DNA of 64,000 nt from Streptomyces sp. I6 (GTDB lineage: Bacteria > Actinomycetota > Actinomycetes > Streptomycetales > Streptomycetaceae): assembly GCA_003725745.1 (NCBI GenBank), contig RHDP01000001.1, positions 2,201,501-2,265,500 on the forward strand, given 5' to 3'. The notes beneath the pieces are model-generated. The model made no database searches, had not been told where the DNA came from, and saw only the letters and a list, made by a program, of their open reading frames with translations. Numbering within the stretch: position 1 is the first letter of the stretch; the number at the start of each line of letters is the position of its first letter. This document shows positions 1-64,000 of this stretch, one piece after another. The position numbers and the translations under genes are program-made.

Positions 1-2
1 AC

Positions 3-173
3 CAGGAGCAGGAGAAGGCCGACCACACGATCCTCGTCCCCAAGAACGAGGACGAGCTGGACCCGATCCTCATGGGCATCCCGCTCCAGCTCTTCGCGTA
101 CCACACGGCCCTTGCCCTCGGCCGGGACATCGACAAGCCGCGCAACCTGGCCAAGTCGGTCACCGTGGAGTAG
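3..173 (+). CDS. glmS: Glutamine--fructose-6-phosphate aminotransferase, C-terminal fragment
   Basis: The last 56 codons of a gene cut by the window edge. Frame 3 reads through to TAG, and the tail is typical of the second SIS domain of GlmS ([20 protein letters not shown] followed by [13 protein letters not shown] at the very end). GlmS converts fructose-6-phosphate and glutamine to glucosamine-6-phosphate, the first committed step to UDP-GlcNAc and the cell wall. It lies upstream of adpA, as the second glmS copy does in other streptomycetes, but which paralogue this is cannot be told from the fragment. Confidence 0.9.
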
Positions 174-300
174 CTCCCGCCCGGCCCCGCCTTGGACCCG
201 CCCCGGCGGACGGCGACCCCCTTGCGCACGCCACCAGTGCCGCAAGGGGGTCGCCTCTTTCGCCACCGGCGCCCTACGGCCCACGCCGGCGACCCGCCGC

Positions 301-870
301 TCAACCGGTGGCCGTCACACCCCGGCCCGCGGCTCGCCCGGTGAAGGTGGGCCAGTGCGCCAGCGTCGCGGTGGCGCCGTACCAGGCCGCGAGGCCCGCG
401 AGCGCCCCGGCCCAGCCGCCGGCCTTGGCCAGCCCGTCGTTCCCGGCGAACGAGGCGATCGCCAGGAGCAGCATCGACACGCACAGCAGTCCGTACACGC
501 CCTGGCCGAGGATGCCGGAACCGGACGCACCCAGGGTGAGGGTGAGCGCCAGGAGCGCGAAGAGGAGCATGAACAGCCCGGCGGCCTCCGCCGAGACCTC
601 GGCGCCGGCGCCCATGCCCCAGGTGAACCAGAAGGCGCCGAGGCCCGCGAAGGCCGTACCCGCGCCGCCGTCGCCCGCCCGGAACCCGAGCATCCCGACG
701 ACGAACAGTGCGACCCCGCCCACCCAGGTGGCGAGGGCTGCGGCGTCGGACGCCGCGACATTGTCGATCACACCGGTGTTGCCGACCCCGAAAGCCAGCA
801 GCGTCAGACCCAGTGCGAGGTGGCCGAGAGTAGTTGTCGTGGCGCTTCCCGCGGAGACGTCCTTGTCCAC
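301..870 (-). CDS. GPR1/FUN34/YaaH-family acetate transporter-like membrane protein
   Basis: 189 aa, almost entirely hydrophobic, with about six predicted membrane helices and a short hydrophilic N-terminus. Size and helix pattern fit the AceTr (SatP/GPR1/FUN34/YaaH) family of acetate or succinate/proton channels. The NPAPLGL signature of the family is not preserved; the matching place reads TTTTLGHLALGLTLLAFG. The best start is the ATG at 870, preceded on the minus strand by GGGAG. Transcribed away from its divergent neighbourhood as a single gene. Function as an organic acid transporter is inferred from family resemblance. Confidence 0.7.
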   Translation of the reverse strand: MDKDVSAGSATTTTLGHLALGLTLLAFGVGNTGVIDNVAASDAAALATWVGGVALFVVGMLGFRAGDGGAGTAFAGLGAFWFTWGMGAGAEVSAEAAGLFMLLFALLALTLTLGASGSGILGQGVYGLLCVSMLLLAIASFAGNDGLAKAGGWAGALAGLAAWYGATATLAHWPTFTGRAAGRGVTATG

Positions 871-1045
871 GGCGGGCTCCCTTCGTGCGCGTGTGGTGCT
901 GGTTCCCAGCCACCCTTATCTACCCTTCACAAGCGCACAATCCACCCCGTACGGGCGAGTAGTCATGACGGTCGTCAAAAAGTTACCAACAGGCCCCGAC
1001 CTGGGAGAACGATGGTACGAAAGGGACTCGTGCGCCCTCTGAGCG

Positions 1046-1567
1046 CTAGGGGATGACGACGACGGGACGCTGCGCACGGCGGGCCAGCCGTCCGGCGACC
1101 GAGCCGAAAATGCGCCCCACGATGCCGTGGGTGGAGCCGACCACGATGGCGTCCGCCGAATACTCCCGGCCGACTTCCTCGAGTTCGTTGCAGATGTCGC
1201 CGCCGCGCTCGACGAGGATCCACGGCACCTCGGAGAGGTAGTCCGCACAGGCGAGTTCGAGTCCCAGCACCTCGGTGCGGTGGTCCGGGACATCGACGAA
1301 GACGGGCGGTTCGCAGCCCGCCCACACCGTGGTGGGAAGGCGGTTGGCGACATGCACGATGATCAGGCCGGAGCCGGAACGACTGGCCATGCCGATCGCA
1401 TAGGCCAGCGCCCGCTCACTGGAGGTCGATCCGTCGAAGCCGACCACGACACCGTGCCGGAAGGCGGGATCGCAGGAACGGCGCGACTGTTCCGCCGCCT
1501 GCAGATCCGACAGGGGGTCGGCGACCTGCTTGCGGTCCGCGGGTTCGGGAGTTTCGTGACCGGCCAT
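1046..1567 (-). CDS. Universal stress protein (UspA family)
   Basis: 173 aa, one Usp domain from about residue 38 to the end, preceded by a charged ~35-aa extension. The domain opens VVVGFDGSTSSERALAYAI and closes with a glycine-rich ATP-loop-like motif GSTHGIVGRIFGSVA followed by RRAQRPVVVIP. The loop is one residue shorter than the textbook G-2x-G-9x-G(S/T) pattern, so ATP binding is probable but not certain. Usp proteins accumulate under starvation and stress and act in the cytoplasm. It is a single gene. Confidence 0.82.
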   Translation of the reverse strand: MAGHETPEPADRKQVADPLSDLQAAEQSRRSCDPAFRHGVVVGFDGSTSSERALAYAIGMASRSGSGLIIVHVANRLPTTVWAGCEPPVFVDVPDHRTEVLGLELACADYLSEVPWILVERGGDICNELEEVGREYSADAIVVGSTHGIVGRIFGSVAGRLARRAQRPVVVIP

Positions 1568-2375
1568 CGGTTGTCTCGGCGTTCAGATCCTCATGGGAGG
1601 GTGATGGTTGGTGGCGGAGCTCTGTCCGGGAATCATCTTCCCCACCCCATACCCCCAAGGGTACGGCGCCACTCCTTGCCTGCCCAGAGCTCGTCCTCGC
1701 CCGCCCAGAACTCGCGTGTCCGCTCCCGGCGAGCCAAGAAACATACGTCCCAGGGAGCATGCACGAGCACGCTCCGTATGGCAATGGCGCCTGCACCGTA
1801 CAGGCTTCGCCCGGGAGACCCGCCGGCCCCTCCGCGGGCCGCGCCTCCGCGGGTCGCGGGTTCCCGGCGGCGGCACAGAGCCGGAGAAGGGCGGCATCCC
1901 CGGGAACCGCCGCAGAAGGCGACGCGGCAGTGACCGGGCGGCGGCGCTCCTCGTTGACCTGTCGGCGGTCTACCGGTGGTCTGTCGGCACTCGCACCGGC
2001 GAACCCCCGCCCCCGTCGGCGAATCGGAGCCGCCGCCTCGACCTCCCGTCCGCCCTCCGCCCTCCGCCCTCCGCCCTCCGCCCTCCAGGAGCTTCCGTGC
2101 CCGCACCCCCGGCCGCCCGCACCTTCGCCCCGCCTGAGGGCCGGACTCCCCCACGGGGCCACCGCAGGGCGCCACGGACGACGTCCGCACGCCCGGCGGC
2201 GGCCATCGCACAGCGCGGACCGGCGTTTCGCACGCGCGGCGGCGGAACGGCCGCCCACACAACCCCCTCCGCCCCCTCCGCCCGCACCACCCCGGACGCC
2301 CGTGCCGCCGGGAACGATCCCGGGAGCCCCGCGACTGCCCAGGCCCGCACCCCGGCGGGCGACGCCGCGGCCGAA
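1568..2375. other. Long spacer without a convincing gene; heptamer tandem repeat
   Basis: About 800 bases between the Usp gene and the small membrane protein. Open frames exist on both strands but all are Arg/Pro/Gly-rich low-complexity readings typical of GC-rich noncoding DNA. At 2050-2086 there is a period-7 tandem repeat (unit CCGCCCT, about five copies). I see no convincing gene in it. Confidence 0.6.
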
Positions 2376-2612
2376 ATGGTTCGATGGGCAACTTTCGGCT
2401 GCGCGGTCGTCCCGGCCGTTCTTGTGGCGTACGGCACATCCACCGGCGGCGCCATCGTGGTCGCGGCCGGCCTGGCCGCCGTGACCGGGGCCTGCAGCGC
2501 GCTGATGCGCCGGTGCGAACGGGCGTTCCCGCGCCCCTCCGGGCCGCACGGACGCCGGGGCAGAGGCCGCCGGGGCAGAGGCCGCCGGGCACGGCGCACC
2601 ACCCCGGACTGA
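2376..2612 (+). CDS. Small conserved membrane protein
   Basis: 78 aa. The ATG at 2376 opens MVRWATFGCAVVPAVLVAYG, one or two hydrophobic helices to about residue 43, then a short loop and an Arg/Gly-rich basic tail with a repeated GRRGRG element. Proteins of this shape sit directly upstream of adpA in other Streptomyces as far as I recall. The reading frame extends far upstream but the upstream part is low complexity, so this start, where the hydrophobic segment begins, is preferred. No function is known to me. Confidence 0.6.
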   Translation: MVRWATFGCAVVPAVLVAYGTSTGGAIVVAAGLAAVTGACSALMRRCERAFPRPSGPHGRRGRGRRGRGRRARRTTPD

Positions 2613-2998
2613 CGGATTCGCACGCACACACCCGTATGTTTTCAGCCAACTTCACCGGCACGGGGGTTCCTTGCGGAAATAGCCCGTCAACCCCCGTGCC
2701 ACCTGCAGGGAAAGGACCGCGTGCGCCCCGCGCACCCTACGGGGATGGGCCATGCATGCGTCGCACACTTCCCAGCGCGGCCTCCGGATGCAACGCTTCG
2801 TGATCGAATGCTTCACGCCAAGTTGCCTTGTCGACAATGTGCCGATTCCGGAACTTGTCACGCCGGCACCACGGGACGCAGTAGATTCGATCATGAGTAT
2901 CGCAGTCTGGGGACTCGTGCAGAACCGAGGGGAAACGTGCAGGAGCGACAGGCCCGACAAGAACGGGGAGACGCGAACACCGAGGGGGGCTTAGCGTC
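2613..2998 (+). promoter_or_regulatory. adpA upstream regulatory region
   Basis: A 386-bp gene-free stretch before adpA, less GC-rich than its surroundings. It holds a perfect 10-bp palindrome TTGTCGACAA (2828-2837) and, nearer the gene, TTGTCA (2855-2860) and TAGATT (2882-2887), although their 21-bp spacing is too long for a standard promoter. A GAGGGGGG ribosome-binding site lies about 10 bases before the ATG. adpA is known in other species to be controlled by several regulators and by itself; which sites matter here is not visible. Confidence 0.45.
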
Positions 2999-4195
2999 AT
3001 GAGTCAGGACTCCGCCGCGCCGGAGGCCGTAAGGAAGCTGTCCGGGCGCCGCCGCAGGGAAGTGGTGGCGGTGCTGCTGTTCAGCGGCGGTCCCATCTTC
3101 GAGAGTTCCATTCCGCTCTCGGTGTTCGGAATCGACCGGCAGGACGCCGGAGTTCCCCGCTACCGGCTGCTCGTATGCGCCGGCGAGGAGGGCCCCCTGC
3201 GGACCACAGGGGGACTCGAACTCACCGCGCCCTACGGGCTGGAGGCGATCGGCAGAGCGGGCACGGTCGTCGTGCCGGCCTGGCGGTCCATCACCTCACC
3301 ACCACCACCGGAGGCGCTGGACGCCCTCCGCCGCGCCCACGAGGAGGGCGCCCGCATCGTGGGGCTGTGCACCGGGGCGTTCGTACTGGCCGCCGCGGGG
3401 CTGCTGGACAGCCGTCCGGCGACCACACACTGGATGTACGCGCCGACGCTCGCCAAGCGCTATCCGTCGGTCCACGTGGACCCGCGGGAGCTCTTCGTCG
3501 ACGACGGCGACGTCCTCACCTCCGCCGGTACCGCGGCCGGCATCGACCTCTGCCTGCACATCGTGCGGTCGGACCACGGCGCCGAGGCCGCCGGGGCACT
3601 GGCCCGCCGGCTGGTCGTCCCGCCGCGGCGCAGCGGCGGGCAGGAGCGCTACCTCGACAGGTCTTTACCCGAGGAGATCGGCTCCGACCCGCTCGCCGAG
3701 GTCGTGGCCTGGGCGCTGGAGCACCTCCACGAGCAGTTCGACGTGGAGACCCTGGCGGCCCGTGCGTACATGAGCAGGCGGACCTTCGACCGCAGGTTCC
3801 GCTCGCTCACCGGGAGCGCTCCCCTGCAGTGGCTGATCACCCAGCGGGTACTGCAGGCGCAGCGGCTGCTCGAGACCTCCGACTACTCGGTCGACGAGGT
3901 CGCGGGCCGTTGCGGCTTCCGCTCGCCGGTGGCGCTGCGCGGGCACTTCCGCCGCCAGCTGGGTTCGTCCCCGGCCGCGTACCGGGCGGCCTACCGGGCC
4001 AGACGTCCGCAGGGCGAACCGGTGGCCTCCGCGGCGGAGCAGCCCGTCGTGCCGGACCGGATGCCCCCGGGGCACCCGAGAAGGTCCCCGGCCGCGATGG
4101 GCGCGTCCCACGGCTCCCCGGAACCGGGCAGGCCCGGACCGGACGCCTACGCCCCGGGACGTCCGGCGCTCCCCGGCCAGCGGAGTGCGCCATAA
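2999..4195 (+). CDS. adpA: AdpA, AraC/GlxA-family master developmental regulator (contains TTA codon)
   Basis: 398 aa. An N-terminal DJ-1/PfpI-like dimerisation domain (about 20-190, nucleophile-elbow-like GLCTGAFVLAAAG with Cys124) is followed by an AraC-type double helix-turn-helix (about 240-330). The protein opens and reads like AdpA, the global activator/repressor of aerial growth and secondary metabolism in Streptomyces. The leucine in RSLPEE between the two domains (residue 223) is TTA at 3665-3667, the rare codon read by the bldA tRNA, at the position known from other adpA genes. The tail after residue 335 is Pro/Gly-rich and probably disordered. orn follows immediately. Translation is therefore expected to depend on bldA. 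Confidence 0.96.
   Translation: MSQDSAAPEAVRKLSGRRRREVVAVLLFSGGPIFESSIPLSVFGIDRQDAGVPRYRLLVCAGEEGPLRTTGGLELTAPYGLEAIGRAGTVVVPAWRSITSPPPPEALDALRRAHEEGARIVGLCTGAFVLAAAGLLDSRPATTHWMYAPTLAKRYPSVHVDPRELFVDDGDVLTSAGTAAGIDLCLHIVRSDHGAEAAGALARRLVVPPRRSGGQERYLDRSLPEEIGSDPLAEVVAWALEHLHEQFDVETLAARAYMSRRTFDRRFRSLTGSAPLQWLITQRVLQAQRLLETSDYSVDEVAGRCGFRSPVALRGHFRRQLGSSPAAYRAAYRARRPQGEPVASAAEQPVVPDRMPPGHPRRSPAAMGASHGSPEPGRPGPDAYAPGRPALPGQRSAP
3811..3824. promoter_or_regulatory. CebR-box-like palindrome inside adpA
   Basis: CGGGAGCGCTCCCC, containing a perfect 12-bp palindrome GGGAGCGCTCCC. It matches the CebR operator (TGGGAGCGCTCCCA) at 12 of 14 positions and lies inside the codons for the first helix-turn-helix of AdpA (residues TGSAP). 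An exact copy of the full operator sits 8 kb away before cebE. Whether CebR binds here is inference; the coding constraint alone could produce it. Confidence 0.35.
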
Positions 4196-4198
4196 GGT
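4193..4198 (+). promoter_or_regulatory. Candidate -10 element for a leaderless orn transcript
   Basis: TAAGGT overlaps the adpA stop codon and ends seven bases before the orn ATG at 4206. This is the spacing expected if transcription starts at the start codon itself. No Shine-Dalgarno sequence precedes the ATG, which fits a leaderless message. No clear -35 box is seen. Confidence 0.4.
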
Positions 4199-4205
4199 AG
4201 GACGC

Positions 4206-4811
4206 ATGAACGATCGCATGGTGTGGATCGACTGCGAGATGACCGGGCTCTCGCTGGCCGACGACGCACTCATCGAGGTGGCCGCGCTGGTCACCGACTC
4301 GGAACTGAACGTGCTCGGTGAAGGGGTGGACATCGTGATCCGCCCTCCGGACTCGGCGCTGGAGACCATGCCCGAGGTGGTGCGGCAGATGCACACCGCC
4401 TCGGGCCTCCTCGGCGAGCTCGCGGCCGGGACCAGCCTGGCCGACGCCGAGGACCAGGTCCTCACCTACGTGCGTGAGCACGTCAAGGAGCCGGGCAAGG
4501 CTCCGCTGTGCGGGAACTCGGTCGGCACCGACCGCGGTTTCCTGCTCCGCGACATGCCGAGGGTGGAGGAGTACCTCCACTATCGGATCGTCGATGTCTC
4601 CTCGGTCAAGGAGCTGGCCCGCCGCTGGTACCCGAGGGCGTACTTCAACAGTCCGGAGAAGAACGGCAACCACCGGGCACTCGCCGACATCAGGGAATCG
4701 ATCGCCGAGCTGCGCTACTACCGAGAGGCGATCTTCGTCCCGCAGCCGGGCCCGGACTCGGACACCGCGAAGACGATCGCGGCGCGCCACGTGGTGCCCG
4801 CGCCGCAGTGA
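4206..4811 (+). CDS. orn: Oligoribonuclease
   Basis: 201 aa, the usual length. DEDDh 3'-5' exonuclease: motif I WIDCEMTGL, motif II CGNSVGTDRGFL, motif III NHRALADI with the His and Asp that bind the metals. It degrades 2-5 nt RNAs and pGpG, the end product of c-di-GMP breakdown, which is pertinent because cdgA lies in the same window. The start at 4206 (MNDRMVWIDCEM) is preferred over an in-frame GTG or ATG 21 bases upstream because that one lies inside adpA and adds nothing conserved. It is adjacent to adpA as in other streptomycetes. Confidence 0.97.
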   Translation: MNDRMVWIDCEMTGLSLADDALIEVAALVTDSELNVLGEGVDIVIRPPDSALETMPEVVRQMHTASGLLGELAAGTSLADAEDQVLTYVREHVKEPGKAPLCGNSVGTDRGFLLRDMPRVEEYLHYRIVDVSSVKELARRWYPRAYFNSPEKNGNHRALADIRESIAELRYYREAIFVPQPGPDSDTAKTIAARHVVPAPQ

Positions 4812-4819
4812 CCCGCCCG

Positions 4820-4855
4820 CGCCGGGCGGGGCAGCGGCCGCTGCCCCGCCCGGCG
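4820..4855 (+). terminator. Strong hairpin after orn
   Basis: A near-perfect inverted repeat of about 17 bases per arm (GCCGGGCGGGGCAGCG and its complement) with almost no loop, nine bases after the orn stop. There is no T-run, as is usual for streptomycete terminators. Confidence 0.7.
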
Positions 4856-5449
4856 CCGGTCCGGGACCGTGTGCGTGTGCATGTGCGAGGGCATCCGTGC
4901 GCGGTCGTCCCGGCGACCCACTACCTCCGGCCGTCTGCCGGCGCGCCACGCCGAGGCGCCCCCTCGTCGGCGGCGTCGTCCGCTCGGCAAGGCACCGGGA
5001 CGGCATCCGGGTGGGATCGGGGCAGCCTTCGCGCGGGATCCCTGCGGCCCGGCGCCGGCACCGCGGTACGCGGCGAGCCGTCCACAGCCCGCCGGATCCG
5101 AGCGCGCCGACCGCCTCCACCCGTATGTGCGAACCCGGCACCCACGCGCCTCCCCTGCACCCGGCACCCTGGCCGCGCGACGCGCCCGCCGACGGCCGGT
5201 CGCCCCCGCATCCGTCCCCCCGCACCGGCCTGCCGCGGCCCGGAGCCGCGGCAGGCGACCCCCCGCCGCCTGTGCCGGTGCCGTACCCAGTAGGCGTACC
5301 CGGGCCGCACCTCCCGCGTCCGGCGGAGTGCCCCGCGGCCCGTACGGCCAGGCGGCGGGCCCCGCGCCGAACCGCCGGAAACACGGGCGCGAGCACCCTC
5401 GCGGACCCTGTACACTTTTTCTCGGCCGGTCGGAAGAACGACCGGTCGC
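4856..5449. other. Gene-free GC-rich spacer before tRNA-His
   Basis: About 590 bases in which every reading frame is low-complexity Arg/Pro/Ala. No conserved protein or RNA is recognised. Near its end TACACT (5411-5416) is a plausible -10 box for the tRNA-His, followed by a GACCGGTC-type inverted repeat just before the tRNA. Confidence 0.5.
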
Positions 5450-5523
5450 GGTGGGTGTAGCTCAGCTGGTAGAGCACCTGGTTGTGGTCCAGGATGTCGC
5501 GGGTTCGAGTCCCGTCACTCACC
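5450..5523 (+). tRNA. tRNA-His (GTG anticodon)
   Basis: Full cloverleaf: acceptor GTGGGTG (5451-5457) pairs with CACTCAC (5516-5522), D-stem GCTC/GAGC, anticodon stem CCTGG/CCAGG with loop TTGTGGT (anticodon GTG), T-stem GCGGG/CCCGT with loop TTCGAGT. The extra G-1 at 5450 opposite C73 is the identity element of tRNA-His. No CCA is encoded. A terminator hairpin follows. Confidence 0.96.
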
Positions 5524-5531
5524 CTGAATGT

Positions 5532-5567
5532 TCAGCCGGTGGCCTGCGGAAACGGGTCACCGGCTGA
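5532..5567 (+). terminator. Terminator of tRNA-His
   Basis: Perfect 10-bp stem TCAGCCGGTG / CACCGGCTGA with a 16-nt loop, starting nine bases after the tRNA. Confidence 0.75.
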
Positions 5568-6228
5568 GCTTGTTCCGGGTCGGCCTTGGTTCGGCCGGGC
5601 CAAGGCCGAGCGCCCCGCTTCCGACCGGCGCGCAGTTCCTCGCCGTGGCGGGCATCAGCGGGAAGAAGAACGGCACCGCCACCTACCAAGGCCGCTCACC
5701 AGCGGCACTGACGCTTTCACCCGGTCATGCCTCGAACATCGAGCATCGAAGCGCGTTGCCCTCCCATCGCAGCGCGCTCCTCTCCAGCGGCCGCCTTTCG
5801 CCTACCTCAGCGTCCACGTCCCAGACCTCCGGCGCATAGGGCCCGCCGGCACCCTCGCCATGCGCTGAACGGTTCCCACGGCACCGCCGGCCTCTTCGAT
5901 ACCGGAACCGGGTCCTACCGCCTGGCCGGGACCAAGGCCCGCGGCCGGGCCGCTGCGGCTCGCCGTCAGGCCGCCGCCAGCGGCCTGACGGTGGACGCGC
6001 AGCAGGTGGACGCACAGCAGGTGACCGACGCGTTCGCCGCGGTACGGCAGCGGTACGACCGGACTCCGTGCCGGTCCTGCCGCAGCCACGAGGCGGACGC
6101 GCTGATCGCCTACGGCATGGTCCTCGTCACATGCAGGCCGCTGCGGCACAGCCTCCAATAAGCGCTCGGTCCGGAAGACCCCGGCGGCCCGGTGAAGAGG
6201 TTCCCGACGACACCCAGGAGAAGACTCC
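5568..6228. other. Unclear stretch with a possible gene remnant
   Basis: About 660 bases. The only frame with some protein character is on the plus strand at 5727-6161; its second half (GLFDTGTGSYRLAGTKARGR and a doubled VDAQQ) looks less random than the first. I do not recognise it. It may be decayed coding DNA in the remnant-rich patch downstream of tRNA-His. Confidence 0.3.
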
Positions 6229-6414
6229 ATGAGCCGGACAGCGCGTGCCTTACTGCCCGACGCGCAGTTCAACGACGTCCGCGCCACGGCCCTTGACAAC
6301 AACCCGGGCACGGAGCCCGATTTCGCCAGCCGCGTCCTCGCCGACGCCCTCGGCTTCGTCGCCACCGCTGCGGCCTCGCCCATACGAGCCGAAAGGTCCC
6401 GGAGGGGAAGCTGA
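6229..6414 (+). pseudogene. Truncated glycine-rich-domain-type protein, N-terminal fragment
   Basis: 61 codons from ATG 6229. The stretch ALDNNPGTEPDFASRVLADALGFVATAA resembles the N-terminus of a Streptomyces family annotated as glycine-rich domain-containing protein, which normally continues for well over 100 more residues with a VDEGWHALILHT-type motif. Here the frame runs into unrelated Arg/Ser residues and stops. The eighth codon is TTA (6250-6252). Best read as a 5' remnant; family assignment is from memory of the motif. Confidence 0.45.
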
Positions 6415-6619
6415 CGGACCCTCATGCGGGATCGCGGCCAACGGCCGCTACGGGCGGTCGGTTGTTCCCGACTGGACGGTGGCGTAGGGGTGCCTCGGCC
6501 GTGGCCGCCATCGCCCTGTGGCTGCTCCCCGCAGCGGCCCGTGTCAGTGGCCCTGTCTGCCGTGTCCGTCACGATCGGGCAGAGCGGGCGGTGTCGGTGT
6601 GGGTGAAGATCAGGGGCCG

Positions 6620-7934
6620 GTGACGGTGGTCGAGGTGGCACACGCGCTGGCGTGGGACCTTCAGGCACGGACGTTGCGGCGGCCGGTGACGGTCGAGGTG
6701 GCGCGGGAGCGGGATGTCGCGGGTCTGCCCTACGCCGTGGTGTATCGGGTCCCGGGACGGCAGGTTCCGCTGGAGGTGCGGCTGGTCTCCTGGCGGGACC
6801 ACTACGTCGGCCTGTGGCTCTACGACGACCGGGGTCGCCGCACCGACGAGCTGGACCCGAGGCTCCTGGACGACCGGAGCCGGCTGCTCGGCCGACGCAC
6901 CCGCACATGGCGGTACACCGGCCCGGAGATGGCGGAGTTCGACGAGCGGTGCCCCCGCTCCAGCATGGAACTGCTTCCGGACGGCAAGGGTTCTGTTTCA
7001 GAGGAACCGCAGGGTGAGCGGGGGCGGAGACTCGTCACGGTACCGGGCGCTGACGTACCGCGTTGGCAGGGCCGGCCCGGGTTCGGGGATTGGCCGGTCG
7101 TCTCGGCGCTCTGGCGGAGGCTGCCGTTACAGGTGACGTTCCGGCAGGCGGGCCTCGCCCCCGGTGCGGGCACGACGGGCGCCTGCGACGACACGTCCGA
7201 CGCGCCCGTCACCTGCTGGCGGCCACCGCAGCCCGCGCGTCCCGGGCCGATTGACGCGCTCTTCCGGCCCGGGACGCGTGTGACCGACGGATACCACCCC
7301 GAGATGACCGTCGTGGAGCCGCGCCAGTGGGGGACTCTGCGTGTGCCGAGCGGCCTGCTGGCCGTATCCGGACCGGACGTCCTCCCCGGCGGCGGGCCAG
7401 CCATCACGGTCTCCGTCCCGCCCGGGAAGTACGTACTCGAAGAAGCCCGGGTTCGTGTGGGCTACGACTGCGAGTGGAGCCAGGCCTGGGTCACCCATAC
7501 GGACACCACGGCGGTCCGACTGCGCGTCAGCGAGACCCCCCGCCGTGTCGTGGGAGATGGGACTCGGGCCGGACGACGACCCCCGTCTGCTCGGGGAGAA
7601 CGAGATCTTCGGCTTCTGTACCGACGGTGCGACCGGCTGCTTCGCCGATGCCGGCGCCCGGGAATCGCTCCACCGGCTCTTCGAACGACACCTTGTCCAT
7701 GAGGAGCCGGGGGTTGGTGAGGACATCCCCGATTCCCTGTACATCCTGCGCACTCAGGACGAGGCTTCGGGCGGCGAGTTGGTCGCCTTCGCGACGACCG
7801 GTGACGGTACCCACCCCGTGTGGGTGGGGCGCTCCGCGGACGGGGACCTGGCCGAGGTGGTGGTGCTGGTGGACGGGATGCCGACGATGCTGCAGGACGC
7901 CGGTGCCGACGGAGCGAAAACGGCACCGGCTTGA
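6620..7934 (+). pseudogene. DUF4241-type protein, frameshifted
   Basis: Two plus-strand frames join into one protein of about 437 aa: the first runs to ...RLRVSETP near 7540, and the second continues AVSWEMGLGPDDDPRLLGENE to the TGA at 7934. The join lies in a run of six C (7536-7541); removing one C restores the frame. The C-terminal half (LRVPSGLLAVS, YDCEWSQAWVT, GCFADAGA, FATTGDGTHPVWVGR) is characteristic of DUF4241 proteins, whose function is unknown. A TTA codon lies at 7127-7129. Start uncertain; GTG 6620 and GTG 6599 are both possible. Either a real pseudogene or a homopolymer error. Confidence 0.6.
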
Positions 7935-8317
7935 GAGGGCGTACCGGTGGCTCGACGTGCCGCTGCCCCTCATCGCGTACCGCGCCGTGCGCCGCCTCAC
8001 GGCCGCGTCCCGACCCGCGGCATCGCGCGCGAGGCCGTGCCCGCCTCGCGGGCGGACCCGTTTCCACGCTGCCCGCCGGAGGACTTCCCGACGGCCTCTC
8101 CCCCGTCGCGGACAGGCGGGTTGTCGCGGTTCGACGGGCACGGCACGGCTCCCGGCGCGCGCATGCCGCCGCTGGGGTGGTCTTGGCTGCGGGGTCCCGC
8201 GGTGACGGCGCTGCGGGGTACCGGTGTCGTGCGGAGGCGGTCGCCGGCCGGTGCGGCCGCGGCCCTCGGCGTGCCGGGAGGCGAGCCGCGGGTGCCGGGA
8301 CCAGAGAGGGGTTCGGG
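7935..8317. other. Spacer without a recognisable gene
   Basis: 383 bases between the DUF4241 gene and the GH15 gene. The frames are Arg/Ala-rich and show no conserved motif. The GH15 frame extends through it without any sign of protein constraint. Confidence 0.5.
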
Positions 8318-10147
8318 ATGGAGTCCGGCTCTTCGGGACCGGCCGCGGGCAGGCGGCCGGGGCGCCGTGACGGATACGCACCACTGCGGGACTACGCCGC
8401 GATCGGCGACGGCCGTACCGTCGCGCTGGTCGCCCGGGACGGGGCGGTGGACTGGCTGACGGTTCCCGATCTGGACTCCGAGACGGTGTTCGCCGCCGTC
8501 CTGGACGCCCGGCGCGGAGGACGGTTCACCCTGGAGCCCGCCGTGGCCTACGGAGTGGACCGGCGTTACGTGCCGGCCACGAACGTGCTGGAGACGACGT
8601 TCACCACCGCGCGCGGCGTGGTCAGGGTCACGGACGCGATGACGCTGCCGAAGGCCGGGCTCACCCCGGTCCGTGAACTGCTGCGCCGGGTCGAGGGGCT
8701 GTCCGGGAGCGTGCCGATGGCCTGGAACGTGGTGCCCGGCTTCTGCTACGGCACCCGCGCGCCGCGCATCGGCAGGCGGGCGGACGTGCCGGTCGCCTCG
8801 GCCGGGGCGAGCGCCTGCGCGGTGCGGACCTGGGACGCCGGCGAGCCGCGGTGCGCCCGCGACGCGATCAGTGGCCGCTTCGAGACGCGGGCGGGGTCCC
8901 GAGCGCTGATCGCGCTGTGCTTCGCCCACCAGGATCCGCTGGTCTTCCCGACGCGAGCCGAGTGTGAGGAGCGGCTGGAGCACACCTGCTCGGTCTGGCG
9001 CGGCTGGGTGAACGGGCGGACCTGCCGCGGGCCCTGGAAGCAGGCGGTCGAGCGCAGTGCGCTGGCGCTCAAACTGCTGGTGTTCGCCCCGTCCGCGGCG
9101 ATCGCCGCGGCGGCCACGTCGGCGCTGCCCGAGCAGATCGGCGGGGTGCGGAACTGGGACTACCGCTTCTCCTGGATCCGGGACTCGGCCTTCACCCTGA
9201 ACGCGTTGCTGGACCTGGGCTGCCCGGACGACGCGCACGCCTACCTGTGGTGGCTGATGCACGCCACCCAGCTGACCCACCCGCGGTTGCGCGTGCTGTA
9301 CCGGCTGGACGGCGGCGCCCGTGCGCCGGAGCGGACCCTGCCGCTGGAGGGCTACCGGGGATCGGCTCCGGTCCGGGTCGGGAACGACGCCGCGGGCCAG
9401 TTGCAGCTGGACATCTACGGCGAGCTGCTGCAGACGGTGTGGCTGCACACGGCGGCCACCGGACGGCTGGACGCGGACATCGCCCGGCGCGTCGCGGGGA
9501 TCGCCGACCTGGTGTGCCGTACCTGGCGGGAACCGGACGCGGGCATCTGGGAGGTCCGCAGCTCCCCGCAGCAGTTCACCCACTCGAAGATGATGTGCTG
9601 GGTCGCGCTGGACCGCTCGGTCCGCCTGGCCGACCGGGGAGTGATCCGGAACCGCCACGCCGGCCGCTGGCGGCGGGAGCGCCGGGCGATCAGGGAGTTC
9701 GTGGAGACCCGTTGTTTCAGCGAACGCAGAAACAGCTACGTCCGCGCCGCCGGCGGTCACGAGCTGGACGCCGGACTGCTGCTCGGACTGCTGCACGGCT
9801 ATGCCGACCCGGATCAGCCCCGGCTGGGCGGCACGATCGAGGCCGTCCGCGACGAGCTGGCCCACGGGCCCTTCGTACGCCGCTACACCGGCGAGGACGG
9901 TCTACCCGGGAGCGAGGGGGCGTTTCTGGCCTGCTCCTTCTGGCTGGCCGAGTGCCTGGCCCGATGCGGCAGGCAGGACGAGGCCGCCGAACTGATGGAC
10001 CGGCTCGTCGCCCTGGCCAACGACGTCGGCCTGTACAGCGAGGAGATCGACCCGGCCACCGGCGAGTTCCTGGGCAACATGCCCCAGGCGCTCAGCCACC
10101 TCGCGCTGATCAGTGCGGCCTGCGCCATCGGCGGGCGGGACCGGTGA
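8318..10147 (+). CDS. GH15-family glucosidase (trehalase/glucoamylase-like)
   Basis: 609 aa. Two domains as usual for bacterial GH15: an N-terminal beta-sandwich (about 20-220, opening YAPLRDYAAIGDGRTVALVA) and a C-terminal alpha/alpha barrel with the family motifs GGVRNWDYRFSWIRD, GYRGSAPVRVGNDA, EGAFLACSFWLAECLA and YSEEIDP..FLGNMPQALSHLALI. The enzymes hydrolyse terminal alpha-glucosidic bonds, trehalose in many actinobacterial members. No signal peptide, so cytoplasmic. Start ATG 8318 has AGAGAGGGG just upstream; the open frame extends further but without conservation. The last bases overlap the next gene (GTGA), so the two are co-translated. Confidence 0.85.
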   Translation: MESGSSGPAAGRRPGRRDGYAPLRDYAAIGDGRTVALVARDGAVDWLTVPDLDSETVFAAVLDARRGGRFTLEPAVAYGVDRRYVPATNVLETTFTTARGVVRVTDAMTLPKAGLTPVRELLRRVEGLSGSVPMAWNVVPGFCYGTRAPRIGRRADVPVASAGASACAVRTWDAGEPRCARDAISGRFETRAGSRALIALCFAHQDPLVFPTRAECEERLEHTCSVWRGWVNGRTCRGPWKQAVERSALALKLLVFAPSAAIAAAATSALPEQIGGVRNWDYRFSWIRDSAFTLNALLDLGCPDDAHAYLWWLMHATQLTHPRLRVLYRLDGGARAPERTLPLEGYRGSAPVRVGNDAAGQLQLDIYGELLQTVWLHTAATGRLDADIARRVAGIADLVCRTWREPDAGIWEVRSSPQQFTHSKMMCWVALDRSVRLADRGVIRNRHAGRWRRERRAIREFVETRCFSERRNSYVRAAGGHELDAGLLLGLLHGYADPDQPRLGGTIEAVRDELAHGPFVRRYTGEDGLPGSEGAFLACSFWLAECLARCGRQDEAAELMDRLVALANDVGLYSEEIDPATGEFLGNMPQALSHLALISAACAIGGRDR

Positions 10148-10641
10148 CGGGCGCGGCCCCGAGCATCTGGGCGGCACTGGCGGGCGGCTTCGCCGGCACC
10201 CTCGTACTGACCACCGCGCTGCGGGCGGCCGCGGAGCTCAAGCTCACCCGCATCGACATCCCCTTCCTGCTCGGAACCGCCCTCACCGCCGACCGCACCC
10301 GCGCCAAGGCATCGGGCTATGTGCTGCATTTCGCGGCCGGACAGGTCTTCGCCCTCGGCTACTACGCGCTGTTCCTCGCTCTGGACCGCAGCGGCTGGAT
10401 GCTGGGTGCGATGTTCGGGATGGGCCACGGCATGTTCGCCGGGACCGCGCTGGTCAATATCCTGCTGCCGGTCGTCCACCCCCGGATGGGCACACCGCTC
10501 ACCAGCGCGCCGAACACGGCGATGCTGGAGCCTCCCGGCTTCCTCATGCTCAACTACGGGCTGGCGACTCCCGCGGTCAGCCTCACCGCCCACATCGCCT
10601 ACGGCGCCCTGGTCGGCGGCTTCACCGCCGTCGCCGCGTAA
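10144..10641 (+). CDS. Four-helix membrane protein
   Basis: 165 aa starting with GTG inside the stop of the GH15 gene. About four hydrophobic helices; recognisable segments are GGFAGTLVLTTALRAAAELKLTRIDIPFLLGTAL and a histidine/methionine-rich turn FGMGHGMFAGTALVNILLPVVHPRMG. It resembles small conserved membrane proteins of unknown function in actinobacteria. Translational coupling to a GH15 enzyme suggests a shared role, not otherwise supported. Confidence 0.7.
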   Translation: MTGAAPSIWAALAGGFAGTLVLTTALRAAAELKLTRIDIPFLLGTALTADRTRAKASGYVLHFAAGQVFALGYYALFLALDRSGWMLGAMFGMGHGMFAGTALVNILLPVVHPRMGTPLTSAPNTAMLEPPGFLMLNYGLATPAVSLTAHIAYGALVGGFTAVAA

Positions 10642-10842
10642 GGGCAGGTCGCGGCCGGCGCGAAAGCGGGCGCCGGAGCCGGCCGCCCGCGAGCAGGGCC
10701 ACCCGGCACGCCCTGACCGGGCACGCCGCGACCGGGGCTGCCGTACCGGCGCCCGGTCACGCAGTCGATCGGCCCGCGCCACGGGACCCGGCCACCGCCC
10801 CGGACCACGGGCATCGCCGACGCCACGGGGGATTCCGGACCG

Positions 10843-11940
10843 CTACGAGGAGTCCCGGACGACCAGCTCCGTCGGCAGGATGATCCTCGGCCGGTCCGGG
10901 CCGCCGCGGTCGGCGATCTGCTTCAGCAGGAGGCCGGCCATCGTACGGCCCATCTCCTCGATGGGCTGACGGACGCTGGTGAGGGCCGGGTCCATGTGGC
11001 GGGCCACGGCGGAGTCGTCGAAGCCGACCAGGGCCACGTCGTCCGGAATGCGCCGGCCCGCGTCGCGCAGCACCTGGCGGGCACCCGCGGCCATGACGTC
11101 GGAGGCGGCGAAGACCGCGTCCAGCGAGGGGCGGCGGTCCAGCAGGGCGCGCATCGCACGGCGGCCGCCCTCCTCGGTGAAGTCGGCGCGCTCCACCAGT
11201 TGCTCGTCGACCGCCGCGCCGGACTCCGCGAGGGCGTCCCGGTAGCCGTCCAGGCGGCACTGGGCGGCGTAGACGTCGAGCCGCCCCGTGATCGTCGCGA
11301 TGGTTCGGCGGCCCCGGGCGAGCAGATGGACGACCGCGGCGCGGCCGCCCCCGGTGTTGTCGGAGTCGACGGCGGCGAGGGGGTCGTCGGCCGAGCGGCG
11401 GCCGCTGATCACGGCGGGGATACCCAGCTGCTCCAGCAGATCGGGCAGCGGGTCGTCGGCGTGCACCGACACCAGCAGCACGCCGTCCACCCGTCCGGCC
11501 GCGAGGTAGTCGGCCAGTCTGCGGCGCTCCCGGTCCGAACCCGCGAAGGTGAGCAGCAGCTGCATGTCGGTGTCGGCGAGGGCCGCGCCGACACCGCGCA
11601 CGATGTCGGAGAAGTACGGCTCGGCGAAGAACCGCGCCTCGGACTCGGGGACGACCAGTGCGATGGCGTCGGTGCGGTTGGCGGCGAGCGCGCGGGCGGC
11701 ACGGTTGGGTACGTATCCGAGTTCGGCGACGGCGGCCTCGACGGCGGCGCGGGTCGTCTCACTCACCCGGGGCGAACCGTTGATCACCCGGGAGACCGTG
11801 CCCCGTCCCACGCCGGCCCGTGCGGCGACCTCCTCCAGCGTCGGCCTGCCCCCGCCGCGTCCCGAGCCCCTGGCCCCGCCGGGGGAGACCGTGCGCGCCG
11901 CGGCCCCCGCGGGGTTACCGGAATCCCGGCGATCCACCAT
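10843..11940 (-). CDS. cebR: CebR, LacI-family repressor of cello-oligosaccharide genes
   Basis: 365 aa. An Ala/Gly-rich N-terminal extension precedes the LacI helix-turn-helix (PTLEEVAARAGVGRGTVSRVING, about 33-55) and the periplasmic-binding-protein-like effector domain ending FDDSAVARHMDPALTSVRQP. It is divergent from cebE with the palindromic CebR box between them. In streptomycetes CebR represses cebEFG-bglC and is released by cellobiose or cellotriose, and in plant pathogens it also controls toxin genes. The assignment rests on both the family and the exact gene neighbourhood. Confidence 0.93.
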   Translation of the reverse strand: MVDRRDSGNPAGAAARTVSPGGARGSGRGGGRPTLEEVAARAGVGRGTVSRVINGSPRVSETTRAAVEAAVAELGYVPNRAARALAANRTDAIALVVPESEARFFAEPYFSDIVRGVGAALADTDMQLLLTFAGSDRERRRLADYLAAGRVDGVLLVSVHADDPLPDLLEQLGIPAVISGRRSADDPLAAVDSDNTGGGRAAVVHLLARGRRTIATITGRLDVYAAQCRLDGYRDALAESGAAVDEQLVERADFTEEGGRRAMRALLDRRPSLDAVFAASDVMAAGARQVLRDAGRRIPDDVALVGFDDSAVARHMDPALTSVRQPIEEMGRTMAGLLLKQIADRGGPDRPRIILPTELVVRDSS

Positions 11941-12032
11941 GATCCGCCTCCCGTCCTCCCTGTCCCAAGAACACTACGCGCAGGAAGTCTTGACAGTCGT
12001 GCGTGGAGCCGCAACCCTTCAACCCATCACGC

Positions 12033-12048
12033 ATGGGAGCGCTCCCAT
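12033..12048. promoter_or_regulatory. CebR operator
   Basis: ATGGGAGCGCTCCCAT, a perfect 16-bp palindrome containing the 14-bp CebR box TGGGAGCGCTCCCA. It lies in the 225-bp divergent spacer, 92 bases before cebR and about 117 before cebE, where it can control both. No second copy is found before bglC. Confidence 0.92.
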
Positions 12049-12165
12049 ACCACTCGGCCCCTTCACGACCCGTACGTTCCGGTCCGAGCCGCAGCTCCAC
12101 CCCATGGGCACAGCGCACCGGAAGAGTCGGCGGGGGTCGGCACGTCAGGGCACTAGGAGGACGCA

Positions 12166-13476
12166 ATGCGCAGGACCGTAATCCTGGCGGTCGTCGCGGC
12201 ACTCGGCGCCGGGCTGCTCGCCGGCTGCGCCGAGGACGGCGAGGAGACAGCCGGAAGCTCGGGGGGCAACGGCGGCGGCAAGGGCAGAACCACCCTCACC
12301 GTCGGAGTCTTCGGGGCCTTCGGCCTCAAGGAGGCCGGGCTCTACGACGAGTACATGAAGCTCAACAAGCACATCGAGATCAAGCAGACCTCGATCGAGC
12401 GCAACGAGAACTACTACCCGCAGCTGCTCACCCATTTGGGCACGGGCAGCGGCCTGGCCGACATCCAGGCCGTCGAGGTCAACAACATCGCCGAGATCAC
12501 CGCCACCCAGGCGGACAAGCTCGTCGACCTCGGCAGCACCGAAGGCGTCAGCAAGGACGCCTTCCTGCCGTGGAAGTGGGCGCAGGCCACGTCCAGGGAC
12601 GGGAAGACCGTCGGGCTCGGCACGGACATCGGCCCGCAGGGCATCTGCTACCGCAAGGACCTCTTCGCCGAGGCGGGACTGCCGACCGACCGCGAGGCCG
12701 TCGGCCGGCTCTGGGCCGGTGACTGGGGCAAGTACCTGGCGGCAGGAAGGCAGTTCAAGGCCGAGGCGCCCAAGGGCACCGCCTTCGCGGACTCCGCGTC
12801 CGGGATCATGGCCGCGGTCACCGGCAGCAGCGCCAAGCGGTTCTACGACGAGAACGGCGAGGTCGTGTACAAGACCAGCCCGGCCGTGAAGGAGGCCTGG
12901 GACATCGCCGCCGCGTTCGCGACCGAGGGACTGACCGGCAGGCTCCAGCAGTTCACCCCCGCCTGGGACCAGGGCTACGCCAACGGCACCTTCGCCACGG
13001 TCTCCTGCCCGGCGTGGATGCTCGGCTACATCCAGGACAAGAGCGGGGCGGCCGGGAAGGGCAAGTGGGACGTCGCGCCCGCGCCGAAGCCCAGCAACTG
13101 GGGCGGTTCGTTCCTGGTCGTGCCCAAGGCGGGCGGGAACACGACCGAGGCGGCGAAGCTCGCGGCCTGGCTGACCGCCCCCGAGCAGCAGGCGAAGCTC
13201 TTCGAGAAGCGCGGCAGCTTCCCGAGCGCCAAGGCCGCCTACTCGCTGCCCGCCGTGTCCGGCGCCACGCACGACTACTTCGGCGGCGCCCCGATCGGCG
13301 AGATCTTCTCCCGGGCCGCCGAGGGCATCCCGGTCACGATCGTCGGCCCCAAGGACCTGGTGATCGCCCAGAACCTCGCCGACATCGGCATGCTCCAGGT
13401 CGACCAGAAGGGCCGGTCGTCCGAGGAGGGCTGGAAGGCCGCCGTGAAGGCCATCGACAACGCCCTGGACCAGTGA
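12166..13476 (+). CDS. cebE: CebE, cello-oligosaccharide-binding lipoprotein
   Basis: 436 aa extracellular solute-binding protein (family 1) of an ABC importer. Signal peptide with lipobox LLAGC, so Cys21 becomes the lipidated N-terminus, followed by a Gly/Ser linker and the binding domain from about residue 42 (LTVGVFGAFGLKEAGLYDEYM). Homologues bind cellobiose and cellotriose with high affinity. First gene of cebEFG-bglC, controlled by the CebR box upstream. The ATPase partner is normally the shared MsiK, which is not in this window. Confidence 0.93.
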   Translation: MRRTVILAVVAALGAGLLAGCAEDGEETAGSSGGNGGGKGRTTLTVGVFGAFGLKEAGLYDEYMKLNKHIEIKQTSIERNENYYPQLLTHLGTGSGLADIQAVEVNNIAEITATQADKLVDLGSTEGVSKDAFLPWKWAQATSRDGKTVGLGTDIGPQGICYRKDLFAEAGLPTDREAVGRLWAGDWGKYLAAGRQFKAEAPKGTAFADSASGIMAAVTGSSAKRFYDENGEVVYKTSPAVKEAWDIAAAFATEGLTGRLQQFTPAWDQGYANGTFATVSCPAWMLGYIQDKSGAAGKGKWDVAPAPKPSNWGGSFLVVPKAGGNTTEAAKLAAWLTAPEQQAKLFEKRGSFPSAKAAYSLPAVSGATHDYFGGAPIGEIFSRAAEGIPVTIVGPKDLVIAQNLADIGMLQVDQKGRSSEEGWKAAVKAIDNALDQ

Positions 13477-13484
13477 CCGGACGG

Positions 13485-14513
13485 ATGGCACCAGTGACCG
13501 GCACGGCCAGAGGCACCGCTGCCACCGCGCCCTCCGCGGAGGGGAGCGCGGCCCCGGAGCGGCGGCCCGGGGCCCGGGACCTCGCCGCGGCGGAGCGCCG
13601 CCGGGAGCGGCGCAGCCGCTGGTACCGACGGGATGTGCGGTGGAGCCCGTACGCCTTCGTCGCCCCCTTCTTCCTGTTCTTCGCGGCCTTCGGGCTGTTC
13701 CCGCTGCTCTACACCGGCTGGGCGTCGCTGCACCGGGTGGAGCTGACCGCGCCGACCGACATGGAGTGGGTGGGCCTGCGGAACTTCGCCCGGCTGCTGG
13801 GGGACGAGTTCTTCTGGAACGCGCTGAGGAACACCTTCACCATCGGGGTCATCTCCACGGTGCCGCAGTTGCTGATCGCCCTGGGCATCGCCCATCTGCT
13901 GAACTACAAGCTGCGGGGCTCGATGTTCTTCCGGGTCGCGGCGCTCACCCCGTACGCGACGTCCGTGGCGGCGGCCACGCTCGTCTTCGTCCTGATGTTC
14001 GGACGGGACTACGGGATGATCAACTGGGCGCTGGGGCTGGCCGGGGTGGGGCCGGTCGACTGGCAGAACGGCGAGTGGACCTCGCAGATCGCGGTCTCGA
14101 CGATCGTCGTCTGGCGCTGGACCGGCTACAACGCCCTGATCTATCTGGCGGCCATGCAGGCGGTCCCCGGCGACCTGTACGAGTCCGCGGCGCTCGACGG
14201 GGCCTCCCGCTGGCAGCAGTTCGTCCATGTGACCATCCCGTCGCTGCGGCCGACGATCCTGTTCACCTGTGTCGTGTCGACCATCGGGGCCACACAGCTG
14301 TTCGGCGAGCCGCTGCTGTTCAACGGCGGCGGCGGCGCCACGGGCGGGGCCGACCACCAGTTCCAGACGCTCGGGCTGTACCTGTACGAGCAGGGGTGGG
14401 TGAACCTCCATCTCGGCCGGGCCTCGGCGATCGCCTGGACGATGTTCCTGATCCTGCTGCTGATCGGCGCGGTGAACTGGCTGATCGTCCGCCGGCTCCG
14501 CAAGAGCGCCTAG
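13485..14513 (+). CDS. cebF: CebF, ABC transporter permease
   Basis: 342 aa, MalF-like permease with six membrane helices from about residue 55 and a ~50-aa charged cytoplasmic N-terminus. The EAA loop (ESAALDGASRWQQFVHVTIP) contacts the ATPase. Starts ATG 13485, eight bases after cebE; an in-frame GTG at 13473 overlapping the cebE stop is an alternative. Forms the cello-oligosaccharide channel with CebG. Confidence 0.92.
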   Translation: MAPVTGTARGTAATAPSAEGSAAPERRPGARDLAAAERRRERRSRWYRRDVRWSPYAFVAPFFLFFAAFGLFPLLYTGWASLHRVELTAPTDMEWVGLRNFARLLGDEFFWNALRNTFTIGVISTVPQLLIALGIAHLLNYKLRGSMFFRVAALTPYATSVAAATLVFVLMFGRDYGMINWALGLAGVGPVDWQNGEWTSQIAVSTIVVWRWTGYNALIYLAAMQAVPGDLYESAALDGASRWQQFVHVTIPSLRPTILFTCVVSTIGATQLFGEPLLFNGGGGATGGADHQFQTLGLYLYEQGWVNLHLGRASAIAWTMFLILLLIGAVNWLIVRRLRKSA

Positions 14514-14522
14514 GGGGCTGAC

Positions 14523-15419
14523 ATGCTGACGACCACCGGAGAACCGACCGCCACCGGGCCCGCGGCCACCGCCCGGCGCCCCCGGAGACGGGCCGGCAGG
14601 CATCTGCACGGCGGACGCGTCACCTACGCCGTGCTGACCGTGTTCACCCTGGGCTCGCTCTTCCCTCTGGTGTGGACGGCGATCGCGGCGTCCCGCACCA
14701 ACGGCCGGCTCGCCCAGACTCCCCCGCCCTTCTGGTTCGGCGGCAACCTGTTCAGGAACCTCCAGATCGCCTGGACCGACGCCAACATGGGCACGGCGCT
14801 GCTCAACACCACGGTCGTGGCGGGCACCATCGCCGCCGGCACCGTGGTCTTCTCGACGCTCGCCGGGTTCGCCTTCGCCAAGCTCCGCTTCCGGTTCAAG
14901 AACCTGCTGATGCTGCTGGTGATCGGCACGATGATGGTGCCGCCGCAGCTCAGCGTCGTCCCGCTGTACATGCTGATCGCGGAGCTGTCCTGGACCGACC
15001 GGCTGCAGTCCGTCATCCTGCCCACGCTCGTCAGCGCCTTCGGCGTGTTCTTCATGCGGCAGTACCTGAGCGAGGCGCTGCCGAGCGAGGTGATCGAGGC
15101 GGCCCGGGTGGACGGGGCGAGCAGCTGGCGCGTCGTGTGGCACGTGGTCTTCCCCGCCGCCCGGCCCGCGATGGCGGTCCTCGGGATGCTCACCTTCGTG
15201 ATGGCGTGGAACGACTTCTTCTGGCCGATCATCGCGCTCACCCAGAACGGCAGCCCCACGGTCCAGGTGGCGCTCACCGGGCTGGGCCGCGGCTACATCC
15301 CCGACCAGTCCGTGATCATGGCCGGTGCCCTGCTGGGCACGCTGCCGCTGCTGCTCGCCTTCGTGGTCTTCGGCAGGCAGATCGTCGGCGGCATCATGCA
15401 GGGCGCGGTCAAGGGCTGA
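14523..15419 (+). CDS. cebG: CebG, ABC transporter permease
   Basis: 298 aa, MalG-like permease with six helices and the EAA loop EAARVDGASSWRVVWHVVFP. Starts ten bases after cebF, with GGGGG as ribosome-binding site. Partner of CebF in import of cellobiose and cellotriose. Confidence 0.92.
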   Translation: MLTTTGEPTATGPAATARRPRRRAGRHLHGGRVTYAVLTVFTLGSLFPLVWTAIAASRTNGRLAQTPPPFWFGGNLFRNLQIAWTDANMGTALLNTTVVAGTIAAGTVVFSTLAGFAFAKLRFRFKNLLMLLVIGTMMVPPQLSVVPLYMLIAELSWTDRLQSVILPTLVSAFGVFFMRQYLSEALPSEVIEAARVDGASSWRVVWHVVFPAARPAMAVLGMLTFVMAWNDFFWPIIALTQNGSPTVQVALTGLGRGYIPDQSVIMAGALLGTLPLLLAFVVFGRQIVGGIMQGAVKG

Positions 15420-15467
15420 CACCCGCATCCTTTCCCCTTCTCCTTCGCACACAACGGGAGCTTCTTC

Positions 15468-16871
15468 ATGTCCGTCAGCTTTCCGCCCGGCTTCCTGTGG
15501 GGCACCGCCACCGCCGCCTACCAGATCGAGGGAGCCGTGCGGGAGGGCGGCCGCACCCCGTCGATCTGGGACACCTTCAGCCACACACCGGGCAAGGTGG
15601 AGAACGGGGACACCGGTGATGTGGCCGTGGATCACTTCCACCGCCGCGCGGACGACGTCCGGCTCATGTCCGGGCTCGGTGTCAACGCCTACCGCTTCTC
15701 GGTCTCCTGGCCGCGGGTCCAGCCCACCGGCCGGGGCCCGGCCGTCCAGCGGGGACTCGACTTCTACCGGGCGCTCGTCGACGAGCTGCTGGACCAGGGG
15801 ATCACGCCCGTACTGACCCTGTACCACTGGGACCTGCCGCAGGAGCTGGAGACGGCCGGCGGCTGGCCCGAGCGGGACACCGCGTACCGCTTCGCCGACT
15901 ACGCCCGTATCGTCGCCGAGGCGCTGGGCGACCGGGTGGACCGCTGGACCACGCTCAACGAGCCCTGGTGCAGCGCCTTCCTGGGATACGCCTCGGGGGT
16001 GCACGCCCCGGGCCGCACCGACCCGGTGGCCGCGCTCCGCGCCGCGCACCATCTGAACCTGGGCCACGGGCTGGCCGCCCAGGCCCTGCGCACCGCTCTG
16101 CCCGCCCGCGGCCAGGTCTCGGTGAGCATCAACCCCAGCGCGGTCAGGGCCAGGACGGACACGGAGGCGGACCTGGACGCCCGGCGAAGGATCGACGCGC
16201 TGGCCAACCGCGTCTTCACCGACCCCATGCTGCACGGCGCGTACCCCGCCGACCTGCTGTCGGACACGGAACACCTCACGGACTGGTCCTTCGTCCACGG
16301 CGACGACCCGGCCGTCATCCGGCACCCCCTCGACTCACTGGGCATCAACTACTACGCACCGTCAGTTGTATCCGCCGCCACTGACAGTGACCTCCCGCCC
16401 GAGCGGAACGACGGCCACGACGGCACGCGGTCCCCCTGGCCGGGCGCCGACGGGGTCGCCTTCCACCAGGCGCCGGGCGACGTCACGGACATGGGCTGGC
16501 CGGTCGACCCGACCGGCCTGTACGACCTGCTGATGCGCTACACCCGGGAAGCCCCGGGGCTGCCGCTCGTGATCACCGAGAACGGCGCCGCGTACCCCGA
16601 CAAGCCCGGGTACGACGGCACGGTCCACGACCCGGAGCGGATCCGCTACCTCCACGGTCATCTCTCCGCCGTGCACCGCGCCATGGCCGACGGCGCCGAC
16701 GTCCGGGGCTACTTCCTGTGGTCCCTGCTGGACAACTTCGAGTGGGCGTACGGCTACGGGAAGCGCTTCGGCGCGGTGTACGTCGACTACGACACCCAGG
16801 CACGCGTCCCGAAGTCCAGCGCCCGCTGGTACGCCGAGCTGGCGCGGACGGGTGTCCTCCCCGACTGCTGA
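15468..16871 (+). CDS. bglC: BglC, GH1 beta-glucosidase
   Basis: 467 aa, full-length GH1 enzyme. N-terminal signature [14 protein letters not shown], acid/base Glu165 in TLNEPW, nucleophile Glu371 in ITENG, and the C-terminal [13 protein letters not shown]. No signal peptide, so it hydrolyses imported cello-oligosaccharides to glucose in the cytoplasm and thereby removes the CebR inducer. Follows cebG by 48 bases with a GGGAG ribosome-binding site; no separate CebR box is present, so it most likely relies on the cebE promoter. Confidence 0.95.
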
Positions 16872-16931
16872 CCGCCCGGCACCGCGGCGCGCGCCCCGGC
16901 CGGGAAGGGTCCGAGTCGCGCGCCCCGGCCG

Positions 16932-17027
16932 GAGGGGTCACCGGCCGGGGCGCGCTGGGGGTGGAGGGGTCACCGGCCGGGGCGCGCTGCGGGTGGAGGG
17001 ATCACCGGCCGGGGCGCGCTGCGGGTG
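16932..17027. repeat. 32-bp tandem repeat, three copies
   Basis: Three adjoining copies (from 16932, 16964 and 16996) beginning GAGGGGTCACCGGCCGGGG, differing by one or two bases. It spans the spacer after bglC and the last codons of the converging histidine kinase gene, whose C-terminal tail it encodes. Confidence 0.85.
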
Positions 17028-18565
17028 GAGTGCCGTACGGCTGCGTACCGGAGCGCCCGCCGTACGGCTGCGCACACGCTGCACGACCTCGCACCGCCGC
17101 ACGGTACGGCGCTGCGCCGCCGCACAGCGGCTCTGCGCCGCCGCGTCCGTACGGCCTCACACCGACGCGCCTCTCCGGCTCCCGGAACCGCCGCTCCGGC
17201 GCCGCTTGGTGCGCTGCCCCTGCCGGCCCTCAGGTCCTTTCGGGGGCTGCCGAGCCCGATCCAGACCCGGACCTCCGTACCGCCCAGCACCGAGTGCCCG
17301 ATGCGCACATCACCGCCGGTCGACTCGGCGACCCGCCGCACGATGTCCAGGCCGAGCCCCGTCGACCCGGCGGTGGCACCGCTGTTGCCGCGGGTCAGGG
17401 CCGCCTCCGGGTCCGCTATGCCGGGACCGGCGTCCGAGACGAGCACGATCACGGCGTCCTCGCCGTTGTGCACGTCCACCGAGAAGGCGGTGCCCTCCGG
17501 CGTGTGGCGGAAGACGTTGCCGAGCAGCGCGTCCAGCGCGGCGGCGAGTTCGGGCCCGGCCACGGGGACGCGCACCGGGCGGTCCACACCCGCGAGGCGC
17601 ACCTTGCGCCCCTCGTCCTCGGCAAGCGCCGACCAGAACCCCATGCGCTCCCGCACGACTTCGGAGACGTCGCAGCCCGCGCCGGGTCCGGCCGCCCGGG
17701 TCTGGGGCTTGGCCTCGCGCGCCGTGCGGATGATCGTGTCGACCTCGCGCTCCAGCTGCTCGACTGCGGCCCTGGTCTGGTCCGCCGCCGGCCCCGTGCC
17801 CAGCGAGGCGGCGTTGAGCCGGAGCACCGTCAGCGGAGTGCGCAGCCGGTGCGACAGGTCGGCCGCCAGCTCGCGTTCGTTGGCGAGCAGGTGCACGACC
17901 TGGTCGGCCATGGAGTTGAACGCGACGGCGGCGGAACGCAGCTCGGTGGGCCCCTCCTCCGGCACCCGGGCCCCCAGCCGCCCTTCGCCGAGGTCCTGCG
18001 CGGCGCCCGCGAGCCGCTGGGCGGGCCGCACCATCCGCACCCCGAGCCGGTCGGCCACGGCGACGGAGCCGACGACCAGCGCCGCACCGACGCCCGCGAG
18101 CACCAGCCAGGCGGTGGTGACACCGGTGCCGACCTCGACCTCCGGAACGTACACCTCCACGACCGCGATCCTCCCCGAGCCGAGCGCGGTGGGCTGGAGC
18201 AGCGCGGAACCGTCGGCGACGTCCGTGATGGAGGCGCGGCCGATCCGCTGGGTGGTGGCGAGGTCCTTGACGGCGGCCCGCCGGGTGCCGATCTCCAGCT
18301 TCCGGCCGCCGGTCCCGTCCGAGGCGGGGACGTGCACGGCCATCCGCCCGGCCGCCCCGGCCTGCGTGGAGGCCACGGCCCGCTCCAGCTGGTCCCGGTC
18401 GGTGGTGATGGACAGCGTCGGGCCGATCGCGGCGGCCTGCCGCTCGGCGTTGGCGAAGGCCCGGTCCCTGGCCATCTCCTGGATGACGAGTCCGAGCGGT
18501 ACGGCGAAGGCCAGCACGACCATCGTGGTGACCGCCAGGGAGACTCTGACCAGGGCCCACCTCAT
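16970..18565 (-). CDS. Sensor histidine kinase
   Basis: 531 aa from the ATG at 18565, which overlaps the response regulator stop (ATGA). Layout: helix 1 (about 5-27), extracytoplasmic sensor domain, helix 2 (about 145-168), HAMP, then dimerisation and ATPase domains. The H-box is LSHRLRTPLTVLRL, with Arg in place of the usual Glu after His. N-box ALLGNVFRHTPEG, G1 DAGPGI, G2 GSTGLGLDIVRR. After the kinase core (about residue 445) comes a ~85-aa Arg/Ala/Cys-rich low-complexity tail reaching into a tandem repeat; it looks like a read-through extension rather than a domain. Signal unknown. Confidence 0.87.
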   Translation of the reverse strand: MRWALVRVSLAVTTMVVLAFAVPLGLVIQEMARDRAFANAERQAAAIGPTLSITTDRDQLERAVASTQAGAAGRMAVHVPASDGTGGRKLEIGTRRAAVKDLATTQRIGRASITDVADGSALLQPTALGSGRIAVVEVYVPEVEVGTGVTTAWLVLAGVGAALVVGSVAVADRLGVRMVRPAQRLAGAAQDLGEGRLGARVPEEGPTELRSAAVAFNSMADQVVHLLANERELAADLSHRLRTPLTVLRLNAASLGTGPAADQTRAAVEQLEREVDTIIRTAREAKPQTRAAGPGAGCDVSEVVRERMGFWSALAEDEGRKVRLAGVDRPVRVPVAGPELAAALDALLGNVFRHTPEGTAFSVDVHNGEDAVIVLVSDAGPGIADPEAALTRGNSGATAGSTGLGLDIVRRVAESTGGDVRIGHSVLGGTEVRVWIGLGSPRKDLRAGRGSAPSGAGAAVPGAGEARRCEAVRTRRRRAAVRRRSAVPCGGARSCSVCAAVRRALRYAAVRHSTRSAPRPVIPPPAARPGR

Positions 18566-19251
18566 GCCGGCGGCTCCAGTTTCACCCCGACGCCGCGAAG
18601 GGTGTGCAGATAGCGGGGACGCGCCGCGGTCTCCCCCAGCTTCCGCCGCAGCCAGGACAGATGCACGTCGATGGTCTGGTCGTCCCCGTAGGACTGCTGC
18701 CACACCTCGGCGAGCAGTTCCCTGCGGGGGACGACGACGCCCGGACGCCCGGCGAGGAAGGCGAGCAGGTCGAACTCGCGCCGGGTCAGGTCGAGCCGGT
18801 TGCCGTCCAGCTCCGCCTGGCGGCGAAGAGGATCGACGGACAGGCCGCCGACCTGGATGACCCTGTCGGGCGGGGCCTCCCCGGCGGAGGCGCGCGACCG
18901 GCGCAGCACGGCCGACATCCGCGCCGAGAGGTGCTCCACCGAGAAGGGCTTGGTGAGGTAGTCGTCCGCGCCGTCGTTGAGGAGCCGCACGATCTCCGTC
19001 TCCTCGTCCCGCGCGGTCGCGACGATCACCGGGACGTCGGTGATGCCGCGGAGCATCTTCAGCGCCTCGGCGCCGTCGAGATCAGGCAGCCCGAGGTCGA
19101 GAATGACCACATCGAACCGGAAATGGGCCACTTCGCGCAGCGCCTCCAGGGCCGTCCCGACGCTCCTGACGCTGTGGGAGGCCTCGGTCAAGTGCCTGAT
19201 GAGGGCGGAGCGCACGAACTGGTCGTCCTCGACCACGAGCACACGTGCCAT
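18562..19251 (-). CDS. OmpR/PhoB-family response regulator
   Basis: 229 aa. Receiver domain (1-120) with the phospho-acceptor Asp in DVVILDLGLPDLDG and the conserved Lys in LTKPFSVEHL, followed by a winged-helix DNA-binding domain (about 130-228) ending YLHTLRGVGVKLE. Start at MARVLVVEDDQ; a longer frame upstream is not conserved. Co-transcribed with, and overlapping, the sensor kinase downstream. Confidence 0.92.
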   Translation of the reverse strand: MARVLVVEDDQFVRSALIRHLTEASHSVRSVGTALEALREVAHFRFDVVILDLGLPDLDGAEALKMLRGITDVPVIVATARDEETEIVRLLNDGADDYLTKPFSVEHLSARMSAVLRRSRASAGEAPPDRVIQVGGLSVDPLRRQAELDGNRLDLTRREFDLLAFLAGRPGVVVPRRELLAEVWQQSYGDDQTIDVHLSWLRRKLGETAARPRYLHTLRGVGVKLEPPA

Positions 19252-19327
19252 GGGCGGCACCGTACGCCATCCGGAGTAACGGAGTCCCCCGGGACGGGGT
19301 CCGGTGCCGTGGTGCACTATGGCCCGG

Positions 19328-19885
19328 ATGCGAAGAGCACTCCTACACGCCGCGGCGTGGTCGCTCGCCACGGGCGCGGCGGTCACGCTCTCCTGGTGGG
19401 GTGTGCACACGGTGATGGTGGGCACGGCGTACGACCGGCCGCGTGCCCTGCCCATCGCGGCCGACGCACGCACTCCGCGGGCCTCCGCTCCCCAGCCGTC
19501 GCCCACGCGGGACCCCGGTGCTTCGAAGCCGCCGCCGAAGCCGAGGCCGTCGTCGAGTGGCGAACCGGGGCGAGGCGGCGGCTCCACGGCGGGGCCCCCG
19601 CCGGCCGGGAAGCCGGCGGCGACACCCGGCCGGAGCACGAGCCCGCCGCCCCGGCCGCCTTCGGGCGATGTGAGGAGTTACACAGTCGAAGGCGGACGGG
19701 TCGCGTTCGACATCGGGCCCGGCTCGGCCGAGCTGGTCTCGGCGACCCCGTCGGGCAGCTGGACGATGCAGATCTGGAAGCAGCCGACCTACATCAGGGT
19801 GACGTTCTCGCAGAACGGCCGGGAGATCGACGTCTTCTGCACCTGGCACGACACGGCTCCGCGCGTCGAGATCGAGGAACGCTGA
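19328..19885 (+). CDS. Secreted or membrane-anchored protein with Pro-rich linker
   Basis: 185 aa from ATG 19328 (MRRALLHAAAWSLATGAAVT). One N-terminal helix acting as signal or anchor, a ~80-aa Pro/Ser/Gly linker, then a compact ~60-aa C-terminal domain (YTVEGGRVAFDIGPGSAELVS ... REIDVFCTWHDTAPRVEIEER) that looks folded and would sit outside the membrane. Transcribed divergently from the response regulator, so it may belong to that regulon. No known function. Confidence 0.65.
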   Translation: MRRALLHAAAWSLATGAAVTLSWWGVHTVMVGTAYDRPRALPIAADARTPRASAPQPSPTRDPGASKPPPKPRPSSSGEPGRGGGSTAGPPPAGKPAATPGRSTSPPPRPPSGDVRSYTVEGGRVAFDIGPGSAELVSATPSGSWTMQIWKQPTYIRVTFSQNGREIDVFCTWHDTAPRVEIEER

Positions 19886-19979
19886 GGCCCGCGGGACGGA
19901 CGCCGCGGGGCGGGATCGGTGAACCCCCGTGGGTTCGGCGCGCCGGGCACCGCACGGCGGGGGCGTTGGGAGGCCAGGC

Positions 19980-20360
19980 CCGGCGCAGGCCCGGCGCAGG
20001 CCCGGCGTAGGCACAGGCCCCGGCGGGACGCCCCGGCGGAACCCGGCGCGAGCGGGCTCGGCACAGGACGGCTCGGCACGGGGCAGGCCCGGCGTAGGCG
20101 CAGACACAGGCCCCGGCGGGACGCCCCGGCGGAACCCGGCGCGAGCGGGCTCGGCACAGGACGGCTCGGCACGGGGCAGGCCCGGCGTAGGCCCGGCGTA
20201 GGCCCGGCGCAGGCCCGGCGCAGACACGGGCCCCGGCGGGACGCCCCGGCGGAACCCGGCGCGAGCGGGCTCGGCACAGGACGGCTCGGCATGGGGCGGG
20301 CCCGGCGTAGGCACAGGCCCCGGCGGAACCCGGCGCGAGCGGGCTCGGCACGGGCGGTCC
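19980..20360. repeat. Degenerate tandem repeats in a gene-free stretch
   Basis: The 541-bp spacer from 19886 to 20426 holds four copies of an ~75-bp element beginning CACAGGCCCCGGCGG (starts near 20012, 20105, 20225 and 20312) separated by variable numbers of a 10-bp unit CCCGGCGTAG/CCCGGCGCAG. No gene is supported; the long reading frames here are just the repeat read as protein. Confidence 0.8.
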
Positions 20361-20426
20361 CGCCTTCGGCAACGACAGTCGGGAACCCGGAACGAGCGGC
20401 AGCCCCGGCGCGGACGGGACTCGGTG

Positions 20427-21293
20427 TCAGCGGAAGACGGAGGACGGCGGTACCGGCGAGGGCTTGGCCGCCGCGTCGGTGACGGCGACCGCGCCACCCG
20501 TGAAGTCCCTGAGCGCCTTGCCGTGTTCGACCCGACCGGCGTGCGGGTCGCCGGCCACCCGGCGGGTCAGTTCGGCCACGGGCAGCGGCCGGTCCGAGCC
20601 CGCCAGCACGGCGTTCCCGAAGCGCCGGCCGCGCAGCACGGCCGGGTCGGCGACGAGGGCGAGCTCGGGGAACACGGTCGCGGCCGTGGCGATCTGCCCG
20701 CGCAGATGGGCGAGCGGCGGGCCGTCCGCGAGATTGGCGGCATAGGTCCCGCCGGGCTTCAGCACCCGGCGCACCTCCGCCAGGAACTCGGTGCTGGTGA
20801 GATGCGCGGGAGTGCGCGCACCGCTGAAGACATCGGCGATGACGAGGTCGGCCCAGCCGTCGGGAAGCCTGCCGAGCCCGGCCCGGGCGTCGACGGAGCG
20901 GACCCGTATCCGGGCGCCCGGGTCGAGCGGCAGCCGGTCCCGGACGAGCTGGACGAGGCGTCCGTCCACCTCGACGATCTGCTGGGTGGAGCGCGGACGG
21001 GTCGCCGCGAGGTACCGCGCGAGCGTGAAGGCGCCACCGCCGAGGTGGACCGCGTGCAGCGGCCGGCCGGCAGGGGCGGCGACGTCGGCGACGTGACCGA
21101 GGCGGCGCTGGTACTCGAAGGTCAGCAGGGCCGGGTCGTCCAGGTCGACGTGGGACTGCGGGGCTCCGTCGATCAGCAGGGTCCAGCCGCGGGGCCGGTC
21201 GCGGTCGGGTATCAGCTCGGCGAGCCCGCCGTCCACGGCCTCGACGACCCCTTCCGCCGCCCCGGACCGGCCGCGCTGCCTGTTTCTCGCCAC
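20427..21293 (-). CDS. Spermidine synthase-like SAM-dependent methyltransferase-fold protein
   Basis: 288 aa. Rossmann-fold core with a SAM/dcSAM motif (AVHLGGGAFTLARYLA), an acidic residue at the end of strand 2 (QIVEVDGRLVQLV), and VRSVDARAGLGRLPDGWADLVIADVF. This is the pattern of spermidine synthases and their fused-MFS relatives. The substrate residues for putrescine are not evident, so the name should be taken as fold only. Starts with GTG at 21293. Stands alone between repeat-rich spacers. Confidence 0.75.
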   Translation of the reverse strand: MARNRQRGRSGAAEGVVEAVDGGLAELIPDRDRPRGWTLLIDGAPQSHVDLDDPALLTFEYQRRLGHVADVAAPAGRPLHAVHLGGGAFTLARYLAATRPRSTQQIVEVDGRLVQLVRDRLPLDPGARIRVRSVDARAGLGRLPDGWADLVIADVFSGARTPAHLTSTEFLAEVRRVLKPGGTYAANLADGPPLAHLRGQIATAATVFPELALVADPAVLRGRRFGNAVLAGSDRPLPVAELTRRVAGDPHAGRVEHGKALRDFTGGAVAVTDAAAKPSPVPPSSVFR

Positions 21294-21499
21294 CCGCTCA
21301 TTATCGGCGGCCGCCGAAGCGACCGCGTACGCACGGTGCGGCGGTCACCCGCGGGGCCCGACGACCGCGGTCATGTACGCGGCCCGACGGCCGCGATCAT
21401 GTCGGGGCCCGAGCTGCGGCCGACCGCGGCACTCGCACCACGACCGCCGGTGTTCGCCCGTCGGGGAGACGTCGGCCGCGGGTGCGCTCGCAAGACCGC

Positions 21500-21559
21500 C
21501 GGAGGCCCGCACGGCGGAGGCGCCCACGGCGGAGGCCCGCACGCCGGAGGCACGCACGC
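21500..21559. repeat. 15-bp tandem repeat, four copies
   Basis: Four adjoining copies of CGGAGGCCCGCACGG with small variations, in the 375-bp gene-free spacer 21294-21668. Nothing else is recognised in that spacer. Confidence 0.8.
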
Positions 21560-21668
21560 CCGAGCCACCGGGCTCTCGGCCGACGCCGGCAAGGGTGTGC
21601 GCCGGGCGCGGCTCGACAGGGCCGGTCCCGCCTGACCTGGAGGGGCGAGCGGCTGGGGCACCCACGCC

Positions 21669-22240
21669 CTAGATGCTGTCCGCGGCCTCGATCATGCGGG
21701 CCGCCTCGCCCAGGGCCTCGCGGAGCATCACCGGGTCGGTGAGCGGAACCTGGCCCGCGTCGCCGGGGGCAGCAGCCAGTCGGGGCCCGCAGTCGAGGGC
21801 TCGGAGGCGGGTCCCACCGGTGGTTCCGCGGAAACGCCGGGGATCCGGATGCCGCGCCCCGACGTCTCGGTGCACGCGCTGCCCGGCATGTCCCAGCCAG
21901 CTGCCGTACCGGGCGGCACCAGGAAGCCGAGGGTGTCGCAGCTGCCGTCGTGGAGCACGGGGCCGACGACGGGGGCGCCGCCGCGGCGCAGGATGTCCAC
22001 CGCCTCGAGGCCCTGCCGGGCCGGCACCGTCACCAGGTCGCAGGGCCCCTCGGCTCCCCGGGTCCCCGGGTCCCGGTACGCCCGGGCCGGGTGCCACGCT
22101 GTACTCCTGGATGGGCAGGTGCTGGGCACTCGTCCGTGAGCCACCGCTGGTCTCCACGCCAACCTCCAACAAGGGAACCCTCCTCGCCGAGCAGGGGCAC
22201 GTACCGCGTCCCCGGATGGTTCAACGCACATCGGCGTCAA
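21669..22240 (-). pseudogene. Conserved Streptomyces hypothetical protein, frameshifted
   Basis: Two minus-strand frames together read like one protein: CDLVTVPARQGLEAVDILRR, GAPVVGPVLHDGSCDTLGFLV and GSACTETSGRGIRIPG in one frame up to DWLLPP, then GDAGQVPLTDPVMLREALGE to the stop at 21669 in the next. One missing base in the C/G run at 21763-21769 explains the break. The family, as I remember it, is a widespread streptomycete protein of unknown function with a distant look of the primase/polymerase-like proteins. The N-terminus is unclear and may hold a second lesion. Confidence 0.45.
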
Positions 22241-22430
22241 GGGCTACGGCGGCACGCCGCCGCAAAGGGTGGCAGTTCATGGCAGATCGTGGGCGAGATA
22301 TCCCGTTTGTGGCCAAACGCTGCGTGGTGGACCCGTCACAGCAGGTACGTTCTTCCTCCGCCGGAGCCAGGCATCCCGCATCCGAAATGACCGGGAGGGC
22401 TCCGGGAGTGGCACAGGAGAGGGCTCGGCC

Positions 22431-23864
22431 ATGGCGTCGTCACGGGCAGTTCCCAACCTCAGATTCCGGCAGTTGCGGGGACAGCGCTCACCCGGCGAGT
22501 TCGCCGCGCTGGTGCGTCGGGCGGCGCGGGAGATCGGCGAGCAGGTCGCCTGTGACGCCCGTTACGTCGGCCGGGTCGAGGCGGGTGAGATCCGCTGCCC
22601 CAACTACGCCTACGAGCGGGTCTTCCGCCATATGTTCCCCAGCCTGACGCTGGCGGATCTGGGGTTCTCGGCCCGCGAGGCGGTACGGGGCCGCGCGGGC
22701 CGCGGGCGAACGCCACGGCCTCCGGAGCCGTACAGCACCACTGACAGCACTGACAGCACCTACAGCACCTACAGCACCAACAGCACCAACAGCACCAACA
22801 GCACCAACAGCACCTACAGCGACGAGGAGAGCGACGTGCTGCGTCGCGCGTTCATGACCGGCGGAACCGTCACGCTGGCGGCCGCTTCCCTGGGGTTCGG
22901 GCCCCTGCCCGGCGCCGAAGCCCTGCGTTCCGACCTGCCCCGCCAGCGGGTCGGCGCCTCCGAGGCGAGTGCCGTGGAAGCCGCGGTCCGGCAGATCCGG
23001 CTGCTCGACGACCGACACGGCGCGGACGGGCTCTACCGGCGCGCGGCACAACCGCTTCGCGCCGCCTTCGCGCTGCTGGACGCCGGCGCCACCACCCGCG
23101 GCTCGACCGCGGACCGACTGGCCGCGGGCGCGGGCGAACTCGCCATCTCCGTCGGGTGGCTCGCCCATGACTCGGGCCGGCTGCAGGACGCGCGCTCCCA
23201 CTACGCGGAGGCACTGGCGACCGCACGCCTCGCCGGCGACGCGGCACTGGAGGCGCACGCCTTCTGCAACACCTCCTTCCTCGCCCGGGACGCCGGCCGG
23301 CACCGGGAGGCGGTGCGCGCCGCCCAGGCGGGGCAGCGCGCGGCGGGGCCGCTCGGCTCGGACCGGCTGCTGAGCCTGCTCTCCCTGCGTGAGGCGGGCG
23401 CCTGGGCCGGTCTGGGCGACCGCGCCGGCTGCGAGCGCGCGCTGTCCCGCGCCCATACGCTCTTCGGCCGCGGCCCCTCGGACCGGGACCCGGAGTGGAT
23501 GTCCTTCTTCGGCGAGCCGGAACTCCAGGCCCTGGAGGCGCAGTGCTGGTCCGCACTCGGCGACTGGGCTCGCGCCGCCCGCCACGCACAGCGGGCGGCG
23601 GCGCTCCAGGACCCGCACTTCGCCCGCAACCTCGCCCTCTACCGGGCTCAGCTCGCGGCGGATCTCGCCCGCGCCGGCGCCCCCGCCGAGGCGGCCGCGA
23701 CGGGCGAGCAGGTGCTCGACACCCTGGAGCGCGATGTCGAGTCCACCCGCATCCGGGCGATGCTCGCCGACACGGCGCGGGTGCTCGGGCCGCGCCGGAG
23801 CACGGCCGGTGTGGCGGCGTTCCTGGACCGCCACACGGCGGCCGCCGCCCCGGCCCGGGTCTGA
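22431..23864 (+). CDS. HTH/TPR-type regulatory protein with Ser/Thr repeat linker
   Basis: 477 aa. N-terminal helix-turn-helix-like segment (LRFRQLRGQRSPGEFAALVRRAAREIG..VGRVEAGEI, about 8-60), a low-complexity Ser/Thr/Tyr/Asn linker at about 101-130 encoded by an AACAGCACC microsatellite, a hydrophobic segment RRAFMTGGTVTLAAASLGFG, and a C-terminal half of TPR-like helices. This layout matches the NsdA-like family of streptomycete regulators that influence differentiation and antibiotic production; which member this is cannot be decided. Start ATG 22431 follows GGAGAGGG; the upstream extension is not protein-like. Confidence 0.7.
   Translation: MASSRAVPNLRFRQLRGQRSPGEFAALVRRAAREIGEQVACDARYVGRVEAGEIRCPNYAYERVFRHMFPSLTLADLGFSAREAVRGRAGRGRTPRPPEPYSTTDSTDSTYSTYSTNSTNSTNSTNSTYSDEESDVLRRAFMTGGTVTLAAASLGFGPLPGAEALRSDLPRQRVGASEASAVEAAVRQIRLLDDRHGADGLYRRAAQPLRAAFALLDAGATTRGSTADRLAAGAGELAISVGWLAHDSGRLQDARSHYAEALATARLAGDAALEAHAFCNTSFLARDAGRHREAVRAAQAGQRAAGPLGSDRLLSLLSLREAGAWAGLGDRAGCERALSRAHTLFGRGPSDRDPEWMSFFGEPELQALEAQCWSALGDWARAARHAQRAAALQDPHFARNLALYRAQLAADLARAGAPAEAAATGEQVLDTLERDVESTRIRAMLADTARVLGPRRSTAGVAAFLDRHTAAAAPARV
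22731..22819 (+). repeat. Ser/Thr-coding microsatellite
   Basis: About ten copies of a 9-base unit based on (T/A)ACAGCACC inside the HTH/TPR gene, including four consecutive near-identical AACAGCACC units. Because the unit is a multiple of three, copy number changes would alter linker length without breaking the frame. Confidence 0.9.
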
Positions 23865-23871
23865 GGGCGGC

Positions 23872-24491
23872 TCAGGTGCCGAGGTGGCCGGTGTCGTTCC
23901 AGCGCTCGACCGCCGGGGCGCCGTAGGCCCAGCCGAGCACCGAGAGACTTGCCGGGCTCAGCTTGATGCGGGCCGCGAAGGAGACGTCCTCGCCGATCCA
24001 GCGAGCGCACAGGACGCGCAGGATGTGGCCGTGCGCGAAGGCCAGTACGTCGCGGTCGGCCGCGCGCACGTACTCCACGATCCCGTCGGCGCGGTCGGAG
24101 AGCTCCGCCAGGGTCTCCCCCGCGAGGGCGCGCCCGGCACCCCGACGGGCACGCCGTCCCGCCAGATGAACCAGTCGGGGTCCGCCTCCTGGATCTCCGC
24201 CCGCGTCCTGCCCTCGTACGCGCCGTAGTCCCACTCCATCAGCGCGTCCCAGTCCCGCGCCCGGTCGCCGAATCCGGCGAGGTCGCAGGTCTCGCGTGCG
24301 CGTGAGAGCGGGCTGGTGCGCACCTCGGCGCCCGGGAGGCCGTCCCAGGGATGCCTGTGCAGCCGCTCCCCCAGGAGCTTCGCCGAGCGGCGGCCCTCGT
24401 CGAGGAGCGGGATGTCCGTCCGGCCGGTGTGCCGGCCGAGCAGGGACCATTCGGTCTGGCCGTGCCGGCCCAGGAATATGCGCGGTGCCAT
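23872..24491 (-). pseudogene. Histidine phosphatase family protein, frameshifted
   Basis: About 206 aa if repaired. The N-terminal half holds the phosphohistidine motif [20 protein letters not shown] and [17 protein letters not shown]; the C-terminal half, one frame over, continues [37 protein letters not shown] (second catalytic His) and ends [12 protein letters not shown]. The frames meet at a run of five C on the plus strand (24117-24121); a sixth would restore a single reading frame from ATG 24491. The family removes phosphate from small molecules or proteins in the cytoplasm. Confidence 0.75.
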
Positions 24492-25129
24492 GAGTCCATC
24501 ATCACCGGCTGTCGCCGTGTGCGCCCGGCGGTGAAGCGGGGCGGTGAAGCAGGGCGGTGAAACGAGGCGGCCCGGGTCACCGGCGGGCGCGGTGGCCTCC
24601 CGGCACGGAGCGGAGGCGGCCCGGGGCGCCCCGCCGCGGGCGGTACGTCGCACGCCGTCCCGCACGGACCCGGACGCATGCGCACTGCCGGGGCGGAGAC
24701 ACCGGCGGTACGCACGCGGGCCCGTGCGCGGGAGCACGGACCCGTGTCCCGTCGCGCGGGAGCGAGAGGAGCCTGACCTGTGCGCGGGAGCACGTGTGCT
24801 CCGCCGGACCGGGGCGCGGGACGGCGGGCCACCCGGAGCGCGGGAGCGCATACGGCCCCGCGCGCCGGAGACCGCACGGACCGGACACCGTCGGCCCCGG
24901 CCTGCTCGCCCTGCTCGGTCCGCGCGCCGGCGCGCGCACGAACCGGACCGCCGGCGCGCGTTCGGCGGACCGCGGGAGCGCGCGTACTCCGTCGGCCCCG
25001 GAGACCGCACCCCGACCCCGGCCCCCACACCGGAGACCGCACCCCGACCCCACCCCCGATGCCGGAGACCGCGCCCCGATGCCGGAGACCGCGCCCCCGA
25101 TGTCGGCGGCGGATGCAAGACTTCCGCGG
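24492..25129. other. Gene-free repeat-rich spacer
   Basis: 638 bases. Contains three copies of a 13-bp unit GCGGTGAAGCAGG (24528-24565) and, at about 25010-25100, four copies of a unit starting CCGGAGACCGC. Long frames cross it on both strands, but they only translate these repeats. No gene seen. Confidence 0.6.
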
Positions 25130-26280
25130 GTGAGCACATCCCTCGACAGCGGACCTCCCCGCAGGCGCAGGCGACCGCACTCCGGCAGCGTCTGGCCGAG
25201 CTGCGCGGGCCGTCCACCGCGCCGCATCCGCTCGACGCGCGGGCGCTGGCGGCCCTTGCCGCGAACCCCGGGTGCAGACGGCGCGCACTGCTGGACGGCG
25301 CGGGAGTGGACAAGGCCGCGCTCGCCCGGGCACTGGGTTCGCCCGCCGTCCTCGGCCAGTCCCAGTTCGCCTTCATGCGGGGCAACGCGTTCGAGGCGAG
25401 AGTCAAGGCCGAGGGCGGTGCGGCGCTGCTGGAGCTGCTCGGAGTGGCCGATCCGCAAGCGGCGCTCGTCCCCGATCTGGCGGCGGCCGGCCCGGAAGGG
25501 CGGGCGGCGCGCACCGCACTGGCCCTGCGCGAGGCCACGGGAGCCGGGGCGTGGACGCTGCTGGACCATCCGATGCTGGCGCTGGAGGTCGCGGGATCAC
25601 CCGCGTACCTCGAGCCGGACGCGGTCGTCGTGCACCCCGACGGCCGGTGGACGGTGGTCGAGATCAAGTCCTTCCCGATGGTCGACGGCTCCGCGGATCC
25701 GTCGAAGGTGGGCGCGGCCGCCCGCCAGGCCGCGGTGTACGTGCTGGCGCTGGAGCACGTCGCGGCGGTGACGAAGGACGCGTCGGTGGACCACTCCGTC
25801 CTGCTGGTCTGCCCGAAGGACTTCTCCAACCTGCCGACCGCGTCGGCCGTCGACGTGCGCAAGCAGCTCTCCGTCACCCGGCGGCAGCTGGCGCGGCTGA
25901 CCCGGGTCGAGGAGATCGCCTCGGCACTGCCGGCCGAACTCAGCTTCGACATGGAGTCCCGCTCGCCGGGCGATCTGGCGTCGGCGGTCGAGTCGGTCCC
26001 CTCCGCCTACGCCCCGGAGTGCCTGTCGGCCTGCGAGCTCGCCTTCCACTGCCGCGAGCGAGCCCGTTCCGCCGGCGCGGTGGAGGCCCTGGGCCGAGCG
26101 GTGCGGGGCGAGCTGGGCGGGCTGAGCGCGGTCGCCGAGGTCCTCTCGGCGGCCCGCGGCGAATCAGGCGATCCGGACGACCCCGCGGTCGCCGCGCTGC
26201 GCCGTGCGGCTCGCCTCCGAGCGGAGGCGCTGGGCGCGAAGGCGCCGGATGCCGCCGTGAGGAGGCCGGGATGTCGCTGA
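25130..26280 (+). CDS. RecB/Cas4-like PD-(D/E)XK nuclease with candidate Fe-S cysteines (apparent 5' frameshift)
   Basis: About 383 aa. The nuclease core is plain: [22 protein letters not shown] gives Asp164, Glu178 and Lys180 of PD-(D/E)XK, followed by the RecB-type helix [13 protein letters not shown]. Four cysteines, Cys49 (NPGC) and Cys298-x3-Cys302-x5-Cys308 near the C-terminus, resemble the iron-sulphur clamp of Cas4 and AddB. The main frame has no usable start near its conserved N-terminus. GTG 25130 does, one frame away; one extra C in the CCCC at 25157-25160 would give [20 protein letters not shown] and a clean gene. First of three overlapping genes with a helicase. Numbering assumes that repair. 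Confidence 0.75.
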
Positions 26281-27860
26281 TCGGTGCGCTCGCCCGGCTG
26301 GAGGCGGTCGAGCGGGGGCGGGCGCAGCCGCTCGCCACCGTGCGGCACCGGCATCTCTCGCCGCGCCCGATGGTGTTCGTCCCCCTCACCACCGCCGGTG
26401 AGGCCGGCGCCCCGCTCGGGGCGCTCGTGGGCACCGACCGGGACGCGCCGCACCTGCTCGCCGTCGCCCAGCCCCGGGACCGCGAGCTGCGGTTCGCCTT
26501 CCTCGCCGAACTGGCGGAGGCGCTGCTGCCGTACCTCGACGGATACGCCGACGACGTGGAGCCCGCCGAGCGCAGCGAGACGGACCCGGAGACCGGCAAG
26601 CGCGTCAAGGTCGAGGTGGAGCTCTGCGCGGACGCACCGCAGCTCATCGTGCCCAGCAGGCCCGGCGTCGACTTCGTGCGCCTGCTCGGCCGGTCGATGC
26701 GGTTCCGGCGGACCGCCGAGCAGGACCCCGACACCCCCTATCCGGCGCCCCCGCGGGTGCCACTGCTCGGCCGCTGGCTGACGCACTACGGCGAGCGGGC
26801 ACGGGTGCCCGGCTCCTCGCTGCTGCTCGCGATGACGGATCTGCTGGGCCGGCACTGGGCGACCGGGCAGTCCCGTCTGGAGGACCAGCACCTGGGTGCA
26901 CTGCTGGCCTGGATCGCCCCGCCGGAGGGCGGATCCGGCGCCGAGGCGGCGTTCCGTGCGGAGGTGGAGCGCGACCGCGGGGGCCAGTTGACGTGCCCGC
27001 CCGCCGGGCCCGCCACGGACCCGGCCTTCGACAACAAGCTCCTCGCGCCCGTGATGGAACGGTACGACCGGGCCCGCCAGGCGCTCGCGGCCGCCGCGGA
27101 CGGAGCCTCGGCCGACGAGCAGCTGGCCCGGCTCACCGCTGCCGAGCGGGAGATCCGCTCGCTGCTCGAGGGGGTGCTGCGCCCCACCTGGGACGCGGTG
27201 TGGGATGGGATCGGCCTGCTCCGGGAGCTGCCCGAGGGGCCTCACGTCGCCGACCGGTGGACCCGTGACCGCTGGTCGTACACGGGTCACCGCGACCGGG
27301 TGCGGGCCGGTGAACCCCCGCAGCCCCGCCGGGACGACGCGGTGACCGCCGCGCAGAAGCTGGCCGCGCGCGAGACCGCCCAGGCACGGCTCGAGGCGCA
27401 GGAGGCCCTCGACGACCCGCTGGTGCTGGCGGGGCGGCGGCTGGCGGGCGAGGCGTTCGCCGGCGTGGTCACCGACGTCGCGATGGCCTGGTCCGAGTCG
27501 AAACGCCCCTCGCCCCGGCCGCTGCTGACGGTGCGCACGGACGACACCCCGCATCTGGGCGCCGGGGTGAAGGCCTACCGCTCACTGGCGGGCAGACCGC
27601 AGTCCGCCGAATTCGTGCGGTACGAGGAGGACGGCGCGATCGTCCTGCGGCTGCTGGACCGGATGGGCCGGTCCAGGGATCCGGCGGAGGGATCCGTACC
27701 GGACGTGGGCGAGTCCGCCGCCTGGACCCTGTTCGAGCACGACCAGCGCGGCGGGCCGCAGCTGCCCGAGCCGGAGGAGACGCCGTGGACGCACGGCGGT
27801 CCGCCGCGTACCGACACCGCCGAGAGCCCCGACGCCGTGACCCCGGAGGACCTGCTGTGA
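26271..27860 (+). CDS. Uncharacterised middle protein of nuclease-helicase operon
   Basis: 529 aa, ATG 26271 with GAGGAGG upstream, overlapping the nuclease gene by 10 bases. I do not recognise a domain. It opens [20 protein letters not shown], has an acidic/charged middle (YADDVEPAERSETDPETGKR), a helical Ala/Glu-rich segment (about 330-400, AAQKLAARETAQARLEAQEA) that could be coiled coil, and a disordered acidic C-terminus. No membrane helix or signal peptide. Tight overlap on both sides implies it acts with the nuclease and the helicase, perhaps as scaffold or specificity subunit; that is inference. Confidence 0.7.
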   Translation: MSLIGALARLEAVERGRAQPLATVRHRHLSPRPMVFVPLTTAGEAGAPLGALVGTDRDAPHLLAVAQPRDRELRFAFLAELAEALLPYLDGYADDVEPAERSETDPETGKRVKVEVELCADAPQLIVPSRPGVDFVRLLGRSMRFRRTAEQDPDTPYPAPPRVPLLGRWLTHYGERARVPGSSLLLAMTDLLGRHWATGQSRLEDQHLGALLAWIAPPEGGSGAEAAFRAEVERDRGGQLTCPPAGPATDPAFDNKLLAPVMERYDRARQALAAAADGASADEQLARLTAAEREIRSLLEGVLRPTWDAVWDGIGLLRELPEGPHVADRWTRDRWSYTGHRDRVRAGEPPQPRRDDAVTAAQKLAARETAQARLEAQEALDDPLVLAGRRLAGEAFAGVVTDVAMAWSESKRPSPRPLLTVRTDDTPHLGAGVKAYRSLAGRPQSAEFVRYEEDGAIVLRLLDRMGRSRDPAEGSVPDVGESAAWTLFEHDQRGGPQLPEPEETPWTHGGPPRTDTAESPDAVTPEDLL

Positions 27861-29203
27861 CCGGGACCGTGATCCCGCTGTTCGATCCCGGCGCGGAGGC
27901 CGCCCGCGCCACCGCCGCCATCCTGGAGGACACCCTCGGCGGGGATGCGCGCGGTGTCGTCGTGGACTCGCCTCCGGGCGCGGGAAAGTCCACGCTCGTG
28001 GTGCGGGCGGCGCTGGAACTCGCCGCGGCCGGGCGCCCGTTGATGGTCGTGGCGCAGACCAACGCACAGGTGGACGATCTGGTGGTGCGGCTGGCGGAGA
28101 AGGAGCCGGGGCTGCCGGTCGGCCGGCTGCACAGCAACGACGCGGACCCGTACGACGAGGCGCTCGACGAACTGCCCGCGGTGAGGAAGTCGGCGAAGGC
28201 CGGCGATCTCGCCGGGCTGGACGTGGTGATCTCGACGGCCGCGAAGTGGGCGCACGTCAAGGACGTGGAGCCCTGGCGGCACGCCATCGTGGACGAGGCG
28301 TACCAGATGCGTTCGGACGCGCTGCTCGCCGTGGCCGGGCTGTTCGAGAGGGCGCTGTTCGTCGGGGACCCGGGGCAGCTCGACCCGTTCTCCGTGGTCG
28401 GGGCCGAGCAGTGGGCGGGGCTGTCGTACGACCCGTCGGCGAGCGCGGTGTCCACGCTGCTCGCCCACAACCCGGAGCTGCCGCAGCACCGGCTGCCCGT
28501 GTCCTGGCGGCTGCCGGCGTCGGCCGCGCCCCTGGTCTCCGCCGCGTTCTACCCGTACACGCCCTTCCGCAGCGGTACGGGCGCGGGCGACCGGCGGCTG
28601 ACGTTCGGGGTCGCGTCGGACGGCTCGGGGCCCGACCGGGTGCTGGACGAGGCGGCCGAGTCCGGCTGGGGCCTGCTGGAGCTTCCCGCCCGGCACACCC
28701 CGCGCACGGACCCGGAGGCGGTGCGGGCGGTGGCCCTGGTGGTCCGGCGGCTGCTGGACCGCGGAGGCGCGTCGGTCTCGGAGCGTTCTCCGGACCCGGT
28801 GCCGCTGACCGCGGACCGGGTCGCCGTCGGCACGGCCCACCGCGACCAGGCCGCCGCCGTGCGGTCGGCGCTCGCGGAGCGGGGCGTCGCGGGCGTGACG
28901 GTGGACACCGCCAACCGGCTCCAGGGCAGGGAGTTCGACGTCACGGTCGTGCTCCACCCCTTGTCGGGACGCCCGGACGCGACGGCCTTCCACCTCGAGA
29001 CCGGCCGCCTCTGCGTGCTGGCCTCCCGCCATCGCCACGCCTGCATCGTGGTGTGCCGGGCGGGTGTCACCGAGCTCCTGGACGAGCACCCCTCCACGGA
29101 GCCGGTGCAGCTCGGCGTCACGGTGAAGTTCCCGGACGGCTGGGAGGCCCACCACGCGGTGCTCTCACACCTGGAGGAACACCGGGTGAGCTGGGCTCCC
29201 TAG
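27857..29203 (+). CDS. Superfamily 1 (UPF1/Dna2-like) helicase
   Basis: 448 aa, GTG 27857 overlapping the previous stop (GTGA) with GGAGGA upstream. Motif I SPPGAGKST (Lys44), Ia VVAQTNAQVDDLV, II AIVDEAYQ (DEAY in place of DEAD/DEAH), III VGDPGQLDPF, V TANRLQGREFDVTVV, VI LCVLASRHRHACIVV. This is an SF1B-type DNA/RNA translocase. Combined with the RecB-like nuclease two genes upstream it makes a split version of a Dna2- or AddAB-like helicase-nuclease. Cytoplasmic; expected to act on DNA ends or replication intermediates. Confidence 0.88.
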   Translation: MTGTVIPLFDPGAEAARATAAILEDTLGGDARGVVVDSPPGAGKSTLVVRAALELAAAGRPLMVVAQTNAQVDDLVVRLAEKEPGLPVGRLHSNDADPYDEALDELPAVRKSAKAGDLAGLDVVISTAAKWAHVKDVEPWRHAIVDEAYQMRSDALLAVAGLFERALFVGDPGQLDPFSVVGAEQWAGLSYDPSASAVSTLLAHNPELPQHRLPVSWRLPASAAPLVSAAFYPYTPFRSGTGAGDRRLTFGVASDGSGPDRVLDEAAESGWGLLELPARHTPRTDPEAVRAVALVVRRLLDRGGASVSERSPDPVPLTADRVAVGTAHRDQAAAVRSALAERGVAGVTVDTANRLQGREFDVTVVLHPLSGRPDATAFHLETGRLCVLASRHRHACIVVCRAGVTELLDEHPSTEPVQLGVTVKFPDGWEAHHAVLSHLEEHRVSWAP

Positions 29204-29318
29204 CGGGAGCCCGGAGCAGGCCCCCGGCGCTGGACGGCGGGACGGTGCCGCCGGCCCCCTGCCCTCTTGTGCGGGGCGGGACAATGGGGTGGTCCGGAAG
29301 CACGAGGAGGAGACGCGC

Positions 29319-29678
29319 ATGGCGGAGTCGTCGGGGCGGAGCGAGCGGCGGGTACGGCCTTCGCCGCTGCTCTTCGAGCCTGCGGAGGCCGCCTCCGATC
29401 CGGAGCACTTCTTCGATCTGGAGTCGATCGAGGACCCCAGGGAGCTGCTCTCCCGTGCGACGGAACTCACCCGGGCGTTCCAGGCCGCGACGGACCGCGC
29501 CCTGGAGTACCAGGCGATCGCCGCCGCGCAGCTCGCCGACCCGCGCCGCTTCGACCGGCTGACACCGGCGGAGATCGCACGCAGGGCCGAGTGGAGCGAG
29601 GACTACACCAGGCGCATGATCGATTTCGGCCGCGATCTGCTGCGGGGGCCCGACCCGAGGCCGGCACCCCGGCCGTAG
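29319..29678 (+). CDS. Small conserved protein with C-terminal HTH-like segment
   Basis: 119 aa, ATG 29319 with GAGGAGGAG seven bases upstream. N-terminal half acidic (ASDPEHFFDLESIEDPRELL), a helical middle (ATELTRAFQAATDRALEYQAIAA) and a C-terminal LTPAEIARRAEWSEDYTRRMI that looks like a helix-turn-helix. 115 bases after the helicase on the same strand, so possibly in the same operon, but it is of a type widespread in Streptomyces and may be independent. Confidence 0.6.
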   Translation: MAESSGRSERRVRPSPLLFEPAEAASDPEHFFDLESIEDPRELLSRATELTRAFQAATDRALEYQAIAAAQLADPRRFDRLTPAEIARRAEWSEDYTRRMIDFGRDLLRGPDPRPAPRP

Positions 29679-30012
29679 CGCCGCACGGCGGCGGGCGCGA
29701 GGCGCGGGGCGCGAGGCCTCGATCGGGCGGGGTGGGACTGGCATGCGGGAGGGCACGCTCCACGCTGCCCCGGCCCTCACCGGAGTTCCGGGACTCCGGG
29801 ACTCCGGGACCGCGGGCGGCTTCCGGTGCTGCGCGGACGCGCGGGGGGCCCGTGAGGTCCGCCCGGAGCGGAGAGGCCGACGCACCCTGCGCCATGCCGT
29901 TCGCATAGGACCGGAGGAATGCCGGCGACAAGATACTCCTCCCTCGGCTCCCTGTCCCCGATTTCGACAACTCACGGAAACCGGTTGATAACCCGGCGTA
30001 CACGTAGTCGTC
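29679..30012. other. Gene-free spacer
   Basis: 334 bases. A triple GGGACTCC repeat lies near 29790-29815. The last 80 bases are less GC-rich and probably carry the promoter of the next gene; no ribosome-binding site precedes that gene's ATG. No other element recognised. Confidence 0.4.
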
Positions 30013-30681
30013 ATGAGTAATCGGCCGCGAGACGACATCAACGCCGCACCGTGCAGTCCCGACCTCGACGACGAGCGGCGGCGGGACATCTTCGCCTTCC
30101 TGAGGGAGGACGAACGGCACCACACCGCCCGGATCACCGCGCCCGGTGCCGACTGGCTCGCGTCCGCCACCGGACATCCGCGGTCCGTGCTGGCCCGGTG
30201 GGAGTCGCGGCCGTCCGCGCCGTTGGCGGTGCCCTGCGGCGGGGGCGTCTTCGACGTGGTGAACGTACCCGCGATGTTCGGGCGACGGATGCTGGACCGG
30301 CTGTGGTCGGAGGGGCCGGGGTCGGGGCCGGTCGTTTACCACCGGGGCCGGATGCTGCTGTTCGCGGCCCCCGGCACGGCCCAGCGGCTGCCGAGCCTGC
30401 TGGACTGGGAGGAGTGGGGCGGTGCCGTACCACCCCTGCTCTGCCACGGCACCGGCGACGCGATCACCGTTCCGCCGCTCGCCCCCGCGCCCGCGGCCGG
30501 CGCCGGCCCTCGGTGGGTCGTCGCGCCCGACACCCGGCACCCGTGGCTCCCGGGGCCCGAGGTCCTGCTCTGGGCCTGCGTACGGGCGGCCCGCACCACC
30601 TCCGCGGCGACGGTGCGGATATCGATTTTTCCTCCCGCCGATCAGGATGCTAAGGTCTACGACGTCAGCAGGCGCCGCTAG
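30013..30681 (+). CDS. Primase/polymerase-like (prim-pol N-terminal type) protein
   Basis: 222 aa. The segments WLASATGHPRSVLARWESRP, VPCGGGVFDVVNVPAMFGRRMLD, YHRGRMLLFAAPGTAQRLP and RWVVAPDTRHPWLPGPEVLLWAC are typical of a streptomycete family annotated as bifunctional DNA primase/polymerase, N-terminal. The catalytic acidic residues of active prim-pols are not obvious, so activity is doubtful. The stop codon (30679-30681) lies inside the following tRNA-Lys gene, ten bases past its 5' end, an unusually tight arrangement. Confidence 0.65.
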   Translation: MSNRPRDDINAAPCSPDLDDERRRDIFAFLREDERHHTARITAPGADWLASATGHPRSVLARWESRPSAPLAVPCGGGVFDVVNVPAMFGRRMLDRLWSEGPGSGPVVYHRGRMLLFAAPGTAQRLPSLLDWEEWGGAVPPLLCHGTGDAITVPPLAPAPAAGAGPRWVVAPDTRHPWLPGPEVLLWACVRAARTTSAATVRISIFPPADQDAKVYDVSRRR

Positions 30682-30745
30682 CTCAGTTGGTTAGAGCAGC
30701 TGACTCTTAATCAGCGGGTCCGGGGTTCGAGTCCCTGGCGGCGCA
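30672..30745 (+). tRNA. tRNA-Lys (CTT anticodon), copy 1
   Basis: Acceptor GCGCCGC/GCGGCGC, D-stem GCTC/GAGC, anticodon stem CTGAC.. with CTCTTAA loop (anticodon CTT), T-stem CGGGG/CCCTG. 74 nt, no encoded CCA. TAAGGT at 30651-30656 is a plausible -10 box. Two further identical copies lie at 44560 and 49123. Confidence 0.96.
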
Positions 30746-30754
30746 CAGACGGAG

Positions 30755-30784
30755 AAGGCCCCTCGCGGAAGCGGGGGCTTTTTC
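30755..30784 (+). terminator. Terminator after tRNA-Lys copy 1
   Basis: Hairpin AAGGCCCCTCGC / GCGGGGGCTT with a GGAA loop and one bulge, followed by a run of five T: a classical intrinsic terminator. Confidence 0.8.
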
Positions 30785-30815
30785 GCGGTCCCTTCGCAGG
30801 TCCGCGGGCCTCCGC

Positions 30816-32102
30816 TCACCGGACTGTCGTGATCTTGACCGTCCATGCTCCCGTCCGGGTGCGGTCCGCGACCTCGACGCGTACCCGCTCGCCCGGGACC
30901 GTGAAGGACTCCCCCACGCCGAGCGGCGCGTCCGCGAGCTGCGGGTAGACCGAGCGGTCCCAGCACGCCCCGCTCTTGGGGTGGGTGTCGATCACCTCGA
31001 CGGGGCCGGCGCCGGACGCCTCCTCGTTCCTCACCCGGTAGAGCAGGACGCCCTCCTTGCAGGTGTCCCGGTCGTTGCCGGTGGCACCGCGCGCCTCGAT
31101 GGCCAGCGCGCTGTTCTGGCCGGTCCTGACGACCGCGAGTCTGGTGCCCTCGGGGCGCCCCGGCGCCGGGGCGGCCGCCAGCGGCTCCAGCGCGAGCACC
31201 CGGTCGGCGGGGCCGGTGACGCACCGGACCTGGCTCTCGTCCAGCCATCCCAGCTTCCACTTGTGCCAACCGAGGAGTTCCGGGGCCAGCCCGAACTGGC
31301 TGCCCATCACGTCCCAGTCCCCCACATGGGTATCCCAGTCGCCCTTGCCGTCCGTGGGCCGGTGGTAGAGGTCCGGCAGGTCGAAGACGTGCCCGGTCTC
31401 GTGTGCCAGGACATGGCGGTCGGGCGGGTGGCGCTCGAACACCGTGACGGCCCGCTTCAGCTCGACACCGTCGGCCTTTGTCTTCTGCTCGAAATTGACC
31501 ACCTTCGTCGCGTCGGAGTCCACACCGGGGGCGTCCGGGTCGGCGACCAGATAGATGACGTCGTAGCGGGAGAAGTCCACGGCGGGGTCGGCGACGGAGA
31601 CCGCGTCCCTCAGGTACGCGGCCCGGCGCCCGGCGTCCCAGTCCCGCTTTATGCGGTACTCGGTCGACGCCCTCGGCATCCGGATCCACCGGCGCACGGG
31701 GTGCGGGCGGAGCAGGAGCCTCCCGTACGAGGCGTTGCGGAAGAAGTCGCTGGTCGCGGGGAAGTGGTCGGCGAACAGGTCGTCCGGCGTCGTCAGGGGG
31801 GCGGAGTCCGGGAAGGACAGGAAGACCATGACGGCGTCGACGGCCCGGTCGGGCCGCGGGTACGCGGAGTTCCAGCTGTCCAGTCCCAGCGAGTGGTGCG
31901 CCTCGGTCCGGGGCAGTGCGCAGCCGCGCGGTGAGGGGTCGGCGGAGGCGGGGCCCGCGGCGAGGGTGGTCGCGACCAGGGCCACCAGGGAGGTGAACAC
32001 CGCGGCGCCGGCGCGCAGGCTCGGCCGCTCCACTCCTTTGGGTGAATCCTCCAGCGTCTGCTGACCCTCCACGTAGACCTCCGGCTGCGGAATGCGGGGC
32101 AT
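30816..32102 (-). CDS. Secreted M6-like metalloprotease
   Basis: 428 aa from ATG 32102 (MPRIPQPEVYVEG); a GTG at 32138 would add 12 residues. An N-terminal hydrophobic segment (VFTSLVALVATTLAAGPASA) with AxA cleavage site marks secretion. Zinc motif HETGHVFDLPDLY (HExxH with a downstream Asp), preceded by the typical VMVFLSFPDSAPL and SDFFRNASYGRLLL regions and followed by WDVMGS, the Met-turn. Such M6-like enzymes are extracellular proteases. Single gene on the minus strand. Confidence 0.82.
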   Translation of the reverse strand: MPRIPQPEVYVEGQQTLEDSPKGVERPSLRAGAAVFTSLVALVATTLAAGPASADPSPRGCALPRTEAHHSLGLDSWNSAYPRPDRAVDAVMVFLSFPDSAPLTTPDDLFADHFPATSDFFRNASYGRLLLRPHPVRRWIRMPRASTEYRIKRDWDAGRRAAYLRDAVSVADPAVDFSRYDVIYLVADPDAPGVDSDATKVVNFEQKTKADGVELKRAVTVFERHPPDRHVLAHETGHVFDLPDLYHRPTDGKGDWDTHVGDWDVMGSQFGLAPELLGWHKWKLGWLDESQVRCVTGPADRVLALEPLAAAPAPGRPEGTRLAVVRTGQNSALAIEARGATGNDRDTCKEGVLLYRVRNEEASGAGPVEVIDTHPKSGACWDRSVYPQLADAPLGVGESFTVPGERVRVEVADRTRTGAWTVKITTVR

Positions 32103-32387
32103 CCAACCCAGCTTGTGCGCTTTTATGATGATTCGCACTGTTCCGCTGCACCGGTCGGGTGAGCAGCCTCCGACACCCCGACGATCGGCAGAAAGTCACA
32201 ACCGGTCACGAGAGTCCCGGCCCGGTCTCCACCCGTGCAGAAACGATCGGGCTGGACCTTCCGGCGCCCCTGATCGCCGCCCGGACGCTGGAACGGCCAC
32301 CCGGCCAGCCTCTATGATCGGCACACTTTCCCGAGTTTCCGGCCCTGGACCGGGCTGAACGACACGACTGCACTGCGGGAGCGAGCG

Positions 32388-34253
32388 GTGAGCGCACACA
32401 CGGAAGGACGGGGCCCCGCGACCGTCGCGGCACCCGGGGGCGCCCATCCGCTGGTCACGGAGAGTCAGCAACCGGCGGCCCCGTCCGGCCCCGCGGGGTC
32501 CGACCGATCCCGCAGCGGCCGGTCGGCCGAGAAACAACTCGCCGACTACCGCGCCGCGTTCAACGCCTCGGAACTCGCCATGGCCCTCGTCGACCACGAG
32601 GGCCTCGTCGTATCCGCGAACGACGCGCTCGCCGCACTCCTCGGCGCCGAGCCGGACGCCCTCCGCTCGCGGCCCGCCGCCGATCTCGTCGACCTCGCCT
32701 CGGACGGCCGCTCCCTGCTCGCCTACGGCGAGGTGCTGAGCGGGCGCAGCCCGCGCCTGCGCTGCACCCGGCGCCTCAAGCACGCGGACGGGCGCCCCGT
32801 CTGGGCCGAGGTGACGGTCGTTCCCGTCCCCGGTGGCCGCCGGCTGCTGCTCTCGGCCGCCGACATCACCGACCGCCGCGAACTCCAGGCGGGGCTGCGG
32901 CATCTCCAGATGCACGACCCGGTGACCCGCCTGCCCAACCGGGCCCTGTTCTTCGAACGGCTCAGCGGCGCGCTCGACTCCTCCTCGTACGAGCACGGCG
33001 GCACGGGCCGGATCGGGTTGTGCTACCTCGACCTCGACGGCTTCAAGGCGGTCAACGACACCCTCGGCCACCGCATGGGCGACCGGCTGCTCACCGCGGT
33101 GGCCTCCCGGCTGACCGAGTGCGCGGACCGGGACGGCCGGTCCCGCGGCGGCAGCCATCTCGTGGCCCGGCTCGGCGGCGACGAGTTCGCCGTCCTGGTC
33201 GAGGACTCCACCGGCACGGAGCAACTCGCCGATCTGGCCCGCTCCCTACTGGCCGCGCTGCAGCAGCCGTTCGACCTGTCGGGGCAGCGGCTGTCCGTCT
33301 CCGCCTCGATCGGAGTGGTGGAGCGCGCGGCGGACGGCACCACCGCGACCGGGCTGATGCAGGACGCGGACACGACGCTGTACTGGGCGAAGGCGGACGG
33401 CAAGGCCCGCTGGACGTTCTTCGACCCGGAGCGCAACGCCCACCGGATGACCCGTCAGGCGCTCTCGTCCACGCTCAGACCGGCGGTGGAGCGCGGAGAG
33501 TTCACGCTCGAGTACCAGCCGCTGGTGGGCATGGCGGACGGCGCGGTCCGGGGCGTGGAGGCGCTGGTGCGCTGGCAGCACCCCCAGTTCGGCACCCTCG
33601 CGCCGAATCGGTTCATCGGCATCGCCGAGGAGGACGGGTCGATCGTCCAGCTCGGCCGCTGGATCCTGCGCACCGCCTGCCGGCAGGCCCGCGCGTGGGA
33701 ACTCGGGCACCCGGCGGAGCAGCCCCTCTTCGTCAGCGTCAACGTCGCCGTACGCCAGCTGTGGGACTCCGACCTGGTCGCGGACGTGGCCGGGATCCTC
33801 GACGAGACCGGCCTCGCGCCGCACCTGCTTCAGCTGGAACTCACCGAGTCGGCGGTCATGGGCTCGGCGGGACGCCCGCTGCAGGTGCTCCAGGCACTGA
33901 GCGACATGGGCGTACGGATCGCGATCGACGACTTCGGGACGGGCTACTCCAACCTGGCCTATCTCAGCCGCCTTCCGGTGTCCGTACTGAAGCTCGACGG
34001 ATCGTTCGTCCGCGGTTTCCGCTACGACGACGGGACGCAACCGAACCCCGCCGACGAGACGATCGTCGAGGCCATGGTCGAGCTGGCCCACCGGCTCGGC
34101 CTGACGGTCACCGCCGAGTGCGTCGAGACCTCGGGCCAGGCGGAACGGCTGCGCCGCATCGGCTGCGACACGGGCCAGGGCTGGCTGTACTCGCGCGCGG
34201 TGGCACCGGACCGGATCGCCGGGATGATCGGGACCAGCCCGCTCACCGTCTGA
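32388..34253 (+). CDS. cdgA: CdgA-type PAS-GGDEF-EAL cyclic-di-GMP enzyme
   Basis: 621 aa, GTG start with GGGAG upstream. A disordered ~50-aa N-terminus, PAS (about 52-165), GGDEF domain with intact motif LGGDEF (263-267), and EAL domain with EALVRW (391-393) and later DDFGTGYSNLAYL and KLDGSFV. Both active-site signatures are intact, so it may synthesise and degrade c-di-GMP. Domain order, length and position on the chromosome match CdgA, which affects development through BldD-c-di-GMP. No membrane helices, so soluble. TATGAT at 32313-32318 is a possible -10 box. Confidence 0.85.
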   Translation: MSAHTEGRGPATVAAPGGAHPLVTESQQPAAPSGPAGSDRSRSGRSAEKQLADYRAAFNASELAMALVDHEGLVVSANDALAALLGAEPDALRSRPAADLVDLASDGRSLLAYGEVLSGRSPRLRCTRRLKHADGRPVWAEVTVVPVPGGRRLLLSAADITDRRELQAGLRHLQMHDPVTRLPNRALFFERLSGALDSSSYEHGGTGRIGLCYLDLDGFKAVNDTLGHRMGDRLLTAVASRLTECADRDGRSRGGSHLVARLGGDEFAVLVEDSTGTEQLADLARSLLAALQQPFDLSGQRLSVSASIGVVERAADGTTATGLMQDADTTLYWAKADGKARWTFFDPERNAHRMTRQALSSTLRPAVERGEFTLEYQPLVGMADGAVRGVEALVRWQHPQFGTLAPNRFIGIAEEDGSIVQLGRWILRTACRQARAWELGHPAEQPLFVSVNVAVRQLWDSDLVADVAGILDETGLAPHLLQLELTESAVMGSAGRPLQVLQALSDMGVRIAIDDFGTGYSNLAYLSRLPVSVLKLDGSFVRGFRYDDGTQPNPADETIVEAMVELAHRLGLTVTAECVETSGQAERLRRIGCDTGQGWLYSRAVAPDRIAGMIGTSPLTV

Positions 34254-34607
34254 CGCCCGGGGCGGTGCCGCGGCGCGCCCACCGCGCCTCGCCCCGCGCC
34301 TCGCGCCTCGCGCACCGAGTCCGCCGCGCTCCGTCGCCCGGTGCGGCGCTCCCGCTCGACCGCCCCGCCCCGCCTGCCGCGTGGCCGCGGGCGCGGGAGG
34401 GCCGAGGAGGAGCGCCTGGGGCACGAGCGCCGGGCGCGGCTCGCGAAGCCGCGCGCCGGGGCGGTGGCCGCCGGACCGGTCCGCGGGGTGGACGGTCCCA
34501 CCCGGGAGCGGCATCGGAGGCCGGCCCCCGCCGCCGGCCGCGCAGGGGTACCTCACCGCCGGGGGCCCGCGGCGCCCACCGGGCAGCAGCGCCGGGGGCC
34601 CGCTGCG
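34254..34607. other. Gene-free spacer
   Basis: 354 bases between two converging genes, GC-rich with CGCGCCTCG-type short repeats near 34285-34315. No gene or clear hairpin recognised. Confidence 0.5.
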
Positions 34608-35714
34608 CTAGCCGGGCAGCCCGTACGCGTCCGCGATCAGCTCGTAGGAGCGCAGCCGGGCCCCGCCGCCGTGGGCGCTGGCCGTGATCATCAACTCGTC
34701 GGCCCCCGTGCGCTTCTGCAGCTCGTCGAGGCCGGCGCGCACCTCGTCGGGCGTGCCGTGGACGATGTCGGCCAGCCGGCCTGCCACGAACTCCCGCTCC
34801 ATCGGGCCGAAGTCGTACGCATCGGCCTCCTCGGGCGTCGGGATCAGTCCCGGCCGCCCCGTGGTCAGCCGCAGCATCGCCAGCGCTCCGGTCATCACCT
34901 GGCGGCGTGCCTCGCGGGCGTCGTCCGACGCGAGCGCGGCGACGCCGATCAGGGCGTAGGGCGCGTCCAGGACCGGCGAGGGGCGGAAGGAGTCCCGGTA
35001 CAGGTCGAGCGCCGGAACGGTGTTGCGTGCCGAGAAGTGGTGGGCGAAGGCGAACGGCAGACCGAGCGTCCCGGCGAGCCGGGCGCTGAAGCCGGAGGAG
35101 CCGAGCAGCCAGACGGGGGGCCGGGCGGCGGACTGGACGCCGCCGGGAGCGGTGGCCTGCACCGGGCCGGGGACGGCGTGGATCCGCGCGTAGGGGTGCC
35201 CGTCCGGGAAGTCGTCGTCGAGGAAGCGGGTCAGCTCGGCGAGCTGCTCGGGGAAGTCGTCGGCGCCGGCGGTCAGCCGGTCGGTGCGGCGCAGCGCGGC
35301 CGCGGTGGCGCCGTCGGTCCCGGGGGCGCGGCCGAGGCCCAGGTCGACCCGCCCAGGTGCCAGGGCCTCCAGGGTGCCGAACTGCTCGGCGATCACCAGC
35401 GGGGCGTGGTTGGGCAGCATGACGCCGCCGGAGCCGAGGCGGATGCGCTCGGTGTGGGCGGCGAGATGGGCGAGGATCACGGCCGGGGACGACGAGGCGA
35501 CGCCGGGCATCGAGTGGTGCTCGGCGACCCAGTGCCGGTGGTAGCCGCGCCGCTCGGCGAGCCGGGCGAGTTCCACGCTGGTGCGCAGCGCCCGGCGGGC
35601 GGTGCTGCCGCTGCCGACGGTGACCAGGTCGAGTACCGACAGCGGCACGGGCGCGCCGCCCTGCGCCGTTCCCCGGATCTCGTCGGTCGGGCGCGCTGGG
35701 TCCGGTGTGTCCAC
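34608..35714 (-). CDS. LLM-class (luciferase-like) flavin-dependent oxidoreductase
   Basis: 368 aa. TIM-barrel flavin enzyme: [77 protein letters not shown] are the standard features of the large MsnO8-type subgroup. Uses reduced FMN or F420 from a partner. The start is GTG 35714 (VDTPDPARP), with GGAGG 8-13 bases upstream. Its last 60 upstream bases separate it from the isomerase genes on the same strand, so it may be co-transcribed with them. Confidence 0.88.
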
Positions 35715-35773
35715 GGAAGGTGCCTCCTGCGTTGTGGTGCGTGCCCCCGGCACCAACAGGAGGCAGTCTCCGG

Positions 35774-36541
35774 TTATTCCGCGGCGAGGCCGGGTGGGGG
35801 TGTCCGCCCGCCTTCCGGGGCCCGGCCGGGGCGGGCGAAAAGGGCCCCCAGGCCGTCCGCCCACGCCCGCCGCCCGGCCAGCCGCAGGCCCTCCCAGACG
35901 GTCACCTGGTTCGCCGTGAGGACGGGCTTGCCGAGGGTCTCCTCCAGCTCCCGGAGATGGGCGGCCGTGTGCAGCGCGGTGTCCGGCAGGAGCACCGCCT
36001 CCGCCCGCGGGTCGTCTCCCGCCGCGGCGAGTTCCAGCACCTGCTCGCGCTCCCAGGTGCCGACCTCGGCGGCCGTGATGATCCCGCTCGCCCGGGCCGC
36101 GACGACCTCGATGCCCGCCGACTCCAGGAACTTCTCGAAGAACACGGTCACGTCGCCGGGGTAGGTGGCCGCGAGCGCCACCCGGCTCACGCCCAGCGCC
36201 TCGGCGGCGTGGACGAAGGCGAAGGAGGTGCTCGACGCCGGCAGCCCGGCGGCCCGCGCCAGCTCGCGGACCTGCCGCCGGGCACCGTCCCGGCCCCGGA
36301 CGAAGCTGCCGCTCGTACAGGCCCACACGACGGACTCCGACCCGGCCAGCCGCAGTTCCTCCACTCCCGCCGCCAGCCGGTCCGCGGCCCCCATCTCGAT
36401 CAGCGCGTCCTCCCGGTGCGCGTCCTCGCCGATGTCGGTGTGGAAGAGGGGAAGCCTGATGTCGCTGTCGAGCAGGACCGCGATCCTGGGGTAGTCGTCC
36501 TCGGCCGAGTGCCCCGGGTAGAGGAGTCCGACGGTCGTCAT
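35774..36541 (-). CDS. Maleate isomerase/arylmalonate decarboxylase-like protein (one catalytic Cys)
   Basis: 255 aa, Asp/Glu racemase superfamily. The first catalytic cysteine is present (WACTSGSF, Cys75), but the second, supplied in the neighbouring paralogue by ISCTN, is replaced by Asp187 in [10 protein letters not shown]. Single-cysteine members such as arylmalonate decarboxylase do not racemise in the usual two-base way. The ATG at 36541 overlaps the stop of the upstream paralogue (ATGA); an ATG at 36547 is an alternative. Presumably works with that paralogue on the same substrate. Confidence 0.75.
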
Positions 36542-37380
36542 GTCCATCCTTCCTGTTCCTCCGGCTGGGCGACGGGCGGCACGGCCGGCGGCTCGGGCGG
36601 GGCCGGCGGGGGCGGCGGCTCCTCGTGCGGACCGGCCGTCCGGATCACCAGGGCCTGGTAGGGACCGACGGCGTACACGCCGATCCTGCGCAGCGCCGCC
36701 CACATCGTGACCTGGTTCGCGGAGAGCACCGGCATGCGCAGTTCCGCCTCCAGCTGGGGTATCGCGTCGTACGTCGGCAGGTTGGTGCAGCTGATGAAGA
36801 GGGCGTCCGCCGCGCCCACCACGGCCTGGCGGGCCATGTCCACCACCGACCGGTACGGCACCTTCCAGATGTGCCGGGTCAGTCCGAGGAAGGCGCGGCC
36901 CGTGACCGATACCCCGGCCTCGGCCAGGTACTCCTCCAGCGACCTGGTGACCGACTCCGTGTACGGCGTGACGATCGCGATCCTGCGGGCGCCCAGCTCC
37001 TCCAGGGCTTCCAGCAGGGCGCCCGAGGTGGTCACCGAGGCGACCTCCCCCGCCGTGGTCATCGCCTCGCACATCGCCCGCTCGCCCGCCACACCGCCGA
37101 CGAAGCTGCCGCTGGTGCAGGCGTAGGCGACGACCTCCGGCTCGGAGGCGGCCAGCGCGCGGACCGCCTCGCCGAGGGTCTCGTGCTCGCTGACGAGCCG
37201 GGCCAGGTCGAGCGACACCTCGACGGGCACGAACGGGGTCCGGGTCAGGCGCAGCGAGACGCCGTCGGGCACCCAGCGCCACAGCTCACGGTCGAGTGCG
37301 AAGTCGAACGGGGCGACCACCCCGATCCCGCGCTGCGGGTCGGGACCGCCCAGAAGCGAAATCTCGAGGGACACATCCAT
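36538..37380 (-). CDS. Maleate isomerase-like protein (two catalytic Cys)
   Basis: 280 aa from ATG 37380. Both catalytic cysteines are visible, Cys88 in YACTSGSF and Cys198 in [10 protein letters not shown], as in maleate cis-trans isomerase and the wider Asp/Glu/hydantoin racemase superfamily. A Pro/Glu-rich tail of about 25 residues follows the domain. First gene of a minus-strand unit with its one-cysteine paralogue; divergent from a 2-hydroxyacid dehydrogenase. Substrate unknown, likely a dicarboxylate or its monoamide. Confidence 0.8.
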
Positions 37381-37462
37381 CGCAGGCCCCCTCATGTACG
37401 TCTTGTTGACGACGGTAGGTTCGGGTGCGAGCGTGGGTCAATCCGTACATGTCAGACGTCCA

Positions 37463-37473
37463 GAAACGGTTTC
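37463..37473. promoter_or_regulatory. IclR-type palindrome in divergent promoter region
   Basis: GAAACGGTTTC, a perfect 5-1-5 palindrome just before the dehydrogenase ATG, of the GAAA-N-TTTC type bound by many IclR regulators. The 99-bp spacer also has an inverted pair CATGTACG (37393) / CGTACATG (37444). An IclR gene lies at the end of the same cluster. Confidence 0.35.
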
Positions 37474-37479
37474 CGCACG

Positions 37480-38433
37480 ATGCCCCTACCGGTTCTCCTC
37501 GTACTGGAAGCAGACCCTCCGCCGCGGCTCGGCAGCCTCACCGGACGCGCCGACGTCCGGTACACCGACGCCGGCTCGCTCGCCGCGGCACTTCCCGGGG
37601 CGGACGCCCTGCTGGTGTGGGACTTCACCTCCGACGCGGTGCGTCTGGCCTGGCCGGGGAGCGGGCCCCGGCCCCGCTGGGTGCACACCCCGAGCGCGGG
37701 CGTCGACCGGCTGCTCTGCCCGGAGCTCTCGGCCTCCGACACGGTCCTGACCAACGCCCGCGGGATCTTCGAGCAGCCCATCGCCGAGTACGTGGCCGCC
37801 CTGGTCCTCACGATGGCCAAGGACCTGCCGGGCACCCTGGAACTCCAGCGGCAGCGGCGATGGCGGCACCGCGAGTCCCTGCCGGTGGCCGGCAGCCGCG
37901 CGGTCGTGGCCGGTGCCGGGCCGATCGGGCTGGCGATCGCGCGCACGCTGCGGGCGCTGGGCCTCAAGGTCGCCGTCACCGGGCGCACGGCCCGCCCCGG
38001 GGTGCACGGATCCGACGAGCTGGACGGGCTTCTCGCCCGCGCCGACTGGGTCGTGTGCGCGGCTCCGCTGACCGAGGCCACGCGGGGCATGTTCGGCGCC
38101 CGGAGGTTCTCCCTGATGCGCCCGTCGGCCCGCTTCGTCAACGTCGGACGGGGCGCACTGGTGGTCGAGGAGGAGCTGGTCTCGGCGCTCGCCGGACGGC
38201 GGATCGCGGGGGCCGCCCTGGACGTCTTCGAGGAGGAGCCGCTGGGGCCGGGCAGCCCGCTCTGGGACGTTCCCGGCCTGATCGTCTCGCCGCACATGAG
38301 CGGGGACACCGTCGGCTGGCGCGATCGGCTGGGCGAGCAGTTCGTCGAGCTGTTCGACCTCTGGTCGGCCGGAAGGCCGCTGCCGAACGTGGTCGACAAG
38401 AAACGTGGGTACGTCCCCTCCCATGACTCCTGA
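37480..38433 (+). CDS. D-2-hydroxyacid dehydrogenase
   Basis: 317 aa. NAD-binding motif AVVAGAGPIGLAIARTL, the catalytic Arg region FVNVGRGALVVEEELVSAL, Glu in LDVFEEEPL, and the C-terminal His (SPHMSGDT). The family reduces 2-oxo acids or oxidises D-2-hydroxy acids. The start ATG 37480 (MPLPVLLVLEAD) is chosen because the longer frame upstream is antisense to the isomerase gene. Overlaps the amidase gene by 11 bases, so the two are co-transcribed. Confidence 0.87.
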   Translation: MPLPVLLVLEADPPPRLGSLTGRADVRYTDAGSLAAALPGADALLVWDFTSDAVRLAWPGSGPRPRWVHTPSAGVDRLLCPELSASDTVLTNARGIFEQPIAEYVAALVLTMAKDLPGTLELQRQRRWRHRESLPVAGSRAVVAGAGPIGLAIARTLRALGLKVAVTGRTARPGVHGSDELDGLLARADWVVCAAPLTEATRGMFGARRFSLMRPSARFVNVGRGALVVEEELVSALAGRRIAGAALDVFEEEPLGPGSPLWDVPGLIVSPHMSGDTVGWRDRLGEQFVELFDLWSAGRPLPNVVDKKRGYVPSHDS

Positions 38434-39838
38434 GCCCAACGACCTGAGTACCCTGACCGCACGTCAGCTCATCGCCGGCTACCAGCGCGGCGACTTCTCC
38501 CCGCTGGAGGCGGTCCGCGCGGTCCTCGACCGGGCCGAGACGGCGCAGCGCCTGACCAACGCGTTCGTCCGGATCGACGGCGAGCAGGCGCTCGAGCAGG
38601 CGGAGGCGGCCACCGAGCGGCGCCGCAGAAAGGAGCCGCTGGGGCCACTCGACGGCGTACCGGTCACGGTCAAGGACATCTTCCTGCAGGCCGGGGGCCC
38701 GACGCTGCGGGGCTCCAGGACGGTGCGCCCGGACTCCTCGGCCTGGGACGAGGACGCCCCGGCCGTGGCGCGGCTGCGGGAGCAGGGCGCGGTCCTCGTC
38801 GGCAAGACGACGACCCCCGAGTTCGGCTGGAAGGGCGTCACGGACTCCCCGCTGACCGGGGTGACCCGCAATCCGTACGACCTCTCCCGCACGGCCGGCG
38901 GGTCCAGCGGCGGGAGCGCGGCGGCGGTGGCACTGGGTGCGGCCCCGCTGTCGCTCGGGACCGACGGCGGAGGGTCGGTGCGCATCCCCGCGTCGTTCTG
39001 CGGGATCTTCGGGCTGAAGCCGACGTACGGCCGGATCCCGCTCTACCCGTCGAGCCCGTTCGGCACACTGGCCCACGCCGGGCCGATGGCCCGGGACGCC
39101 GCCGACGCGGCCCTGCTGCTGGACGCGGTCAGCGGGCCGGACTGGCGGGACTGGTCGCAGGCGGCGCCCGCGCCGCCCGCGAGCGGCGGCCTCACCGAGG
39201 GCGTCAAGGGGCTGCGGATCGCGTTCTCCGCGTCCTTCGGCGGCCAGGTGGCGGTCCGTCCGGCGGTGGCGTCGGCGGTGCGCGGCGCGGTGGGCCGGCT
39301 GGCCGAGCTGGGCGCGTACATCGAGGAGGCCGATCCGGACATCGCCGACCCGGTGGACACGTTCCACACCCTGTGGTTCACCGGGGCGGCGCGCCTGGTG
39401 CAGCACTTCGGCGGGGAGCAGCGGGAGCTGCTGGACCCGGGGCTGCGGGAGGTCTGCGCCGAGGGCGAGGGCGCCTCGGCGCTCGACTACCTCGCCGCGG
39501 TGGACGCCCGGATGGACCTCGGACGCCGGCTGGGGCGGTTCCACACCGGGTACGACCTGCTGGTCACACCGACCCTGCCGGTCACCGCCTTCGAGGCGGG
39601 CGCGGAGGTGCCGAAGGGCTCCGGGCACCGCCGATGGACGGGCTGGACCCCGTTCACCTACCCGTTCAACCTCACCCAGCAGCCGGCGGCGACGGTGCCG
39701 TGCGGGGTGGACGAGGACGGGCTGCCGGTGGGGGTCCAGCTGGTCGGACCCCGCCACGCGGACGCCCTGGTCCTGCGTGCGGCGCACGCGCTCTACGCGT
39801 CGGGCGCGGCGGCGGTGCCCCCACCCACCATCGGGTGA
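38423..39838 (+). CDS. Amidase (amidase signature family)
   Basis: 471 aa. The Ser-cisSer-Lys triad is complete: Lys in [15 protein letters not shown], cis-Ser in [16 protein letters not shown] and nucleophile Ser in [17 protein letters not shown]. Hydrolyses an amide to acid and ammonia. It starts inside the end of the dehydrogenase gene (ATG 38423). In the context of isomerases, dehydrogenase and amino-acid-type importer it points to breakdown of an amide-containing acid. Confidence 0.9.
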
Positions 39839-39976
39839 CGGCCGTCCCCCGGACCGCGCCCGCCCCGGACCGCACCGGGTCGGTGCGGTCCGGGGCGGGC
39901 CCGGTTCGGGCCGGTGCGGTCCGGGGTGCGGTCCAGGCCGGCGCGGTCCGGGGTGGTGCGGTCCGGGGTGGTGCGG

Positions 39977-40468
39977 TCACGCGCGGCGGAACGAGAGCGT
40001 CTCGCCGAGCGCTCCGGCGCGCCACAGGTCCTGGCAGGCCTCGGCCATCCGGTCGAGGCCGTCGACCACCTGGCCCCACACGATGCCCGGCACCCAGCCC
40101 GTGTCACCGTTGAGCAGCAGGTTGTTGCGCTCGTAGAAGAGCGCGAGGTCCACGGTCACCGGCCGGGACAGGTCCCGGTCGTAGCCGTACGCCGCGGTCC
40201 CCAGTTCGGTACCGCTGAAGGTGAAGTAGCAGAGGTCGCCCGGGATCGGGGTCACCGTCGGGTTCTCCAGCGGCGGCTCCCGGTCGGCGAACGCGGGGAA
40301 CAGGGCGTAGATCTCGTTGCGCGCGTACTTCGCGTGGTACACGTCGCCGCCGAGCGGCAGCGCGTCCCAGACGGCCTGGCAGGTCAGGGGCGCCCGGTCG
40401 TCCAGGAGCCGTGCGGTGCAGCGCACGCCGCGCTTGGTGAGCGAGACTTCGATGTATCGATCGGCCAT
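39977..40468 (-). CDS. DUF3830 family (cyclophilin-like) protein
   Basis: 163 aa, ATG 40468. Recognised by RYIEVSLTKRGVRCTARLLDDRAPLTCQAVWDALPLGG, HAKYARNEIYALFP and TPIPGDLCYFTFSG, the pattern of DUF3830, a cyclophilin-like barrel of unknown activity often found next to amidohydrolase and ABC transporter genes. It is divergent from ehuB with only 42 bases between, so the two may share a regulatory region. Confidence 0.75.
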   Translation of the reverse strand: MADRYIEVSLTKRGVRCTARLLDDRAPLTCQAVWDALPLGGDVYHAKYARNEIYALFPAFADREPPLENPTVTPIPGDLCYFTFSGTELGTAAYGYDRDLSRPVTVDLALFYERNNLLLNGDTGWVPGIVWGQVVDGLDRMAEACQDLWRAGALGETLSFRRA

Positions 40469-40510
40469 TGCCCACGCATACCCCGCCTGAGCCCGGGTAG
40501 CCGCGCCGCC

Positions 40511-41404
40511 ATGGCTCCACACACGGCACCACACACCAGACACGCGGTACGCAGACGAAGTCTGCTGCTGGGGACCGCCGGCGCACTCGGTGCGGCCGGC
40601 GTCGCCGGAGCGGCGGGCTGCGCACGGGTCCCCTCAGGCGACAGCCTGGCCCGGCTGAGATCCCAGGGCACGGTGCGGCTCGGCATCGCGGGCGAGGTGC
40701 CGTACGGCTACATCGACGAGCAGGGCGAGTTCACCGGAGAGGCACCGGAGCTGGCCAAGGTGGTCTTCAAGCGGCTCGGGATAGCGAACGTGCAGCCCGT
40801 GGCCACCGACTTCGCCTCCCTGATACCCGGTCTCAACTCGCAGCAGTTCGACGTCGTTTCCGCCGGAATGTACATCAACAGGGAGCGCTGCGCGCAGGTC
40901 CTCTTCTCCGATCCCGAATACCAGATGCTCGACTCCTTCATCGTGGCCAAGGGCAATCCGAAGGATCTGCACGACTACCGGGACGTGGTGCGGACCAAGG
41001 CGAGATTCGCCACGGGCACGGGTTACGCCGAGATCGGCTACGCCGTGGCGGCCGGGTACCCCGAGAAGGACATCGTCATCCTCCAGGACCAGGTGGCCGG
41101 GCTCAACGCCGTCGAGTCCGGGCGCGTGGACGTCTTCGCCGGGACCGCGCTCACCACCCGCGAAGTGGTGCGCAAGAGCAGGAAGGCCGAGGCCACGAAG
41201 CCGTTCGCGGCGATCGTCGACGGCAAGGAGAAGATCGACGGCGGGGGGTTCGCCTTCCGGCGGACGGACGCCGAACTGCGGGACGCCTTCAACGCCGAGA
41301 TCCACAAGATGAAGAGGAGCGGTGAGCTCTTCCGCATCCTGAGCCGGTTCGGCTTCACCGAGTCCGAGATGACCGAGCTCACGGCGAAGGAGCTGTGCCG
41401 ATGA
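40511..41404 (+). CDS. ehuB: EhuB-like solute-binding lipoprotein
   Basis: 297 aa, amino-acid-type (family 3) binding protein. N-terminus has a twin-arginine motif RRRSLLLG and a lipobox-like AGAAGC with Cys37, so it is probably a Tat-exported lipoprotein. Domain features TVRLGIAGEVPYGYIDEQGEFTGEAPELAKVVFKRLG and DVVSAGMYINRERCAQVLFSDPEYQ match EhuB, named for ectoine/hydroxyectoine uptake. The neighbouring catabolic genes are not the known ectoine ones, so the true substrate is open. Confidence 0.8.
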   Translation: MAPHTAPHTRHAVRRRSLLLGTAGALGAAGVAGAAGCARVPSGDSLARLRSQGTVRLGIAGEVPYGYIDEQGEFTGEAPELAKVVFKRLGIANVQPVATDFASLIPGLNSQQFDVVSAGMYINRERCAQVLFSDPEYQMLDSFIVAKGNPKDLHDYRDVVRTKARFATGTGYAEIGYAVAAGYPEKDIVILQDQVAGLNAVESGRVDVFAGTALTTREVVRKSRKAEATKPFAAIVDGKEKIDGGGFAFRRTDAELRDAFNAEIHKMKRSGELFRILSRFGFTESEMTELTAKELCR

Positions 41405-42060
41405 CGTCCGGACTCTGGCAGAACTGGGTGCTCCCGGGCATCTGGATCACCGTCCAGCTCACCCTCTACAGCGCCGCGCTGGCCACCGCCGTGGCGTTCG
41501 GCGTCGGCATGGCCAGAACGCATCGCTCGAAGGCGGTCCGCTTCCTCGCGGCCTTCTACACCGAGGTGTTCCGCGGGACGTCGGCGCTGGTGCTGATGTT
41601 CTGGCTGTTCTTCGTCCTGCCGCCGCTGCTGGGCTGGCAGCTGGTGCCCATGTGGGCGGCCGTGCTCGCGCTCGGCCTGTCCTACGGCGCGTACGGCGCG
41701 GAGATCGTGCGCGGCGCGCTGAACGCCGTCGCGCCGGCCCAGCGGGAGGCCGGCGTCGCGCTCAGCTTCACGCCCTGGCAGCGGATGCGGCTGGTCCTGC
41801 TGCCGCAGGCCGTGCCGGAGATGATCCCGTCCTTCGGCAACCTGGCGGTCGAACTGCTCAAGGGCACGGCGCTGGTGTCGCTGCTGGGTGTGGGCGACGT
41901 GTCGTTCGCGGCCTACCTGGTGCGGCTGGCCACCCAGGAGAGCGCCCAGATCTACACCGTCACGCTGGTGATCTACTTCGTGCTCGCGTTCCTCATCACC
42001 CGCTCGATGAAGGCCCTGGAACGGAAGACCAAGGCGAACCTGGGGGTGGTGGTCAAGTGA
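41401..42060 (+). CDS. ehuC: EhuC-like ABC permease
   Basis: 219 aa, HisM/GlnP-type permease with about five helices and the EAA loop (REAGVALSFTPWQRMRLVLLPQ). Starts ATG inside the ehuB stop (ATGA overlap). Pairs with the next permease. Confidence 0.83.
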   Translation: MTSGLWQNWVLPGIWITVQLTLYSAALATAVAFGVGMARTHRSKAVRFLAAFYTEVFRGTSALVLMFWLFFVLPPLLGWQLVPMWAAVLALGLSYGAYGAEIVRGALNAVAPAQREAGVALSFTPWQRMRLVLLPQAVPEMIPSFGNLAVELLKGTALVSLLGVGDVSFAAYLVRLATQESAQIYTVTLVIYFVLAFLITRSMKALERKTKANLGVVVK

Positions 42061-42707
42061 CCTGGGACTGGTCCGCGGTCGCGGACTTCATGCCGCGCTT
42101 CTGGGACGGCGTGCTCGTCACGCTGCAGATCCTGGTGCTGGGCTCGCTGCTGTCCTTCACGCTCGGCCTGGTCTGGGCGCTGGGGCTGCGCTCCGAGTCG
42201 CGCTTCGTGCGCTGGCCGGTGGGGGTCGTCACCGAGTTCATCCGGAACACCCCGCTGCTGGTGCAGCTGTTCTTCCTGTTCTTCGTCCTGCCGGAGTGGG
42301 GGGTGCAGTTCTCCGCCCTCGCCACCGGCACGCTCGCGATCGGGCTGCACTACTCGACCTACACCGCGCAGGTCTACCGGGCCGGTATCGACGCCGTGCC
42401 GGCCGGGCAGTGGGAGGCGGCGACGGCGCTGAGCCTGCCCGCCCACCGGACCTGGACCGCCGTGATCCTGCCGCAGGCGGTCCGCCGGATCGCGCCCGCC
42501 CTCGGCAACTACGTCATAGCGATGCTCAAGGACACCCCGCTCCTGGCCGGTATCGGCGTGCTGGAGATGCTCCAGCAGTCCCGGCTGGAGAGCGCGGCGA
42601 CCTTCCAGTACACGGAGCCGCTGACGGTCGTCGGCATCGCCTTCATCCTCATCGCCTACCCGGCATCCCTGCTCGTACGGACCCTGGAGCGCCGCCTTGC
42701 CCGCTGA
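42057..42707 (+). CDS. ehuD: EhuD-like ABC permease
   Basis: 216 aa, second permease of the pair, with FIRNTPLLVQLFFLFFVLP and the EAA loop WEAATALSLPAHRTWTAVILPQ. GTG start inside the ehuC stop (GTGA). Confidence 0.83.
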   Translation: MTWDWSAVADFMPRFWDGVLVTLQILVLGSLLSFTLGLVWALGLRSESRFVRWPVGVVTEFIRNTPLLVQLFFLFFVLPEWGVQFSALATGTLAIGLHYSTYTAQVYRAGIDAVPAGQWEAATALSLPAHRTWTAVILPQAVRRIAPALGNYVIAMLKDTPLLAGIGVLEMLQQSRLESAATFQYTEPLTVVGIAFILIAYPASLLVRTLERRLAR

Positions 42708-43464
42708 CACCGACCCCGCCACGCAGAACGACGAACTCATCCGGTTCACGAACGTCACCAAGCGCTTCGGCGAGAACACCGTCCTGGACGACCTGTGCTT
42801 CTCGGTCCGCCCGGGCCGGCACGTCACGCTGATCGGGCCCTCCGGGTCCGGGAAGACGACCATCCTGCGCCTGCTGATGACGCTGACGAGACCGGACTCG
42901 GGCACGATCGACGTCAACGGAGGCCGGCTGTTCCCGGCCGACGAGAGGCAGCGCAGAGAGGTCCGCAAGAAGATCGGCATGGTCTTCCAGCAGTTCAACC
43001 TCTTCCCCAACATGACCGTGCTGCGGAACATCACCGAGGCCCCGGTGCGGGTGCTCGGGCTCTCCAGGGACGAGGCGGAGGAGCGCGCCCGCGGACTGCT
43101 GGAGCTGGTCGGCCTCGCCGACCGCGCCGGCGCGCGGCCCTCCCAGCTGTCGGGCGGCCAGCAGCAGCGGGTGGCCATCGCCCGGGCGCTGGCGATGCGG
43201 CCGCAGGTGCTGCTGCTGGACGAGGTGACCTCGGCGCTCGACCCGGAGCTGGTCGCCGGAGTGCTGGACGTCCTCCGGGACATCGCCCGCACCACCGACA
43301 TCACGATGCTCTGTGTGACGCACGAGATGAACTTCGCCCGGGACATCTCCGACGAGGTCCTGATGTTCGACGCCGGGAAGGTCATCGAGTCCGGGTCCCC
43401 GGAGAAGATGTTCTCCGAGCCCGAGCACGACCGTACTCGCGAGTTCCTCGGTGCGGTGCTCTGA
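42697..43464 (+). CDS. ehuA: EhuA-like ABC ATPase
   Basis: 255 aa. Walker A GPSGSGKTT, Q-loop VFQQFNLFPNMTV, signature LSGGQQQRVAIARAL, Walker B LLLDEVTSALDP, H-loop CVTHEM. Begins with TTG 42697, overlapping ehuD by 11 bases. Supplies energy to the importer. The set B-C-D-A in one overlapping operon is complete. Confidence 0.88.
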   Translation: MPADTDPATQNDELIRFTNVTKRFGENTVLDDLCFSVRPGRHVTLIGPSGSGKTTILRLLMTLTRPDSGTIDVNGGRLFPADERQRREVRKKIGMVFQQFNLFPNMTVLRNITEAPVRVLGLSRDEAEERARGLLELVGLADRAGARPSQLSGGQQQRVAIARALAMRPQVLLLDEVTSALDPELVAGVLDVLRDIARTTDITMLCVTHEMNFARDISDEVLMFDAGKVIESGSPEKMFSEPEHDRTREFLGAVL

Positions 43465-43630
43465 CCTCCCGTTCCGGGCATTGTTAATGCCCTTGGCATA
43501 TGCCGGTGTCGTGCGCCCCAGGACGTGGGTCCGGGGCGCACACATTTCTCGCCAACGGCCGCCCACTGGACGGTTCTTGGCGGCTATCGTGGTACGGAAG
43601 CTTGCGGTCACAACCTGGTAGGGGGAAACC

Positions 43631-44389
43631 GTGGCGCTGAAGCCCGAGCCGACCGCGCCGTTCCACTCGGTGCAGTACGCCCTGCGTGTCCTGGAGACGG
43701 TCTCCCGGCACGGCAGAGGGGTGACCGATGTCCAGATCGCCCGCGAGACCGGGCTGCCGACCGGCCATCTCACCTCCCTGCTGCTGATGCTCCGCCGCGA
43801 GGGCTATGTGGAGCAGGTGACCGACGGGGCGTATGTGACCGGCGACTCCCTGGTCCTGCTGGGTTCCGGCGCCACCCGGCGCGAGGCCCTGGAGCGCAAG
43901 CTCCAGGACACGCTCGGCGAGCTGCGCGACTCGGTCGGCGCGGCGGTCTACATCAGCCGCTACATCGACGGCGAGGTCAAGATCACCCAGTTCGCGGACG
44001 GCCCCCGCACCCCCAAGGTCAACGAGTGGGTCGACTTCCGCTCGGCGGCGCACGCCAGCGCGGTCGGCAAGTGCCTGCTGACCCAGCTCGACCAGAACGG
44101 CCGCCGCGACCACCTCGCCCGCCACCGGATCGCCCGACTCACCTCCCGGACGATCACCAACGAGAAGATCCTCTTCTCGAAGCTGGACGCCCAGCCGCCC
44201 ACGGTCCCGGTGCTGGACCTCCAGGAGTACGCGGTGGGCACGGTCTGCGCGGCGGTGCCGCTGACGGCCGGCTCCGCCGTGGGCTGCCTGGCGCTCTCGC
44301 TCCCCATCGAGCACGCCCACCGGCTGCGCGCCGCGGCCGACACCCTGAACCGCAGGGCGGCTCCGGTGGTGCTGTCGCTGGCCCTCTGA
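43631..44389 (+). CDS. IclR-family transcriptional regulator
   Basis: 252 aa, GTG start behind AGGGGGAAA. N-terminal winged HTH (SVQYALRVLETVSRHGRGVTDVQIARETGLPTGHLTSLLLML) and IclR effector domain (AAHASAVGKCLLTQL is the conserved pocket region). It follows the importer operon after 166 bases and is the only regulator in the cluster, so it probably controls the catabolic and uptake genes. Confidence 0.87.
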   Translation: MALKPEPTAPFHSVQYALRVLETVSRHGRGVTDVQIARETGLPTGHLTSLLLMLRREGYVEQVTDGAYVTGDSLVLLGSGATRREALERKLQDTLGELRDSVGAAVYISRYIDGEVKITQFADGPRTPKVNEWVDFRSAAHASAVGKCLLTQLDQNGRRDHLARHRIARLTSRTITNEKILFSKLDAQPPTVPVLDLQEYAVGTVCAAVPLTAGSAVGCLALSLPIEHAHRLRAAADTLNRRAAPVVLSLAL

Positions 44390-44559
44390 CCGGCCGGGCC
44401 GGGAGCCCCCGGAGCGGCGGGGTGACAGGCCGGCGAGATGGCAGGCCGGCAAGATGACGCGACCGCCCGGGGCGGGCGCCGGGCGGTCGGGAGCACCCCC
44501 TGGGACCAGGTAGTATGAACTCCGTCGTCAGCCGCCGAGAGCGGCGGGAACGGCAGCCC

Positions 44560-44633
44560 GCGCCGCTAGCTCAGTTGGTTAGAGCAGCTGACTCTTAATC
44601 AGCGGGTCCGGGGTTCGAGTCCCTGGCGGCGCA
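44560..44633 (+). tRNA. tRNA-Lys (CTT anticodon), copy 2
   Basis: Identical in sequence to the copy at 30672, with anticodon CTT and no encoded CCA. TAGTAT at 44511-44516 is a possible -10 box. Confidence 0.96.
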
Positions 44634-44640
44634 CAACCTC

Positions 44641-44674
44641 CCGAGGGGCCCTCGCAACCGCGAGGGCCCCTCGG
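44641..44674 (+). terminator. Terminator after tRNA-Lys copy 2
   Basis: Perfect 15-bp stem CCGAGGGGCCCTCGC and its complement with an AACC loop, eight bases after the tRNA. No T-run. Confidence 0.8.
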
Positions 44675-45060
44675 ACCGTTCCCGGACCGTGCGCACCCTC
44701 TCCCGCCTCGGCCTCGGCAGCCCGTCGCGGCGTCCGCGCGGCCGGTGCACGCCGGGCGGACGGGACGGCCCGCGTCCCGGCAACCGTCCCGCCGGCCTGC
44801 CACCCCGCGGGATGGCCCCTCGGGCCTCCGGGGCGGAATGACCGCCGCCGTGACCTCCATCGCACCCGGCAGGCATCGGAACCGGACGTCCGAACAGGCG
44901 GAGAGGGCGCTCAGGGTGTCGGCGGTCGTCCCCACCGCCAGGACCGGACGGCGGCCCGATCCCGACGGCGCAGGAGCCGTGCCGCGCTCGCGCGGTCGTG
45001 CGCAGTCCGGTCTGGACCGCATCGCGGATCATGGACGCGACATGAACATGACCAGACCCG
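44675..45060. other. Gene-free spacer
   Basis: About 390 bases between tRNA-Lys and the converging SPFH gene. Frames are low complexity on both strands. Nothing recognised. Confidence 0.5.
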
Positions 45061-47249
45061 TCAGGGGGTCTCCGCACCGCTCGTCCTCGCCGTGCAGAAC
45101 GCCACGGTCAGGTCCCGGACGAGGGCCTTGCGCTCATAGTCGTCGAACTCCACCAGACCTCGCAGGGTGAGCCGTTGCACGGTGTCGTCCACCGCGTCGA
45201 CCACCGAGCCGAGCACGGTGTCGCGGCGCTCGGCCTCCAGGACCGCGACCCGGCGGCGCCGCATCGCCGCGGCCACCTCGGGCGCGTACTCGATCCGCGT
45301 CGGCTGCGCCGAGAAGACGTCGATGCCGACCGGGGCGCACTCCGCCGCGAGCGTCTTGGTCAGGACGTCGCCGACGGCCTCGGCATTGCGGAGCGTCGGA
45401 CGCAGTTCGAGCGCGGGACCCCGCCCGCAGGCGGGGCGGAGGCGTCGGCCGGAAGCCGGGAGAACACCCGGGACAGGGCCGCCTCCACCTGCTCCCGCAG
45501 ATACGACTCGTGGTCCGCGAGCCCGAGTACCGCCCTGGCCGTGTCCCTGACCCGCCACACCACGAGAACGACCGCCTCGAGTGCGGTCCCGTCGGCGTCG
45601 ACCGACGGCATGGGGTCACTGCGCCAGTGCCGGAGCCGTACGTCCACCCGCCTGCGGAGCAGCAGCGGGCTCACCCACAGAAGACCGCTGCGGCGGACGG
45701 TGCCGCGGTACTCCCCGTACAGCGTCAGCACCCATGCGTGGCCCACCTTGCCTCGGGCGAGCCCGCCGAGCGTGAACAGCGCGACGGTCAGGGACACGGC
45801 GAGCAGGACCCAGTGCACGAACCCGAGTCCGGTGTAGGGCCGCTCGCCCAGTCCGAAGAACGTCGTCACCTCGGGCGGGAAGGCCCCCGCCCAGTGCAGC
45901 ACGGCCGCGCAGCCGACGAGGGAGAGGGCCCCGGCGAGCAGGGCCGCCCAGCCGGGCAGAACCGGGCCGGGCCGCTCCGTCAGCTTGGGGTCGGGCGGAG
46001 GCACGGCCCGCCGGCCGGACCGGCCGGCGTTCTGCGTGAAGCGGCGCCCGGCGGGGAGTGCCAGCGGGGGCATGGCGATGGTGTCCGGCCCACCGTCGCC
46101 GTCGGCATCCTCCCTCGCTCCGTCCGCACCCGGGACGCTCCTCCGCTCGTCCGTGAGCCACGCGGCACCCGCGGGGGCGGTCGTCCCGTCGTGCGGGCGG
46201 GCGGCGCCCGCGCCCTCGGCCTCGTCCTTCCGCCTGCCCGCGTCGGTCTTCTCCGCCGCGCCCCGGGCGCCCGCCCCGGCGGTCGCGACGGCGTCCCGGT
46301 AGAGCAGGTGGACGGGAATGGCGCCGGTGGTCTCGGTGCCGATGACGACCGTCCGGCGACCGCCCGCGCCGCTGAACTGCCGCTCGAAGCGCTGGGTCGC
46401 GGGCGCGGTGCCGGACACGCCCCCCGCCTTTGCCCCACCGGCATCGGACGGGGCGTCCGGGTGGGTGCCGGCGGCGGTGGGACCGGTCGTGGTGAGGCCG
46501 GGCGAGGTGCCGCGGGGCGAGGTCAGGCCGGGCGTAGGGGGAGCTGTCGCCGTCGCACCGGGCGCGGTGAGAGCAGCCGCGGGCGCAGCAGGCGCGGTGA
46601 GAGCGGGCCCGGCGGTATCGACCGCCCCGGAGTCCGCCCCGGCCCCCTCACCCGCGGGGGTTTCCCGGGCGGGGGCGGGCAGTCCGCCATCCGCGGACGC
46701 GCCGTGCCCGGTGCCGCCGTACGCGCCCGAGAGGACGTGCGCGGCACGGGCACCGGGCGCGAGGCGGTCGGCGAGGCGGTCGGGGGCGGCGTATGCGTCA
46801 GGAATACCGGGCGGGTCGAGCGCACCGGGTGGGTTGAGCGCTTGGTGCGCATCGCGAGCGCAGGGCGCGCCGGAGGCGCCCGGAGAGTCGGGGGCGCCGG
46901 GCGGACTCGAGATGCCGGCCCGGGCGGGCGTGCTGGACGGGCTGAGGACGCCATGCGCACGGACGGCGCCGAGCGCGTCACGGGCGCCCAGCGGGTCGGT
47001 GGCGCCGGGCGATTCGGGGGCGGCGTCGGACGCGGCGCACGCCTGCGGGCCCGAGGGGGCCTCGGGCAGGGGCGTACCCGCCGCCGTGATGCCCGCGACG
47101 GGGATCCCCGCGCTGCGGACGGCGGCCGGGGCGGAGGCCAGCCGGCCGAGCGTGAGGGAAGAACCCGGTGGGTCCTCGGAGTAGGGGGTTGTCGGGGTCA
47201 CCGCGGTCGCCTCCTCGCGGGGTCGGTGCACATCGGACTTGTCGGTCAT
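45061..47249 (-). pseudogene. SPFH/Band 7 domain membrane protein, frameshifted
   Basis: About 729 aa if repaired. An extremely Ala/Pro/Gly-rich ~360-aa N-terminus, a positively charged spacer, two helices (LLAGALSLVGCAAVLHWAGAF and HWVLLAVSLTVALFTLGGLA), then the SPFH domain (ALEAVVLVVWRVRDTARAVLG, later EVAAAMRRRRVAVLEAERRDTVLGSVVDAVDD). The domain is split: the first frame runs off after SAPPAGG and the second resumes at LELRPTLRNAEAVGDVLTK. One missing base in the CCCC at 45419-45422 accounts for it. SPFH proteins form membrane microdomain scaffolds. ATG overlaps the stop of the NlpC/P60 gene. Confidence 0.75.
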
Positions 47250-48969
47250 GAGAAGAGCCGCCGCCAGGTCTCGGGGCCGGGGTAGCCGTCGGCCGCCGCG
47301 CCGCGCCAGCCCTGGGTGCGCTGGAACGCCTCGACGCTGCGGCGGTCGGCGTCGCCCCAGCGCGGCCCGGGACGGGGGAGTAGTGCCGGCCGAAGCCCCG
47401 CTTCACCAACTGCCCGCGCAGTGTGTCCACATGGCCGCTGGAGCTACCGGGGCGGAAGTGGCGGTGGCCCGGGAAGGCCGGTGGGGCAGTGACAGCGGCA
47501 CCGACCGGGGGTGCCGCTGGGGATACGGCCGGGGGTACGGCCGGGGGTACGGCCTTCCGCGGAGCGGCCGCTGCCGCCGGCGCCGTGCCGGACCGGGCGG
47601 GAGCGCCCGCCGCGGACGCTGCGGCACGGGGCCCGGCCGGCGCCGATCCCGCCGCGGGTCCGGTCCCGGCCGGAAGGGCCGCGGTGTGACCGGACGGTGC
47701 GGTCCCGGCCGCCGGGGCAGGCGCCGCCTTCCTGCCCGTGCCGTTCACCAGAAGGCTCCAGGTGTCCGGCCCGGGTGCCCCGTCCGCCTCGGCGCCCGTC
47801 CAGCCCTGGGCGCGCTGGAACGCCCGGGTGGCCTGCCGGTGCTCCTCCCCCCAGCGCGACCCCGGACCGGCGGTGCCGTCGACGTCGAAGCCGTACCCCG
47901 CCAGCAGTCTGCCGAGCAGGGCGACGTACGCGTTATCCTCGCCGGGCCCGAAGAGCCCCGCGCCGGGGAACACGGTCCCCTCGCCTCCCGCGAGCTGCCC
48001 GTCCGCGGGGGCCACGCCCTTCAGGGCCTTGTAGCGGTAGGCCTCGTACTGGCCGGAGTTGCTCCAGTAGGCCATGGGCGTGATCTGTCTGCGGGTGTGC
48101 GGCTTGGCCTGCTCGTACGCGACGTACTTGGTGTGCGCGCCGTCCGCCCAGCCCCCGAAGATCGTCACATGGGAGCCCTGGGACGGATCGCCCGCGTTGT
48201 GGAAGAGCAGGATGTCGCCAGGCTGCAGGTCCTTGCGTTCGATGCGCGTCCCGAACTCGGCCAGGCTGCCCGTCCATTCGTTGCCCGGAAGGTGCCAGGC
48301 CATGGAGACGTAACCCGAGCAGTCCTGCCGGTAGCCGTCCGCCCAGTACCTGCTCATGGAGTACGGGACCTTGGCGTTCACCCAGCGCTTCGCCCGGCTC
48401 ACGATGTCGGCGCGGGCCATCGCGCGCAGGCCGGCGGTTCCCGCGGGACCGGCGGCCGGCCCGCCGTGCAGCGGTTCCTGGCCGCCCTGCGGAGTGTCCG
48501 GGTCGGGGCCCGGCCCGCGCCCGGCCACGGCCTGGTCCCCGGCCCGGAGACGGTCCGCGGCAGTGCGGTCCGCCCTGGCGGGGCCTCCTCGTACCCGATC
48601 CGCCCCGGCGGGGTCCGCCCGCGGCCGCGCCCCGGCGGATGCCCGGGCCGGCTGCGGCCGGCCGTGCCCCGCGCGGACGTCCGCCCCACCCGGCCGTGGC
48701 GCGGACGGTGCGGCCAGGGGTGCCGCCGCCTCCGGGCCGGGTGGCGGGGAGGGCCGCGCCGCGGCAGCGGCGAACGCCTCCGAGCCCCCGCCGCCCAGTA
48801 CCGCTCCCACCGCGGTGACCAGGACGAGAGCGCGGCGGGCGCCGTGCGCGGCCGGGTGGCCCCCGGCGCGTACCGGCAGGGCGCGGGCCCGTTCCCTCCG
48901 CTGCCGGGCACAGCCGGGGCAGACGCAGTCACCGGCCGGCTCGTACTCCTCGAACACCGGAACGGTCAT
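47246..48969 (-). CDS. NlpC/P60-like cell-wall hydrolase with two peptidoglycan-binding domains (apparent frameshift)
   Basis: About 574 aa if repaired. Hydrophobic anchor or signal near residues 45-70, a long Ala/Pro linker, then an NlpC/P60-like domain (Cys in YRQDCSGYVSMAW, His in GSHVTIFGGW), a peptidoglycan-binding repeat (TRAFQRAQGWTGAEADGAPG) and a second one in another frame (EAFQRTQGWRGAAADGYPGP, ending WRRLFS). The break lies in GGGGG at 47373-47377; a sixth G restores the frame and the TGA at 47246. Uncorrected, the frame runs on to 46978 as Arg-rich nonsense. Probably a secreted peptidoglycan endopeptidase, co-translated with the SPFH protein. Confidence 0.78.
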
Positions 48970-49122
48970 CCCTTACCCCTCCAGATCGACCACTCTCTCC
49001 CGTCATGACAAATCGCATTTTGACGGAACAAAGAGAAAAAACGACCATCCGACAGGCCGGAAGGTGCAAGGAAATGGTCAGGAGCATCGCCGGGGGTCCG
49101 GTAAAGTTCTCCGGGTCAGCAG

Positions 49123-49196
49123 GCGCCGCTAGCTCAGTTGGTTAGAGCAGCTGACTCTTAATCAGCGGGTCCGGGGTTCGAGTCCCTGGCGGCGCA
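49123..49196 (+). tRNA. tRNA-Lys (CTT anticodon), copy 3
   Basis: Same 74-nt sequence as the copies at 30672 and 44560. TAAAGT at 49102-49107 is a plausible -10 box 15 bases before it. Its immediate 5' flank GTCAGCAG is shared with copy 1. Confidence 0.96.
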
Positions 49197-49218
49197 CTTG
49201 CGATCAGTTCGCTGACCT

Positions 49219-49248
49219 GGGCGTCCTCGGTTTCCGAGGACGCCCTTT
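49219..49248 (+). terminator. Terminator after tRNA-Lys copy 3
   Basis: Perfect 12-bp stem GGGCGTCCTCGG / CCGAGGACGCCC with a TTT loop and a short T-run. Confidence 0.85.
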
Positions 49249-49345
49249 CGCATGGGCGCGGGATCCCGCACGGCGCCCGGCCGCGGGGGCCGAGGCGGTC
49301 GGCGCACGGCGGCAGGGCGGGAGAGCCGCGCCCGGCCGGAACATG

Positions 49346-49512
49346 GACTCGGCCCGACTCGGCCCGACTCGGCTCGACTCGGCCCGGCCCGACTCGGCTC
49401 GACTTGACTCGGACTCGCGTCCAGCCGGCCAGGGCACCGGCTGCACCGGCACCGGTTCAACGGCAAGGGCAAGGGCAAGGGCAACGGCAACGGCAACGGC
49501 AACGACAACGGC
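49346..49512. repeat. Two short-unit repeat tracts in a gene-free spacer
   Basis: The 337-bp spacer 49197-49533 contains a GACTCGGCCC-type tract (49346-49416, period about 10) and an AAGGGC/AACGGC hexamer tract (49461-49512, about nine units). No gene is supported here. Confidence 0.85.
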
Positions 49513-49533
49513 TGAACCGCTACCCCGCCGCGA

Positions 49534-49782
49534 TCACCGCTCGCTCAGGGTCCGCAGCCAGCCGATCACGGCGTTCACCGTCGGGTAGTCGAGTTCGGCG
49601 ATCCGGGCGACGGCACGGATATCGGTCAGCCGTACGGGCAGGCATGCCGCGTCCAGCGCGCAGTGCAGCATCACCTGGTGCGCCTGTGTCGCCGGCAGGT
49701 CCTCCTCCACCCCCAGGCCGGGGCCCAGACAGGCCGAGACGGGCAGCGGCGGCGTCGGGAACGCCGGATGGTCCACGGTCAT
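49534..49782 (-). CDS. Small hypothetical protein
   Basis: 82 aa, ATG 49782. Not recognised. The middle ATQAHQVMLHCALDAACLPVRLTDIRAVARIAELDYPTVNAVIGWL looks like a folded helical domain, possibly winged-helix-like (DYPTVNAVIGWLRTL as recognition helix). Lies just downstream of a transposase remnant, so it could be host DNA interrupted by the insertion. Confidence 0.5.
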   Translation of the reverse strand: MTVDHPAFPTPPLPVSACLGPGLGVEEDLPATQAHQVMLHCALDAACLPVRLTDIRAVARIAELDYPTVNAVIGWLRTLSER

Positions 49783-49806
49783 GGTCGGATCACTCTCTCG
49801 TTCGGG

Positions 49807-50121
49807 TCAGGTCCCCGGGGCGGCCGGCCGGATGCTGCGCCGCCGGCCGGCGGTGAGGCCCCGGATGCCCGCCCGCCGCATCAGCAGCTGGACCGTCCCG
49901 CGGCTGACCGCGATGCCGTGGCGCGAGGTCAGTTCCTCGTGGATGCGCCGGTATCCATAGGTGCCGTGCGACGCGGCATGCACGGCGGTGATGACTTCGG
50001 TGAGCCAGGCGTGGCGGACGGAACGTGCGGAGGGCGGACGGGAGCGCCAGGCGAAGTACCCGGACTCGGTCACCCCCAGGACGCTCGCGGCGATCCGCAC
50101 GGGCAGGTCCTCGTGGGCCAT
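49807..50121 (-). pseudogene. IS3-family transposase OrfB, truncated
   Basis: 104 codons corresponding to the N-terminal HTH_21 part of an IS3 OrfB: FAAVRVMAHEDLPVRIAASVLGVTESGYFAWRSRPPS and HGTYGYRRIHEELTSRHGIAVSRGTVQLLMRRAGIRGL. The whole DDE integrase core (about 170 residues) is missing, so it cannot transpose. Overlaps orfA and would be read as an OrfAB fusion by -1 frameshifting. Confidence 0.82.
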
Positions 50122-50414
50122 CACGCGTACTGCCGCGAACCGTCTTTTGGGGACAGGGCCTCCCGCAGCAGCTCGGTCGTGCGCCGGAGGACGGCCACTT
50201 CGGTCTCCAGTTCCGTGATGCGTCGGCGTGCGGCCCTGAGTTCGGTCCCGGCGTCGGGGAGGTACCGCTGGTGCCGCGCCGGCGGCAGATACCTGCGCCG
50301 CCACTGGTAGAGCGTCCGCTCACTGAGGCCGAGGTCGACCGCGACCTTCTTCACGGGCTCGCCGTCGGCCAGCAGGTCGAGCGCCTGACGGCGCACCTCG
50401 GGTGGGTGACTCAT
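50121..50414 (-). CDS. IS3-family transposase OrfA
   Basis: 97 aa, ATG 50414. Helix-turn-helix (SHPPEVRRQALDLLADGEPVKKVAVDLGLSERTLYQWRRRY) followed by a leucine-zipper helix (ITELETEVAVLRRTTELLREAL), the standard OrfA layout. Near its end the codons CCA AAA preceded by C form a slippery C-CCA-AAA heptamer, suited to a -1 shift into OrfB (K then RRFAAVRV). Intact although the element is dead. Confidence 0.8.
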   Translation of the reverse strand: MSHPPEVRRQALDLLADGEPVKKVAVDLGLSERTLYQWRRRYLPPARHQRYLPDAGTELRAARRRITELETEVAVLRRTTELLREALSPKDGSRQYA

Positions 50415-50667
50415 CGGTGGTGGTCCTCCGGAGGACTGGTGGACGGGCCCGCCTGCCGGCCGGGGGCGGCGGCCCTGGCCGGCGGGCGGTGGGTCGGGGC
50501 CGGCAGACGGTGGGCCGGGCCGGCGGGCCGGTGCGGCGTCGGGGCGCGGCCCGGTCGAGGCACCCGCACCGGACGCCGCTCCTCGGCCGGCGGACCGCGC
50601 CCCGTGCGGCACCAAGGGCTGTCCCTCCCCGCCCTGCGGGCGGACGGAGCTGTTCTCGCAACGCGCC

Positions 50668-51354
50668 CTAGTCGATGTGGCGCCGCAGGGTGACGGTGGG
50701 CCGGAAGTCCCTCAGCGGGTCGACGGCCTCACCGCGCGGTGCGGTCGCGACCGCCTCCCGAAGCAGGGTGACCACCTCGGCGGCCAGGGAGTCGGCGCGG
50801 GCCCGGACGGTGCTGATCGGCTCCCGGCTGCGCTCCAGTTCGCCCAGCCGCCGTTCGAGCCGCGCGAGTTCGCCCCTGGTGTGGCGGCCCAGCGTGAACG
50901 AGTAGGGGGTGGAGACGATGAACTGGTAGGCGCCGGCGAAGGTCTGGCAGCCCTCGCAGTGGTCGTTGACCGCGCGGCTGGAGTTGGCGGCGTTGAGGCG
51001 CGCGACCGTACCGGTGACGGTGACGACCTGGAAGGAGAGGGCTACCGAGCGGCACGGCCTGTCGAGCGAGCAGCCCACGGACCGGGCGACCGCCCTGTTG
51101 CGCGCACCGACGCCGAGGCGTGTCCCCAGTTCACGGACGGCGAACTCGTCGTCGTAGTCGACTCGGTGCCGGGGGCCGGCGGTCGCCCGCGCCTCGTCCA
51201 CCACGATGCCGACGTAGCGGTTGCCGGTCGACGCGGACGAGGCAGCCCCCGCCGGGCCGGCCGTGGCGAGGCCTGCCGTACAGGCGGCGACGAGCATGCC
51301 GAGCCGGGCGACTCTGCGGCCGCTGCGGCCCTGGCGTGGTTTCCGGTGCGTCAC
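50668..51354 (-). CDS. Secreted protein associated with PqqD-M50 protease locus
   Basis: 228 aa, GTG 51354 behind AAAGGAG. Signal peptide (RVARLGMLVAACTAGLATAGPAGA, AxA site near residue 38). The mature part has two Cys pairs (VGCSLDRPCRSV, HCEGCQTFAG), a distinctive FAGAYQFIVSTPYSFTLGR, and a helical charged segment (GELARLERRLGELERS). No known domain. It follows the M50 protease gene by 51 bases in the same direction, so the two are probably one transcription unit. Confidence 0.7.
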   Translation of the reverse strand: MTHRKPRQGRSGRRVARLGMLVAACTAGLATAGPAGAASSASTGNRYVGIVVDEARATAGPRHRVDYDDEFAVRELGTRLGVGARNRAVARSVGCSLDRPCRSVALSFQVVTVTGTVARLNAANSSRAVNDHCEGCQTFAGAYQFIVSTPYSFTLGRHTRGELARLERRLGELERSREPISTVRARADSLAAEVVTLLREAVATAPRGEAVDPLRDFRPTVTLRRHID

Positions 51355-51405
51355 TGTGTGCTCCTTTGCTGGTGTACGGGGATCGGAGGTCGGGGTGGGC
51401 AGGGT

Positions 51406-53262
51406 CTACGGGTCCCGCGTCGCGCTCTGCGACTCCGAGGGGGTCGGGGAGGGTGAGGGGGAACCGGACGGTGTCGCGCTCGTCGTCGGCGACGCGCTGG
51501 GACCGGGACCGGCCGACGGTGAGGCCGAGGTCCGGCTCGGGCTGGGCGTCGGGCTGGGGGCCGCGGTCGGCCCGGCGGCCGTCGGCACGTTCTCCGCGGG
51601 GCTCGCGGAGGGCGGGGCGGTGACGGTGGCCGTGGCGACCGCGCCGACGCCGGGGGCGGCCGCGGGTACGGGTACGGCGGTCTCCGGTGGCGGGCCGTCC
51701 ACGGTGACCGGGTCCGGGGTGGCGCGCCTGGGGGGCTCCTCCGCGGGGGCCGCCGCCGTGGGGCGGACCGTGGGAACGCCGGGCTGGAGGATCGGCGCGA
51801 TGGGTGGCTGCCGTGGCAGCGGTTGCGGGGTCATGCCGGCGAGCCACGCCGCGCAGAGCGCCCCCGCTCCGGCCAGCACCCCGCCGCAGACGGCCACCCG
51901 CAGCCGGGGCTTGCCCTCCGTGGCGCGGGCGGTGGCCTTCACCAGCCGTCCCACCACGCGTACGGCGAGGTACGCGGCGCCGGCCAGGGGGCAGACGAGC
52001 ATGAAGCTTCCGACGACCCCGACGAGGCCGGCGGTGATCTGGCCTTCGGCGAAGGCCGACCAGGTACCCGCCGCCTGCTCCGCCAGCGAGCGCAGGCTGG
52101 TGACGAGCAGGCGGGGCAGGTTCCACAGGACGTAGCCGAGTTCGGCGGCGATCAGGGGCACCATGGTCACGACCCAGCCGGTGACCATGATCCGCGCGGG
52201 GCGCCTGAGCCCGGCCACCTCGGGAGACGGCGGGCGTCCCGGCAGCATGGACCGCAGGATGGGCTTGATCTTCCCGAAGAGGTCGGGGATCCCCGCGAGG
52301 TCTCCGAGGATGTAGTAGCCGTCCAGCCGTACCACCGGCAGCAGTTGTTCGAGGATCTCGAAGTGCACGAGGTAGATCGCGGCGAGGAAGAGCGGCTGGC
52401 CCGTGAGGAGGTACCCCAGGGCGAGGCCCAGCACGAAGACGATGTTGAAGTAGATGCCGCCCAGGTCGGTCCTGATCCGGCCGGCCCGCCCGATGCGGTA
52501 GACATCGGTGACTTCGGTGTACATCGAGGGCCAGATCAGGAAGAGGCCGCAGCCGATGCTTCCCGGTCGTGCGCCGCCGTACCTGCACGCCGACGCGTGC
52601 CCGAACTCGTGGAAGACCAGCGAGGCCACGATGAGCACGAAGACGGCGAGCATCAGCACCGGTTGCTCGAGAACCTGGAGCACCGGGCCGATCGCTCCGT
52701 GCACGGCGAAGAGCCAGACGTCCACACAGAGCGCCGCGATGATCACCAGGACCACGACCGGGGGCCGGTGCAGCCAGGACAGCGCCTGCGCGATACGGGC
52801 CACCTGCCGCTCGTGGAAGATCACCCGATGGCCCTTGAGGACCAGGAGCAGGTCGGTGGTGGGGCCGGCGACCTGGTCGCCCTCCTGCCCGAAGGGGACG
52901 GTGATGCCGAGCGGTTCGAGCTTGTGCTCGATGAGGTACTCGACGTTGTCGGCACTGACCTCGCGGCCGTAGCGGCCACTCACCCGGTGGGAGACGGTCT
53001 CGGTGTTCCGTACGCCGTCGATGGCCTCGGCCACCAGATAGAGCAGCCGGGAGAGCTGGACCACCTGTCCGTCCCCGCGGCGGACCAGGTACTTGCGCTC
53101 CGTGAAGCCGGATCCCTGGTACTCGCCGAGGAACTGGAGTCCCGCACCGAGGCGCGGAACGGGGAACAGCGTCTCCGCCTGCTCGTACGCGGAGGACGCT
53201 TCGCCCGTGTCGCAGGCCGCCGCCCCCACGGGACCGGGGTGGACCTTCTGGCTTCTGGTCAC
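51406..53262 (-). CDS. M50-family membrane metalloprotease with PqqD-like N-terminal domain
   Basis: 618 aa, GTG 53262. Residues about 45-125 (RKYLVRRGDGQVVQLSRLLY..VSGRYGREVSADNVEYLIE) look like a PqqD-type wing, the fold used as RiPP recognition element. Then several membrane helices with the M50 zinc motif HEFGH (His218, Glu219, His222) and the third ligand motif LDGYY (Asp314). After the last helix comes a ~120-aa Pro/Ser/Thr tail. Site-2-type proteases of this build cleave or help export peptides. Directly downstream of three small tandem peptides that may be its substrates. Confidence 0.8.
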   Translation of the reverse strand: MTRSQKVHPGPVGAAACDTGEASSAYEQAETLFPVPRLGAGLQFLGEYQGSGFTERKYLVRRGDGQVVQLSRLLYLVAEAIDGVRNTETVSHRVSGRYGREVSADNVEYLIEHKLEPLGITVPFGQEGDQVAGPTTDLLLVLKGHRVIFHERQVARIAQALSWLHRPPVVVLVIIAALCVDVWLFAVHGAIGPVLQVLEQPVLMLAVFVLIVASLVFHEFGHASACRYGGARPGSIGCGLFLIWPSMYTEVTDVYRIGRAGRIRTDLGGIYFNIVFVLGLALGYLLTGQPLFLAAIYLVHFEILEQLLPVVRLDGYYILGDLAGIPDLFGKIKPILRSMLPGRPPSPEVAGLRRPARIMVTGWVVTMVPLIAAELGYVLWNLPRLLVTSLRSLAEQAAGTWSAFAEGQITAGLVGVVGSFMLVCPLAGAAYLAVRVVGRLVKATARATEGKPRLRVAVCGGVLAGAGALCAAWLAGMTPQPLPRQPPIAPILQPGVPTVRPTAAAPAEEPPRRATPDPVTVDGPPPETAVPVPAAAPGVGAVATATVTAPPSASPAENVPTAAGPTAAPSPTPSPSRTSASPSAGPGPSASPTTSATPSGSPSPSPTPSESQSATRDP

Positions 53263-53329
53263 CGTCCTGCACTTCCTCCCGGAGCGGGCCGCGCCCCCGA
53301 GGACGCGGCCCGCACACGTCCGGGCGTTG

Positions 53330-53545
53330 CTACTGGCTGATCGTGATGGTCTGGGTGGCCTCGGAGACCGCCATGGCGTCCGGGGAGTCGACGTTGGCCG
53401 CGAGCGACTCGTTGTGGGCGTCGACGTAGGCGATGCGCTCGCTCACGTTCGAGGTCCTGACGAAGTTGAACCGGAGCCGGCCCAGGGCCTCGCGCCCGGG
53501 CAGCAACTCCGCGGCGGCCTCGGCGTTGAGCTGGTCGTTGGTCAT
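53330..53545 (-). CDS. Small precursor-like peptide, copy 1
   Basis: 71 aa. Shares with its two neighbours the block EAAAELLPGREALGRLRF, then VRTSNVSERIAYV and AHNESLAANV, and ends in ITISQ. No Cys and no signal peptide. The variable part is the last ~22 residues, from DSPDAM. Third in transcription order, 67 bases before the M50 protease. Conserved front, variable end and adjacency to a PqqD-M50 protein are the layout of a leader-plus-core precursor. Confidence 0.72.
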   Translation of the reverse strand: MTNDQLNAEAAAELLPGREALGRLRFNFVRTSNVSERIAYVDAHNESLAANVDSPDAMAVSEATQTITISQ

Positions 53546-53575
53546 GGTGGAACCCTTCTGGGAGGGAAGCGCCGG

Positions 53576-53791
53576 CTACTGGCTGACGCTGATGGACTGG
53601 GCGGCGGACGACGCCGCGACGGCGTACGGGGAGTGGATGTTGGTCGCGAGCGACTCGTTGTGGGCACTGACGTAGGCGATGCGCTCGCTCACGTTCGAGG
53701 TCCTGGCGAAGCCGAACCGCAGCCGGCCCAGGGCCTCGCGCCCGGGCAGCAGCTCCGCGGCGGCCTCGGTCTCGAGTTCTTCGACGTTCAT
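53576..53791 (-). CDS. Small precursor-like peptide, copy 2
   Basis: 71 aa paralogue: MNVEELETEAAAELLPGRE at the front, then FARTSNVSERIAYV, AHNESLATNIHSPYAV and an end in ISVSQ. It has the same 30-bp spacer with AGAAGG ribosome-binding site as copy 1, evidence of recent duplication. Confidence 0.72.
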   Translation of the reverse strand: MNVEELETEAAAELLPGREALGRLRFGFARTSNVSERIAYVSAHNESLATNIHSPYAVAASSAAQSISVSQ

Positions 53792-53821
53792 GGTGGAACC
53801 CTTCTGGGAGGGAAGCGCCGG

Positions 53822-54040
53822 CTACTGGCGGACGCTGATGGACTGGGTGGCCTCGGAGGCCGCGATGGCGTCCGGCGAGCAGACGTTGGCCGCGAGCGAC
53901 TCGTTGTGGGCGTCGACGTAGGCGATGCGCTCGCTCACGCTGGTGGTCCTGACGAAGTTGAACCGGAGCCGGCCCAGGGCCTCGCGCCCGGGCAGCAGCT
54001 CCGCGGCGGCCTCGGCGTCCAGTTCTCGCATGCCAAGCAT
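53822..54040 (-). CDS. Small precursor-like peptide, copy 3
   Basis: 72 aa, ATG 54040 with AAAGGA upstream; an internal ATG at 54031 is possible. Same conserved blocks as the other two, variable end NVCSPDAIAASEATQ and ISVRQ. It has the only cysteine of the three. First gene of the array, so its upstream region carries the promoter. Confidence 0.72.
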   Translation of the reverse strand: MLGMRELDAEAAAELLPGREALGRLRFNFVRTTSVSERIAYVDAHNESLAANVCSPDAIAASEATQSISVRQ

Positions 54041-54320
54041 GGGTGGGTCCTTTGCACGAAGGGCATGGGCGGACTGCGCCCGTCCCGAGCGCGTCCATTC
54101 ATGCCGGACGATCTGTCTGACGAGATTGGACAGTAGGACCCCGGGCAGCCACCGACAAGGGACCGCACCATCCGGGGCGCCACCGCGACGACACCCCGCA
54201 CCCGGGGAAACCGCAGGTGGGAGAAGTCGCGAGGAGGGCCGGACCCGAAACGGGCCCCCGTGGAACCTCACCCGATCGGCCCAACTCAGTGGATTTCAGC
54301 CGGCAGCGACAGGGCCCCTG
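54041..54320. promoter_or_regulatory. Divergent intergenic region of the peptide array
   Basis: 280 bases between the first precursor gene (minus strand) and the first copy of the duplicated small gene (plus strand). It must hold the array promoter. No clear -35/-10 pair or palindrome stands out. Confidence 0.35.
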
Positions 54321-54644
54321 ATGGCTATCCTCTCGTGCCTCAAGACGGGTGAACCGCCCGAAACCTCCGCGAGAGGGGTGCATGTGCTTGTCGTCCCAGG
54401 AGCGCTCGCGACCGCCGTGGTCCGCGACAGGACCGGGGAGCCGGTGGTGCTGCTCTCCGGCGAACTCCCCTCCGCCCTCACCCCTTCCGGCGTGGACGAG
54501 TTGCTCAACCTGGCCGCCGCGGTACTCGAAGCGGAGGAACTGGAACTCTTCCGGCGCTGCCTCGCGGCACTGCGCCGCGGCGGGAGACTCCGGGAAACCC
54601 GTATCGAGGTGAGCGGCGCGGTACTGACCATCTACCGGAGCTGA
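54321..54644 (+). CDS. Small protein from inverted duplication, copy A
   Basis: 107 aa, ATG 54321. Body GVHVLVVPGALATAVVRDRTG, PVVLLSGELPSALTPSGVDEL, LNLAAAVLEAEELELFRRCL, ETRIEVSGAVLTIYR. Unknown family; looks like a small alpha/beta protein. The DNA from 54349 to 54637 is repeated in inverted orientation at 55477-55765 with a single base change (Arg/Lys), so both copies encode almost the same protein. Confidence 0.6.
   Translation: MAILSCLKTGEPPETSARGVHVLVVPGALATAVVRDRTGEPVVLLSGELPSALTPSGVDELLNLAAAVLEAEELELFRRCLAALRRGGRLRETRIEVSGAVLTIYRS
54349..54637 (+). repeat. Inverted duplication, left arm
   Basis: 289 bp from GTGAACCGCCCG to ACCATCTACCG. The reverse complement is at 55477-55765 with one mismatch (GGGAGACTCC versus GGGAAACTCC). 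The arms enclose about 840 bp. Confidence 0.95.
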
Positions 54645-55050
54645 ACCACGGCCCGAGCGTACGAAACACCGCACGAAACACGGCACGGAACGCCGTCCGC
54701 ACCGCAGGACTCCCGGGCAGTTCACGATGATGAATTCGTGCGGATGCAGACTTTTCGCCGACTCGAAATGCGATGCATTACGGTTGCGATTTCCGCACAT
54801 GAGGCCGCGTGCCCAACCAGGCTGCAAAACGCCGCAGTTGGATCACCCTCGCGAGTGTTCTCCGAAGACGCGGCAACTCTGCTTGAAATCCCCGCCAACC
54901 CAAGCTCAGCGCCGGTTTGCCAGGTTTCCGGAACACCGTTCTCCCATGCGCCGACAAGACCTCAGCCCCCATATGCGCCAATGAATCCGATGCGTGATCC
55001 GCGTATGGTCCGGAGGGCCACCAGAAAACCCTCGAACCAGGAGAAAAACG
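54645..55050. other. Lower-GC spacer upstream of secreted peptide gene
   Basis: 406 bases with visibly lower GC from about 54725 to 55030 (e.g. GATGATGAATTCGTGCGG). No gene recognised; likely promoter region of the following secreted-peptide gene and possibly of foreign origin. Confidence 0.4.
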
Positions 55051-55371
55051 GTGAGAACATTCGCACGCGTCTTTGCGACGGCGGCGCTGGCCGTGACAGC
55101 CGGCGTCATTCCCATGACGGGCACGGCCATGGCCGCCGCACCGGCCCACTCGCCCGTCGTCGCGCACCAGTTCCACGACGTGGACCGGTGCGCCGACCTC
55201 GGCCGGCGGCACGTCAGGCTCCACACCTGGGACCGCCACCGCGCCCGCTGGGACCGCGACTGCCGCCACCACTGGGAGCGCCGTCTCGTACACCGGTCGC
55301 ACTGGTACGCCGCCCACGGGCGGTACCGGAACCACGCCGGACACGCCTGGGATTGCGGACACCGGTTCTGA
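55051..55371 (+). CDS. Secreted His/Arg/Trp-rich peptide
   Basis: 106 aa, GTG 55051 behind AGGAG. Signal peptide VRTFARVFATAALAVTAGVI..GTAMA with cleavage before AAPAHS. The mature ~75 residues are rich in His, Arg and Trp (HDVDRCADLGRRHVRLHTWD, HHWERRLVHRSHWYAAHGRY) with three Cys. Could bind metals, be cationic-antimicrobial-like or be structural. Sits inside the inverted duplication. Confidence 0.65.
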   Translation: MRTFARVFATAALAVTAGVIPMTGTAMAAAPAHSPVVAHQFHDVDRCADLGRRHVRLHTWDRHRARWDRDCRHHWERRLVHRSHWYAAHGRYRNHAGHAWDCGHRF

Positions 55372-55457
55372 CCGGCCCGAATGCGCCGCCCGATCAGCAG
55401 GGGCGGCCGGCGCGGGCTCCCGGAGACGGCTCCCGGGGGCCCGCCGCCGTCCGGCGA

Positions 55458-55769
55458 TCAGCCGGACGGTCCGTCACGGTAGATGGTCAGTACCGCGCCG
55501 CTCACCTCGATACGGGTTTCCCGGAGTTTCCCGCCGCGGCGCAGTGCCGCGAGGCAGCGCCGGAAGAGTTCCAGTTCCTCCGCTTCGAGTACCGCGGCGG
55601 CCAGGTTGAGCAACTCGTCCACGCCGGAAGGGGTGAGGGCGGAGGGGAGTTCGCCGGAGAGCAGCACCACCGGCTCCCCGGTCCTGTCGCGGACCACGGC
55701 GGTCGCGAGCGCTCCTGGGACGACAAGCACATGCACCCCTCTCGCGGAGGTTTCGGGCGGTTCACTCAC
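55458..55769 (-). CDS. Small protein from inverted duplication, copy B
   Basis: 103 aa from GTG 55769 (VSEPPETSARGVHVLVVPG); an ATG at 55904 in the same frame would add 45 residues of low-complexity sequence. Apart from a Lys for Arg change and a different last few residues (DGPSG), it equals copy A. Same strand as the XRE regulator 220 bases upstream. Confidence 0.6.
   Translation of the reverse strand: MSEPPETSARGVHVLVVPGALATAVVRDRTGEPVVLLSGELPSALTPSGVDELLNLAAAVLEAEELELFRRCLAALRRGGKLRETRIEVSGAVLTIYRDGPSG
55477..55765 (-). repeat. Inverted duplication, right arm
   Basis: Reverse complement of 54349-54637 with one mismatch in 289 bp. Confidence 0.95.
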
Positions 55770-55991
55770 CCGACGGGGCGAGAGTAGACCTCCCGTCGCA
55801 CCTGTTTCCGCGCGATCCGATACTTCGCCGGCATATGCATCACCGGGCCGCGGCACGGGCGCGGCCGACCCGGAATCCGCGATCTCCCTCGCGGCTGCGC
55901 GCACCCCACCGCCCCTCGGCGGCGGGCACCGGATACCGGGCCGCCGGACTCGTCCGGCGGCCCGCGGCCGGAGGTGGCCGCGGGGGCCGGT

Positions 55992-56456
55992 TCAGTCGCT
56001 GCCGCCGCCCCGGCTGCTGCTGGCGCCGCCGCCGTCGGAGTGGTCGGGGTCGGCGTCGGGGTCGGCGGCGTCGGCGTCGGCGTCGGGCCGGTGGGTGTTG
56101 CGCAGGAGGGATTCGACGAGTGCGGTGACATGCCGGCGGTCGTCGGGGGTCAGCCGCCGGACGCTGGCGATGAGGGTGGCGACCTCGGGGTCGGCGGTGG
56201 CGCCGGGGGGCTCCTCGAAGTAGAGGTGGATTCCGCAGGCCTCGGCCGCTGCCCTGCGCACCGCCTCCAGGGGCAGCTCCAGACCCCGGGCGAGGCCCTC
56301 CAGGGTGGCCTGCTGCGGCATACGGGTGACCCGTTCGGCGGTGGCCAGATGGTGCACGGTGGAGCGCGGGACACCGCCGCGCCGGGCCACGTCGCCGTAG
56401 GACCAGCCCCGCTGCTCCAGCCGGCTCTTCACCAATTCCCGCAGTGCGTTGGCCAC
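55992..56456 (-). CDS. XRE-type helix-turn-helix regulator
   Basis: 154 aa from GTG 56456. N-terminal HTH (ALRELVKSRLEQRGWSYGDVARRGGVPRSTVHHLATAE) followed by QATLEGLARGLELPLEAVRRAAAEA, a standard Cro/CI-type DNA-binding domain, then a helical region (DRRHVTALVESLLRNTHRP) and an Asp/Ala/Gly-rich disordered tail. Two TCCA-N-TGGA palindromes lie 80-120 bases upstream, probable own operators. Confidence 0.72.
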   Translation of the reverse strand: MANALRELVKSRLEQRGWSYGDVARRGGVPRSTVHHLATAERVTRMPQQATLEGLARGLELPLEAVRRAAAEACGIHLYFEEPPGATADPEVATLIASVRRLTPDDRRHVTALVESLLRNTHRPDADADAADPDADPDHSDGGGASSSRGGGSD

Positions 56457-56535
56457 GCGAGGGATTCTCCCTGCCGAGACGCCGGTTGACCAAACCCGGT
56501 GGACGAACGCGCGGAGAGGCACCGGAAACGCTGGC

Positions 56536-56573
56536 GTCCAACCAGGCTGGACGATTCATCCAATCGACTGGAT
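56536..56573. promoter_or_regulatory. Paired palindromic operator-like sites
   Basis: GTCCA-N7-TGGAC (56536-56552) and ATCCA-N6-TGGAT (56558-56573): two inverted repeats of the same TCCA/TGGA half-site with centres 22 bp apart, i.e. two helical turns. Located upstream of the XRE regulator start, a good place for autoregulation. Confidence 0.55.
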
Positions 56574-57139
56574 GCGTCGCCGGGCCATCGGGCACACCGC
56601 CTCCCACCCCTCCCCTACGGCGCCGCCCGAGCGCCCCGCGAGCCCCTGGGCGTCCACCCGGGCGCCCGGCACTTCGGGCACGGGCCCACCGGTTCAACGC
56701 CGCGCACCTCGGCGGGTCACGCCCGGCGCCGGCCGGCGGCAAGGCACCTCCGGTCGCGCCCGGCCGGGAAGTCCGCCCCGCCCCACCCGCCCCGCCCGGA
56801 GCGGCACCGCGCAGTGGCCGCGGACGCCCTTGCGATCACGCCCCCCGCTCCGGGACCCTGTCCTTCTGAGTCCGCGGCCCCGAGGGGGCAGCGGGCTCAA
56901 ACAGTTACGACTTGGGATGATTCGAGGAGATTCTCCTGCCGTGGCTGGCCCGTGACGGGGGTCCCGTTCATCGACGAACGCGGAGACGGGCATCATGCAA
57001 CCGGAAGACCATCGTCTTATGTCTACGGATACGGTGGTCAGCCACTGATGCGTCCGGTACAGGCTGGCCAAGGGGAGCCGCGGTCCGGACACGACCGAAC
57101 GATCACGCAGCCAGCAGGCGTGCGGGGGGAATGAAACGT
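56574..57139. other. Upstream region of cslA
   Basis: About 570 gene-free bases. The first half is GC-rich low complexity; the 56910-57060 part is less GC-rich and likely holds the cslA promoter. GGGGGGA at 57124-57130 is the ribosome-binding site of cslA. Confidence 0.45.
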
Positions 57140-59082
57140 ATGACGTCGACGCCGACCGGCGCCCGGCCGCAGGACGACGACCCTTCCCGGACCACGCAGC
57201 TTCGGGTTCCCCCGCAGCTCAGGACCGGAGGCCACCGGTCGCGCCCCAAGAAGGCGCTGCCGAGGTACGACTACGAGCACTACAGTCGGCTGGCCGGTCC
57301 CCTGACCCAGCCGGACCCGTCCAAACCGTACCGGGTGCAGTACCGCTCGCTGCTGTCGCAGGAGCCGCACCGCGTCCGGGCCGCCCTGCTCCTCGGCGCC
57401 GCGCCCCTGGTCTCGCTGGGCCTGTTCGCCTGGCTGATGCAGCCGCAGCACTGGACCGAGCGCGACCCCAACCTCGACAACGAGCTGCTGCTCTGGCTCG
57501 ACGTCGTCATGCTGGTGTCGATCGGCCTGATCGAGCTCTTCCGCACGATGAACGTCCTGTCGAACGCGCACGCGACCCTCGTCGCGCGTGACCCGATACC
57601 CGTCGTTCCGGAGTCGGGTACCCGCGTCGCCTTCCTCACCTCCTTCGTGCCGGGCAAGGAGCCCCTGGAGATGGTGACGAAGACGCTCGAGGCGGCCGTG
57701 CGGATCCGCCACCGCGGACTGATGCACGTGTGGCTGCTCGACGAGGGCGACGACCCGGCCGTCAAGGAGGTCTGCGCCCGGCTCGGCGTCCACCACTTCT
57801 CCCGCAAGGGCATAGCCAAGTGGAACCAGGAGAAGGGCGCCCACCGGGCCAAGACCAAGCACGGCAACTACAACGCCTGGCTCGAGGCGCACGGCGGCGA
57901 CTACGACTTCTTCGCGTCCGTCGACACCGACCACGTACCGCTGCCGAACTACCTGGAGCGGATGCTCGGGTACTTCCGCGACCCGGACGTCGGGTTCGTG
58001 ATCGGCCCCCAGGTCTACGGCAACTACGACACCTTCGTCACCAAGGCGGCCGAGTCCCAGCAGTTCCTCTTCCACGCCCTGATCCAGCGCGCCGGCAACC
58101 GCTACGGCGCCCCCATGTTCGTCGGCACCTCCAACGCCGTGCGGATCAGTGCCATCAAGCAGATCGGCGGCCTGTACGACTCGATCACCGAGGACATGGC
58201 CACCGGCTTCGAGATGCACCGGGCCAAGAACCCCGCCACCGGCAACAAGTGGCGGTCCGTCTACACCCCGGACGTGCTGGCCGTCGGTGAGGGCCCGTCC
58301 GCCTGGACCGACTTCTTCACCCAGCAGCTGCGCTGGTCCCGAGGCACCTACGAGACGATCCTCAAGCAGTACTGGAAGGGCTTCGGCACCCTGCCGGCCG
58401 GCAAGCTCTTCAACTACACCATGATGATCATCTTCTACCCGATGTCGGCCCTCAACTGGATCCTGGCGGCGCTCAGTTGCGCGCTGTTCCTGGGCATGGG
58501 CGCCTCGGGTGTGCAGATCGACCCGGCCGTCTGGATGATGCTGTACGGCAACGCCTCCGCCCTCCAGATCGGCCTCTACATCTGGAACCGCCGCCACAAC
58601 GTCTCGCCCCACGAACCCGAGGGCTCCGGCGGCCTGGCCGGCATGGTGATGTCCGCGCTCTCCGCACCGATCTACGCACGCTCCCTGATGGACGCCGTAC
58701 TGCGCCGCAAGAGCAAGTTCGTGGTGACGCCCAAGGGCGACTCCTCCAGCCCGGACACGCTCTTCGGCACGTTCCGCATCCACCTCTTCTTCATCATGAT
58801 CTTCGGCGGCTCGCTCGCCTCCTCGTTCTGGTTCGGGCACGACCACCCGGCGATGATCACCTGGGCCGGTCTGGCCCTGCTGATCACGGCGGCACCCGTC
58901 TTCGCCTGGCGGTACGGCATCCGCGAGGAGCAGAAGAAGCGGCGGGGTCGGCGCCGTGCGAAGCCGGGGACGGGCGGCGGGCCTCCGAGGCCGAGCCGCC
59001 GGCCGCCCACGAGCAGCAGCCGCACCCGTGGGCCCCCGCGGACCAGACCATGCAGATCGCCCTTGGGGGACGTAAGAAATGA
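57140..59082 (+). CDS. cslA: CslA, cellulose synthase-like glycosyltransferase (apparent 3' frameshift)
   Basis: About 647 aa if repaired. GT2 family enzyme with N-terminal cytoplasmic part, two helices, the catalytic domain with FFASVDTDHVPLPNY (DxD), SITEDMATGFEMH (TED) and QQLRWSRG (QxxRW), and further membrane helices after about residue 400. CslA synthesises a beta-glucan at hyphal tips, needed for morphology on surfaces. The natural C-terminus (EQQPHPWAPADQTMQIALGG) is in the next frame; one missing G in GGGG at 58966-58969 explains it. Uncorrected, the frame continues through glxA. Start ATG 57140 has ideal spacing to GGGGGGA; ATG 57131 does not. Confidence 0.9.
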
Positions 59083-61031
59083 GCGCACTTCCCGTCCGGC
59101 CGAACCACCGCAAGAACCGGGCCCGACGGATCCTGATCGGCGCGGCGGTCGTGGCGGCGATCGCCGGGTTCAACGGACCCGCGATGTACCGGTACGGCTC
59201 GGAGCAGTACCACGAGTACAAGATCAACCGGCCCGAGTACAAGGCGGCGAACGGCCGCTGGGACCTCCTCGACGTCCCCGCCGAGTACAAGATCAACACG
59301 ATCCACGCGGCCCTGCTGCACACCGGCAAGGTGCTGCTGATCGCGGGCTCCGGCAACAACCAGAAGAACTTCGACGCCAAGAAGTTCGAGTCGGTGCTGT
59401 GGGATCCGGAGACGAACGAGTTCACGCACATAGACACGCCCAAGGACATGTTCTGCGCCGGGCACACCCAGCTGCCCGACGGCAAGCTGCTGGTCGCGGG
59501 CGGCACCAAGCGGTACGAGAAGCTCGAGGGCGACGTCACCAAGGCCGGCGGCCTGATGATCGTCCACAACGAGGACCCCGACAAGCCGATCACCCTGCCC
59601 GCGGGCACCAGGTTCACCGGCAAGGAGAACGGCAAGACCTTCGTCTCCAAGGACCCGGTCCTCGTCGAGAAGGCGAAGAAGATCTTCGACAAGGAGACGG
59701 GCCGCTTCCTGCGGACCGAGGCCGGCCTCGGCCGGATCTACGTCGAGGCCGAGAAGTCCGGCAAGCGGTACGAGACCGGCACCGAGGACAACTACCGGGT
59801 GCAGGGCCTCAAGGGCTCGGACAACCAGAACGTCTACGGCATCGCGCAGAAGCTCGCCCTCGACAAGAAGGACTTCCAGGGCATCAAGGAGGCCTACGAG
59901 TTCGACCCGGTCGCGGAGAAGTACATCACCGTCGACCCCATGAACGAGGCCCGCTGGTACCCCACCCTCACCACGCTCGAGGACGGCAGGGTGCTGTCCC
60001 TGTCCGGACTGGACGAGATCGGCCAGATCGTCCCCGGCAAGGACGAGATCTACGACCCCGAGACGAAGAAGTGGAAGTACACCGGCTTCGAGCGGCGCTT
60101 CCCGACCTATCCGGCGATCTTCCTGATGGACAACGGGAAGCTCTTCTACTCCGGCTCCAACGCCGGATACGGCCCGGCGGACGTGGGCCGCGACCCCGGC
60201 GTCTGGGACCTGGACACCAACACGTTCACCAAGGTCCCCGGGCTGAGCGACCCGGACCTGATGGAGACCTCGGCGACCGTGATGCTGCCGCCCGCCCAGG
60301 ACCAGCGGTTCATGGTCATCGGCGGCGGCGGGGTCGGCGAGTCCGAGAAGTCCAGTGAGAAGTCCCGGCTGGTCGACCTGAAGGACCCGAATCCACGCTT
60401 CGAGGACGGCGCCTCGCTCGACAAGGGCACGCGCTACCCGAGCGCCTCGCTGCTGCCGGACGACAGCGTGCTGGTCACCGGCGGCTCCGAGGACTACCGG
60501 GGCCGCAGCGGTTCCAACGTCCTGGAGGCGCGCACCTACGACCCGAAGACGGGGAAGTACACGAGGGTCGCCGACCCCCGGGTCGGCCGCAACTACCACT
60601 CGGGGTCCGTGCTGCTGCCCGACGGACGCGTGATGATCTTCGGCTCGGACTCGCTCTTCGGCGACGACGCCAACACCAAGCCCGGGGTCTTCGAGCAGCG
60701 GATCGAGATCTACACCCCGCCCTACCTCTACCGTGACTCGCGGCCCGAGATCGGCGCCGGACCCGAGAAGATCGAGCGGGGCGGTTCGGCGACGTTCAAG
60801 AGCCCCGACGCGGCGAAGCTGGCGTCGGCGAAGCTGATGCGGCCCAGCGCCGTGACGCACGTGACCGACGTCGACCAGCGCTCCATCGCGCTGGAGATGA
60901 CGAAGACGGCGGACGGTTTCAAGGTCACCGTGCCGAAGAACCGGTCCCTGGTCCCGTCCGGCTGGTACATGCTGTTCGTGGCGGACGACAAGGGCACCCC
61001 GTCGGAGGCGGTCTGGGTCGAGGTCCCCTAG
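59079..61031 (+). CDS. glxA: GlxA, radical copper oxidase (galactose oxidase-like)
   Basis: 650 aa, ATG inside the cslA stop (ATGA). One N-terminal helix (RILIGAAVVAAIAGFNGPAM) exports it, then a kelch-type beta-propeller and a C-terminal Ig-like domain. The crosslinking Cys of the Tyr-Cys cofactor is in DMFCAGHTQLPDG (Cys126), with copper-ligand regions in MNEARWYPTLTTL, GRNYHSGSVLL and the C-terminal domain. Oxidises terminal alcohols of the glycan made by CslA; needs copper supply. The pair is translationally coupled. Confidence 0.95.
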   Translation: MSALPVRPNHRKNRARRILIGAAVVAAIAGFNGPAMYRYGSEQYHEYKINRPEYKAANGRWDLLDVPAEYKINTIHAALLHTGKVLLIAGSGNNQKNFDAKKFESVLWDPETNEFTHIDTPKDMFCAGHTQLPDGKLLVAGGTKRYEKLEGDVTKAGGLMIVHNEDPDKPITLPAGTRFTGKENGKTFVSKDPVLVEKAKKIFDKETGRFLRTEAGLGRIYVEAEKSGKRYETGTEDNYRVQGLKGSDNQNVYGIAQKLALDKKDFQGIKEAYEFDPVAEKYITVDPMNEARWYPTLTTLEDGRVLSLSGLDEIGQIVPGKDEIYDPETKKWKYTGFERRFPTYPAIFLMDNGKLFYSGSNAGYGPADVGRDPGVWDLDTNTFTKVPGLSDPDLMETSATVMLPPAQDQRFMVIGGGGVGESEKSSEKSRLVDLKDPNPRFEDGASLDKGTRYPSASLLPDDSVLVTGGSEDYRGRSGSNVLEARTYDPKTGKYTRVADPRVGRNYHSGSVLLPDGRVMIFGSDSLFGDDANTKPGVFEQRIEIYTPPYLYRDSRPEIGAGPEKIERGGSATFKSPDAAKLASAKLMRPSAVTHVTDVDQRSIALEMTKTADGFKVTVPKNRSLVPSGWYMLFVADDKGTPSEAVWVEVP

Positions 61032-61048
61032 GACGGCACGACGGCAGG

Positions 61049-61081
61049 CGAAGGGGGCTCCCGCCGCGGGAGCCCCCTTCG
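61049..61081 (+). terminator. Terminator after glxA
   Basis: Perfect 15-bp stem CGAAGGGGGCTCCCG with a CCG loop, 18 bases after the glxA stop. Its symmetry would also serve the converging GH6 gene. Confidence 0.85.
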
Positions 61082-61082
61082 C

Positions 61083-61138
61083 GACGAACACCCTTCGTGA
61101 CGAACACCCTTCGTGACGAACACCCTTCGTGACGAACA
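61083..61138. repeat. 16-bp tandem repeat, 3.5 copies
   Basis: GACGAACACCCTTCGT repeated head to tail from 61083 without any mismatch, directly after the glxA terminator and before the GH6 stop codon. Each unit contains the short inverted pair ACGAA/TTCGT. Confidence 0.95.
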
Positions 61139-61168
61139 CGGCTACGCGGTGCCACGGCCGGTCGAGTG

Positions 61169-62170
61169 CTACTCGGTGTTGCGGGCCAGTTCGAGCGCGT
61201 ACTCCGGGTACCAGTCGCCGGCCTTGGGACCGCCCTTGCAGTCACCGTCGGACTCGCCCGGCCGCTTCACCCACAGATAGGCGTCGACGAGGGGGTCACC
61301 GGTCTTCGTCGTGGGCTCCTCGCCCAGGGCACGGCCGGGCGGGTTGCACCAGTTCTCCTTGGGGTCGCCGTCGGTGTACGGCCCGTTGCCGTTGCGGCTG
61401 GTGTCGATCACATAGTGCTTCCCGCCGACCTTGGCAGAGAGCTCGTGGCCGAACTCCTTGCTGGCCTCGGTCGTCTGGAAGTTGGAGACGTTGACCGCGA
61501 AGCCGTCGGCCCCGTCGATGCCGGCCCTGCGCAGCGGGCCGGGAAGGGAGTCGGGGTTCGCCCAGCCCGCGTTGCCCGCGTCCAGGTAGACCTTGGTGGC
61601 CGGAAGCCGCTTCAGCCGCTCGATGGCGCCCTTCAGCAGGTCGTACCGCTCCTGGTGGTACTCCTGAGGGGTGCAGCCGTCGACCAGGTGCAGCACGGCG
61701 TCGGGTTCCAGCACGACCGTGGCCCGGCGGCCGCCGATGCCCTCGGCCACCTTCTCGACCCAGGCGCGATAGGCGTCGCCGTCGGACGCGCCGCCCTTGG
61801 AGAACTGCCCGCAGTCCCGGTGCGGAATGTTGTAGAGGACCAGCAGTGCGTCGCGGTCGGCCTTCGCGGCGGCCTCCGTGTAGCGCTTCGCCTCGCCCTC
61901 GGGATCCTCGGGACCGATCCACTCGCCCACCGGCTGGGCCGCGATCTTCCTGATCAGTTCGGCTTTGGCGGCGTCGCCGTCGTCGAGGTACGAGGCCACC
62001 TGCTTCGCGGCGTTGCCTTCGGGGTTGACCCAGTACGGGTCCTTCGCCTTTGGCTGCTGGGCCGCGGGCCTGTCCCCTTCGCCGTCCGGGGAGGAACACC
62101 CCGCGACCAGCAGGACGGCCCCCGCCGCGGCCGCCGTCCATCGGGCACGCCCGACTCGACTGCCGTACAT
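61169..62170 (-). CDS. GH6-family glycoside hydrolase lipoprotein of the csl locus
   Basis: 333 aa, ATG 62170. Lipobox LLVAGC gives a lipidated Cys. GH6 features: LVLYNIPHRDCGQFS (catalytic Asp region), ATVVLEPDAVLHLVDG, KVYLDAGNAGWANP, DTSRNGNGP, WCNPPGRALG and YLWVKRPGESDG. Likely an endo-beta-1,4-glucanase trimming the CslA product; in other streptomycetes a GH6 gene (cslZ) occupies this place. Converges with glxA. Confidence 0.9.
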   Translation of the reverse strand: MYGSRVGRARWTAAAAGAVLLVAGCSSPDGEGDRPAAQQPKAKDPYWVNPEGNAAKQVASYLDDGDAAKAELIRKIAAQPVGEWIGPEDPEGEAKRYTEAAAKADRDALLVLYNIPHRDCGQFSKGGASDGDAYRAWVEKVAEGIGGRRATVVLEPDAVLHLVDGCTPQEYHQERYDLLKGAIERLKRLPATKVYLDAGNAGWANPDSLPGPLRRAGIDGADGFAVNVSNFQTTEASKEFGHELSAKVGGKHYVIDTSRNGNGPYTDGDPKENWCNPPGRALGEEPTTKTGDPLVDAYLWVKRPGESDGDCKGGPKAGDWYPEYALELARNTE

Positions 62171-62308
62171 CCACTCCCCCTTGGTGCACCGTGGTACGTG
62201 CCGGGCCACCCCCCGGGCGCCCCCGCTGCCGGACCGGGCCCGGCCGGACCCATCCTGACACACGGCGTCCGCCGCCCACGAGGCAACGAGGCTTCGGCCC
62301 CCAGGCCC

Positions 62309-62980
62309 TCAGACGCCGCGCGCGTCCGTGAGGTAGGCGGACACCACGACGTTCGCCGTGTAGGAGCCGCTCTTCTTGTCGTAGGTGCCGCCGCAGGTGA
62401 TGAGCCGGAGTTCGGCCTGGCCCGGCCGGTGCGCCCCGTACACCTTCCCGGCGTCGAACCGGTCCCGGCTGACGACCTGGACGTCGTCGATGGTGAAGAC
62501 GGCTACCGAGCCGTCGGTTCGGGTCACCCTGACCGTCTCGCCGGGCCGGGCCGCGCTCAGACCGTAGAAGACCGCGGGCTCGGTGCTGGTGTCCACATGG
62601 CCGACGAACAGCGCCGCCCCCGCGGCGCCGGGGCGGGTGCCGGTGCCGAACCAGCCGACGGTGTCCGGCGTCGCGAACGGTGGCGGCTCGACCGCCCCCG
62701 TCGGGTCCAGACCGCGGGCGACGACCGGGGCCGAGACCCCGATCGAGGGGATCTCCACCCTGGTGGGTCCCACCGGTGCCAGCGGCTCACGGGCCGGTGG
62801 CAGCGGTACCCCGAGCGGACGGCCCACCGCGGCCACGTCCCCGGTCGTGGGGGCCGAAGTACCCCCGGCGCCGTCGCCCGCCTCACGGCCCCAGAGCCAC
62901 AGGCTCATCAGCAGGACCGCCCAGGCCACTCCCGTGAGCAGCCGGCCGCTGCCGGAGGTCTTCTCCTCACCGGTGGACAC
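62309..62980 (-). CDS. Class F sortase
   Basis: 223 aa, one N-terminal helix (VAWAVLLMSLWLWG), a Pro-rich linker and the sortase barrel from about residue 75 (TRVEIPSIGVSAPVVARGLDP). Catalytic His in FVGHVDTS, Cys in RLITCGGTYD, Arg downstream. Class F enzymes anchor proteins to the wall or act as transpeptidases of unclear target. Five bases downstream of the surface-protein gene, so co-expressed with it. Confidence 0.9.
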   Translation of the reverse strand: MSTGEEKTSGSGRLLTGVAWAVLLMSLWLWGREAGDGAGGTSAPTTGDVAAVGRPLGVPLPPAREPLAPVGPTRVEIPSIGVSAPVVARGLDPTGAVEPPPFATPDTVGWFGTGTRPGAAGAALFVGHVDTSTEPAVFYGLSAARPGETVRVTRTDGSVAVFTIDDVQVVSRDRFDAGKVYGAHRPGQAELRLITCGGTYDKKSGSYTANVVVSAYLTDARGV

Positions 62981-62985
62981 GGCGG

Positions 62986-63759
62986 TCAGTCCCGGTCCGG
63001 GGAGCCGACCCGACGGCGGCGGGCTCTGCGGAACGCGACGGCGACGGCCGCCGCTCCGGCCAGGAGCAGCCCGATCACGGTGTGCGGGGTGCCGGGGCCC
63101 TGGGTGTCGGCGGACTTGGTCTCCTGCGAGGCCAGCCGGTCGGCAGCGCCGCCGCCACCGGCACGGACGGGCGCCACGGGGGTCTCCGCCGGACCGGGGG
63201 CCTCGACGTCCTCCTCGTCGGAGCCGTCCTCGTGGTCATCGTCGCTGTGGCCACCGTCGTCGTGGTCACCGTCGTCGTGGTCACCGTCGTCGCCGTGGTC
63301 GTCACCGGAGCCGCCCCCGTGGTCCCGTCCTTCGCGGTCCTTCCCGCCGTCCTGGCCGTCGCGGTCCCTCTTCCCGTCCTGGGACCCGCCGTCCTTCCTG
63401 CCGTCCTGGGACCCGCCGTCCTTCTTCCCGTCCTGGGACCCGTCGTCCTTCCTGCCGTCCTGGGACCCGTCGTCCTGCTTCCCGTCGCGCCCTTCACGCC
63501 CCCGCTCCGGGTTCTCCTCGCCCTGCTTGCCATCGGCCTCGGCACGCGAGGGCGGCGCGAGCGTGACGATCTGAAGCCGGTCCACGGCGCCACTCCGGCC
63601 GCCGTCGCCCAGCTCGCTCCCGGGTTCCGCCCCGAAGGCGTGGACCATCTCCGTGAGCTGGGCCTTTTCCTCTGCGAACGCGGTCCCGGGGACGGGGGCC
63701 AGCATCAGGAAACCGGTGGCCGCCCCTACGACACGGAGTGCAATCATCGATGAACGCAT
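62986..63759 (-). CDS. Secreted Asp/His-rich repeat protein with C-terminal anchor
   Basis: 257 aa, ATG 63759 behind AGGAGG. Signal peptide (residues 1-29, GTAFA|EEK), a repeat region of about seven DGSQDG(R/K)K(D/G) units (about 90-140), an acidic histidine-rich stretch (HGDDGDHDDGDHDDGGHSDD) that could bind divalent metals, and a C-terminal helix with RRARRRR. That tail looks like a sorting signal, but no LPxTG or LAxTG motif is present; GPGTPH precedes the helix. Probably the partner or substrate of the adjacent class F sortase. Confidence 0.72.
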   Translation of the reverse strand: MRSSMIALRVVGAATGFLMLAPVPGTAFAEEKAQLTEMVHAFGAEPGSELGDGGRSGAVDRLQIVTLAPPSRAEADGKQGEENPERGREGRDGKQDDGSQDGRKDDGSQDGKKDGGSQDGRKDGGSQDGKRDRDGQDGGKDREGRDHGGGSGDDHGDDGDHDDGDHDDGGHSDDDHEDGSDEEDVEAPGPAETPVAPVRAGGGGAADRLASQETKSADTQGPGTPHTVIGLLLAGAAAVAVAFRRARRRRVGSPDRD

Positions 63760-64000
63760 GGTGAACCTCCTGGTGTAACGAGATTCACGCGTTCCGCCCA
63801 GTTCCGCATCTTCGGCTGACCCGTACGGGTCAGCGCCCCGGGCGGGTCCGGGCCTCCGAACGGAGCCCGGCCTCCTGGTACACCCTCCGCGACGACACGC
63901 CGGGGCACCGGCACGGAGCCGCGCTTCAGCGACGCGGAGCCGGCCGACTCGCCGCCGACTTCGCCGACGGATGGACCACCGGATGGGCCACCGGGCGGTG
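63760..64000. other. Window end without a recognised gene
   Basis: 241 bases after the start of the surface-protein gene. Presumably carries its promoter; no other feature recognised. Confidence 0.4.

Follow-up and report, generated by a model that had tools for sequence, protein, structure and literature searches.

Putative leader-guided maturation of small β-patterned proteins by a PqqD-like site-2 protease with a secreted cysteine-repeat partner in Streptomyces

Introduction

Fusions of RRE domains to proteases have been described in RiPP pathways, in which they complete the maturation of chemically modified peptides. Among known systems, the M50 proteases of the daptide and epipeptide pathways are the closest to the system described here, which differs in the range of its cargo and in having no recurring modifying enzyme. 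The daptide report, in the part cited here, describes MpaP/DapP as an RRE fused to the N terminus of a membrane site-2 protease, and daptide loci as having a number of short precursors, whose leaders contain an acidic motif, next to that protease (PMC10036551). For epipeptides, a passage in a review states that EpeP is thought to perform both cleavage and export (PMC10885120).

The locus analyzed here resembles the daptide systems in combining an N-terminal RRE-like domain on a membrane site-2 protease with several adjoining short precursors, and it resembles the epipeptide proteases YydH/LiaK/EpeP in pairing an M50 membrane protease with a small peptide, in this case its predicted substrate. 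However, the window protease scores below the cut-offs of both families, reaching 81.4 bits against the daptide family NF041824 (cut-off, 300) and 48.8 bits against the epipeptide family NF058609 (cut-off, 225). The leader reads [DE]L..LPxRE, in contrast to the ELExMEAP of daptides, and the peptides end in Gln (146/146) rather than in the Thr of daptides.

Results

The window is the whole stretch of Streptomyces sp. I6 DNA that was analyzed (64,000 nucleotides), and its cassette comprises the following features.

53822 to 54040, minus strand: peptide gene A, 72 aa, ATG at 54040, homologues found; leader ELDAEAAAELLPGREAL followed by a putatively β-patterned cargo with one Cys
53576 to 53791, minus strand: peptide gene B, 71 aa; leader of the same kind and putatively β-patterned cargo
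53330 to 53545, minus strand: peptide gene C, 71 aa; leader of the same kind and putatively β-patterned cargo
51406 to 53262, minus strand: membrane M50 (site-2) protease, 618 aa; HEFGH at residue 218 and LDGY at residue 313
52864 to 53166, minus strand: PqqD/RRE-like N-terminal domain of the M50 protease, residues 33 to 133
50668 to 51354, minus strand: secreted Cys-repeat protein, 228 aa; signal-peptide-like N terminus
54384 to 54644, plus strand: vrd, small protein of unknown function, 86 aa; divergent from the peptide genes
55458 to 55730, minus strand: second copy of vrd, inverted (tblastn match, 55730 to 55476)
55992 to 56456, minus strand: XRE-type HTH protein, possible cassette regulator (tblastn match, 56456 to 56097)

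As seen, the five genes of the peptide, protease and secreted-protein set all lie on the minus strand, where the sequence-only reading had placed them. The three tandem paralogous peptides of about 71 residues that it had described are 72, 71 and 71 aa long, and their genes are copies of a 246-nt unit; relative to the reference copy, the other two show 86% and 83% identity. Its secreted partner with two Cys pairs was also recovered, with a hydrophobic N-terminal segment and the pairs C95/C101 and C133/C136. The two vrd copies form a 97% inverted repeat (54330 to 54637 and 55477 to 55784). Compared with locus L033, the protease gene showed 49/39/141 differences at the three codon positions and the secreted-protein gene 25/20/48; those in the peptide genes (1/0/5, 4/2/7 and 8/3/8) are too few to judge coding, and the gene for peptide C differed at 9 codons with a change of amino acid and at 6 silent ones. 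Since gene order is kept in relatives and the protease and secreted-protein genes show these codon-position differences, the genes look real.

Next, 77 loci selected by their peptides were surveyed. The protease was present in 72 loci, vrd in 72, the XRE-type regulator in 71 and the secreted protein in 64, suggesting, by conserved neighbourhood, that the cassette is larger than five genes and that vrd and the XRE-type gene belong to it. The XRE-type protein passes HTH_3 (27.8 bits; cut-off, 23), and vrd matched no Pfam family above cut-off. The protease went undetected in five of the 77 loci (L072, L077, L087, L108 and L129), two of which (L072 and L077) lie at contig ends; the peptides were thus not found to be widespread apart from the protease. 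Together with the leader test on new protease loci (19/20; see below), this co-occurrence suggests that the peptides are likely substrates of the protease.

The window protease has the hydrophobic segments and the HExxH and LDG motifs expected of a multi-pass membrane M50 site-2 protease, and HE-GH and LDGY were invariant in 18 aligned protease sequences; its C-terminal tail is rich in Pro, Ser and Thr. The Pfam M50 family matched it with an E value of 0.18. A PDB search with the protease model returned nothing at E ≤ 0.001, the best fold match being SpoIVFB (E = 0.15). The sequence-only reading had seen a PqqD-type peptide-binding domain at the N terminus, and this is borne out by the predicted model, which has three strands followed by three helices, and by an hhalign profile comparison with PqqD (probability, 95%; score, 44.3; 58 columns), for which the best of 30 shuffled controls reached a probability of 2.8% and a score of 16.7. 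A direct PqqD Pfam match was obtained for 2 of 18 protease family members, the window protease not being among them, and a structure search placed PqqD 3g2b at E = 0.84, after unrelated chains.

Relatives of the protease were found in 58 of 394 genomes sampled across the class. A broad leader pattern, fixed after the discovery loci had been viewed (where it occurs in 18/20) and before new loci were fetched, adjoined 19 of 20 newly fetched proteases, which were hand-picked, phylogenetically non-independent and in two cases from one genome, and it occurred in 0 of 20 control regions. Of these regions, 18 were drawn from test-set genomes and the remaining two from G850 and G367, genomes elsewhere in the class sample, a deviation from the control set planned in advance. 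Shuffled controls gave a mean of 0.84 loci and a maximum of 4 in 50 runs. One locus (L168) carries the protease without a leader open reading frame. A narrow profile, based on 71 leaders that were mostly of the Streptomyces type, was set aside as failing to generalise: with a 4-bit threshold it recovered 3 of the 20 protease loci, compared with 0 to 4 loci in five residue-shuffled runs. The cargo varies by lineage while the leader motif persists, in the window's own genus too (L181, L202 and L203), and in other lineages a leader of the same kind heads proteins of 212 to 387 aa. Overall, the window set is a single branch of a leader-plus-protease system that spans the phylum and carries cargo of several types. 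The model of one peptide family with its protease in the sequence-only reading therefore held for the leader-protease linkage and was too narrow in its cargo. A literature search, with most subscription papers outside its scope, found no description of an LPxRE-leader/RRE-protease system.

To describe the cargo, 146 distinct peptides of 66 to 76 aa were compared, leaving out shorter Sinomonas peptides and sequences containing X. A conserved front half and a variable last 22 or so residues had been noted from the window alone; the front half is indeed conserved, but the C-terminal half also keeps 13 positions in at least 94% of the peptides (A39, A43, N45, S47, A49, N51, S54, A59, S61, A63, Q65, I67 and Q71), with variable residues between them. 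Gln occupies position 71 in all 146. Twelve of the 13 conserved positions, within residues 38 to 71, share the same parity (P = 1.2e-4), and this alternation of invariant A, N, S, Q and I indicates a cargo that is, as judged from its sequence, β-patterned. The alternation is equally expected of a soluble hairpin, and any β-assembly would be drawn from the sequence pattern alone. No hydrophobic signal segment was found in the peptides and no cleavage site was visible in their sequences. Searches of the peptides and the secreted protein against curated families gave no match, weak ones at most (e.g., HAV_VP, E = 0.093).

The secreted protein contains, at residues ~70 to 150, two cargo-like repeats with CX5C and CXXC. 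It scored 14.4 bits against the peptide profile (best of 3,843 scored shuffles, 8.1), and 30 of 42 members of its family exceeded the 99th percentile of shuffles. In a profile-profile comparison, the cargo and the Cys-repeat protein scored 17.6, the maximum over 200 column shuffles being 13.4. The hhalign probability was 20% in one comparison and 13% in another; although it beats shuffles, the resemblance is thus weak on an absolute scale, and convergence may possibly lie behind it.

The Cys domain was present in 23 of 27 β-cargo loci, compared with 0 of 11 loci with other cargo (Fisher P = 1.1e-6), the loci being classed by a cargo profile whose seeds include peptides from six discovery loci and which splits them at E ≤ 3.5e-4 versus E ≥ 13; when the cargo threshold is tightened, the counts become 21/25 versus 2/13. 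Classes based on regular expressions were dropped in favour of this profile, as they overlooked long cargos made of repeats and counted L198 and L201 as positive. Among the four β-cargo loci lacking the domain, surveyed with a crude gene caller, the contig ends at the protease or within about 190 bp of it in L165, L166 and L177, and about 765 bp remain downstream of the protease in L164; the domain was also absent upstream, on the sequenced side, in all four, a place where some other loci keep it. These results suggest that the secreted protein is more than a neighbour: it carries the cargo motif in a Cys-containing form and tracks the β-type cargo.

In 12 of 40 loci, the Cys domain is fused to the protease (control regions, 0/20). 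As the cargo resembles this fused domain, it could occupy the same site, and the peptides might then act on the protease or on the Cys protein as an inhibitor or chaperone, instead of being the protease's product. However, unrelated cargos keep the leader where the Cys domain is missing (0/11), and the common denominator is therefore the leader with the protease, which makes such a regulatory role very improbable in our view.

The sequence-only reading had found no modifying enzyme at this locus, which agrees with the wider loci: among 149 neighbour proteins (100 to 700 aa, within 3 kb, excluding L204 entirely and L203 for the most part), no known RiPP-modifying family was seen at least twice. 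The same holds, at this threshold, for the daptide-type decarboxylase, aminotransferase, methyltransferase and ABC-transporter families and for the radical SAM family of epipeptide loci. The recurring families are general ones, including helicase, CNNM, histidine kinase, BTAD, LuxR and aldehyde dehydrogenase. Judged by eye from crude gene calls, the families that three or more of 21 Streptomyces-type loci have in common likewise showed no RiPP-modifying enzyme; general enzymes such as FAD-dependent and short-chain dehydrogenase types are among them (3 loci each). The 6 to 8 kb between two peptide genes of L038, L039 and L041 were first suspected of holding a modifying cluster, a candidate that was rejected; by eye, the ORF lists of L039 and L041 and the shared families comprise transposase-like, sigma-factor-like and HTH genes.

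These neighbourhoods bear on whether the peptides belong to a RiPP pathway, in which an enzyme encoded elsewhere would modify them, the protease would remove the leader and the product would be an antimicrobial. The likeness of the protease to the daptide and epipeptide leader proteases, at the scores given above, speaks for such a pathway, as does the finding of daptides, according to the cited part of the report, through multiple short paralogues beside an RRE-peptidase fusion (PMC10036551). Nevertheless, no modifying family recurs among the 149 neighbours, cargo residues are invariant across the 146 peptides, and proteins of 212 to 387 aa behind the same kind of leader are unlike a RiPP core; we consider this pathway unlikely. 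Because the cargo is very conserved and that leader also heads such long proteins, an antimicrobial role seems less likely. Of the signalling or antimicrobial peptide proposed by the sequence-only reading, it is the signalling half that survives, and to this we also give little weight. The protease would release a peptide signal, sensed directly or indirectly by the cassette's XRE-type regulator. In Firmicutes, M50 proteases such as Eep make peptide pheromones that are sensed by XRE-family regulators, and this precedent, together with the XRE gene in 71 of the 77 loci, favours signalling. However, the XRE protein has no recognisable peptide-sensing domain, the families with two or more occurrences around the proteases of the wider loci include BTAD and LuxR types but not HTH_3, and neither the two-strand pattern nor the Cys-domain partner is expected of a signal peptide.

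Discussion

Our preferred reading, which we hold with modest confidence, is leader-guided maturation: small proteins without modification would be recognised and cleaved, exit the cell and work together with a Cys-rich partner, perhaps in β-assemblies at the surface. Each small protein carries a putative N-terminal tag ending in LPGREAL, to which the PqqD-like (RRE) domain of the M50 protease would bind on the cytoplasmic side. The protease would cut at or just after this tag, releasing a cargo of ~48 residues, possibly exported by the protease itself and chemically unmodified. The cargo, predicted to be two strands of alternating pattern with a short connecting loop, would then associate outside the cell with the secreted Cys-repeat protein, which contains a disulphide-capable form of the cargo's motif, so as to form a small surface β-assembly. 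The XRE-type regulator encoded nearby may control expression of the cassette. The observed part of this explanation comprises the conservation, the leader-protease linkage, the RRE-like domain, the intact catalytic motifs and the tie between β-cargo and Cys domain; binding, cleavage and its site, the export route, assembly and regulation are steps that we infer.

More tentatively, and with considerable doubt, Actinobacteria might possess a general leader-guided sorting route apart from Sec and Tat, in which an RRE-like/site-2 protease recognises and cuts an LPxRE leader and moves small proteins of diverse kinds to the surface, the window branch making a β-fibre with its Cys-repeat partner. Similar machinery occurs across the phylum, no recurring RiPP-modifying enzyme was found with it, and its cargo ranges from ~20 to >300 residues. 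If this were true, leader recognition by RRE domains would be a protein-sorting principle that reaches beyond natural products. The leader motif and the Cys domain offer direct handles with which to find and test the system.

Surface β-proteins provide a further comparison. Curli form a β-arch fibre, and the cargo shares with curli-type proteins an alternating pattern of small residues, Asn and Gln. Unlike curli-type and rodlin/chaplin surface proteins, the peptides have no hydrophobic signal segment. Membership of the curli family was considered and rejected, there being no Pfam match; a search with 10 proteins gave neither a curli nor an amyloid family at E ≤ 10. Separately, rodlin genes adjoin the cassette in 8 of the 77 loci, all of one shared arrangement, and three proteins from two loci pass the cut-off of NF041022 (rodlin).

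Cassette content and conservation

The sequence-only reading had described three tandem peptides, a membrane M50 protease and a signal-peptide-like protein with two Cys pairs, and the minus strand carries all of them; the observation is confirmed and extends further than first reported. The peptide genes (A, B and C) are three tandem copies of a 246-nt unit with 83 to 86% identity to the reference copy, and their products lack a hydrophobic segment (19-residue hydropathy maxima of 0.24 to 0.63). The protease gene encodes a 618-aa membrane M50 protease that keeps both HEFGH and LDGY, and HE-GH and LDGY are invariant across 18 aligned protease sequences. The secreted-protein gene encodes 228 aa, with a signal-peptide-like start and the two Cys pairs. 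In their own genome, the peptides match at three places and the secreted protein at one.

Within the genus, 38 of 295 genomes, its own counted, contain relatives of peptide C, and the peptide alignment matched only 2 of 396 phylum-sample genomes, its own and one of the same genus. A scan of named genomes yielded 77 peptide loci from Streptomyces, Streptacidiphilus, Actinacidiphila, Actinospica, one Sinomonas and one record titled Actinobacteria bacterium; this set shares species with a separate set of 20 loci. Among the 77 loci, several of which lie on contigs that end early, the protease was found in 72, the small protein vrd in 72, the XRE-type gene in 71, the secreted-protein gene in 64 and rodlin genes in 8. 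Usually, vrd and the XRE-type gene face away on one side, followed by two peptides, the protease and the secreted protein; the vrd/XRE arrangement differs from this order in the window's closest relatives.

A leader shared beyond the peptide family

The protease alignment matched 47 of 396 phylum genomes (E ≤ 0.001), 25 of them below 1e-80 by manual count, and 58 of 394 genomes in a class sample (E ≤ 1e-40). In most of 20 discovery loci fetched by protease alone, small ORFs with a similar N-terminal leader lie near the protease. The pattern [DEQ][LMI]x(7-8)LPx[RK]xx[LMIV] was fixed after these loci and before any further loci were fetched; 18 of the 20 carry it, L173 being off by one position and L168 lacking it (L numbers denote related loci from other genomes). 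We then applied it to 20 further protease loci, hand-picked from the class-sample matches, and to 20 control regions, 18 from the same genomes and two from other genomes of the class sample. The pattern occurred beside the protease in 19 of the 20 loci and in none of the controls, and residue-shuffled ORFs gave it in 0.84 loci on average (maximum 4, 50 runs). In the sole miss, L186, the sequence stops 157 bp past the protease match.

A PqqD-like domain in the protease

The protease N-terminus had also been read as PqqD-like, which the profile comparison bears out: against 30 PqqD domains of the genus, it gave 95% probability and a score of 44.3 over 58 columns, compared with a maximum of 16.7 in 30 column shuffles and 9.7 for two unrelated profiles. 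The order of strands and helices agrees, since the AlphaFold2 model from the 18 sequences (mean pLDDT 75.9, pTM 0.60) has strand-strand-strand-helix-helix-helix at residues 11 to 83 of the modelled part. Direct Pfam PqqD matches were obtained for 2 of the 18 members, the window's own not among them, and a PDB sequence search placed PqqD 3g2b (E 0.84) after unrelated chains. Foldseek gave no structure match to the model at E 0.001; the best was the site-2 protease SpoIVFB (E 0.15).

Cargo types and the Cys partner

The leader is kept while the cargo varies between loci, as seen in 79 leader ORFs that include evident chance matches (L164, 139 aa; L177, 34 aa; L204, 120 aa). Cargos comprise A/N/S/Q alternating segments of about 40 to 50 residues (β-cargo); long proteins with AAPIDLAVAANANVAAPI-type repeats, 212 to 387 aa in total; Asn/Ser-rich segments (L198, L199, L201, L204); Gly/His/Ser-rich cargos (L181, L202, L203) that belong to a second RRE-protease system within the window's genus (RRE, a PqqD-like leader-recognition domain); and short cargos of 21 to 31 residues (L175, L179). 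Toward their end, the Gly/His/Ser-rich cargos include a stretch with Cys. One Streptacidiphilus ORF, which adjoins a second protease match, starts with the leader and continues into a long repeat of Gly, His and Asp (L064, 7627, minus strand). Small leaderless proteins, such as NVAGDVNAAVTANVGE...QRIVQR, lie near the protease in L165, L166, L168, L169 and L170 and weakly match the peptide profile (E 0.07 to 0.84).

In 146 distinct peptides of 66 to 76 aa, 13 positions within residues 38 to 71 are conserved (≥ 85%), and 12 of these are odd-numbered (P = 1.2e-4), a pattern that fits two putative strands, 39 to 51 and 59 to 71, with one conserved face and one free. The secreted protein contains two Cys-bearing repeats that resemble this cargo. 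The window's copy scored 14.4 bits against the peptide profile (best of 3843 scored shuffles, 8.1), and 30 of 42 members exceeded the 99th percentile of shuffles. Profile-profile probabilities were low in two comparisons (20% and 13%), and the score of the latter was above all 200 shuffles. The Cys domain occurs in 24 of 40 protease loci, 12 fused to the protease and 12 separate by automatic label, and in 0 of 20 control regions. When a cargo profile was applied to the 38 loci having leader ORFs, the domain was present in 23 of 27 β-cargo loci versus 0 of 11 others (P = 1.1e-6), and in 21 of 25 versus 2 of 13 at a stricter cargo threshold (P = 6.6e-5), both P values assuming independent loci, which related genomes are not.

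Proposed maturation route

Sequence supports a leader held in common, an RRE-like domain, an intact protease and a partner that goes with one type of cargo. In the proposed route, the RRE-like domain would bind the leader, as shown for MpaB (PMC10036551), and the protease would cut near the leader end. The cargo might then be exported, for which the view of the epipeptide M50 protease EpeP in PMC10885120 offers precedent, and may assemble outside the cell. Among 149 neighbor proteins (100 to 700 aa, at most 3 kb away, called crudely) in the wider loci, neither a known RiPP-modifying family nor an ABC-transporter family was seen at least twice; the 25 families listed, of 105, take in all those with two or more members. 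The system most likely represents a new form of protease maturation guided by an RRE domain, and it probably serves unmodified small proteins.

Genes around the cassette

Families common to at least 3 of 21 Streptomyces-type loci, judged by eye, include general enzymes (3 loci each). Rodlin genes adjoin the cassette in L061, L063, L065 to L068, L074 and L075, and three proteins of L061 and L063 were confirmed as rodlin. These neighbors in 8 loci are in line with a surface role, and may count as one event because all share one arrangement. The window itself holds the following features.

49534-49782, minus: 82-aa protein with relatives in 8 of the 77 loci
49790-50615, minus: transposase-type HTH gene and second ORF, directly downstream of the secreted-protein gene
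54330-54637 and 55477-55784: 308-nt inverted repeat (97%) that duplicates the vrd gene
54384-54644, plus: vrd, 86 aa, divergent from the peptide genes
54994-55371, plus: small secreted-looking His/Arg/Trp-rich protein, its family in 8 of the 21 Streptomyces-type loci, window included
57131-59062, plus: cellulose-synthase-like glycosyltransferase (95.5 bits with the CelA model, under its cut-off of 699.1)

Two XRE-type and two vrd copies flank the cassette in some related loci, such as L056, L057 and L058. In 7 of the 77 loci, the corresponding position holds a match to the second ORF within 49790-50615 (41 to 79% identity), as if kept.
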